This document shows positions 1 to 36,602 of a stretch of 36,602 nt of DNA, one piece after another. The notes under the pieces are model-generated. The model searched no databases. It was not told where the DNA came from and saw only the letters and a program-made list of their open reading frames with translations. Both the position numbers and the translations under genes were made by a program. The stretch's first letter is position 1; each line of letters starts with the position of its first letter. The stretch is from Winogradskyella sp. GTDB lineage: Bacteria > Bacteroidota > Bacteroidia > Flavobacteriales > Flavobacteriaceae. The DNA lies in the NCBI RefSeq assembly GCF_016744625.1, contig NZ_JADGDZ010000004.1, positions 7,692 through 44,293 on the forward strand. Reading direction: 5' to 3'.

Positions 1-2
1 TA

Positions 3-767
3 AATTCTAACTTACTAAATAAATATTTGGTAGGTGAAACTTCTTTTGAAGAATCTAAAGAGGTAGAATATTTTCTTTCTAACTATCCTGAAGCGGCTTC
101 TGCTTACGAGAACCTTCAAGATAATTTAGAGATTATAGCAAAGGCAGGTGCTGTTGATGTACCTAACCAAGTTCTGACAGGTGTTTTAGAATCATTAGAT
201 GAATCTAATGGTACTAAAGTGATTCAACTTGTACAAAAAAGAAAAACACCTTGGTATAGTATTGCTGCTAGTGCTGCTGCTGTATTATTTGCTGCTACAT
301 CATTTATGCTTTATCAAAAGAATTTGAATTTAAATGATGAAAACAATGTTGTTATTGAAGAAATATTTGACTTAAGAAGCGACATTGACAAAAACAATTC
401 TAAACTAGATGAATTATCTAGAGAATTGATGAAGCTTAATAATCCAGATGCTAGAAAGTATGTTATTAATGGTAATGAGCGTGCTAAGAATTTAAAAACA
501 GTAGCATACATCAATCCTGTTGAAAAAACATCAATGATTGATGTGATTACGTTACCTCAATTACCAAAAGAGCAGCATTACCAAATCTGGGCTGAATTAC
601 AAGACAGAATGGTTAACCTAGGTATTTTAGATGAATCTAATCGTAAGCTGAAACAAATTCCTTACATGGAAGATGCTTTAGCACTTAGTATTAAAATCGG
701 TACAAAAGGTGACGAAACCAATGAAAATGACACAGAAGTTGCTGAAATATCTTTAAAAGATAAATAA
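3..767 (+). CDS. Anti-sigma factor, RskA family (5' truncated by window edge)
   Basis: The reading frame is open from the first bases of the window with no ATG, so the N-terminus lies outside; the first internal start-like codon is a TTG at 27 and is probably not the real start. The beginning (NKYLVGETSFEE) matches the short helical anti-sigma region of the family. A membrane segment sits at about nt 250-315 (WYSIAASAAAVLFAATSF), then a coiled-coil-like stretch, then an RskA C-terminal domain (TLPQLPKEQHYQIWAELQDR, then GILD). The family holds an ECF sigma factor at the inner membrane and releases it after proteolysis; the cognate sigma gene would be expected just upstream, outside the window. 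Family assignment is fairly sure; the signal is unknown. Confidence 0.85.
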   Translation, partial: NSNLLNKYLVGETSFEESKEVEYFLSNYPEAASAYENLQDNLEIIAKAGAVDVPNQVLTGVLESLDESNGTKVIQLVQKRKTPWYSIAASAAAVLFAATSFMLYQKNLNLNDENNVVIEEIFDLRSDIDKNNSKLDELSRELMKLNNPDARKYVINGNERAKNLKTVAYINPVEKTSMIDVITLPQLPKEQHYQIWAELQDRMVNLGILDESNRKLKQIPYMEDALALSIKIGTKGDETNENDTEVAEISLKDK

Positions 768-785
768 GCAATTCTATTATAAACT

Positions 786-819
786 AAAAAGAGGCACATA
801 TTAATGTGCCTCTTTTTTT
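786..819. terminator. Bidirectional intrinsic terminator
   Basis: A perfect 9-bp stem (GAGGCACAT at 791-799, ATGTGCCTC at 804-812) with loop ATTA is flanked by A5 on the left and T7 on the right. It can therefore terminate both the anti-sigma gene (+) and the convergent aquaporin gene (-). Confidence 0.85.
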
Positions 820-836
820 GTCTTTAGTTTTAAAAC

Positions 837-1523
837 TTATTCTTTTTCGAATAATGTTTTGTGGATAATACCACCAATAATAGCGCCAACAATTGGAGCC
901 ACCCAAAATAACCAAACTTGAGATAAATAGGCTCCATCAGCAAATAAAGCCTGACTTAAAGATCTCGCAGGATTTACAGATGTGTTTGAAATAGGAATAC
1001 TGATTAAATGAATTAACGTTAATGCTAAACCAATAGCTATTGGAGCAAACCCTTTAGGTGCTCTAACATTGGTACTACCTAATATAACTATTAAGAAAAA
1101 TGCCGTTAAGATAACCTCAGCCACTAATACAGACATCATGCTGTAACCATCTGGTGATAAAGCGTCATAACCATTTGAAGCAAATCCACCTACAGATTCA
1201 AATCCTGCTTTACCAGAAACTATAAGATAAAGTGCAGCAGCTGCAACAATTGCTCCAACAACTTGTGCTATGATATAGCCTATTAAGTCTTTAGCTTCAA
1301 ATTTTCCACCAGCCCAAAGTCCGATAGATACAGCAGGATTAAAATGACCTCCAGAAATATGCCCAACAGCATAAGCCATAGTTAATACTGTAAGACCAAA
1401 AGCTAATGCTACTCCTACAAATCCAATTCCTAATTCCGGAAATCCAGCAGCAAATATTGCACTACCACAACCTCCAAAAACTAGCCAAAATGTTCCGAAA
1501 AACTCAGCAAATAATTTTTTCAT
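837..1523 (-). CDS. aqpZ: Aquaporin Z-type water channel (MIP family)
   Basis: A 228-residue inner-membrane channel of normal length for bacterial AqpZ. Both half-helix signatures are intact: HFNPAVS (NPA at 62-64) and SVNPARS (NPA at 183-185). The aromatic/arginine filter can be read as F42, H171, T180 and R186, the pattern of water-selective aquaporins rather than glycerol facilitators (GlpF has G and F instead of H and T). Six hydrophobic helices fit the sequence. It is monocistronic, convergent with the anti-sigma gene, and shares a bidirectional terminator with it. The role in osmotic water flux is inferred from the family. Confidence 0.93.
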
Positions 1524-1630
1524 AATCGATAAATTAATTAGTTAGTAATAAATGTTTATATAGATATACGACACAATATTAATACATTAAGTCACAATGA
1601 AGAAGGGCTGTAAAATAAAAGTAAAAGCAT

Positions 1631-1638
1631 TATCTTTG
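1631..1638 (+). promoter_or_regulatory. Bacteroidota -7 promoter element (TATCTTTG)
   Basis: An exact match to the Bacteroidota housekeeping -7 consensus TAnnTTTG, 20 nt before the ATG at 1659. No clear -33 TTTG is present. Exactly the same spacing is seen before lipA. Confidence 0.55.
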
Positions 1639-1658
1639 CGTTAAATTTAAGCATTATA

Positions 1659-1862
1659 ATGAAATTACTATTAATTACCTTTGCATTATTAGGTCTAGGT
1701 GTTGCAGGAATCGCCATAAAAATCTGGGCAAAAAAAGATGGTAAATTTGCAGGAACATGTGCTAGTCAGAACCCAATGATTAATAAAGAAGGTGAAGCTT
1801 GTGGTTTTTGCGGAAAGACACCAGATGAATATAAGGATTGTAACGAACCTCAACATTCTTAA
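1659..1862 (+). CDS. Small single-TM Cys4 protein, NqrM-like (putative)
   Basis: 67 residues: an N-terminal membrane helix (about 2-23), then a basic KKDGKFAGTC stretch and four cysteines at C34, C48, C51 and C61 (ACGFCGKTPDEYKDC). It resembles the Na+-NQR maturation factor NqrM (DUF539), which is about 70 residues with one N-terminal TM, a Gly-Ser/Thr-Cys just after it, and a downstream Cys cluster; NqrM supplies the iron of the intramembrane Cys4 site between NqrD and NqrE. The similarity is by eye only. It is often annotated in this group simply as a membrane or secreted protein. It heads a tight + strand unit, 6 nt before the glycosyltransferase; no nqr genes are in the window. Confidence 0.7.
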   Translation: MKLLLITFALLGLGVAGIAIKIWAKKDGKFAGTCASQNPMINKEGEACGFCGKTPDEYKDCNEPQHS

Positions 1863-1868
1863 GTCTTA

Positions 1869-2981
1869 ATGACGCTTTTATCAATACTATTTTATGCATT
1901 TATTGCAGTTGTTAGTATACAAGTTGCCTATTATCTTAGTTTTCTATTTTCTTTTGCTGTAAAACGTGCAGAAACACGATTGAAAAAGAATATTCCTATC
2001 TCTGTTATCATTTGCGCTAAAAATGAAGCTGAAAACTTAAAAACTAACATTGTTTTAATTTTAGAACAAGATTACCCAACTTTTGAAGTCGTTTTAGTCA
2101 ACGATAGTTCTTCTGATGAGACATTAGATGTTATGAAGGGTCTTGCCGAAATACATACTAATATAAAATTGGTAGATGTAAAAACTATTGAAACTTTTTG
2201 GGGAAATAAAAAATATGCTCTTACGTTAGGCATAAAAGCTTCAAAATACGACTTTTTAGTATTTACTGATGCAGACTGTGTACCGAATTCTAATAAATGG
2301 TTAGCACATGTGAGTAGTAATTTTTCAAATGAGAAATCTATAGTTCTAGGTTATGGTGCTTATGCAAAAAAAGGTTTTTCGTTTTTAAACAAACTCATTC
2401 GTTTTGAAACTGTTATGACCGCATTACAGTATTTTTCTTATGCGAATTTAGGGTTACCTTATATGGGAGTTGGGAGGAATATGGCTTATCGAAAAGAGTT
2501 GTTTTTTAATAATTCTGGTTTTAATAGTCATATGAATTTAAGATCTGGTGATGATGATTTATTTATAAATGAAGTTGCTGACAATAAAAACACAGCAGCT
2601 TGTTTTACCGAAGAAAGTTTCACTATTTCTGAACCGAAAACATCTTTTAAAGATTGGATTTTACAAAAACGACGACATATTAGTACGGCAAAGTTTTACA
2701 AACCTTTACACAAATTCTTATTAGGCTTATTCTATACATCTCAACTTTTATTTTGGATTCTAGGCATTCTATTATTTACATTAGGCTATTCTTGGGAATG
2801 GTTGATAGCATTGGCTACATTGCGGTTTATCATACAATTACTATGCTTTGGATTTACGGCAAAAAAGCTTAATGAAGTAGATCTGGCTTTTTTTGCACCA
2901 ATTCTTGAATTATTTTTAATTCTTACACAATTAAGTATCTTTATTGCAAATCTTATATCTAAACCCAAACATTGGAAGTAA
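1869..2981 (+). CDS. Membrane-anchored family 2 glycosyltransferase
   Basis: 370 residues. TM helix at about 3-25, a GT-A fold from about 44 (ISVIICAKNEAENL), nucleotide-binding NDSSSDET at 78-85, a DxD-type metal motif TDADC (D134, D136), an acceptor-base region SGDDD at 226-230, and a QxxRW-like QKRRH at 266-270. Two or three hydrophobic helices follow (about 284-306, 309-329, 338-362). This is the layout of processive or polyprenyl-type GT2 enzymes at the inner membrane; the sugar and acceptor cannot be read from the sequence. The final Trp of QxxRW is His here, so a non-processive activity is plausible. Its 3' end overlaps the sigma-factor start by 10 nt. Confidence 0.85.
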   Translation: MTLLSILFYAFIAVVSIQVAYYLSFLFSFAVKRAETRLKKNIPISVIICAKNEAENLKTNIVLILEQDYPTFEVVLVNDSSSDETLDVMKGLAEIHTNIKLVDVKTIETFWGNKKYALTLGIKASKYDFLVFTDADCVPNSNKWLAHVSSNFSNEKSIVLGYGAYAKKGFSFLNKLIRFETVMTALQYFSYANLGLPYMGVGRNMAYRKELFFNNSGFNSHMNLRSGDDDLFINEVADNKNTAACFTEESFTISEPKTSFKDWILQKRRHISTAKFYKPLHKFLLGLFYTSQLLFWILGILLFTLGYSWEWLIALATLRFIIQLLCFGFTAKKLNEVDLAFFAPILELFLILTQLSIFIANLISKPKHWK

Positions 2982-3517
2982 AAGACGCTATTAATAAAGC
3001 TAAAGAGAATGATCAGATTGCATTCAATTTTCTTCTAGATACGTTTTGGAATGATGTGTATGGGTTTCAATTAAAGCGAACCAATAACGAAAATGATGCT
3101 GAGGATATCACCATTCAGACTTTTTCTAAAGCTTTTGATAAAATTAAAACCTATAATGAAAACTATAAGTTTAAAACTTGGCTTATTACTATTTCAAAAA
3201 ACATTCACATTGATTTAATAAGAAAGCAAAAAAAGTCAATCAGAAATACATCTAAAGACAATGACAACCACTATTTCGATATTGTTGATGACTCACCAAC
3301 ACCTGAAGATAAAATTATTACAGAGCAGAATCTAGCAAAACTACTACGCGATATCAAAAAATTAAAGCCGCATTATCAAGAGGTAATTAATTTGAGATTT
3401 TTTCAAGAACTGAGTTATAAAGAAATATCAGAGGAATTAAAAGAACCTATCAATAATGTGAAGGTAAAATTACTACGAGCTAAAAAATTACTTGCAGCAA
3501 TTATTACTAAAACATAA
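2972..3517 (+). CDS. ECF-type RNA polymerase sigma-70 factor
   Basis: 181 residues with region 2 at about 10-80 (NDAEDITIQTFSKAF, then FKTWLITISKNIHIDLIRK) and region 4 at about 125-175 (YQEVINLRFFQELSYKEISE, then VKVKLLRAKKLL). The start is TTG at 2972: an in-frame stop lies 12 nt upstream, and no ATG occurs before region 2. It overlaps the glycosyltransferase by 10 nt and the Nramp gene by 1 nt (TAATG), so translation is probably coupled. No anti-sigma gene is adjacent; its neighbours suggest envelope or metal stress regulation, but this is inference. Confidence 0.9.
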   Translation: MEVKDAINKAKENDQIAFNFLLDTFWNDVYGFQLKRTNNENDAEDITIQTFSKAFDKIKTYNENYKFKTWLITISKNIHIDLIRKQKKSIRNTSKDNDNHYFDIVDDSPTPEDKIITEQNLAKLLRDIKKLKPHYQEVINLRFFQELSYKEISEELKEPINNVKVKLLRAKKLLAAIITKT

Positions 3518-4761
3518 TGCTTTCAACATTAAAAAAATTAGGACCAGGTTTATTATTTGCAGGTGCAGCAATCGGAGTATCTCACTTGGTACAGTCCACA
3601 AGAGCAGGTGCTGATTTTGGTTTTGGGTTACTTTGGGCATTATTACTCGTTAACTTATTTAAGTACCCTTTTTTTCAGTTTGGACCACGATATGCATCAG
3701 CGACAGGAGAAAGTTTATTAGAGGGATATCATAAATTAGGCAAAGGAGTTTTGGCTGCTTATTTTATTTTAAGTCTAGGAACGATGTTTACTATCCAAAC
3801 TGCAGTAACCATTGTTAGTGCTGGTTTAGCAAATTCTCTTTTCGGAGATATTAGTTTTCTAAATTTCGGATTTACCAGTATTTCTAGCGTAGAAATCTGG
3901 ACGGTTATTATATTATTTATTTGTCTTATAATTCTATTCCTTGGTAAATACAGTACGCTAGACAAGCTTATTAAAGTTATCATTATTACTCTTACAATAA
4001 GTACACTTGTTGCTGTTTGTTTCGCTTTTACAGAATTTAATAAACCAATGTCATTTATACAAATTTTACCAGAAAACACAACTGAAATAGCTTTTTTAAT
4101 TGCATTTATGGGCTGGATGCCAGCACCTCTAGATATTTCTGTATGGCATTCTATTTGGGCAATAGAAAAGAAAAAGGATGAAGGCACATTTACTCCAAAA
4201 GCCGCACTCTTCGATTTTAATATTGGTTATGCTGGAGCCATCATTTTAGGCATAGCGTTTGTATCTCTTGGCTATTTTGTAATGTACAATACTGATGAAA
4301 CTTTTAGTAACAAAGCTGCAGTGTTCTCTAATCAATTAATAGACTTATACACCAAAAGTTTAGGGAATTGGGCTTACATAATTATTGGCATTGCTGCTTT
4401 TACAACAATGTTTAGCACAACCATAACTACCTTAGATGCGTCTCCTAGAGCAATGTCTAAAAGTTTAGAGTTATTAACCAAAAAGAGGTTCAAAAAAGGC
4501 TATTTACTTTGGATTTTAATACTCACTTTCGGAACCTTAATTATATATTTCGCTTACGCCTCAGAAATGGGGAAACTTATTAAAATTGCAACAATTCTTT
4601 CATTTATAACTGCACCTTTTTATGCTATAATTAATTACAAGTTAATTTCTAGCAAGCATACTCCAAAAGAATGGAGACCAACTTTGAAATTCCATATTTT
4701 ATCATGGCTTGGTATTATCTTTTTAATTGGTTTTAGCGTCTGGTATCTCACATTACTATAA
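3517..4761 (+). CDS. Nramp-family (SLC11-like) transporter, non-canonical metal site
   Basis: 414 residues of very hydrophobic sequence with about 11 TM helices and the Nramp opening GPGLLFAGAAIG. The TM1 DPGN metal-binding motif of true Nramp Mn/Fe carriers is absent: the equivalent stretch reads AIGVSHLVQSTRAG (19-31). The TM6 region reads AFMGWMPAPLDISVWHS (196-212) in place of the usual MPH. The protein belongs to the broad Nramp-like clade common in Bacteroidota, whose substrate is unclear; Mg2+-transporting NRMT relatives are another branch with altered motifs. The start ATG overlaps the sigma stop (TAATG). The fold is confident; Mn/Fe transport should not be assumed. Confidence 0.82.
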   Translation: MLSTLKKLGPGLLFAGAAIGVSHLVQSTRAGADFGFGLLWALLLVNLFKYPFFQFGPRYASATGESLLEGYHKLGKGVLAAYFILSLGTMFTIQTAVTIVSAGLANSLFGDISFLNFGFTSISSVEIWTVIILFICLIILFLGKYSTLDKLIKVIIITLTISTLVAVCFAFTEFNKPMSFIQILPENTTEIAFLIAFMGWMPAPLDISVWHSIWAIEKKKDEGTFTPKAALFDFNIGYAGAIILGIAFVSLGYFVMYNTDETFSNKAAVFSNQLIDLYTKSLGNWAYIIIGIAAFTTMFSTTITTLDASPRAMSKSLELLTKKRFKKGYLLWILILTFGTLIIYFAYASEMGKLIKIATILSFITAPFYAIINYKLISSKHTPKEWRPTLKFHILSWLGIIFLIGFSVWYLTLL

Positions 4762-4783
4762 GCTCTTTTAATTATTTACTTTG

Positions 4784-4791
4784 TATCTTTG
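4784..4791 (+). promoter_or_regulatory. -7 promoter element (TATCTTTG) for lipA
   Basis: Exact TAnnTTTG consensus 20 nt before the lipA ATG, identical in sequence and spacing to the element at 1631. Confidence 0.55.
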
Positions 4792-4811
4792 CTTTCTGAA
4801 ATTGAAAATGC

Positions 4812-5684
4812 ATGGATACCAAAGTTGCTTCAAATATTTTACCAGAACGCAAGCCCAAATGGCTTCGCGTAAAATTACCTACTGGTAAAAAATACACTGA
4901 ACTTAGAAGTCTTGTTGATAAATACAAATTAAATACCATATGCACCTCTGGAAGTTGCCCAAATATGGGTGAATGTTGGGGAGAAGGCACAGCAACTTTC
5001 ATGATTCTAGGTAATGTTTGCACACGTTCTTGTGGATTCTGTGGTGTAAAAACAGGACGACCAGAAACTGTAGATTGGGATGAACCAGAAAAAGTAGCAC
5101 GTTCCATTAAACTCATGCAAATTAAACATGCTGTTTTAACAAGTGTTGATAGAGATGACCTTAAAGATATGGGAAGTATTATGTGGTCAGAAACTGTAAA
5201 AGCAGTGAGACGAATGAATCCTGAAACTACCCTTGAAACTCTTATCCCAGATTTTCAAGGTTTAGAAAAACATATAGATCGCATCATAGATGTAGTACCA
5301 GAAGTAGTGTCTCATAACATAGAAACCGTGAGACGTCTAACTCGAGATGTAAGAATACAAGCTAAGTACGATCGTAGTATGGGAGTTTTAAAATACTTAA
5401 AACAACAAGGACAACGTAGAACTAAATCTGGTATTATGCTTGGATTAGGTGAAAAACGAGAAGAAGTTATTGAAACATTACATGATTTAAAAGACAATGA
5501 TGTAGACGTTGTTACTATTGGTCAATATCTTCAGCCTAGCAAAAAACACTTACCTGTTCAGCAATTTATCAATCCTGATCAGTTTGATGAATACAAAGCC
5601 ATTGGTTTAGACTTAGGATTTAGACATGTAGAAAGTAGTGCTTTGGTAAGATCTTCTTACAAAGCTCAAAAACACATTAACTAA
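4812..5684 (+). CDS. lipA: Lipoyl synthase
   Basis: 290 residues, normal length. This radical-SAM enzyme inserts two sulfurs into octanoyl groups on E2 and H proteins. The auxiliary 4Fe-4S cluster ligands are C44, C49 and C55 ([12 protein letters not shown]); the radical-SAM triad is C70, C74 and C77 (CTRSCGFC); the conserved C-terminal RSSY (280-283) supplies the serine ligand of the auxiliary cluster. All catalytic residues are present. The stop codon overlaps the gap start (TAATGA), so the two are probably co-expressed. Confidence 0.97.
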
Positions 5685-6700
5685 TGATTACTATTGCCAT
5701 AAACGGTTTTGGTAGAATTGGTCGTCGTGTGTTTAGATTAGCACTTCTACATCCACAAATACAGGTTGTAGCTATTAATGATTTGGCAGACACCAAAACT
5801 CTTAGTCATTTATTAAAATACGATAGTATTCATGGTGTTTTAAATGAGGTTATTTCTTATGATGACAATCACATCATTATCAATGATAATTTAATTCCTT
5901 TATATAATCAATCACATCCCAAAGCATTAGATTGGTCTTCTGTTCAACCAGATTTTGTAATTGAGTCCACAGGAAAGTTTAAGACTAAAGCTGAACTTCA
6001 ACTTCATATAGATAATGGTGCCAGGCGAGTAATTTTATCAGTTCCTTCATTAGAAGATGATATAAAAACCATTGTTTTAGGCGTTAATGATCATCTTTTA
6101 GATGGCTCAGAGACTATTTTATCAAACGCATCTTGCACTACTAACAATGCAGCTCCAATGATTGCTTTAATCAAGGAAAATTTTGGAGTTAAGCAAGCTT
6201 ATATCACAACAATACATTCTTATACAACAGATCAAAGTTTACACGATCAGCCGCACAGAGATTTAAGAAGAGCTAGAGCTGCTGGACAATCGATAGTACC
6301 AACCACAACTGGAGCAGCAAAGGCGTTGACAAAGATTTTTCCAGATTTATCAAATGTAATTGGAGGTTGTGGTATTAGAGTTCCTGTGGCAAATGGCTCA
6401 TTAACCGATATAACCATTAATGTTGAAAAACCAACATCTATAAAAGAAGTGAATTCAATTTTTAAAAAGGCAGCATCTTCAAACTTAAAAAACATTTTAG
6501 AATACACAGAAGACCCAATTGTATCGATTGATATTGTTGGGAATCCGCATTCTTGCATTTTCGATTCTCAAATGACATCAGTGATTGGAAATATGGTAAA
6601 AATAGTGGGCTGGTACGATAATGAGACAGGATACAGCTCCAGGATTTTAGATTTAATTTGCAATTTATCGGATAAAAAAGCACTTTTGTCGAATAAATAA
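5684..6700 (+). CDS. gap: Glyceraldehyde-3-phosphate dehydrogenase, type I
   Basis: 338 residues. N-terminal Rossmann motif NGFGRIGR (8-15), Asp33 in INDL (favours NAD), catalytic SNASCTTN with C151, partner H178 (IHSY), and the C-terminal signature WYDNETGYS. Acts in glycolysis/gluconeogenesis. The residue after CTTN is Asn rather than the second Cys seen in many GapA enzymes, so this may be one of several gap paralogues, perhaps with a specialised role. It overlaps lipA by 1 nt (TAATGA), suggesting coupling. Confidence 0.95.
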   Translation: MITIAINGFGRIGRRVFRLALLHPQIQVVAINDLADTKTLSHLLKYDSIHGVLNEVISYDDNHIIINDNLIPLYNQSHPKALDWSSVQPDFVIESTGKFKTKAELQLHIDNGARRVILSVPSLEDDIKTIVLGVNDHLLDGSETILSNASCTTNNAAPMIALIKENFGVKQAYITTIHSYTTDQSLHDQPHRDLRRARAAGQSIVPTTTGAAKALTKIFPDLSNVIGGCGIRVPVANGSLTDITINVEKPTSIKEVNSIFKKAASSNLKNILEYTEDPIVSIDIVGNPHSCIFDSQMTSVIGNMVKIVGWYDNETGYSSRILDLICNLSDKKALLSNK

Positions 6701-6701
6701 T

Positions 6702-6709
6702 TATATTTG
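6702..6709 (+). promoter_or_regulatory. -7 promoter element (TATATTTG)
   Basis: Exact TAnnTTTG match 21 nt before the ATG of the TPR hybrid kinase. A TTTG lies 13 nt upstream (6685-6688), closer than the usual -33 spacing. Confidence 0.5.
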
Positions 6710-6730
6710 TTCAAATTAAAGTGAGCTGAA

Positions 6731-8971
6731 ATGTCCCAGATCAAATATTACATATTTGTTTTTTTAGCATGTTTTTGTAGTCTGATTTTTGCGCAACAAG
6801 ATGGCGTTGAAGATACAGACATGCTTGCATTAAGGCTTCAAAACCACATTGATCAAGCCAAACTAGAGAATGATCGTGGTGATTACTATAATGCTAAAGA
6901 CAACTTGGACAAAGCATTAGTAATCGCAGAGAAAATTGATAATAAGTCTAGCCAAGGTAAGATTCATACAAAAATCGCAAAGGTTCAATTTCTTGTGAAT
7001 GAACAAGAACAAGCTAATGTTTCGCTTAATAAAGCTATACAGCTTCAACGTGAAAATGATGATTTTGCCAACCTAGCAATTACCTATAACATTAAAGGTG
7101 TAATTCATAGTACAAAAGAGGAATATGAAAGTGCATTAGAGTATTTCAATTCAGCTAAGAATTTATTTGAACAAGAAAACCTTGAGGAATATATTTCAGA
7201 AGTCACTTTAAATGAAGCTAAAGTATATATTGCTTTAGAACGTTATGAAGAAGCTAAATCACAACTCGAAAAAACCACTATTGTAGCAAAGAAACACGAA
7301 CAAAGACGTCGTCTGAGTAGTGCTTTAATACAAACTGGTAAAGTTTCTAGTGCCTTAAATAATGATAAATTAGCCTTATCTCAAGCAGAAGAAGGTCTTT
7401 TGATAGCTCAATCTTATCATATTACTGAAAATATCAATGAAGCATATTTAACCTTGAGTGATATTCATGAAAAACAAGGGGATTACAAAAACTCGTATGA
7501 CTATGTAAAAAAGCACATAAAATTATCTGACTCAATCTTAAACGTAAAACGTGAAAATTTAGCTCCAGGTATTACAGGTCAGTATATTAATAATTATAAG
7601 GATGCTGAGAATGCACAGTTGCTAGCGCAAATTGAAGAAGTAAGTGCAGAAAGTAATTTTACAAGAATTACAACCATATTAAGTATTGCTTTAATTACTA
7701 TTTTATCACTCTTAACTTTATCGCTATATAAAAACAATAATATAAGGTTAAAGACCAACAATATGCTTCATAAGAAAAATGATGAACTTATTGTGGCCAA
7801 AGAAAAAGCAGAATTAGCATCTAAAACTAAAGCTAATTTCTTATCAACAGTTACGCACGAGTTGCGTACTCCTTTATATGCGGTTACTGGTCTTACTAAT
7901 ATGCTTTTAGATGAAGGTCCAAAAGAACATCAAGTACCACATTTAAAATCATTAAAATTCTCAGGAGATTACCTATTGACCTTTATTAACGATATACTTC
8001 AAATTAACAAAATTGAAGCTAATAAAGTTGAACTAGACCCAGAACAATTCAACCTTAAAAACAAACTCGAAAATGTAATCTCTGCGCTTAGCAATTCAGC
8101 TAATGACAATGACACCCAATTACATTTCGATTATGAAAACGGTTTACCAGAATCATTTATTGGTGACCAATTAAAGATTTCCCAAATCTTAATTAACCTA
8201 CTTGGAAATGCTATTAAATTCACAAAAGATGGAGACATCTGGGTGAGAGCGTACAAAGTCGATCAAAAAGACAAAACTTATACGCTTCGCTTCGAAATTG
8301 AAGATAATGGTATTGGTATTACAAAAGAAAAACAAGATCACATGTTTGAGAGTTTCTCTCAAGGCTCTGTACAAATTAACAGAAAGTATGGTGGTACTGG
8401 TCTAGGTTTATCTATTGTAAAAGGACTAATTCAGATTCTTAAAGGTAAAATTTACTTGAAGAGTGAGCTTGGCAAAGGCACAACGTTCTTCTTTGAATTG
8501 CCTTTAGAATATACTGATAAAGTAGAAAAACCTAAAGTAGTAGAAGTTAAAAAATCTAATAAGATGGAAGATTTGGATCTAAGTGAAATTAAAATTTTAG
8601 TTGTAGAAGACAACAAAATCAATCAAATGATTACTAAAAAGATTCTTAATAAGATGGATCTTTATTGTGATGTTGTTGATAATGGTGAAGCTGCTGTAGA
8701 GCAAGTAAAAAACACAGAATACAATATTGTATTAATGGACATACACATGCCAGGCATTAGCGGATTAGAAGCCACTAAAATCATTAGAACGTTTGATAAA
8801 GAATTAACTATTTTCGCTCTTACAGCTGTTACATTAGAAGATAAGATGCATGAGTTTGATGAGGCTGGCTTTGATGACATCATCTCAAAACCTTTTAAGC
8901 AAGAGGATTTCGAAAAGAAATTATACCAAGCACTTTCGGGAGAAAAAATAGTTTCTAGTTTTTTTGGCTAA
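6731..8971 (+). CDS. TPR hybrid sensor histidine kinase with C-terminal receiver
   Basis: 746 residues. Signal peptide (1-22, ending IFAQ), periplasmic TPR-like helices (about 30-270), TM helix at about 313-333, coiled coil, HisKA with phospho-acceptor H376 (VTHELRTPLY), N-box N493 (LINLLGNAIKFT), DNGIGI at 525-530, G-box GGTGLGL at 554-560, then a receiver domain with EDN at 626-628, phospho-accepting D670 (LMDIHMPG) and a conserved Lys at about 720 (SKPF). No output domain, so it needs a separate phosphotransfer or regulator partner. It closely resembles the kinase at 26837-29104 in layout. The 3' end overlaps lpxK by 17 nt, tail to tail. Confidence 0.93.
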   Translation: MSQIKYYIFVFLACFCSLIFAQQDGVEDTDMLALRLQNHIDQAKLENDRGDYYNAKDNLDKALVIAEKIDNKSSQGKIHTKIAKVQFLVNEQEQANVSLNKAIQLQRENDDFANLAITYNIKGVIHSTKEEYESALEYFNSAKNLFEQENLEEYISEVTLNEAKVYIALERYEEAKSQLEKTTIVAKKHEQRRRLSSALIQTGKVSSALNNDKLALSQAEEGLLIAQSYHITENINEAYLTLSDIHEKQGDYKNSYDYVKKHIKLSDSILNVKRENLAPGITGQYINNYKDAENAQLLAQIEEVSAESNFTRITTILSIALITILSLLTLSLYKNNNIRLKTNNMLHKKNDELIVAKEKAELASKTKANFLSTVTHELRTPLYAVTGLTNMLLDEGPKEHQVPHLKSLKFSGDYLLTFINDILQINKIEANKVELDPEQFNLKNKLENVISALSNSANDNDTQLHFDYENGLPESFIGDQLKISQILINLLGNAIKFTKDGDIWVRAYKVDQKDKTYTLRFEIEDNGIGITKEKQDHMFESFSQGSVQINRKYGGTGLGLSIVKGLIQILKGKIYLKSELGKGTTFFFELPLEYTDKVEKPKVVEVKKSNKMEDLDLSEIKILVVEDNKINQMITKKILNKMDLYCDVVDNGEAAVEQVKNTEYNIVLMDIHMPGISGLEATKIIRTFDKELTIFALTAVTLEDKMHEFDEAGFDDIISKPFKQEDFEKKLYQALSGEKIVSSFFG

Positions 8972-9962
8972 TAAAAGATGTAACTAGAGTATTAAAAGCT
9001 TCTGGTTGATTTATCTTAATTTGAATAGGTAGGTAAAACAATATATTCTTTAATCTTTCATTTACAGATAAACGAACATAATCTTTTTCTGTCGTAATTA
9101 TTAAGGATTTAGAAGCTAAGGTTTCTATGTCTGAAGCTTTAAAATTATAATGATCATTATATTCTAAATGATCAAACTTCAATCCTTTACTGGCTAAAAA
9201 ATCAACTAATGGTTTTGCATTAGCAATACCTGTAACCAATGTAAATTTTGGCAATGTATCTAATACTAACTTAGTCTTATAAGATATTACCTCTTCTGCA
9301 TAATCAATATGACTAAAAAAAGCATTTTGATGTGATTTTAATTTTAGCTTTCCGGCTATTTCATTTTTCTCAGCATCCGAAATCGTTTTTGGACATTTAG
9401 TAACCAAAATAACATCTGCCCTTTTAGCACCAGAACGTGGTTCTCGCAAATTCCCTGTTGGCAAAACCATATCTTTATAATACAGATTATTGTAAGCTGT
9501 TAGCAGAATATTAAAACCAGCTTTTACTTTCCGATGCTGATAGGCATCATCTAATAAAATAACTTCAGGCTTATTATCCGATGTAATGAGTTGTTCTATC
9601 CCGTTTTGTCGATTAGTATCTACCGCAACTTGAATCCCTTCAAATTTTCTAAAAAACTGATAAGGTTCATCTCCAATAGAATCCGCAGAAGCATTTTTAT
9701 CTGCTAATACAAAACCTTCAGTTCTTCTTTTGTAACCTCTACTTAATGTGGCAAGAGATTTTTCATCTTTCAATAATCTAATTAAATACTCAATCATTGG
9801 TGTTTTGCCTGTACCACCTGTACTAAGATTACCAACACAAATCACAGGTAAATCATACGATTTTGAAGATTTAACACCTAAGTTATATAAGTAATTACGT
9901 AACCATGTCACCAAATAATAAATTGGCATAATTGGGGATAATATGATTCGAATGAATTTCAT
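8955..9962 (-). CDS. lpxK: Tetraacyldisaccharide 4'-kinase
   Basis: 335 residues. Phosphorylates the 4' position of the lipid A disaccharide at the inner-membrane cytoplasmic face. An N-terminal hydrophobic helix (about 3-20) is followed by a P-loop GNLSTGGTGKTP (44-55) and the family motif DDAYQHR (normally DDGFQHR), then LPTGNLREP. Length and motifs are normal for LpxK and show a lipid-A-making Gram-negative cell. It is transcribed leftward from its own promoter-like element, and its last 17 nt overlap the end of the convergent histidine kinase. Confidence 0.95.
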   Translation of the reverse strand: MKFIRIILSPIMPIYYLVTWLRNYLYNLGVKSSKSYDLPVICVGNLSTGGTGKTPMIEYLIRLLKDEKSLATLSRGYKRRTEGFVLADKNASADSIGDEPYQFFRKFEGIQVAVDTNRQNGIEQLITSDNKPEVILLDDAYQHRKVKAGFNILLTAYNNLYYKDMVLPTGNLREPRSGAKRADVILVTKCPKTISDAEKNEIAGKLKLKSHQNAFFSHIDYAEEVISYKTKLVLDTLPKFTLVTGIANAKPLVDFLASKGLKFDHLEYNDHYNFKASDIETLASKSLIITTEKDYVRLSVNERLKNILFYLPIQIKINQPEAFNTLVTSFISQKN

Positions 9963-9976
9963 TAGTACGAAATGAG

Positions 9977-9984
9977 CAAAACTA
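9977..9984 (-). promoter_or_regulatory. -7 promoter element for lpxK (minus strand TAGTTTTG)
   Basis: Read on the minus strand, TAGTTTTG matches TAnnTTTG and lies 14 nt before the lpxK ATG. Confidence 0.5.
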
Positions 9985-10068
9985 AATATTAAAGATTAGA
10001 TATATACATTATTAGCAAATTACATCTTACCGTTTAAGCAAAATAAAGAATTACAGGTGAAAATATAC

Positions 10069-10076
10069 TATTTTTG
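10069..10076 (+). promoter_or_regulatory. -7 promoter element (TATTTTTG)
   Basis: Exact TAnnTTTG match 17 nt before the ATG of the NIF3-like gene. Confidence 0.5.
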
Positions 10077-10093
10077 ATACAAATAGATACTTT

Positions 10094-11188
10094 ATGATTG
10101 TTCAAGATGTTATAAACCATTTACACGACTTAGCTCCATTGGCTTACGCTGAAGATTTTGATAATGTCGGACTCTTGGTCGGAAATAAAAATCAATCCGT
10201 TTCTGGGATTTTAGTAACACTAGACACACTTGAAGCTGTCATAGATGAAGCTATTGAAAATAATTGCAATCTTATCGTAAGCTTCCATCCTATTATATTC
10301 AAAGGGCTTAAAAAATTAACAGGTAAAACTTATGTAGAACGTGTTGTCATTAAAGCTATTCAAAATAACATTGCAATATTCTCTATACATACAGCATTAG
10401 ATAATGCTATTGAAGGTGTCAATTCTATCATTTGTGATCAATTAGGTTTAAAAAACAAAAAAATCTTAATTCCTCAGTCGGGAACTATTAAAAAATTGAA
10501 AACTTATGTTCCGAAAATAAACGCAGAGGAACTTAGGCAAGCACTTTTCAATGCAGGTGCTGGCAGTATTGGTAATTATGAATCTTGCAGTTTTAATGTT
10601 GATGGAGAAGGTACGTATTTAGGAAATGAAGATTCTAACCCTGTCATTGGACAAAAAGGTCAATTGCATACTGAAAATGAAACAGCAATATCTGTTACGT
10701 TCAAAAAGCACATAGAATCTAAAGTTTTAAAAACACTTTTTAACGCTCATCCTTACGAAGAAATTGCTTATGAAATTACCACGCTTGAAAACACGAATCA
10801 ACATATTGGTATGGGTATGCTTGGAGAGCTAGAAGAACCAATGAATGAACAGGACTGTCTTAATTTTATTAAACATAAAATGAATACTGAATGCGTAAGA
10901 CATTCAAATTTATTAAATAAACCCATAAAAAGTATTGCAGTTTTAGGTGGCTCTGGCAGTTTTGCTATTAACGCTGCAAAAGCCGCAAATGCTGACCTTT
11001 TAGTGACAGCTGACTTAAAATATCACGATTTTCTCAGTGCAGAAAAAGACATTGTTTTAGCTGATATAGGGCATTATGAAAGTGAACAGTTCACAAAATC
11101 GTTTTTAGTAGACTATCTCTCGAAAAAAATTACTAATTTTGCAATCATTTTATCAAAGACAAATACAAATCCGATAAAGTATTTATAA
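10094..11188 (+). CDS. NIF3/YbgI-like dinuclear metal-centre protein
   Basis: 364 residues, the long form with a middle PII/CutA1-like insertion (about 125-235) between the two NIF3 halves. Metal ligands are visible at H65 (VSFHPIIF), H99 and D103 (IHTALDNA), and in the C-terminal DIGHYESEQF segment. Often annotated GTP cyclohydrolase I type 2 or Nif3-like; the true substrate is unsettled. Only 2 nt separate it from the next gene, a conserved Bacteroidota pairing, so they form an operon with a terminator after the second gene. Confidence 0.92.
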   Translation: MIVQDVINHLHDLAPLAYAEDFDNVGLLVGNKNQSVSGILVTLDTLEAVIDEAIENNCNLIVSFHPIIFKGLKKLTGKTYVERVVIKAIQNNIAIFSIHTALDNAIEGVNSIICDQLGLKNKKILIPQSGTIKKLKTYVPKINAEELRQALFNAGAGSIGNYESCSFNVDGEGTYLGNEDSNPVIGQKGQLHTENETAISVTFKKHIESKVLKTLFNAHPYEEIAYEITTLENTNQHIGMGMLGELEEPMNEQDCLNFIKHKMNTECVRHSNLLNKPIKSIAVLGGSGSFAINAAKAANADLLVTADLKYHDFLSAEKDIVLADIGHYESEQFTKSFLVDYLSKKITNFAIILSKTNTNPIKYL

Positions 11189-11190
11189 TT

Positions 11191-11976
11191 ATGGCAAAAA
11201 AAGCTGAAGTTTCTGTTGAAGAGCGATTAAGAGCACTATATGATTTACAATTAATTGACTCTAGAGTAGACGAAATAAGAAATGTCAGAGGTGAGCTTCC
11301 TTTAGAAGTTAGAGATTTAGAAGACGAAGTTGAAGGACTTAACTTAAGAATGGAAAAGCTAAATGATAGCCTTGCTATTATTGATGATGAGATTAAAGGA
11401 AAAAAGAATTTAATCGAAGAAGCAAAAGCTTTAATCAAAAAATACAGTGAGCAACAAAAGAATGTTAGAAATAACAGAGAATACAACTCATTGACAAAAG
11501 AAATTGAATTCCAAGAATTAGAAATTCAATTGGCTGAAAAGCATATTAAAGAACATAAAGTTCAAATCGATCAGAAAAAAGTAGTGATTTCTGAAACTAA
11601 AGATAAACTTAAAGATCGTAATGCGCATTTAAAGCACAAAAAAGGTGAGCTTAACGAAATTTTAAAGGAAACTGAAAAAGAAGAAGAGGCACTTAACAAC
11701 AAATCTCTTGATTTTCAGAAGAAAATTGATGAGCGTTTAGTTAAAGCATATCACCGAATTAGAAACAACGTTAAAAATGGTATGGCTGTTGTAGCTATTG
11801 AGCGTGGAGCTTCTGGTGGATCTTTCTTTACAATTCCGCCACAAGTACAAGTAGAAATAGCTTCTCGTAAGAAAGTAATAACTGACGAGCACAGTGGACG
11901 TATCTTAGTAGATGCTGAATTAGCTGAAGAAGAAAAAATAAAAATGAAAAAATTATTTGCTAAACTTAGCAAGTAA
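11191..11976 (+). CDS. Coiled-coil protein of the C4 zinc-ribbon (DUF164/CT398) family, cysteines lost
   Basis: 261 residues. A long antiparallel coiled coil (about 10-190) is followed by the C-terminal ribbon region. In relatives this region carries two Cys pairs around IPPQ and GRIL. Here the equivalents are S208, S211 (GASGGSFFTIPPQ), D232 and S235 (ITDEHSGRIL), and the whole protein contains no cysteine. It therefore keeps the fold signature but cannot bind zinc in the usual way. Function of the family is not firmly known; links to RNA or secretion have been suggested. Second gene of the NIF3 operon. Confidence 0.9.
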   Translation: MAKKAEVSVEERLRALYDLQLIDSRVDEIRNVRGELPLEVRDLEDEVEGLNLRMEKLNDSLAIIDDEIKGKKNLIEEAKALIKKYSEQQKNVRNNREYNSLTKEIEFQELEIQLAEKHIKEHKVQIDQKKVVISETKDKLKDRNAHLKHKKGELNEILKETEKEEEALNNKSLDFQKKIDERLVKAYHRIRNNVKNGMAVVAIERGASGGSFFTIPPQVQVEIASRKKVITDEHSGRILVDAELAEEEKIKMKKLFAKLSK

Positions 11977-11997
11977 GAATTCATAACATAATATATC

Positions 11998-12027
11998 AAA
12001 GCCTCTGCAATTGCAGAGGCTTTTTTT
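11998..12027 (+). terminator. Intrinsic terminator after the NIF3 operon
   Basis: A perfect 20-nt palindrome (GCCTCTGCAA / TTGCAGAGGC, 12001-12020) is followed by T7; flanking A3 extends the stem. Strong Rho-independent terminator. Confidence 0.9.
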
Positions 12028-12148
12028 ATTTAATAAAACTTTAAAACAATTAAATATAAGGAATTGTATTTTTATACGTCTACTAGAAAAAGAAAATTAC
12101 AAACTCAGTATTTCATCAAATGAAATCCTGAAATAAATTCAGAATAGA

Positions 12149-12811
12149 ATGAAGAAATTACTTTACATATTTAGCATAAGTTTATTTTTTAGCTGTCAAA
12201 ATCAAGCTCAAGTCAATGAGAAACAACAAGCTGTTATCGATGCAGAACCTGTTGTTGTGTCATTAAACGATGGTAAAGCAAGAGCCTATTTTGCAAGTGG
12301 TTGTTTTTGGTGTGTTGAAGCAGTCTTTGAAAGTATTAAAGGGGTTGAAGAATCTATTAGTGGTTATTCTGGTGGTTACACAGACAATCCAACTTACGAA
12401 GCTAGTAACACAGGTAAAACAGGGCATGCAGAAGCCGTAGAAATTATTTACGACCCAAAAGTGGTTAGCTTTTCTACTCTAGTCGATGTCTACTTTGGTT
12501 CTCAGAACCCAACTCAAGTTAATGGACAAGGACCAGATAGAGGTTCTCAATATCGATCTATAATATTCTATCAAGATGACACACAAAAGAAAATCATAGA
12601 AGATAAAAAAACAGCTTTAGCAAAAGAATTAGATAAAACAGTAGCTGCTGAAGTTTATCCATTTCAAAAGTTTTGGGTTGGTGAAGATTATCATCAAAAT
12701 TATGAGCGATTGCATCCTAATCAAGGTTATATAAAAAATGTATCTATTCCGAGATTGAATAAATTTAAAGCTAAGTTTCCTGAATTATTAAAAGAGACAG
12801 AAAAACATTAA
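12149..12811 (+). CDS. msrA: Peptide methionine-S-sulfoxide reductase, lipoprotein form
   Basis: 220 residues. The N-terminus is a lipoprotein-type signal with Cys at 16 (SLFFSC), so the enzyme is probably exported and lipid-anchored. The MsrA catalytic motif GCFWC (C52, C55) is intact, as are the substrate-pocket and structural motifs SGYSGG, GHAEAV, DRGSQYRS and the C-terminal HQNYERLHPNQGY. It would repair oxidised methionine in envelope proteins. It has its own unit after a strong terminator and is followed by a repeat element. Confidence 0.95.
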   Translation: MKKLLYIFSISLFFSCQNQAQVNEKQQAVIDAEPVVVSLNDGKARAYFASGCFWCVEAVFESIKGVEESISGYSGGYTDNPTYEASNTGKTGHAEAVEIIYDPKVVSFSTLVDVYFGSQNPTQVNGQGPDRGSQYRSIIFYQDDTQKKIIEDKKTALAKELDKTVAAEVYPFQKFWVGEDYHQNYERLHPNQGYIKNVSIPRLNKFKAKFPELLKETEKH

Positions 12812-12822
12812 ACTATTACATC

Positions 12823-12923
12823 TGTCATTTCGAGCATTGTTTGAGATAAAATATATTTTATCGAAAAGCACCTTGCAAAGCAAGTCGAAAAATCTAGACA
12901 TTTCAACTACGCTCAATGTGACA
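12823..12923. repeat. 101-bp inverted-repeat element (family A, no gene inside)
   Basis: Bounded by TGTCA and TGACA. The right arm, read on the minus strand, aligns without gaps over 23 nt to the left arm of the GIY-YIG element at 19826, with 18 identical positions (shared GAGCG-AGT core). The left arm starts TGTCATTTCGAGC. Inside are an 18-nt perfect palindrome (GATAAAATATATTTTATC, 12844-12861) and a CTTGC/GCAAG hairpin. It fills the gap between msrA and the convergent methyltransferase and probably folds in RNA from either side. It looks like a non-autonomous relative of the GIY-YIG element. Confidence 0.65.
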
Positions 12924-12937
12924 ATATAATTACATAC

Positions 12938-13738
12938 TTATTTTTTAGTTGCTTTTATCTCAAACAACATAGGAAACAACTGATCTTTCAGCTTATACAT
13001 CCCATTATCTGACTTTATCAAATCCGGAAACACATCATAAGGGCTTTCATCATATTCATTTAAGTATTCAATCTGTAAACCAGCTTCAATAAGTGAATTC
13101 ACAATTTCGCTTAAGCCATGATTCCAACCATATTCTTTACTTATCATCTTTGAGGCGCTATTTGCATAAGTACCTTCATACTCATCATAAATAGTCTCTT
13201 TTCTATTATAATGATATTTCATCTTTGATACACCTTCTACATAATCAAACATCCAAATAATAGGATGAAACTCTACGATGTAAAATGTTCCACCAACCTT
13301 TAAACGTTCAGAAATCATTTTTGCCCATGGTTTTAAATCTGGCAACCAACCAATAACTCCGTAACTGGTAAAAACAATATCAAAAGTTTTAGAAACATGC
13401 TTAGATGTATCCAAAACATTACAACATACAAACTCAGCATCGAGTTGTAATTCATCATTTAACTGTTTCGCTAATTTCACTCCTTCATCACTCAAATCTA
13501 CACCAACAGCTTTTGCTCCCATTCTACTCCAACTTAAGGTGTCTTGTCCAAAATGACATTGTAAATGCAATAATGACTTTCCTTTTACATCACCTAAAGC
13601 TTTCAATTCATATGGCATTAAAGAGGTCTCCCCAGATTTAAAAGCGTCCATTTTATACATCTCACTTTCTGCATGTATACCTACCTTTTTGTTCCAAGTC
13701 TCTTTATTTACTTCAAAATAGTTAGCGTTCTCTTTCAT
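12938..13738 (-). CDS. Class I SAM-dependent methyltransferase
   Basis: 266 residues. SAM-binding motif I is LLHLQCHFGQDTLSWSRMGA, followed by the acidic loop VGVDLSDEGV and the motif II/III region FDIVFTSYGVIGWLPDLKPW, typical of small-molecule methyltransferases (Methyltransf_11/25). The acceptor is unknown. It is divergent from the lipoprotein gene at 13780 with only 41 nt between the two starts, so their promoters must overlap. Family is confident; substrate is not. Confidence 0.85.
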   Translation of the reverse strand: MKENANYFEVNKETWNKKVGIHAESEMYKMDAFKSGETSLMPYELKALGDVKGKSLLHLQCHFGQDTLSWSRMGAKAVGVDLSDEGVKLAKQLNDELQLDAEFVCCNVLDTSKHVSKTFDIVFTSYGVIGWLPDLKPWAKMISERLKVGGTFYIVEFHPIIWMFDYVEGVSKMKYHYNRKETIYDEYEGTYANSASKMISKEYGWNHGLSEIVNSLIEAGLQIEYLNEYDESPYDVFPDLIKSDNGMYKLKDQLFPMLFEIKATKK

Positions 13739-13745
13739 CGTTAGT

Positions 13746-13753
13746 TAATTTTG
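13746..13753 (+). promoter_or_regulatory. -7 promoter element (TAATTTTG)
   Basis: Exact TAnnTTTG match 26 nt before the ATG at 13780, inside the 41-nt divergent gap. Confidence 0.45.
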
Positions 13754-13779
13754 CATGTAATTTATAACAACTTTTTAAT

Positions 13780-14460
13780 ATGAAGTCATTATACCTAGGT
13801 TTGATTTGTTTATTTCTGGTTTCCACATGTAAATCTGATAAGTCAGAAACACAAGTAACAGAAGAAGTAAAAGAGCTTACAATTGCTAATAAAATTGCCA
13901 ATGCACATGGTTTTGAAAACTGGAAAAACGTATCTGAAGTAAAATTCACCTTTAAAGTAGATAGAGATTCCATAAAAGGAACAGGAAGATCTTGGACTTG
14001 GAAACCAAAAGAAAACAATGTCACTATGACGGTTGATGAAACAACAGTTAATTACAATAGAACTAAAATAGACAGCATACACATTGGTGCTGACAGAGGG
14101 TTTATCAATGATAAATACTGGTTATTAGTTCCTTTTCAATTGGTTTGGGATACTTCAGCAAGCATTTCAGAGCCTAAAAAATCTGAATCACCAATCAGTA
14201 GGAGACAATTAGATATGATTACTATAACGTATACTAATGAAGGAGGCTATACTCCAGGTGATGCTTATGATATCTTCTATGATGACGACTATTTAATTAA
14301 AGAATGGGTATTTAGAAAAGGAAATTCAAAAGAACCCTCTTTAACTACGACATTTGAAAACTATAAAGATTATAACGGCATTAAAATCGCAACAGACCAC
14401 AAACAAGAAGGAGGCAATTGGAATTTAAATTTTACTGATGTAAGTATTACTATGAAGTAA
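13780..14460 (+). CDS. Putative lipoprotein, DUF6503-like
   Basis: 226 residues. A signal peptide leads to a lipobox-like Cys at 17 (LVSTC), so it is probably lipidated. The mature part opens with IANAHGFENWKNVSEVKFTF and RSWTWKPK, a pattern of flavobacterial LolA/VioE-like beta-rich lipoproteins (DUF6503 resemblance, by eye). No catalytic motif is visible. Its stop lies just before the promoter of the putative small RNA. Function unknown; an outer-membrane or periplasmic location is inferred. Confidence 0.75.
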   Translation: MKSLYLGLICLFLVSTCKSDKSETQVTEEVKELTIANKIANAHGFENWKNVSEVKFTFKVDRDSIKGTGRSWTWKPKENNVTMTVDETTVNYNRTKIDSIHIGADRGFINDKYWLLVPFQLVWDTSASISEPKKSESPISRRQLDMITITYTNEGGYTPGDAYDIFYDDDYLIKEWVFRKGNSKEPSLTTTFENYKDYNGIKIATDHKQEGGNWNLNFTDVSITMK

Positions 14461-14483
14461 TACAAAAATTAAAATTTTGGCAT

Positions 14484-14491
14484 TACTTTTG
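14484..14491 (+). promoter_or_regulatory. -7 promoter element (TACTTTTG) for a small RNA
   Basis: Exact TAnnTTTG match in a gap without ORFs. A start site 6-8 nt downstream would place the RNA 5' end at about 14498, right at the closing helix of the predicted structure. Confidence 0.5.
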
Positions 14492-14497
14492 TAATCT

Positions 14498-14614
14498 ATA
14501 ATGTAAGTTTCGCGTCATAGTTTCGACTTAGAACGTATAGCTTACATTTTCCGCCTTGTGCGTCTATATATATCCAAAGCACTTTATCTTACGAGTTAAA
14601 GTGCTTTATTTTTT
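14498..14614 (+). ncRNA. Structured small RNA candidate (about 117 nt)
   Basis: No start codon or ORF is associated with it. A long-range helix pairs AATGTAAG (14500-14507) with CTTACATT (14541-14548), enclosing a loop rich in CG dinucleotides that stand out from the AT-rich surroundings. A single-stranded-looking pyrimidine-rich stretch follows (14549-14575), then a strong terminator. The pentamer GCGTC occurs both in the loop and in this stretch. With a promoter match upstream and a terminator downstream it looks like an independent transcript. The Rfam Flavo-1 motif of flavobacteria is the obvious candidate to test; I could not confirm it. Confidence 0.6.
14576..14614 (+). terminator. Intrinsic terminator of the small RNA
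   Basis: An 11-bp perfect stem (AAAGCACTTTA at 14576-14586, TAAAGTGCTTT at 14597-14607) with a 10-nt loop, followed by AT6. Confidence 0.85.
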
Positions 14615-14670
14615 AATGAAACTCATTTCACAAAAGCCATAGGCTCCATGTAAAATGTCAAGTTAAATTA

Positions 14671-14690
14671 ATGCCGCTGAAAAGCGGTAT
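14671..14690 (-). terminator. Hairpin at the 3' end of the CDGSH gene (weak terminator)
   Basis: An 8-bp stem containing one G-U pair (ATGCCGCT / AGCGGTAT) with a GAAA loop on the + strand. It lies 20 nt past the stop of the minus-strand CDGSH gene but is followed only by an AT-rich stretch, so termination there is uncertain. Confidence 0.35.
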
Positions 14691-14709
14691 CTCATAATCA
14701 TTTTCAATA

Positions 14710-15129
14710 TTATCCTCTAAAATCTTCTTTTACATGAGCTCCATCACAATAAGGTTTGTTTTGTGAAGCTCCACAACGGCAAAAGGCTGTCGTTCTGTTC
14801 TTTGTATCTTCAGTACCATCTTTGTGAGTCACTTTTAAAGTACCATAAACTAATAAAGGTCCATTTTCTAAAACCTCAACTTTTGTTTCTAATGATTCTG
14901 CTGATTTGTCTTCTTCATCAATCATATAAAAACTTAGTGCTCCACTAGGACATTTTTTAACGGTATTCACTAAATCGTCTGTTTTTGCTTCATCAATTTT
15001 AATCCAAGGTCTATCTTTGGGATGAAAAACATTTGGCAAACCCTTTACGCAAATTGCCGAATGTATACATTTCTCAGCTTCCCAAACCACAGTAACTTCT
15101 CCGTTACTATATTCTTTTGTCTTTCCCAT
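14710..15129 (-). CDS. Iron-sulfur protein: Fer4_19 domain fused to a CDGSH domain
   Basis: 139 residues with two parts. Residues about 1-70 resemble the divergent 4Fe-4S mono-cluster domain (Fer4_19/YjdI type): EKCIHSAICVKGLPNVF, then KKCPSGALSF. Residues about 90-139 hold a CDGSH-type 2Fe-2S motif, CRCGASQNKPYCDGAH, with three Cys and the final His ligand. Such proteins are cytoplasmic electron-transfer or redox-sensing proteins with no assigned reaction. It is divergent from the kynurenine operon, whose oxygenases use reduced cofactors, but a functional link is only inference. Confidence 0.9.
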   Translation of the reverse strand: MGKTKEYSNGEVTVVWEAEKCIHSAICVKGLPNVFHPKDRPWIKIDEAKTDDLVNTVKKCPSGALSFYMIDEEDKSAESLETKVEVLENGPLLVYGTLKVTHKDGTEDTKNRTTAFCRCGASQNKPYCDGAHVKEDFRG

Positions 15130-15212
15130 AGTATAATTCTTTCTTTAAAGATAGTAGATTCTCACCTAAATTCATATTGAAAATACACCTTTAATCCTTC
15201 GCTTTAAATCCT

Positions 15213-15220
15213 TATTTTTG
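15213..15220 (+). promoter_or_regulatory. -7 promoter element of the kynurenine operon (TATTTTTG)
   Basis: Exact TAnnTTTG match. Its last three bases are an in-frame TTG that could be called as the kynU start, but if this is the promoter, transcription starts at about 15226 and translation must begin later. The TTG at 15245 is 24 nt downstream, within the 14-26 nt range of the other genes here. Confidence 0.5.
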
Positions 15221-15244
15221 TTACAAACCGAAAATCAATTCACA

Positions 15245-16516
15245 TTGTCCAACTATAAACCTGGTCTTAATTTCGCTAAACAGCAAGACGCATTAGACGA
15301 ATTATCAAGTTACAGACAACACTTTCATATTCCAAAAGATAAAGAAGGTAACGAACTGATTTACCTTTGTGGTAACTCATTAGGATTACAACCTAAATCT
15401 ACTAAAGCTTATATAAACCAAGAACTTGAGGATTGGGCAAATCTAGGAGTTGAAGGTCATACAGATGCCAAAAACCCTTGGTTGCCTTATCATGAGTTTT
15501 TAACAGAAGCTACAGCAAAACTAGTTGGAGCAAAGCCTATAGAAGTTGTTACCATGAATTCCTTAACTGCGAATCTTCATTTTATGATGGCTTCTTTCTA
15601 TAAACCCACAAAAGAACGTCATAAAATTATTATAGAAAGTGATGCCTTTCCTTCAGATAAATATGCCGTGGAATCTCAACTGCGACATCATGGTTATGAT
15701 GATAAAGAAGGTCTAATTCTTTGGACACCTAGAGATGGAGAAGAATTATTACGTTATGAAGATTTAGAAGATCTATTAGCAACTCATGGTAACGAAGTTG
15801 CTTTAGTAATGATTGGAGGCGTTAATTACTACACTGGGCAATTTTTCGATTTTAAACGTATTACAGAATTAGGACATAAACATGGTTGTATGGTTGGTTT
15901 TGATTGTGCACATGGAGCTGGAAATGTAGATTTAGATCTACACAATTCCGGAGCCGATTTCGCAGTTTGGTGTACTTATAAATATTTAAACTCAGGGCCA
16001 GGAAGTTTGTCTGGTTGCTTTGTTCATGAAAGACATGCTCATGACAAAAAATTGAATCGATTTACAGGATGGTGGAGCCACAATAAACAAACACGTTTTA
16101 ATATGCGTCACGAATTTGATGTTTTACCAGGAGCTGAAGGTTGGCAATTAAGTAATCCACCTATTTTATCCATGGCTGCAATTAAAGCGTCTTTAGATAT
16201 GTTTAATGAAGTTGGTCTAACTAAACTTATAGAAAAATCTAAAAAGTTAACGGGCTATTTTGAGTTTCTATTAAAAGAATTAGGTGAAGATGTTATAAGA
16301 ATCATTACACCAGAAAATCCAGATGAACGTGGTTGTCAATTATCCATACAAGTATTAAACGCAGATAAAACTTTACATGATAAATTAACAGAAGCAGGAG
16401 TTATAAGCGATTGGAGAGAACCAGATGTAATTAGATGTGCACCAGTACCTTTATACAATTCGTTTGAGGATGTTTATATAATGGTTGAAAAAATGAAAGC
16501 TATTTTAAATGAGTAA
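15245..16516 (+). CDS. kynU: Kynureninase
   Basis: About 423 residues from this start. This PLP enzyme splits 3-hydroxykynurenine into 3-hydroxyanthranilate and alanine. Family motifs: CGNSLGLQPK, PLP-binding FDCAHGAGN, and the Schiff-base lysine in CTYKYLNSGPGS. There is no ATG near the N-terminus; possible starts are TTG at 15218 and TTG at 15245 (reading MSNYKPGLNFA). The later one is preferred because a -7 promoter element ends at 15220. First gene of the catabolic operon; its end overlaps kmo by 8 nt, so the two are translationally coupled. Confidence 0.95.
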   Translation: MSNYKPGLNFAKQQDALDELSSYRQHFHIPKDKEGNELIYLCGNSLGLQPKSTKAYINQELEDWANLGVEGHTDAKNPWLPYHEFLTEATAKLVGAKPIEVVTMNSLTANLHFMMASFYKPTKERHKIIIESDAFPSDKYAVESQLRHHGYDDKEGLILWTPRDGEELLRYEDLEDLLATHGNEVALVMIGGVNYYTGQFFDFKRITELGHKHGCMVGFDCAHGAGNVDLDLHNSGADFAVWCTYKYLNSGPGSLSGCFVHERHAHDKKLNRFTGWWSHNKQTRFNMRHEFDVLPGAEGWQLSNPPILSMAAIKASLDMFNEVGLTKLIEKSKKLTGYFEFLLKELGEDVIRIITPENPDERGCQLSIQVLNADKTLHDKLTEAGVISDWREPDVIRCAPVPLYNSFEDVYIMVEKMKAILNE

Positions 16517-17909
16517 AAAACAACAAAACATATTAATTATTGGTGCCGGACTTAGCGGAAGTCTATTAGCATTAAGATTAGGACAACGCGGCTACAACGT
16601 AACAGTTTACGAAATGCGTTCAGATTTACGTAAAACAGATATTTCTGCTGGCCGTTCTATTAACTTAGCATTTTCAGATCGTGGTATTAAAGCCATGAAG
16701 TTAGTTGGTATGGAAGATAAAGTCAAAGCACTTTGTATTCCTATGAATGGTCGCATGCTTCATGATAAAGAAGGCAATACTTATTTATCAAATTATAGCG
16801 GAAGAGATCACGAATACATCAACTCCATTTCTAGAGGAGAACTCAATGGATTATTATTAACCGAAGCTGAAAAACATGATAATGTAACCATACATTTCAA
16901 TAAAAAATGCAAATCTGTTGATTTTGAAAACACCACAGCATTATTCAAAGATTATAACACAAAAGATGAATTTGTAGAAGATGCAGATTGCATCATCGCA
17001 ACAGATGGAGCAGGTTCTGCATTACGAAAAAGTTACTACTTGGGTAAAAAATTCTTATTCAGTTTCTCACAAGACTATTTAACACATGGTTATAAAGAAT
17101 TAAGTATTCTCCCAACTGAATCTGGTGGCTATAAAACATACATAAATGCACTTCATATTTGGCCTAGAGGTGATTTTATGCTTATTGCATTACCCAATTT
17201 AGATGGCAGCTTCACCGTAACCTTGTTCTTACATCATAATGAAGGAGAATATCACTTTGGTAATTTAACAACACCGGAAATTGTTACTGAATTCTTTCAG
17301 AAAGAATTCCCTGATGCATTAGAATTAATGCCAAATCTTGTTGATGACTTTTTTGAAAATCCAACAGCAGCATTAGGTACTGTTAAATGTTCACCGTGGC
17401 ATTATAAAGGTAATACACTGTTAATGGGTGATTCAGCACACGCGATTGTACCATTTTATGGACAAGGTATGAATGCCTCATTTGAAGACGTTGTAGAATT
17501 TGATAAGGTTCTAGACGAACATGAAGGTAATTGGGAAACCATTTTTACTGAATATGAAAAAACAAGAAAGAAAGATACAGATGCTATTGCCGATTTAGCA
17601 ATTGATAATTTTCATGAAATGAAAGACCATGTAGGTCAAGAAATATTTCAAGAAAAGCGTAAAATTGAAATGGCTTTAGAGAGAGAATTCCCGAATGAGT
17701 ATTCATCAAAATATAGTTTAGTTACCTTTAATGAGCATATTGGCTACAGAGAAGCTATGCTAAGAGGACGAGCGCAAGACAAAGCCATTTTAAATATGTT
17801 AGCCGATCGAGATATTTCGACATCAGATGATATTAAAATTATTTTAGATAAAGTAAAAACTGAAACTGAAGCAATTTTAGAAGACGATAAAATTGCTGGA
17901 TTACATTAA
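16509..17909 (+). CDS. kmo: Kynurenine 3-monooxygenase
   Basis: 466 residues. FAD- and NADPH-dependent hydroxylase making 3-hydroxykynurenine. FAD-binding GAGLSG at 12-17 with the following VYE acidic end of the strand, the KMO signature AGRSINLAFSDRG, and the second FAD motif MGDSAHAIVPFYGQGMN. The C-terminal part (about 370-466) is not strongly hydrophobic, as in other bacterial KMOs. The start overlaps kynU by 8 nt, and the deaminase follows 6 nt later. Confidence 0.96.
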   Translation: MSKKQQNILIIGAGLSGSLLALRLGQRGYNVTVYEMRSDLRKTDISAGRSINLAFSDRGIKAMKLVGMEDKVKALCIPMNGRMLHDKEGNTYLSNYSGRDHEYINSISRGELNGLLLTEAEKHDNVTIHFNKKCKSVDFENTTALFKDYNTKDEFVEDADCIIATDGAGSALRKSYYLGKKFLFSFSQDYLTHGYKELSILPTESGGYKTYINALHIWPRGDFMLIALPNLDGSFTVTLFLHHNEGEYHFGNLTTPEIVTEFFQKEFPDALELMPNLVDDFFENPTAALGTVKCSPWHYKGNTLLMGDSAHAIVPFYGQGMNASFEDVVEFDKVLDEHEGNWETIFTEYEKTRKKDTDAIADLAIDNFHEMKDHVGQEIFQEKRKIEMALEREFPNEYSSKYSLVTFNEHIGYREAMLRGRAQDKAILNMLADRDISTSDDIKIILDKVKTETEAILEDDKIAGLH

Positions 17910-17915
17910 AAACAT

Positions 17916-18323
17916 ATGAGTAAAGACATAGTAACACCTAGAGGAGCATACCCACACGTTAACCAAGTTGGCGATTTTATTTTTGTCTCAGGCACAAGTT
18001 CGCGACGACCAGATAATACCATTGCTGGTGTTGATATCATTGACGAAATGGGAACTAAAAAATTAAACGCTTATTCTCAAACCCAAGAAGTCTTAAAAAA
18101 CATAGACCATAATTTAGCCAAAGTTGGAGCATCTTTAAAAGATGTGGTTGATGTAACATCCTTTCTGGTAAACATGAATGATTTTGCTGACTACAATAAA
18201 GCTTATGCAGAATTCTTTGATAAAGCAACAGGACCAACCAGAACAACAGTTGCAGTACACCAATTACCACATCCAGATTTGGTTATAGAGATTAAGGTAA
18301 TGGCCTATAAGAAAAAGGGTTAG
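17916..18323 (+). CDS. nbaF: RidA-family 2-aminomuconate deaminase
   Basis: 135 residues of the YjgF/YER057c/UK114 fold, forming a trimer in relatives. Conserved pieces are [29 protein letters not shown], and the ligand-binding Arg in [15 protein letters not shown]. General RidA proteins remove reactive enamines; the operon position between kmo and the semialdehyde dehydrogenase, and the RRPDNT and [13 protein letters not shown] stretches, point to the 2-aminomuconate deaminase (AmnD/NbaF) type that releases ammonia to give 4-oxalocrotonate. Substrate is inferred from context. Confidence 0.88.
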
Positions 18324-18380
18324 AAAACCAAGGCTCAAGATTAATATCAGTTACGTCTTGGGGAATTTATCTGTAAATAA

Positions 18381-19820
18381 ATGAACATACAAAACTACAT
18401 AAACGGCGAATTCATTAACTCTATTCAAAACAATTGGATAGACAACTATAACCCATCTAATGGTGAAGTTTATGGACAAATACCCAACTCATCAAAAAAC
18501 GATGTAGAAAAAGCATACAAAGCTGCCAAAGCTGCTTTTAAGCAGTGGTCACAAACCACGATAGAAGAACGCAGTCGTATTCTTATTAAAATTTCAGAAT
18601 TATTAGAGGCAAACTTACAACGTTTTGCCGAAGCGGAAAGTAAAGATAATGGCAAGCCAGTTAGTTTAGCTAAAACAGTTGACATACCAAGAGCAGCAAG
18701 TAATTTTAGATTCTTTGGTAATGCCATTACACAATTTGCAAGTGAAAGTCATGAGTCAATTGGTCAAAATGCCATAAACTATACATTGCGTCAACCTATT
18801 GGTGTTGTAGGATGTATTTCCCCATGGAACCTTCCACTCTATTTATTTACATGGAAAATTGCACCAGCACTCGCTACAGGAAATTGCATTGTAGCTAAAC
18901 CAAGTGAAGTTACGCCAATGACGGCTTATTTATTAGGTGAAATTTGTAACGAAGCAGGTTTACCAAAAGGTGTTTTAAATATAGTTCATGGACTTGGAGG
19001 ATCGACAGGACAAGCCATTATAGAACATCCAGATATTAAAGCTATTTCTTTTACTGGAGGTACTGCCACTGGAGCACATATTGCTAAAGTCGCTGCTCCA
19101 ATGTTTAAAAAACTATCATTAGAATTAGGTGGTAAAAATCCTAATATCATTTTTGCAGATTGCGATTATGACGATATGTTGAATACAACAGTACGCTCAT
19201 CTTTTGCTAATCAAGGTCAAATATGCTTATGTGGAAGTCGCATTTTTGTGGAAGCTTCTATTTACGAAAAATTTAAAACCGATTTTGTTGCAAAAGTAAA
19301 AGCATTAAAAGTGGGTCATCCTTCTGAAGCTGATACTAATATTGGCGCGTTAGTTTCTAAACCACATTTAGAAAAAGTAAAAGAATACATCAATATTGCT
19401 AAAGAAGAAAATGGAATCGTTTTATGTGGTGGAAATGAAGTTACTGTAAAAGATTTTGAAAACGGTTATTACCTTGAGCCGACAGTTATTGAAGTACCAA
19501 ATGATGAATGTAGAGTCAACCAAGAAGAAATTTTTGGGCCAGTTGTTACCATTATGCCTTTTAATTCTGAAGATGACGTTCTCCAAATGGCAAACAAAGT
19601 CAAATATGGCTTATCAGCTACACTATGGACTAATAATTTAAAACGTACCATGCGCATGAGCAACCAACTACAAGCTGGTATTGTTTGGGTAAACACATGG
19701 ATGATGCGAGATTTAAGAACCCCTTTTGGAGGTGTAAAAGCGTCTGGTGTTGGTCGTGAAGGTGGTTTTGAAGCCTTACGCTTTTTTACAGAAGCTAAGA
19801 ATGTTTGCATAAAGTACTAA
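18381..19820 (+). CDS. nbaE: 2-aminomuconate 6-semialdehyde dehydrogenase (ALDH superfamily)
   Basis: 479 residues. Oxidises 2-aminomuconate semialdehyde to 2-aminomuconate with NAD. ALDH active-site residues are present: N150 (SPWNLP), E248 (LELGG) and nucleophile C282 (NQGQIC); the nucleotide loop is SFTGGTATG. Arg110 (SNFRFFG) may match the substrate-binding Arg of the Pseudomonas enzyme. The 57-nt gap before it contains only a weak CCAAG/CTTGG hairpin. The gap after it is where the GIY-YIG element sits. Confidence 0.92.
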   Translation: MNIQNYINGEFINSIQNNWIDNYNPSNGEVYGQIPNSSKNDVEKAYKAAKAAFKQWSQTTIEERSRILIKISELLEANLQRFAEAESKDNGKPVSLAKTVDIPRAASNFRFFGNAITQFASESHESIGQNAINYTLRQPIGVVGCISPWNLPLYLFTWKIAPALATGNCIVAKPSEVTPMTAYLLGEICNEAGLPKGVLNIVHGLGGSTGQAIIEHPDIKAISFTGGTATGAHIAKVAAPMFKKLSLELGGKNPNIIFADCDYDDMLNTTVRSSFANQGQICLCGSRIFVEASIYEKFKTDFVAKVKALKVGHPSEADTNIGALVSKPHLEKVKEYINIAKEENGIVLCGGNEVTVKDFENGYYLEPTVIEVPNDECRVNQEEIFGPVVTIMPFNSEDDVLQMANKVKYGLSATLWTNNLKRTMRMSNQLQAGIVWVNTWMMRDLRTPFGGVKASGVGREGGFEALRFFTEAKNVCIKY

Positions 19821-19825
19821 CTAAA

Positions 19826-20202
19826 TGTCACCTCGAGCGCAGTCGAGAGGTCGCTAATGAAAATATATTTTGTTTATATATTGCAGTGTTCAGACAATCT
19901 AACTTATACAGGTGTAACAAATAATATTTCAAGAAGATTTGAAGAGCATCAAAAAGGACTGAATAAAAATTGTTATACTTTTAAAAGAAGACCATTAAAA
20001 TTAATTTTTCAACAAGAATTTAACGATATTGAGCAGGCAATATTCTTTGAAAAGAAAATAAAAAATTGGAGTGCAAAAAAGAAATACGCTTTAGCCAATG
20101 GAGAATATGATATGTTGCAAATTTTATCTGAATGCAGAAACGCAACACATTCAAATTATAATCCTAAAAATTAAGTAGGTCTCGACTGCGCTCGATCAGA
20201 CA
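19826..20202. mobile_element. GIY-YIG gene enclosed by 23-bp inverted repeats (family A)
   Basis: Left arm 19826-19848 and right arm 20180-20202 are inverted copies. They share an outer TGTC, a 3-nt variable spacer and a 16-nt perfect core TCGAGCGCAGTCGAGA. The core itself is partly palindromic (CTCGA/TCGAG), so each arm can fold alone. The only gene inside is the GIY-YIG nuclease, whose ATG is 8 nt after the left arm and whose stop is 5 nt before the right arm. TAAA flanks both ends (19822-19825, 20203-20206), a possible 4-bp target duplication, though this is weak in AT-rich DNA. It interrupts the kynurenine operon in the same orientation. Confidence 0.55.
19857..20174 (+). CDS. GIY-YIG family endonuclease
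   Basis: 105 residues. The single domain has the paired tyrosines (FVYILQCSDNLTYTGVTNN: Y7 and Y17), the catalytic Arg/His helix NNISRRFEEHQ (R26/R27, H31) and the metal-binding Glu65 (FFEKKIKNW). This is the small UPF0213/YhbQ-like form found in many copies in flavobacterial genomes. Because it lies precisely between inverted repeats in the middle of a metabolic operon, a role in moving or maintaining the repeats, or in repair at them, is more likely than a role in tryptophan catabolism. That is inference; the nuclease fold itself is clear. Confidence 0.92.
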   Translation: MKIYFVYILQCSDNLTYTGVTNNISRRFEEHQKGLNKNCYTFKRRPLKLIFQQEFNDIEQAIFFEKKIKNWSAKKKYALANGEYDMLQILSECRNATHSNYNPKN

Positions 20203-20209
20203 TAAAATT

Positions 20210-20992
20210 ATGAACTTAGAACTAAACAACAAATACGCATTAGTTTGCGGTAGTACTGCAGGAATTGGTAAAGCAACAGCCTTAGCCTTAGCCGAAGAAG
20301 GCGCAATTATCACTTTAATTGCAAGAAATGAAGACAAGCTAAAAGCAGTACTTTCGGAATTACCTCAACAAAGAAATCATGATTATATCGTTGCTGATTT
20401 TTCAAATCCAGCAGAGTTAAAAACGAAAGTTTCTGATTATATTTCAAAACATCATGGCTTTCATGTATTAGTAAATAATACTGGTGGTCCAGCAGGTGGA
20501 CCTGTTTTTTCGGCAAAAATAGAAGAATTTGAAATTGCTTTTACCCAACATTTAAAATGCAATCATGTGCTGGTTCAAACTTTGGCTCCTTTTATGAAAA
20601 AGGAAGGTTATGGTCGAATAATTAATGTCATTTCAACTTCTGTAAAACAGCCCTTAGATGGATTAGGTGTTAGTAATACGATAAGAGGAGCAGTTGCTAG
20701 TTGGAGTAAAACTTTAGCTAATGAATTAGGTCAGTTTGGTATTACAGTAAATAACGTTCTTCCTGGTGCAACAGGTACGGATCGACTAACCGAAATTATT
20801 AAAAACAAGTCTGCAAAATCTGGTAACACAGAAAAAGAGGCTGCCAATACAATGAAAAATGCCGTTCCTGCCAAACGTTTTGCAAAACCAGAAGAGCTAG
20901 CAGATGCTATCACATTTTTAGCGAGTGAACGTGCTGGTTATATTAACGGAATTAACCTTCCTGTTGATGGTGGACGCACAAAATCTTTGTAA
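20210..20992 (+). CDS. SDR-family protein lacking the catalytic Tyr-Lys pair
   Basis: 260 residues of the classical short-chain dehydrogenase fold: GSTAGIG (14-20), an NNTGG variant of NNAG (89-93), Ser in VISTSV (142/144), and C-terminal YINGINLPVDGG. The YxxxK motif is replaced by S155-N-T-I-R159 (GVSNTIRGAV), so both the general acid Tyr and the Lys are missing. A group of SDR proteins with this substitution exists in bacteria. Its reaction in the kynurenine pathway is not known; no textbook step needs an SDR here. It may be an altered reductase, an isomerase or a binding protein. Confidence 0.88.
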   Translation: MNLELNNKYALVCGSTAGIGKATALALAEEGAIITLIARNEDKLKAVLSELPQQRNHDYIVADFSNPAELKTKVSDYISKHHGFHVLVNNTGGPAGGPVFSAKIEEFEIAFTQHLKCNHVLVQTLAPFMKKEGYGRIINVISTSVKQPLDGLGVSNTIRGAVASWSKTLANELGQFGITVNNVLPGATGTDRLTEIIKNKSAKSGNTEKEAANTMKNAVPAKRFAKPEELADAITFLASERAGYINGINLPVDGGRTKSL

Positions 20993-21013
20993 CTTTATAC
21001 AAGAATAGAATTA

Positions 21014-21097
21014 GTCATTACGAGGAAAGAAGTGACGTGGTAATCTCTTCCTATTGAAACAGATTGCCACAGCAAATAAAATTTGCTTCGCAATGAC
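21014..21097. repeat. 84-bp inverted-repeat element (family B)
   Basis: Starts GTCATTACGAGG and ends CGCAATGAC; read from either end, the arms share GTCATTnCGAnG and, further in, GTGGnAATCT (with T or C at the variable base). A GCAAAT/ATTTGC hairpin lies at 21072-21086. It fills most of the 119-nt gap between the SDR and dioxygenase genes. This type of GTCATTGCGA repeat is scattered between genes in many flavobacteria. No ORF. Confidence 0.6.
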
Positions 21098-21111
21098 ACA
21101 AAACAAATATC

Positions 21112-21645
21112 ATGAGCAAATTATATCCTCCTATAAACTTTAAAGCTTGGATTGAAGAAAACCGACATTTATTAAAACCACCTGTTGGTAATAAAGTCGT
21201 CTGGAAAGATGGAGACTTTATTGTGATGGTTGTTGGTGGACCAAATAGTAGAAAAGATTACCACTATAATGAAACTCCCGAATTTTTCTATCAGGTTGAA
21301 GGTGATATTATCTTAAAAGTTATTGATAAAGGCACACCAAAAGATATTCATATTAAAGAAGGAGAGATATTCTTATTACCTCCAAAAGTGCCGCATTCAC
21401 CTCAACGTGGAGCCAACACGGTTGGTTTGGTTATAGAATATCCAAGAGAAAAAGGTGTACAAGATGCATTACTATGGTTCTGTGAAAATTGTACTACCAA
21501 ATTGTATGAAGAAGATTTTACTTTAGACAATATTGAAACAGATATGCCTGCAATATTTGATGCATATTATAGTGATAAAAACAAACGCAGTTGCCCAAAT
21601 TGTGGTGAAGTAATGCAGCCTCCAAAGAAGGTTCAGGTAGATTAA
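21112..21645 (+). CDS. nbaC: 3-hydroxyanthranilate 3,4-dioxygenase
   Basis: 177 residues, the normal bacterial length. Opens the ring of 3-hydroxyanthranilate to 2-amino-3-carboxymuconate semialdehyde. Cupin Fe(II) ligands H51, E57 and H95 (DYHYNETPE, PPKVPHSPQR) and substrate-binding R47, R99 and E109 are present. The C-terminal rubredoxin-like iron site of the bacterial enzyme is complete (CENC at 124-127, CPNC at 161-164). It is separated from its operon neighbours by repeat elements on both sides. Confidence 0.97.
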   Translation: MSKLYPPINFKAWIEENRHLLKPPVGNKVVWKDGDFIVMVVGGPNSRKDYHYNETPEFFYQVEGDIILKVIDKGTPKDIHIKEGEIFLLPPKVPHSPQRGANTVGLVIEYPREKGVQDALLWFCENCTTKLYEEDFTLDNIETDMPAIFDAYYSDKNKRSCPNCGEVMQPPKKVQVD

Positions 21646-21648
21646 TTT

Positions 21649-21798
21649 ATTCCTGCAGAAGCAGGAATCTCTAAACTATGAATCACTAATTAGTGATAAA
21701 TAATTGCCAAAAAGAAAAATTAAAACAGATATTATTAACCTCTAGGGTTCAATAATAGTTGAAACTCTAATTAATAAGATTCCTGCCTTCGCAGGAAA
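21649..21798. repeat. 150-bp element with inverted palindromic ends (family C)
   Basis: The left end is an 8-bp hairpin ATTCCTGC-AGAA-GCAGGAAT followed by CT (21649-21670). The right end (21777-21798) is an inverted near-copy, AGATTCCTGC-CTTC-GCAGGAAA. Between them are a 14-nt perfect palindrome TCACTAATTAGTGA (21683-21696) and AT-rich sequence without an ORF. The right hairpin ends 4 nt before the ACMSD start codon, so it occupies the ribosome-binding area. Confidence 0.65.
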
Positions 21799-21802
21799 TA
21801 GT

Positions 21803-22891
21803 ATGACAAAACGTAAACTAAGAATAAACGGTCACTCACATCTTCTTCCCTATCCTGAAGAAATTCCACAATTCATGCAAGACAAAGGGATTTTTTGGGT
21901 TGATAAGGACCGTAAATTTATGCTTCAAAAAGATTGGAACCGCCCTATTACTGATTCAAGTTTTTTCTTAGATGAAAAGTTAGCCTGGATGGAAAACTTC
22001 AAAATAGATCATGCTGTCGTTTTAAACTTATCTCAACTCTATGGTAACGGATTGCGTGTTGAAGAAATGAAACAAGCTTTACGTTTTCAAAATGACTTTA
22101 ATGCCAAAGTACAACACGAAAACCCAAGTAAGTTTACTTGCGGTTTTGTTGTACATCCAGGTTTTGTTCGTGGTGCCTGTTGGGAAATAGAGCGCTGTGT
22201 AGAAGAATTAGGCTTACAGCTCTTATGCTTACCAACCCACTACATGGATACCATTGGTACTTGGCGTTGTATTTTTGATGAAGAAAATGAACCTATTTTT
22301 GAATTAGCTAACAAGTATAATCTTGCTGTAGAAATTCATCCTTACGATGGCGAAAAATTTATAAAACTCGAAAACACATCTTGGCGTTTTCATTTAATAT
22401 GGATGTTAGCGCAATGCGCTGATGCTTACCACTTTTTAACCTTAAATGGATATCAAGACAAATACCCAAATATGCGAACTTGCTTTGCTCATGGTGGACA
22501 ATTAGCACAGATTAACTTAGGCAGACGAATTCAAGGATTTGATGGCAGACCAGATTTATTTGACGGTAAAAGTCACCCAAGAAAAGCTGTAGGGCATAAA
22601 AACATATTCTTTGACACTTTAGTTCATGATACAGGTGGACTAGAACTATTAATTAAAAACCAAGGCTCTAAACAGGTTCTTATGGGATTAGATGACCCTT
22701 ACCCTTTAGGAGAAATGGAAAGCGAAAAACAATCCTCTTATCCTGGTAAAATTTTAGATCTAGCAATAGATCGAGATATTATATCAGAAACTGAACGTGA
22801 TGCTATTTGGGAAGATAATGTAATACAGTGGCTCTGTGGTGATAATCAAGTTTCTAAAGACAAATTAGTTAATAGAATCTTAGGCAAATAA
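21803..22891 (+). CDS. nbaD: 2-amino-3-carboxymuconate-6-semialdehyde decarboxylase (ACMSD)
   Basis: 362 residues of the amidohydrolase superfamily. Decarboxylates ACMS to 2-aminomuconate semialdehyde, diverting it from quinolinate. Zinc ligands are visible: H11 and H13 (NGHSHLLP), H179 (EIHP), H230 (FAHGG) and D297 (MGLDDPYPLGE); R47 (DWNRP) and the GRR at 240-242 match the substrate-binding arginines. Its start sits directly behind a hairpin repeat, which may reduce or control translation. The 7-TM gene follows 2 nt later. Confidence 0.95.
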   Translation: MTKRKLRINGHSHLLPYPEEIPQFMQDKGIFWVDKDRKFMLQKDWNRPITDSSFFLDEKLAWMENFKIDHAVVLNLSQLYGNGLRVEEMKQALRFQNDFNAKVQHENPSKFTCGFVVHPGFVRGACWEIERCVEELGLQLLCLPTHYMDTIGTWRCIFDEENEPIFELANKYNLAVEIHPYDGEKFIKLENTSWRFHLIWMLAQCADAYHFLTLNGYQDKYPNMRTCFAHGGQLAQINLGRRIQGFDGRPDLFDGKSHPRKAVGHKNIFFDTLVHDTGGLELLIKNQGSKQVLMGLDDPYPLGEMESEKQSSYPGKILDLAIDRDIISETERDAIWEDNVIQWLCGDNQVSKDKLVNRILGK

Positions 22892-22893
22892 CA

Positions 22894-24039
22894 ATGACTG
22901 AGGTCTCAGAATTTTACATTCTTTCACATATATTTATTTCATTAGTAGGTGCCGTTTTGTTATTAGCAATATGGTATAATATCAGGCTTCGTTTTAAGCA
23001 AGTTCTTGAAGAAGATGACACACAAAAGCGCGTAGACAAAGGCTTACTTCATCTAAGTTTTGCCATGTTTGTTTGGGTACTTTCTGGCTTATGGTCTTAT
23101 ACTGGAATTCTATTTTCTTTTGAAAACACAACAGGTTTTCGGTTTGGAATATATTTATTTTCTATTATAAATAATATGTTCTTGTTATTAGCGCTATTCT
23201 ATTTTTACTATGCTCCAAAGTTTATTTATAATAACACGAAAAATGTAAAACTTATTTTAGGAGTTATTATTATCACATCTTTCACAACTTTTTTGCTTTC
23301 CTACTTTCTTCAAGAAAACAACACAATACATGGTATTAAAATAAGTGGTATTCCAGATTTGTTACTAACTACTTTTTTGTGTTACCTATTAGGCATTTCC
23401 TTTTACAGAACATTTTTATACAGAGGCTTAAAAATTGTTGGTATTATATCTATTATGGTGGTATTATTAATAGTTATATCACAAATTTCTAGTGTATTTC
23501 TAAGTTTTGGAAATGACTTTAGCAACAATTTTTTTAAACTTATTGCTAAAACCTCATTAATATCTATCTTTTTGGTGTTAGCAACAACTTGGGTTATTCG
23601 ATTAGCAAATATGCCTAAGCTAAATGAAATGACTATTAGTTTTTTAGATTGGAGTTTGGTAAAAATCAGTATTCCTACTAAAGGTATTTTGAATCAAACT
23701 ATTGATTTTGGTTCTAAAACCACTCAATATAAAAACCTCTTAAAGTTTGCGATTAGACGTAAATATGGAGATGGTGATTTACAAAGTTTAGTAGTTAGTT
23801 TAGGTGGTGAAATTAAAAACCAAACCTACCTTACAAGAATTATAGATAACACAAATTCAATTTTAGAATTAGATCAAACACAAGTATTAGAGCGAAGAGA
23901 TTTATTTACCTTTATTGGTGAAAGTCGTTATCGATTAAGAATGGTTCCCAATCACATCACTATAGATGCGACATTACTAGAGGAATTTTTAAAAACCCCT
24001 GAAAACAAAAACTATAACGCACTTTTTAAAGCTGAATAA
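22894..24039 (+). CDS. Unknown 7-TM protein with cytosolic C-terminal domain
   Basis: 381 residues that I do not assign to a named family. Seven hydrophobic helices (about 9-30, 50-70, 83-105, 117-136, 153-170, 178-202, 215-236) are followed by a soluble region of about 145 residues with a charged, helical look (YKNLLKFAIRRKYGDGDLQS) and no kinase or cyclase motif. The layout resembles 7TM sensory receptors that lack an output enzyme. It begins 2 nt after the ACMSD stop, so it is co-transcribed with the kynurenine genes; sensing or transport of a pathway compound is a guess. Confidence 0.7.
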   Translation: MTEVSEFYILSHIFISLVGAVLLLAIWYNIRLRFKQVLEEDDTQKRVDKGLLHLSFAMFVWVLSGLWSYTGILFSFENTTGFRFGIYLFSIINNMFLLLALFYFYYAPKFIYNNTKNVKLILGVIIITSFTTFLLSYFLQENNTIHGIKISGIPDLLLTTFLCYLLGISFYRTFLYRGLKIVGIISIMVVLLIVISQISSVFLSFGNDFSNNFFKLIAKTSLISIFLVLATTWVIRLANMPKLNEMTISFLDWSLVKISIPTKGILNQTIDFGSKTTQYKNLLKFAIRRKYGDGDLQSLVVSLGGEIKNQTYLTRIIDNTNSILELDQTQVLERRDLFTFIGESRYRLRMVPNHITIDATLLEEFLKTPENKNYNALFKAE

Positions 24040-24148
24040 CCTCAATTACAATTAAGCACAATTCATTATAATTTAATACAATTAGTTACAAGGTTCAGTA
24101 TTGAGATCTACTGTAAATACATTGCTCTCAAATCAAAAAACTGAACAG

Positions 24149-25693
24149 ATGACTACCACAAAACCTAACGACGTTCTTGGACACCCAAGAGGTTTAATTT
24201 ATTTATTTTTTGCAGAATTATGGGAACGTTTCTCTTTTTACGGAATGAGAGCGCTCCTCGTTCTTTACATGACCAAACAATTATTATTTACTGATGATAT
24301 GGCTTTTGGTGTATATGCAGCTTACATGTCTTTAGTTTATGTAACACCAATGATTGGGGGTATTCTTGCTGATAAAATTTTAGGCTTTAGAAAAGCCATT
24401 CTTCTTGGTGGTATTTTAATGGCTTTAGGTCATTTCTTTTTAACCTTTGAGCATCCTATTTTCTTTTATGGCTCTCTTGGACTCATCATTGTTGGTAATG
24501 GTTTTTTTAAACCTAACATCTCTTCTTTTGTTGGAAATCTGTATCAACAAGGTGATGCAAGACGAGATTCTGGATTTACTATTTTCTATTTAGGAATTAA
24601 TTTAGGCGCAGCCATTGCACCTTTGGCTTGCGCATGGTTTGCAGAAAGTTATGGTTGGCATTATGGTTTTGTACTAGCAGGAATTGGTATGATTGCTGGC
24701 TTATTAGTTTTTAATAATGGCTTAAAAAAAGAAGTCTTTGGAGATAAAGGTTTAATACCAAATAAGGACAAGTATAATAAAATAACCTTCGGATTAAATA
24801 GAGGTAAACTCATTACCATATCTGCTTTTCTAGCTGTACCTCTTTTTGGGCTTATAATAAAATTTCATGAATTTGAACATTATTTAGTTTGGGTGATTTC
24901 AGCATTTCTAATTGTGTATATCATATATATTATAAATAGTGTAACTACAAAAGAGAAAAAACGGCTTCTTGTTGCTGTTTATTTTACTATTCTGTACACC
25001 TTGTTTTCTGCAATTTTCGAACAAGCAGGAAGTTCATTAACATTATTTGCAGATCGAAACGTTAATCTTGTTGGTATGGATGCAGCAGGTACAAATAGTA
25101 TAAATGCTGGTTTTATTATTTTGTTTGCCATTCCGTTTTCAATGCTTTGGACGTATTTAAACAAAAGAAAAATTAACCCAAACTCAGCTATTAAATTTGG
25201 ATTAGGGTTAGTGTTTTTAGGATTAGGGTTTGTTGTCTTTGCTTTATCTGCACATAGCATCGATGAGTTTGCAAGAACATCAATGCTTTATCTTGTTTTA
25301 GGATACTTAGTACTAACTATTGGAGAGTTATTTTTATCTCCAATTGGTTTGTCAAAAATGACCGAATTATCGCCTCTTAAATATGTTGCTTTTATTATGG
25401 GAGTTTGGTTTTCGGCAAATTTTTATGGTCATTTTTTCGCTGGAAAAATTGCAAAACTAACAACAGTAACTGAAAGTGAAACTAATGTATTCACAAAAGG
25501 TGTTTTTGGTGATATTGTAGAATTCATTACTGGAATTACACCAGAAATAGCGATGCAAAATTCCGAAAATTATCAGCAATTGTATTCTTATCTTTCGGTA
25601 TACGCAAGTTTTGGTGTAATTAGTATTAGTGTTGGTATAGTAGCCATATTAGTCTCTCCTATTATTAAAAAGGCGATGTCTGGAATACATTAA
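24149..25693 (+). CDS. POT/PTR family proton-dependent peptide transporter
   Basis: 514 residues from the ATG at 24149; an in-frame TTG at 24101 would add 16 residues that do not look conserved. The proton-coupling motif ELWERFSFYG (family ExxERFxYYG) begins the first helix, followed by MFS helices and a PTR2-like segment FKPNISSFVGNLY. About 12-14 TM helices. It imports di- and tripeptides driven by protons at the inner membrane. It follows the kynurenine operon by 109 nt and may have its own promoter; peptide import would supply tryptophan, but the link is inferred. Confidence 0.92.
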   Translation: MTTTKPNDVLGHPRGLIYLFFAELWERFSFYGMRALLVLYMTKQLLFTDDMAFGVYAAYMSLVYVTPMIGGILADKILGFRKAILLGGILMALGHFFLTFEHPIFFYGSLGLIIVGNGFFKPNISSFVGNLYQQGDARRDSGFTIFYLGINLGAAIAPLACAWFAESYGWHYGFVLAGIGMIAGLLVFNNGLKKEVFGDKGLIPNKDKYNKITFGLNRGKLITISAFLAVPLFGLIIKFHEFEHYLVWVISAFLIVYIIYIINSVTTKEKKRLLVAVYFTILYTLFSAIFEQAGSSLTLFADRNVNLVGMDAAGTNSINAGFIILFAIPFSMLWTYLNKRKINPNSAIKFGLGLVFLGLGFVVFALSAHSIDEFARTSMLYLVLGYLVLTIGELFLSPIGLSKMTELSPLKYVAFIMGVWFSANFYGHFFAGKIAKLTTVTESETNVFTKGVFGDIVEFITGITPEIAMQNSENYQQLYSYLSVYASFGVISISVGIVAILVSPIIKKAMSGIH

Positions 25694-25906
25694 ATATACA
25701 TTATAAAGATTGTCTTATTGTCTATCATTTTAGTGTTTAGATCTAAAACTAGTAAAAGAATTTGCTATTTCAGAAGGTATGGTTGTACAATAATTATGGT
25801 AGGATTATGAGATTACTAAATAAAAACTAATCTCAGGAATTAAGTCTTAGTACTTTCCGGTTCAATTATTATTTCTATATTTAAAATCTAATCAACTATT
25901 ATAATT
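25694..25906. other. Gene-free spacer with one hairpin
   Basis: 213 nt with no convincing ORF. It contains an 8-bp inverted repeat, TGAGATTA (25808-25815) and TAATCTCA (25828-25835), without a T-run, so it is not a clear terminator. No promoter consensus was seen. Confidence 0.4.
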
Positions 25907-26128
25907 ATGAGAAAAATTGGAGGTTACATGGCAGTTATTGGTATTGCATTAATAGTATTACCATACTTTGGACTTACTATTAGGTTTTTAGATTGGATTG
26001 ATAATTGGGGTGAAACTGTATCATGGGCAATAAAAATTGGTCTTATCGTCGTTGGTGCTGCACTTTACTTTATGGGCAAACCTTCCGAGGAAGAAGCAAC
26101 TGATACTGTTGAGAAATCCGCTGAATAA
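25907..26128 (+). CDS. Small two-TM membrane protein, unknown
   Basis: 73 residues: hydrophobic helix about 5-25 (YMAVIGIALIVLPYFGLTI), a short polar link with WIDNWGETVSWA, a second helix about 42-58 (KIGLIVVGAALYFMG) and an acidic tail. No known motif. Regular codon use and a flanking 30-nt gap to the methyltransferase suggest a real gene in a short unit. Function unknown. Confidence 0.7.
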   Translation: MRKIGGYMAVIGIALIVLPYFGLTIRFLDWIDNWGETVSWAIKIGLIVVGAALYFMGKPSEEEATDTVEKSAE

Positions 26129-26158
26129 ATAACATCTCATTTACTTAATTTTTCATAT

Positions 26159-26803
26159 ATGTATTTCTTGCCAGAAGATTTAGACAACTATGTCGTAGCA
26201 CATTCTGAGCAAGAGCCAGAGTTGTTGCAACAATTAACTCGCGAAACTTATCAGAAGGTATTACAACCTATTATGCTTAGTGGTCCTTATCAAGGGAGAG
26301 TACTAAGTATGATCTCTAAATTGATACATCCTAAATCTATTTTAGAACTAGGAACATTTACAGGTTATTCTACTCTATGTTTAGCAGAAGGTATGACATC
26401 TGATGGAGAATTACACACTATAGATATAAATGAAGAATTAGTTGATTTTCAACGTAAGTATTTTGATAAATCAGAATATGGACATCAAATTATTCAACAT
26501 ACAGGAAATGCTGTAGATATTATTGAGAATTTAAATCTAACTTTTGATTTGGTTTTTATTGATGCAGACAAACCTAATTACTGTAATTATTTTAATCTAA
26601 TAATTGATAAGCTAAACCCTGGAGGTATCATTCTATCTGACAATGTATTATGGCACGGAAAAGTTATTGAACCCTTAGACGAAAAGGATAAGTCTACCAA
26701 AGCCGTTTTAGAATATAACACCTTACTTAAAAATGATAATAGAATAGAAACAGTACTATTACCTATTAGAGATGGTTTAACCATTAGTAGAAAGAAAGCA
26801 TAA
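26159..26803 (+). CDS. O-methyltransferase (class I SAM, caffeoyl-CoA/COMT type)
   Basis: 214 residues, normal for Methyltransf_3. Motif I ILELGTFTGYSTLCLA (61-76), acidic loop HTIDINEE, metal/acceptor region VFIDADKPNY and DNVLWHGKV. This group includes small-molecule catechol O-methyltransferases and the tRNA uridine-34 enzyme TrmR; the sequence alone does not separate them. It ends in front of a convergent hybrid kinase gene, with a short GCATAA/TTATGC hairpin (26798-26814) between them. Confidence 0.9.
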   Translation: MYFLPEDLDNYVVAHSEQEPELLQQLTRETYQKVLQPIMLSGPYQGRVLSMISKLIHPKSILELGTFTGYSTLCLAEGMTSDGELHTIDINEELVDFQRKYFDKSEYGHQIIQHTGNAVDIIENLNLTFDLVFIDADKPNYCNYFNLIIDKLNPGGIILSDNVLWHGKVIEPLDEKDKSTKAVLEYNTLLKNDNRIETVLLPIRDGLTISRKKA

Positions 26804-26836
26804 GCTTTTTATGCCTTCCTTAATTCTACAATTACT

Positions 26837-29104
26837 TTAAGATACTTTTTCTAATATATTATCTTGGATATTAGCATTAATCATCTGAAAGAATTCGTAA
26901 TTATCAAATGGTTTTGTAATAACACCATTATACCCAATAGACATATATTCTTTTTTAACTTCTTCAATATCTGCAGCTGTTAAAGCTATAATTGGTATTC
27001 TAGGGTTACCCTTTCTTATTTCTTTGGTCGCTTCATTTCCATTCATTATTGGCATATTAATATCCATTAATATAAGATCGAAATGATTTTCTTTAAGTGC
27101 ATCAACTGCTTCTTGACCGTTTTGAACAATTTGACATTCAAAATTTTCCTTTTTTAATAAATTTTGAGTTACAATTTGGTTAATCTTGTTATCTTCTGCA
27201 ACTAAAATTCTAAACCCTCGTTTTAAAGCGACAACCTTATCATTATCCTTCTTTTTCGATGAATTTTTCAGTGCATCTTTATCAATCTTGAATGTTACAT
27301 TGAAACTAAACTTAGAACCTTTACCTAATTCACTTTCTAATTCTATCTTCCCCTTAAATAACTCTACCAAATTCTTTACAATAGAAAGACCTAATCCTGT
27401 TCCTTGATAATTAACATTATTATTTTCGTGTAATTGGGAAAAGTTTTCAAATATTTTTTTATGTTTTGCTTTCTCAATTCCAGGCCCATTATCTTCAATT
27501 TCAAAACGCAAGGCAATATTATTATCAGTAATATCTTCCATTATAATTCTTAGGCAAATCTTACCACTTTCAGTAAATTTCACACTATTTCCTATTAGAT
27601 TTATTAATATTTGAGATAATCTTACATTATCACATTTAATAAGCTGTGGAATAGCATCATCTATGTCAATTTGAATTTGATTATTCGTTTCTTGTAGTCG
27701 ATTTTGAAATGAATTAATTATGTTTTCAACCAACACCTTTAACTCAACTGAAACGCTTTTCAATTCAACTTTTTCAGAATCCATTTTGCCTATTTGTAAA
27801 ATATCGTTTACTAAATTTAAAAGATAATCGCCAGAATATTTTAATGATTTTAAGTACTTACTATCCTTTTTTGATAGATCATTATTGTTAAGTAACAATG
27901 AAGTTAACCCAACTACACCGTACAAAGGTGTTCTTAGCTCGTGTGTTACATTAGAGATAAAATTAGTTTTAAGTTCTGATGATTTCTCAGCCTGATTTTT
28001 TGCAATTTCCAATTGCTCATTTCTGTTTTTTAAGACATTACTTAATTTCTGCTTAGCTAAGTAATTTTTATAAATAACCACAAATGAGATTAATAAAATA
28101 ATGATAACAAATGCAAAACCTATATTTAAAAATTTAACTCTACTAGCTATATGTTGTTGCACTAATTTCTCTTTAATCGCAGACTGAGCCTCTTGCTTAT
28201 AATTTGCAATTAAAAATTTTGATTCAGCTATTTGCTCTTGCTTAATTTTTTCTGCACTAAAGAATTGTTCTCTCGCTTCATTATACTTAACTAATGCATT
28301 GTATGCCTCATCCTTTTTGTCTAAAGCAACTAGAGAAAGTGATAACTTTTTATAGACCTGACTTAGTAGTAAATTACATTTTATATCTACTACATTTGAA
28401 CTACACTTTTTCAAATAACGTTGTGCTTCGTTAAATTTATTATTAGCTAAATTATAAGATCCTTTCCCCATAAAATACAGACCATATGTATAGCTCAAAT
28501 TTCCTTTAGAACAGTAATCAGTAGACTTTATATGCTCTAAGCTATTCTTAGCTCTAAATAAATAGGTTAACGCTTCTGCCTGCTCCTTTCTCTCTATATA
28601 AACATCAGCTAGATTAATTCTAATATCAAATAATATATGATTTCTTTTATCTTCATTATTTTGATCTATTACTTCTTCGTTAAGTGCATATTGTAATGCT
28701 TTTTTATAAAATGAAACAGCAGCATCTAGCTGATTGCTGTTCTTTTTCAATTTACCTAGATTAAAATAAGAAATTGCTGTTAAGAAATTATCATTAATAA
28801 CCTTAGCTCTATCTAACATTTGGGTGTAACAACCTTGGGCTTTGTCATACTCTTGCATATGATTATATATCTTTCCAAGATTAAAATTGGCTACAGCATT
28901 TCCATAATTGTCATTTATAGAATCTGACAATCTATAGGATTCATTATATAAATTAAAAGAATTTACGATGTCATTATCATTGTAATGACGTAATGCAAGT
29001 GAATTAATGCTATCTACACTAATGATAATACCTCTTTCGGTTTGGCCGTAAGACATACTCAAAAATAGGCAGAAGCAAATAAATAGGTTATTATTTATCT
29101 TCAT
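26837..29104 (-). CDS. TPR hybrid sensor histidine kinase with C-terminal receiver (second copy)
   Basis: 755 residues. Signal peptide (1-20), periplasmic TPR-like repeats (about 30-285), a helical stalk, TM helix about 325-346, coiled coil, HisKA with H388 (VTHELRTPLYGV), N-box N506 (LINLIGNSVKFT), DNGPGI at 538-543, GTGLGL at 568-573, and a receiver with EDN at 637-639, D681 (LMDINMP) and KPF near the end. Same order as the kinase at 6731-8971, and the HisKA helices are very alike (SLKYSGDYLLN versus SLKFSGDYLLT). No response regulator is adjacent, so its partner is elsewhere. Confidence 0.93.
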   Translation of the reverse strand: MKINNNLFICFCLFLSMSYGQTERGIIISVDSINSLALRHYNDNDIVNSFNLYNESYRLSDSINDNYGNAVANFNLGKIYNHMQEYDKAQGCYTQMLDRAKVINDNFLTAISYFNLGKLKKNSNQLDAAVSFYKKALQYALNEEVIDQNNEDKRNHILFDIRINLADVYIERKEQAEALTYLFRAKNSLEHIKSTDYCSKGNLSYTYGLYFMGKGSYNLANNKFNEAQRYLKKCSSNVVDIKCNLLLSQVYKKLSLSLVALDKKDEAYNALVKYNEAREQFFSAEKIKQEQIAESKFLIANYKQEAQSAIKEKLVQQHIASRVKFLNIGFAFVIIILLISFVVIYKNYLAKQKLSNVLKNRNEQLEIAKNQAEKSSELKTNFISNVTHELRTPLYGVVGLTSLLLNNNDLSKKDSKYLKSLKYSGDYLLNLVNDILQIGKMDSEKVELKSVSVELKVLVENIINSFQNRLQETNNQIQIDIDDAIPQLIKCDNVRLSQILINLIGNSVKFTESGKICLRIIMEDITDNNIALRFEIEDNGPGIEKAKHKKIFENFSQLHENNNVNYQGTGLGLSIVKNLVELFKGKIELESELGKGSKFSFNVTFKIDKDALKNSSKKKDNDKVVALKRGFRILVAEDNKINQIVTQNLLKKENFECQIVQNGQEAVDALKENHFDLILMDINMPIMNGNEATKEIRKGNPRIPIIALTAADIEEVKKEYMSIGYNGVITKPFDNYEFFQMINANIQDNILEKVS

Positions 29105-29236
29105 AATCAGTAGGTTTGGGATTGGGAAGATATATGAATACCTAAAAGCGGATAAAAAAAGTTGTTAAAACACAAATAAACAAGTTAAAAAGTCAGAAAA
29201 TCGACCAAATGCATAGAAAACCAGGTCGTTAAGCAA

Positions 29237-29515
29237 CTAAAGTTTTCTCTTTACTGAACCTGTGAAGTCACCAAGTTCGTCTTTAACCTTATTGATTTCT
29301 TCTTGAATATCCTTGGCAACATCAGTATCAATAATATTATTTTCCTTAGCACTTTTAGTGACTTCGTGCTTAATATCATTAGTTGCATCTTTTAAAGTTC
29401 GCATACCTTTACCCATACCTCTTGCTATTTCGGGTAGTTTATCAGCACCAAATACCAATACCACTATAAATAGTACAAATACGATTTCGGTACCTCCGAT
29501 AAATAATAATGTCAC
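29237..29515 (-). CDS. tatA: Sec-independent translocase TatA/TatB-type subunit
   Basis: 92 residues from a GTG start (MTLLFIGGTE). A short TM helix (about 5-21), the FG hinge (F22-G23), an amphipathic helix (DKLPEIARGMGKGMRTLKDA) and a charged tail form the TatA fold. Glu10 in the helix is more like TatB than the usual TatA polar residue, but flavobacterial TatA proteins often have it. An upstream in-frame extension to 29668 reads as low-complexity non-membrane sequence and is rejected because a promoter element lies inside it. No tatC is nearby. Confidence 0.88.
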   Translation of the reverse strand: MTLLFIGGTEIVFVLFIVVLVFGADKLPEIARGMGKGMRTLKDATNDIKHEVTKSAKENNIIDTDVAKDIQEEINKVKDELGDFTGSVKRKL

Positions 29516-29531
29516 TGAATGAATCACAATA

Positions 29532-29539
29532 CAAATATA
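29532..29539 (-). promoter_or_regulatory. -7 promoter element for tatA (minus strand TATATTTG)
   Basis: Exact TAnnTTTG on the minus strand, 16 nt before the GTG start at 29515. It supports that start over the longer open frame. Confidence 0.5.
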
Positions 29540-29668
29540 GTTAGTTTGTGAACGATATAGACAAAGATTAGTTGAATTTAATGAGTGTAAGATTCTACTC
29601 TTCAATGAAATTAGTTCTACTATTTGTTTTAATTTATTGGATAAGCAACTTTTAAAACAATAATTCAA

Positions 29669-29699
29669 TAAAAAAGCCGACTCGTTAAAGTCGGCTTAA
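29669..29699 (-). terminator. Intrinsic terminator of the M1 peptidase cluster
   Basis: A 9-bp stem (AAGCCGACT / AGTCGGCTT, 29674-29697) with a 6-nt loop; on the minus strand it is followed by a T-run, directly after the M1 peptidase stop. Confidence 0.85.
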
Positions 29700-29717
29700 T
29701 ATTCTAAAATCAACTAT

Positions 29718-32015
29718 TTAGTTCTTTACTTTATTCTTAAACTTGTCGAAATCACTCTCTTTAACTTCTCTTGGCCAAGAATTATTTGATGTATCTACAT
29801 CAGCAGTTTCTAAATCTGGATCAACAGTAATTGACACAACTTCTTTATCACTAGCAACTGTCCTACTAACTTCTTTATCATTAAATCTCCAGATCTGTGC
29901 AGGATAAGTTATTTTCTCTTTAGTACCATCAGCATATTCATATTGTACAATTAGAGGCATTACCAAACCACCTGGTTTATCAAAAGTAACCTGATAGAAA
30001 TACTTTGGAGCCTTTTTCATTGCTTTTTGCTCTTCAGGAGTAAAGTTATCCATAATGTATTCTTTTACTGTTGGAATATCTTCAATTGATGTTGCGCTTT
30101 TCATTGCATCATCATAACCTTCGGCTCCTTCCTCAACAAAATACACTAAACTATTAGGATCCATATTGTAACGATCTGCCAGTCTTTTTCCATTATCATT
30201 TGGATTTGCCGTTACAGCAAATTTCTTCACTTCTTTTACTCCTATATCTGTATAATCAGTAGTATAGAACCAACCTCTCCAAAACCAATCTAAATCTACA
30301 GCAGACGCATCTTCCATAGTACGGAAAAAATCTTCTGGTGTTGGGTGTTTAAACATCCAACGATGAGCATACTCTCTAAATGAGTAATCGAATAGGTCAC
30401 GACCCATAATCGTTTCTCTTAACATATTCAATCCTGTCGCTGGTTTACTATAAGCATTACTACCAAATTGGTATGTATTTAAACCTTTGGTCATTATTGG
30501 CGCAATAAAATCTTGATTTCCGCCCATGTATCTTACAATATTCTTTGGAGGTCCTCTACGCGCAGGGTATTCCTCATGTCCTGGTGATAAAGCCGTAGGA
30601 TTCCATTCCCCGAAATCTTGCTCAGCAACATACTGAACAAATGTATTTAAACCTTCATCCATCCAAGTCCACTGACGCTCATCACTATTCACAATCATTG
30701 GAAAGAAGTTATGACCAACCTCATGAATGATTACACTTATCATTCCATATTTAGTTCTATCAGAATAGTTTCCTTCTTTATCAGGACGACCAAAATTATA
30801 ACAAATCATAGGGTATTCCATTCCCATAGGCGCATGTACAGAAATTGCCTTGTGGTAAGGATAATCAAAAGTCATACGAGAATAAGATTTTAACGTACTA
30901 GCAACAGCTCTTGTCGACCATTGTTCCCATAATGGATTTCCTTCTTTAGAATACAATGATACTGCCATTACATCTTTGCTACCAATTTTAACAGCCATCA
31001 TATCCCACAAAAACTTACGCGATGTAGCAAAACCAAAATCACGAACCATTTGAGCAGAAAGTTTCCATGTTCTTTTCTTGTTACTTTTAGTCTTTTCTGT
31101 TTTTTCAGCTTCAGCTTGTGTTACAATCATAACAGGCTCATCATAAGATTTCTTAGCCTGATTGAAACGCTTCATCATATCTTTAGTAAATACGTCCTCT
31201 CTATTAGTTAAATAACCTGTACCATCTAAAATATGATCTGCAGGAACTGTAATATTTACATCAAAGTCTCCAAAAGGTAACGCAAACTCATCACGTCCCC
31301 AAAACTGAGAATTTTGCCATCCCTCTGTATCATTATAAACAGCCATACGAGGGTAGAACTGAGCCATTACATATATTCTGTTATCATTTTCTTCGAAATG
31401 CTCGTAACCCGAACGTCCTCCATCTTTAACGTGATCGTTAATATTGTACCACCATTTTATCTTGAATGAAAATTTATCTCCAGTTTTCATCACTTGAGGC
31501 AACTCTACACGCATCATAGTACGATTAATCATATGAGGCAAATCTTTACCATTAACGTCTTTAACATGTTCTATGTTAAAACCACCATCAAAACGCTCTT
31601 TTAAATACGTTCTAACAGCTCTCGAAGATGTTGTTGCTGGAGAAACTCCAGAACCACTTATAAGTGGAGTCTTAGAGTCTTTAGCACGCATATTTTGGTC
31701 TAACTGTACCCAAAGGTATGTTAACTCATCTGGCGAATTATTAGTGTAAGTAATAGTTTCGTTACCATACAATTTTGCATTTACATCGTCGATTTCGATA
31801 TCCATTTTGTAATCTGCCTGTTGTTGGTAATATGCTGGGCCAGGTGCACCAGAACCTGTTCTAAACATGTTTGGAGTTGCAAACTCATCATATAATTGTT
31901 TAAACTTGTTTTGGTTAGTGTGTCCAGGTTTTCGCTCTGGCTTAATTTCGTTCTGAGCAAAGGTGCTGGCAGAAACAAAAATAAAAGCACACAATAAGAA
32001 TTTTAAAATTTTCAT
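29718..32015 (-). CDS. Exported M1-family zinc metallopeptidase
   Basis: 765 residues with a signal peptide (1-20, ending STFAQ). The gluzincin motif HEVGH (431-435) followed after 18 residues by E454 (WMDEGLN) matches M1 aminopeptidases; GMEYP (398-402) stands in the position of the usual GAMEN exopeptidase motif. An N-terminal beta-sandwich (about 65-260) precedes the catalytic domain. It would act in the periplasm or outside the cell. It is last in a minus-strand cluster with DUF6702 and two CarboxypepD_reg-like proteins, followed by a strong terminator. Confidence 0.92.
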   Translation of the reverse strand: MKILKFLLCAFIFVSASTFAQNEIKPERKPGHTNQNKFKQLYDEFATPNMFRTGSGAPGPAYYQQQADYKMDIEIDDVNAKLYGNETITYTNNSPDELTYLWVQLDQNMRAKDSKTPLISGSGVSPATTSSRAVRTYLKERFDGGFNIEHVKDVNGKDLPHMINRTMMRVELPQVMKTGDKFSFKIKWWYNINDHVKDGGRSGYEHFEENDNRIYVMAQFYPRMAVYNDTEGWQNSQFWGRDEFALPFGDFDVNITVPADHILDGTGYLTNREDVFTKDMMKRFNQAKKSYDEPVMIVTQAEAEKTEKTKSNKKRTWKLSAQMVRDFGFATSRKFLWDMMAVKIGSKDVMAVSLYSKEGNPLWEQWSTRAVASTLKSYSRMTFDYPYHKAISVHAPMGMEYPMICYNFGRPDKEGNYSDRTKYGMISVIIHEVGHNFFPMIVNSDERQWTWMDEGLNTFVQYVAEQDFGEWNPTALSPGHEEYPARRGPPKNIVRYMGGNQDFIAPIMTKGLNTYQFGSNAYSKPATGLNMLRETIMGRDLFDYSFREYAHRWMFKHPTPEDFFRTMEDASAVDLDWFWRGWFYTTDYTDIGVKEVKKFAVTANPNDNGKRLADRYNMDPNSLVYFVEEGAEGYDDAMKSATSIEDIPTVKEYIMDNFTPEEQKAMKKAPKYFYQVTFDKPGGLVMPLIVQYEYADGTKEKITYPAQIWRFNDKEVSRTVASDKEVVSITVDPDLETADVDTSNNSWPREVKESDFDKFKNKVKN

Positions 32016-32081
32016 AAGTGTTTTTAGTATTGATAAAAAATGATGCCTAAAATAGGAATTTAAGATGGCTTTAACAGATTT

Positions 32082-32588
32082 TTAATTAAAGTTTAACATG
32101 CATTTATCATTGTCTGGAAGTAATAAAAAACTCTTATTTCTACCTAACAGTTTTAGCCTCACAATGTTCTGCTGCTCTGGTAAAATATCAAATAATGTTC
32201 TATTAATTACCTCTAGAGATTTTATTTCTGAAATGTTTTCAATTTCCAAATAACAATAGGTAATATCATCATTGTATTCTTTACCTATAAATTTGAATCC
32301 TACAGAAGCTCCATTTACATTAATTTTTAACTTATCAGACAAATACCGTTGCATATATTTTTCAATAGCTTCAGGTTCATCTTCTTCATTTAAGGTAATA
32401 CTTTCATCATAACGCTGTCTTAATAATTTTTCAAAATCATTTATAAAAATTTGACTTATTATTTGAAGCGACTGTTCTTCCTTTGCATATTCAATCTTTG
32501 TTACACTAACGTAGTAATCGTGCTTTGCACTATTAGAAAGAAGTACAGGAAATATTAAAAAAGCTATTATGAGTTGTAATAATTTCAT
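32082..32588 (-). CDS. DUF6702 family exported protein
   Basis: 168 residues with a signal peptide (about 1-20). The mature part opens with KHDYYVSVTKIEY and contains IISQIFINDFEKLLRQRYDE and ITYCYLEIENISEIKSLEV, all characteristic of DUF6702. Predicted periplasmic beta-rich protein of unknown function. It is 66 nt upstream of the M1 peptidase gene and probably in the same transcript, suggesting a shared envelope role. Confidence 0.88.
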   Translation of the reverse strand: MKLLQLIIAFLIFPVLLSNSAKHDYYVSVTKIEYAKEEQSLQIISQIFINDFEKLLRQRYDESITLNEEDEPEAIEKYMQRYLSDKLKINVNGASVGFKFIGKEYNDDITYCYLEIENISEIKSLEVINRTLFDILPEQQNIVRLKLLGRNKSFLLLPDNDKCMLNFN

Positions 32589-32634
32589 ATTATAATTTAT
32601 AGTTATTCTGTAAAATTCAAAAAGTATTCCAAAG

Positions 32635-33447
32635 TTAATCTTTAGTTACCGATTCCCTATTTTTGTTGTATGCTTTTAACTTAGATTGTAAAAACTCTAT
32701 GGCTTTTAAGTCATTATTTTCATCGCACAATGATTTAAATCCTTCATCTTCTTGACAAAAATAAAAATATTCATTCTTTAAATTCTCAGCTAAGGTATCT
32801 GTTTGAAAAATGGCTTCTTCATACTCTCGTCTAAGTCTTGTAATACAACGTTCTTTATCATCTAATGCTACTATAGTTTTGAGTTTTTTTGTTCTTCCAC
32901 TAATCTTATTCAATAATTTATGCATATTTAAACCAACACCTCCACCGAAAGGACCTCCCATTATTGCTCCGGTTGGACCTGCATCAGCATCATGCAACTT
33001 TCGTTCGTTTTGCGTTAAAGGCTTACCCTTATAACCTGGAATACCCAAATCATAAAAATTAATCTCAGTTTTTGCGTCAGAATTTTCGAGATCAGATTGT
33101 AAGCTTCCTGTCAGAATTTTGCCGACAATAACTTCTTTAAGTTCATTTGTTTTCTCTATAAGTTGCACATTAAAACTACCTAAGTCTATTGTAGATTGCG
33201 TAATTACATACTCTTGTACTTGGTATTTTATACCTGAAATAACTATGGTGTCAGATACTTTTGCAAGAATAACAAAGCTACCATCTTCTTTAGATATAGC
33301 ATATTTTGATGCAGTCTTATTAAGTATATGAAGACCTTCTACCTCATCATCTGCAATGAGTTGACCATTTAAATCTTTGCGTTGTGCATTGAGAACTAAA
33401 GTTGTGGTAAAGGCAACAAAAAAACATAGAGCACTAATCCTTTTCAC
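32635..33447 (-). CDS. Exported protein with CarboxypepD_reg-like domain (paralogue 2)
   Basis: 270 residues. Signal peptide 1-21, then a beta-sandwich region of the carboxypeptidase regulatory-like type (about 25-105: LNGQLIADDEVEGLHILNKT, then EDGSF), LTGSLQSDLEN near 115, a glycine-rich stretch (GAIMGGPFGGGVG) and a helical tail. It is a diverged copy of its upstream neighbour, sharing the LTGxLxxDLEN motif. The 14-nt overlap with that gene points to coupled translation. Function unknown; TonB-linked proteins use the same domain as a plug-side module. Confidence 0.85.
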   Translation of the reverse strand: MKRISALCFFVAFTTTLVLNAQRKDLNGQLIADDEVEGLHILNKTASKYAISKEDGSFVILAKVSDTIVISGIKYQVQEYVITQSTIDLGSFNVQLIEKTNELKEVIVGKILTGSLQSDLENSDAKTEINFYDLGIPGYKGKPLTQNERKLHDADAGPTGAIMGGPFGGGVGLNMHKLLNKISGRTKKLKTIVALDDKERCITRLRREYEEAIFQTDTLAENLKNEYFYFCQEDEGFKSLCDENNDLKAIEFLQSKLKAYNKNRESVTKD

Positions 33448-34252
33448 TTTGCAGTTTTATAAAAGATTTGCTTAGCTGTGTAATACGTTCTAAAAATTGT
33501 AATTCTTTATCTTTTTCTAACAAAACTTCATCAACTCCTTCTTTTTCTAAATAATCGATAAAAGCATCAACCTTATTTAGGGGAATATTAAAATTAGAAT
33601 GAATATAATTAACACTATACTGATCTAGAGCTTCTTTAAATGGTGTTTTTGCTACTGCTTTCTCTTCTTTTGTTTTAGAATTTGTTCCGTCCATATCCAC
33701 AACTTGACTCAATAAAAAGCCTGCTATATTAACAACGTTCAGCATATTATCCATTCTAGGATTATATTCATTAAATGCTAAATTATCTGCTTTGGTTTTG
33801 TAATCTGCAGAAAACTCAAAATCACTAATATGATCCAAACCAAAATACACATCATCTAAACTTACGTTATAAGTTCTCACATTTTCTAAATCAGCATCTA
33901 AGTTTCCTGTAAGACCAAATGGTAACAAAACCACCTCATCTAATTTATTAACTTCCTCCACCAAAATTACAGTTAACCGTTTAGAATCTATAACATTCTT
34001 TGTAATGGTAACACTAAAGTCTTTAAATTGAAGTGCTCCAAACTCCACAATATCATTAACAATAACTTTGATTTCAAAATTTCCGTTTTCGTCTGTTGTT
34101 GTACCTTTATTCGAAGATGTATTATAAACTGTGACACCTTCTTTATCTTGCGTCGAAACTACAATTGTACCATTGACTGTTATTCTTTTTGCCTCTTGGC
34201 AGTATGTAATTATTGTAAATAAACCGAATACTAATAGTAATGCTTTTTTCAT
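33434..34252 (-). CDS. Exported protein with CarboxypepD_reg-like domain (paralogue 1)
   Basis: 272 residues. Signal peptide (1-18, ending TYCQ), then a carboxypeptidase-regulatory-like beta-sandwich (about 22-100: VNGTIVVSTQDKEGVTVYNT, then DENGNFEI), LTGNLDADLEN and a mostly helical C-terminal half. First gene of the four-gene minus-strand cluster ending in the M1 peptidase. Similar to the next gene in order and motifs, so a tandem duplication that has diverged. Function unknown. Confidence 0.85.
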   Translation of the reverse strand: MKKALLLVFGLFTIITYCQEAKRITVNGTIVVSTQDKEGVTVYNTSSNKGTTTDENGNFEIKVIVNDIVEFGALQFKDFSVTITKNVIDSKRLTVILVEEVNKLDEVVLLPFGLTGNLDADLENVRTYNVSLDDVYFGLDHISDFEFSADYKTKADNLAFNEYNPRMDNMLNVVNIAGFLLSQVVDMDGTNSKTKEEKAVAKTPFKEALDQYSVNYIHSNFNIPLNKVDAFIDYLEKEGVDEVLLEKDKELQFLERITQLSKSFIKLQSEKD

Positions 34253-34394
34253 ACTTAAATTCTTGTAATAAATTTCGACTATATTCTTTAATTCTCATAG
34301 GAATTTGTTGATAAATGTTTGTTAAAACATAAAATAGAAGTTTTAAAAAAGTTTAACTTTCTTTGTAAATATTAAGAATCTAAAATATCAAATT

Positions 34395-35102
34395 TTGAAA
34401 TCAGTTATAATTGCAAGCACATCTACCATTCATGGTAGTGGTTATTTAGAATATCTCTTAGAAGAACTTAAGCTTCATTTTAAAAATGCAGATGAGATTC
34501 TTTTTATTCCTTATGCAAGACCAGGCGGTATTTCACACGACGATTATACAAAGACAGCTTCAAAAGCCTTTAACTCTATTGGCAAATCTGTAAAAGGTAT
34601 TCACGAATTCAAAAACCCTAAAGATGCAATTGCAAATGCTCAAGGTATTTTTGTAGGAGGAGGAAATACCTTTGTTTTAGTGTCTCAGTTATATAAAAAC
34701 GATGTATTAGCATCAATTAAAAATGCAATAAATAATGGTACTCCTTATTTAGGCACTAGCGCAGGTAGTAATATTTGTGGTTTAACCATGAATACAACTA
34801 ACGATATGCCAATTGTCTATCCTCCAAGTTTTAAAACTTTAGGATTAGTTCCTTTTAGTATAAATCCGCATTACTTAGATCCAATTACTGGTAGTACACA
34901 TATGGGAGAAACTAGAGAAACACGAATTAAAGAATTTCATGCTTATAACACACAACCAGTAATCGGTTTGCGTGAAGGGAGCTGGATTGATGTAAAAGAC
35001 GATACTTTAACTTTAAAAGGAACTTTAGAAGCCAGGATTTTTGAACATGATAAAGTTCCCTATGAAATAGCTACTAATTCGGATTTAGGCTTTTTGAAGT
35101 AG
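34395..35102 (+). CDS. pepE: Dipeptidase E (peptidase E, S51 family)
   Basis: 235 residues from a TTG start (MKSVIIASTSTIHGSGYL, the family N-terminus). The class-I-glutaminase-like fold has the serine nucleophile S122 in GTSAGSN and the likely partners D137 and H159 (NPHYLDP), positions close to those of the Salmonella enzyme. It cleaves dipeptides with N-terminal Asp in the cytoplasm. It ends 1 nt from the stop of the convergent GNAT gene, with no room for a terminator between them. Confidence 0.93.
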   Translation: MKSVIIASTSTIHGSGYLEYLLEELKLHFKNADEILFIPYARPGGISHDDYTKTASKAFNSIGKSVKGIHEFKNPKDAIANAQGIFVGGGNTFVLVSQLYKNDVLASIKNAINNGTPYLGTSAGSNICGLTMNTTNDMPIVYPPSFKTLGLVPFSINPHYLDPITGSTHMGETRETRIKEFHAYNTQPVIGLREGSWIDVKDDTLTLKGTLEARIFEHDKVPYEIATNSDLGFLK

Positions 35103-35103
35103 T

Positions 35104-35532
35104 TTATATCTTTTTTAAAAAATGATACCCTAAAATTTCAAAACCTTCATTATAGTAAAACTTATGGGATGGGTAATTTTGAACATAAGTATTTAGTTCT
35201 ATTGAATTACACCCCTTTTCTTTTACATAAGTATTAATCCAGTTCATAAATTGTTTACCAAATCCTTTATTTCTATACTCAGGCATTAAGTAAACATGAT
35301 CTAGCTCTACAGCTTTACCAATATAGTGACGCGTACAAAACCACAAGCCAGTTACGCCTACTAAATTATCATCAGCATCATAAACAACTGCGCATTCATA
35401 ATTTTGACTTTTCATTTCCTCAAAACGCGATTTGAGTAAATCTACACTTACCTTCTCTTCATTTAATGCATACACTAAAGGAATGATTTGATCTAAATCA
35501 TCATTAGAAATAATTTTAAACTGACAGCTCAT
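35104..35532 (-). CDS. GNAT family N-acetyltransferase
   Basis: 142 residues. Acetyl-CoA motif A is VYLMPEYRNKGFGKQFMNW (RxxGxG), preceded by the ELDHVYL strand and followed by the C-terminal KFYYNEGFEILGYHF. A stand-alone cytosolic acetyltransferase; substrate unknown. Its last codon lies 1 nt from the pepE stop, tail to tail. Confidence 0.9.
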   Translation of the reverse strand: MSCQFKIISNDDLDQIIPLVYALNEEKVSVDLLKSRFEEMKSQNYECAVVYDADDNLVGVTGLWFCTRHYIGKAVELDHVYLMPEYRNKGFGKQFMNWINTYVKEKGCNSIELNTYVQNYPSHKFYYNEGFEILGYHFLKKI

Positions 35533-35684
35533 ATTTTGTAATTATAATGATAAAAGTAAATCTTTTTAGCTGCCCTTCATAATTGGTAATTATTTATTAT
35601 TTAGCTTTTTTGTTCCAAAACCAATGACTTTTAGATAAATATTGTGTCAAACTTTTGTAAATTGAACACATTAATACAATCAGT

Positions 35685-36458
35685 ATGAGAAGAGGTAATT
35701 TTAAAGTCCGAATTTTAATTTTTGTAGCCATAGCTGCATTCGCATTTTTAAGAAAATGTAGTCAAGAAGAGGTAAACCCTTATACAGGAAAAAAACAAGC
35801 TATATCATTATCACCAGAACAAGAGATTACTATTGGTTTACAAAGTGCTCCTAGTATGGCACAACAACATGGTGGTTTACATCCAGACAATCGTTACCAA
35901 ACTTTGGTAGACAATGTTGGTAATAAACTTGTAAATAATAGTATCGCAAAAGATACACCTTATAAATATGAGTTTCATTTGTTAGCTGACGAAAACACTA
36001 TTAACGCATTTGCTCTACCTGGCGGACAAATTTTTATCACCCAAGCGTTATTCGCTAAACTTGAAAATGAAGATCAACTTGCCGGAGTTCTTGGTCATGA
36101 AATTGGTCATGTTCTTGGAAAGCATTCTAATGAACGTATTACAAATGCTAATTTTTGGAAAACCTTAGCCATGGGAGGTTCTGCTATAGATATGGGTGGA
36201 GTTGCACAACAATATGGACAAGGCCAATTGTTAAAAAATGGCAGAGGTGATGAATTAGAAAGTGATGAATTAGGTGTGCATTTTATGATAGACGCGGGTT
36301 ACAACCCTGAAGAAATGATAGATGTTATGGAAATTTTAAAAGCTGCTGCTGGTCCAAACCGTGTTCCTGAGTTTCAGAGCTCACATCCAGATCCCGAAAA
36401 TCGTATAGAAAAAATTAGAGAAGCTATTAAAAAATACAAAAATGCGTCTTATAATTAA
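35685..36458 (+). CDS. M48 family zinc metalloprotease, envelope-located
   Basis: 257 residues. N-terminal hydrophobic helix (about 8-22), with Cys25 (RKCSQ) as a possible but imperfect lipobox. M48 core: NAFALPGG (107-114), HEIGHVLGKHSNER with H138, E139 and H142, and a third ligand Glu in DELESDELG (about 190). The C-terminal SSHPDPENRI motif is also conserved. It resembles BepA/LoiP-type outer-membrane quality-control proteases without a TPR tail. A near-consensus -7 element (AACTTTTG) lies 27 nt upstream, and its stop codon lies inside the terminator hairpin. Confidence 0.92.
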   Translation: MRRGNFKVRILIFVAIAAFAFLRKCSQEEVNPYTGKKQAISLSPEQEITIGLQSAPSMAQQHGGLHPDNRYQTLVDNVGNKLVNNSIAKDTPYKYEFHLLADENTINAFALPGGQIFITQALFAKLENEDQLAGVLGHEIGHVLGKHSNERITNANFWKTLAMGGSAIDMGGVAQQYGQGQLLKNGRGDELESDELGVHFMIDAGYNPEEMIDVMEILKAAAGPNRVPEFQSSHPDPENRIEKIREAIKKYKNASYN

Positions 36459-36468
36459 GACGCATTTT
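36439..36468. terminator. Bidirectional intrinsic terminator overlapping the M48 stop
   Basis: A 13-bp perfect stem (AAAATGCGTCTTA at 36439-36451, TAAGACGCATTTT at 36456-36468) with a TAAT loop; A-rich on the left and T-rich on the right, so it can serve both the M48 gene and the convergent gene from the right edge. Confidence 0.75.
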
Positions 36469-36502
36469 CTAACTATTTAACTAACTAACTCAAATAATTA
36501 CT

Positions 36503-36602
36503 CTAGGCATTTTTATTTTTAAAACGTTTTAAAAATAATTCAGCCTCTTTTGCTTTTGTTTTTTTTGCATGTGTTAAAGCAGAATACCCAAGATCGCATA
36601 CC
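36503..36602 (-). CDS. Partial CDS at the right edge (C-terminus only), unidentified
   Basis: On the minus strand an open frame enters from beyond the window and ends at a TAG (36503-36505). The last 33 residues (VCDLGYSALTHAKKT, then a Lys-rich helix ending FKNKNA) read like a normal protein end with a basic tail. It is convergent with the M48 gene, which fits the bidirectional terminator between them. Too little is present to name a family. Confidence 0.5.
   Translation of the reverse strand, partial: VCDLGYSALTHAKKTKAKEAELFLKRFKNKNA

Follow-up and report, generated by a model that had tools for sequence, protein, structure and literature searches.

A small GIY-YIG nuclease gene between inverted GTC-tagged repeats in Winogradskyella: a probable repeat-specific nuclease of a REP family

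Two described systems stand closest to the locus reported here. In the RAYT/REPIN system (REPtron), GTAG-tagged REPs are accompanied by an HUH tyrosine transposase, TnpA-REP. The other is a class of REPs defined by Di Nocera et al. (2013; PMC3733652) by a CGTC, TGTC or CCTC tag at one end. According to the available text of that paper, CGTC-tagged REPs are intergenic, form inverted dimers and have an 8–9 bp stem with a 4–5 nt loop; the class takes in the Neisseria dRS3 repeats, which are equated with CGTC-1, and the Rickettsia RPE-4 and RPE-6 repeats. The same text hypothesises that RAYTs move GTAG REPs in other bacteria, and describes the CGTC-tagged REPs as being without a dedicated transposase; transposase genes were sought and none was regularly associated with them. 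In the available main text of PMC3733652 the word "GIY" occurs 0 times, and in the available text of PMC9465073 GIY-YIG and the other gene are listed apart. A literature search that left out bioRxiv and covered few subscription journals joined GIY-YIG to REP-type repeats nowhere among the matches listed.

The window, by which we mean the whole analysed stretch of 36,602 nucleotides from Winogradskyella sp., contains a small nuclease gene located in the gap between two consecutive ORFs, after the stop codon of the first and before the start codon of the second (Table 1). From their translations, the upstream neighbour was taken to be the aldehyde dehydrogenase and the downstream neighbour the SDR oxidoreductase of a kynurenine operon, and homologues of these kynurenine-like genes were found in the same order in relatives. 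The right core is the perfect inverse of the left one. This 16-nt core, the outer TGTC, the 8- and 5-nt distances from the ORF to the cores and the TAAA outside both arm ends had all been named in the original prediction, and all were seen in the sequence. The arms had also been called 23-bp inverted repeats, which holds for the TGTC and the core and fails for the three bases between them (ACC against TGA, both read inward). With an inverted-repeat search, the arms extended to 31 nt at 81% complementarity. When the window was searched for the 14-nt core with up to 2 mismatches, two places only were found, which were the two arms; two core matches appeared in 0 of 100 shuffles, with a mean of 0.02 matches at up to two mismatches. 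The search of positions 19700–20300 against Rfam gave zero matches up to E = 1.

Table 1. Features of the nuclease locus (positions in the window)
Feature	Position	Strand	Details	Basis
Left arm	19826..19856	+	TGTC tag 19826-19829, ACC, core TCGAGCGCAGTCGAGA 19833-19848, 8 nt to start codon	sequence, inverted repeat
Small stand-alone GIY-YIG nuclease gene	19857..20174	+	105 aa	Pfam PF01541, residue conservation, dN/dS
Right arm, inverted	20175..20202	-	5-nt spacer, core 20180-20195, TCA, tag GACA 20199-20202	sequence, inverted repeat
Aldehyde dehydrogenase (ALDH) gene	18381..19820	+	upstream neighbour; host gene, outside unit	ORF, homologue in relatives' operons
SDR oxidoreductase gene	20210..20992	+	downstream neighbour; host gene, outside unit	ORF, homologue searches

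The window protein matched PF01541 with 64.1 bits (cut-off 22.6), and its nearest solved relative by sequence was UPF0213 BH0048 (1zg2). It has the conserved residues Y7, Y17, R27, H31 and E65, which we take, from the GIY-YIG superfamily, to be the catalytic ones. Among 159 small GIY-YIG proteins, these residues were conserved in 97, 99, 100, 99 and 98%, respectively. Moreover, dN/dS was 0.06–0.15 in the 15 pairs of six orthologues, the values being approximate, with dS near or above 1 in most pairs. Because the five residues are nearly invariant and dN/dS is this low, it was concluded that the nuclease is maintained.

The core was then counted in the host genome (3.72 Mb, 159 contigs), as the original prediction had proposed. 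The 14-mer core was present in 18 exact copies and the tagged unit TGTCNNNTCGAGCGNAGTCGA in 32, while the backwards pattern of either gave 0. Thus, the arms are part of a dispersed repeat family and not of the gene alone. Sixteen of the 18 exact cores lay away from the window gene, some of them as gene-less pairs. Four neighbouring pairs within 100 nt were formed by the 18 cores, with the tag outermost in three and the reverse order in one. Among the close neighbours of the window-type repeat that were listed, tags were outermost in 15 of 22, reverse in 1 and direct in 6. At spacings of 300–450 nt, again among those listed, tags were outermost in 5 of 6, at 352–367 nt, and these five spacings enclose nuclease genes found by the family search. 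Since the tag-outermost spacings of gene size enclose nuclease genes, the gene occupies the place of the short spacer in the gene-less pairs.

In one family genome (G085), seven repeat pairs had starts 48–53 nt apart. By eye, several REP pairs of this genome (L343–L348) sat inside a larger, imperfect inverted repeat resembling AGAGnCTGTCTGAAAAG / CTTTTCAGACAGACTCT, an arrangement suggestive of a terminator-like or MITE-like element with the pair at its tip. With regard to folding, the left arm of the window forms a 5-bp stem with a 6-nt loop and the right arm an interrupted stem, and a single window-type arm, as DNA, folded no better than its shuffles. A gene-less pair from contig 39 folded better than shuffles (z = -7.0), and arms of the CGTC type and the CTGAAC type folded alone (z = -4.6 and -4.3, respectively). 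Two other repeat families, CGTCATCCCCGCGAAGGCGGGGATCCAG and TGTCATGCTGAACTTGTTTCAGCATCTC, have an 8–9 bp stem with a 4–5 nt loop. At another locus (L028), the left arm carried approximately 40 extra nt within the palindrome, an insertion into the arm.

The host genome gave seven GIY-YIG hits, four of which had short frames of 93–117 aa, namely the window gene and three others. By eye, each of these three adjoins a different palindromic repeat: GTCATTCAGAGC/GAAGAATCT, GTCATTGCGA/AATCT and ATGCTGAA/TTCAGCAT. The mobile-unit reading of the original prediction had been staked on other small GIY-YIG genes also lying near the repeat; such genes do lie by repeats, mostly each beside a family of its own.

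The association was evaluated in two sets of loci, both of which were picked by protein similarity and never by repeats. For the first set, the window protein served as the query against 120 genomes from its family, each representing a different genus; it matched at E up to 1e-3 in 80 of the 120, and 93 loci yielded 85 small GIY-YIG ORFs. The arm score was the local alignment of the upstream flank with the reverse complement of the downstream flank, with a threshold of 26. A score of at least 26 was reached by 47/83 GIY-YIG genes versus 13/412 control ORFs of the same loci (rank test p = 1.6e-24). For the second set, named genomes were searched with an alignment of six members, and the best 80 of 575 confirmed stretches gave 77 ORFs from 73 loci, one of which (L176) duplicates a first-set locus. 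In these best 80 stretches, 53/74 genes versus 17/326 control ORFs had a score of at least 26 (p = 8e-25). The genes under the threshold numbered 36/83 in the first set and 21/74 in the second. According to the record titles, loci at or above the threshold belonged to Bacteroidota, Alpha- and Betaproteobacteria, Armatimonadota, Patescibacteria and Omnitrophota, and both gammaproteobacterial loci were without arms by score (16 for L212 and 17 for L230). The gene-between-arms arrangement therefore recurs in several phyla.

The tag was determined in the second set by asking which of the 64 trinucleotides immediately preceded a stem of 8 bp or longer. GTC led the two-flank count with 37/76 genes, followed by TCA with 9, where the same hairpin is simply read with an offset of one base, and TGG with 3; among control ORFs, GTC was on both flanks in 4/368. 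On at least one side, GTC was found in 57/76 genes versus 39/368 controls, many of the controls being immediate neighbours of the nuclease gene and sharing a flank with it. An earlier hairpin counter (inward-reading GTC, a minimum stem of 5 bp and a maximum loop of 30) had given 54/83 genes with at least one side and 20/83 with both, and was set aside. Its controls were unclean, with 125 and 11 of 412 control ORFs, 35 and 10 of 83 GIY-YIG flanks read outward, and 28 and 3 of 83 shuffled flanks, so reliance was placed on the arm scores and the 64-trinucleotide test.

Tandem GIY-YIG genes were seen at three loci (L122, G013:C15; L152, G108:C1; L134, G007:C21), and tandem copies were equal in search score in two genomes (two copies in G013 and two in G108). 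In Sinorhizobium meliloti Ak57 (L258, 1288–2458), a GIY-YIG gene lies inside an array of long composite palindromes reminiscent of the RIME elements of rhizobia. Several taxa named in the available text of PMC3733652 had GIY-YIG genes beside such repeats, namely A. lipoferum, S. meliloti, Bradyrhizobium, R. palustris and Neisseria. The repeats at the S. meliloti gene were CCTC-tagged by eye. Ten genes from records of Bradyrhizobium, R. palustris and Neisseria were two-sided in 6 cases, one-sided in 2 (including a Neisseria MAG) and without tagged hairpins in 2 by the strict tag test.

A second repeat, GTCANNCTGAACTNGNTTCAG, was counted in the same 120 genomes, and the nuclease found beside it was used as the query. 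A nuclease was called close at E up to 1e-30 for the window type and 1e-27 for the second type, these cut-offs having been set after the tables were seen. At least four window-type repeats were present in 15/22 genomes with a close window-type nuclease versus 15/98 without (p = 2e-6), and at least four second repeats in 16/19 genomes with the second-type nuclease versus 12/101 without (p = 7e-10), the p-values being optimistic as the compared genomes are related. For the crossed pairs, the corresponding p-values at four or more copies were 0.06 and 0.22. A joint regression put weight on the matched nuclease only (t of 5.7 and 7.9 versus 1.1 and -0.05 for the crossed one), and Spearman coefficients were 0.51 and 0.63 for matched versus 0.39 and 0.35 for crossed pairs. 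Counting genomes with at least one copy, the window-type repeat was also associated with the second nuclease (p = 0.010, and 0.006 at looser cut-offs), and at looser cut-offs the second repeat was associated with the window-type nuclease (p = 0.046). A likely reason for these crossed associations is that REP-rich genomes are rich in several families.

Exceptions were found in both directions. At least eight window-type repeats occurred in ten genomes that had no close window-type nuclease; nine genomes, including this Winogradskyella, had at least eight second repeats and no close second-type nuclease, and three had the window-type nuclease and no window-type repeat. Four of the ten genomes rich in the window-type repeat were checked: two (G080 and G097) had long GIY-YIG frames only and no short stand-alone one, and the other two (G084 and G019) had short GIY-YIG frames. 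Orphan repeats may be relics.

Across the 159 small GIY-YIG genes, similarity between proteins was correlated with similarity between arms (Mantel 0.31); 0 of 999 permutations reached this value, the best being 0.085, and flanks 300–475 nt away gave 0.03. Moreover, a test within genomes was made with 56 genes whose best foreign homologue had a relative score of at least 0.5 and whose own paralogues were below 0.5. The arms were closer to those of the foreign best homologue than to those of any own-genome paralogue in 46 cases, less close in 9 and tied in 1. It was concluded that nuclease clades pair with their own repeat families in a largely specific manner.

The position of the gene was compared among relatives, since a gene always carried at the same operon junction would have overturned the mobile-unit reading of the original prediction. 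Of 25 loci read in the same genus, 15 had ALDH directly before SDR, and the nuclease gene was there in 4 of the 15; the other ALDH|SDR junctions held 75–540 nt of different sequence. In two of these loci (L089 and L099), a different frame of approximately 106 residues was present, alike in both and not GIY-YIG by eye, which is flanked by CCTGCG/CGCAGG-type palindromes and is possibly cargo between REPs. In 20 regions around relatives of the nuclease, a kynurenine-like operon was found in 7, with the gene at ALDH|SDR in five (one broken, G091), at ridA|ALDH in one and after an ACMSD-like gene in one. The other 13 regions held no kynurenine gene within the 9–17 kb covered, and a role in the kynurenine pathway itself was rejected on this ground. 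The gene is thus not fixed at one junction.

Gene-less repeats and nuclease genes also differ in presence between relatives at other operon junctions. In this genome, a gene-less pair of the window family, together with a second palindrome, occupies 121 nt at a junction that we take to be leuC|leuD. The corresponding junction was empty, at 6 nt, in 14 of the 20 congeners read; the remaining 6 had 86–210 nt of different sequence there, in which other palindromes were noticed by eye. The 20 came from the 22 further genomes that gave any match; of the 41 genomes searched, 18 gave none. The sufB–sufC interval of Azospirillum lipoferum 4B contains a GIY-YIG gene bordered on either side by a REP pair. 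This gene was missing, by match coverage, in all 11 other Azospirillum records among the matches listed (23 Azospirillum records matched), and four of these, when read, had no such gene between sufB and sufC. In 150 kb of A. lipoferum AZO_p3, the pattern for its repeat gave 7 hits; 4 lie around the gene, and the other 3 were unlike the repeat by eye. In Shinella PSBB067 the corresponding junction is occupied by a GIY-YIG gene that is flanked by GTC-tagged arms, so that the genes of Shinella (L266) and Azospirillum (L261) share sufB|sufC. Both the sufB|sufC and the leuC|leuD-like sites gave presence and absence only, with no base-exact insertion ends, and the latter showed no clear target duplication against congeners. 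A 4-bp duplication had been put forward for checking in the original prediction. TAAA stands at both ends of the window unit; by eye, no constant flanking repeat was seen at the other copies in the genome, and a duplication is not supported.

Taken together, the window gene is probably a dedicated repeat-specific nuclease of a GTC-tagged REP family, in which the gene and its two inverted arms are the complete unit, and the dispersed copies, gene-less REPIN-like pairs as well as single arms, are non-autonomous. The partnership of nuclease and repeat is well supported; cutting and spreading of the repeats are inferred. The nuclease would recognise the tag and the palindrome, probably as a hairpin on single-stranded DNA such as the lagging-strand template, and would cut next to the tag. 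Repair or ligation of the cut ends by the host could then copy or move the repeat to new intergenic sites. Whereas a RAYT holds the cut end through a covalent bond to a tyrosine, no such link is expected for a GIY-YIG nuclease, and the joining step is for this reason left to host repair. Tentatively, and with slightly less than even confidence, the same may extend to the whole GTC-tagged REP superfamily across bacterial phyla, which small GIY-YIG nucleases would mobilise by cutting and repair, with nuclease and host repair alone and without transposase, recombinase or reverse transcriptase, in parallel with RAYT/REPIN.

The main rival is a maintenance role without spreading, in which the nuclease acts as a structure-specific enzyme of repair or genome maintenance, trimming or resolving the repeat hairpins, and the repeats are binding sites whose instability is limited. 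The same association and clade-specificity would follow from it, and purifying selection suits a function useful to the host. Such an enzyme alone leaves unexplained both the near-constant size of the seven pairs in G085 and the rise of repeat number with the matching nuclease, and we regard this role as rather unlikely. The arms may instead be cis-regulatory hairpins of the nuclease gene, such as an attenuator, an mRNA stabiliser or an autoregulatory element cleaved by the nuclease, with the dispersed copies as by-products. Their position a few bases from the start and stop codons agrees with this. The exact cores away from the window gene, the gene-less pairs among them and the inverted arms on both sides of the gene in several phyla speak against it, and this reading is improbable.

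A transposase elsewhere, a RAYT or another IS, could also move the repeats with the GIY-YIG gene as cargo, as is hypothesised for RAYTs and GTAG REPs in other bacteria in the available text of PMC3733652. For PF01797 (Y1_Tnp, the RAYT domain and the transposase class searched), 0 matches were found in the genome, with the control positive in 5/14 named genomes. In addition, Di Nocera et al. (PMC3733652, as available) tied no transposase gene regularly to CGTC repeats, and cargo would not be expected to track the repeat sequence clade by clade, which leaves this explanation very improbable. Finally, that REPs of other origin pile up at loose intergenic sites where small GIY-YIG genes lie by chance is scarcely credible: operon junctions of the genus do gather palindromes of several families by eye, but control ORFs of the same loci rarely have arms, and arms track the nuclease clade more than the genome, the 46-to-9 result disfavouring chance landing of repeats near nuclease genes.

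The original prediction had missed an existing description: this class of repeats is already known as CGTC-tagged REPs, with the enzyme lacking. For this missing enzyme, the small GIY-YIG nucleases make the best candidate. As the available text of PMC3733652 left the enzyme open in 2013, a sequence-matched candidate makes the question testable with one protein and one oligonucleotide. If the reading is true, the common small "GIY-YIG nuclease family protein" would gain a function, and two unrelated enzyme folds would have reached the same partnership with palindromic repeats.

Among known proteins with this domain, the small stand-alone GIY-YIG proteins of the UPF0213 type (solved as 1zg2 and 1ywl, both named hypothetical proteins) have the same domain as the window protein and are similar in size. 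GIY-YIG homing endonucleases of the I-TevI type already link such a nuclease to DNA mobility. The window protein scored 16 bits against TIGR01453 (group I intron endonuclease), far under the cut-off of 56, and, unlike homing endonuclease genes, the window gene is intergenic and bordered by short dispersed palindromes, with no intron, intein or conserved-gene insertion. The window repeats share with CGTC REPs the terminal TGTC tag and the mostly inverted dimers (tags outermost in the majority of those listed), and differ from them in a palindrome that is longer than the 8–9 bp stem with its 4–5 nt loop, and imperfect. As in RAYT/REPIN, a small enzyme gene lies between tagged palindromes of its own, inverted pairs without a gene are scattered through intergenic regions, and enzyme and repeat co-vary, here with exceptions and weak crossed associations. 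Unlike RAYT/REPIN, the enzyme is GIY-YIG (PF01541), unrelated to HUH/Y1, in a genome without PF01797, and the tag is TGTC/CGTC and not GTAG. The suggestion of a RAYT/REPIN counterpart built on another enzyme fold, made in the original prediction, fits this evidence and is supported by it: the unit works like RAYT/REPIN, yet by both its enzyme and its tag, each of which was tested, it stands outside that system.
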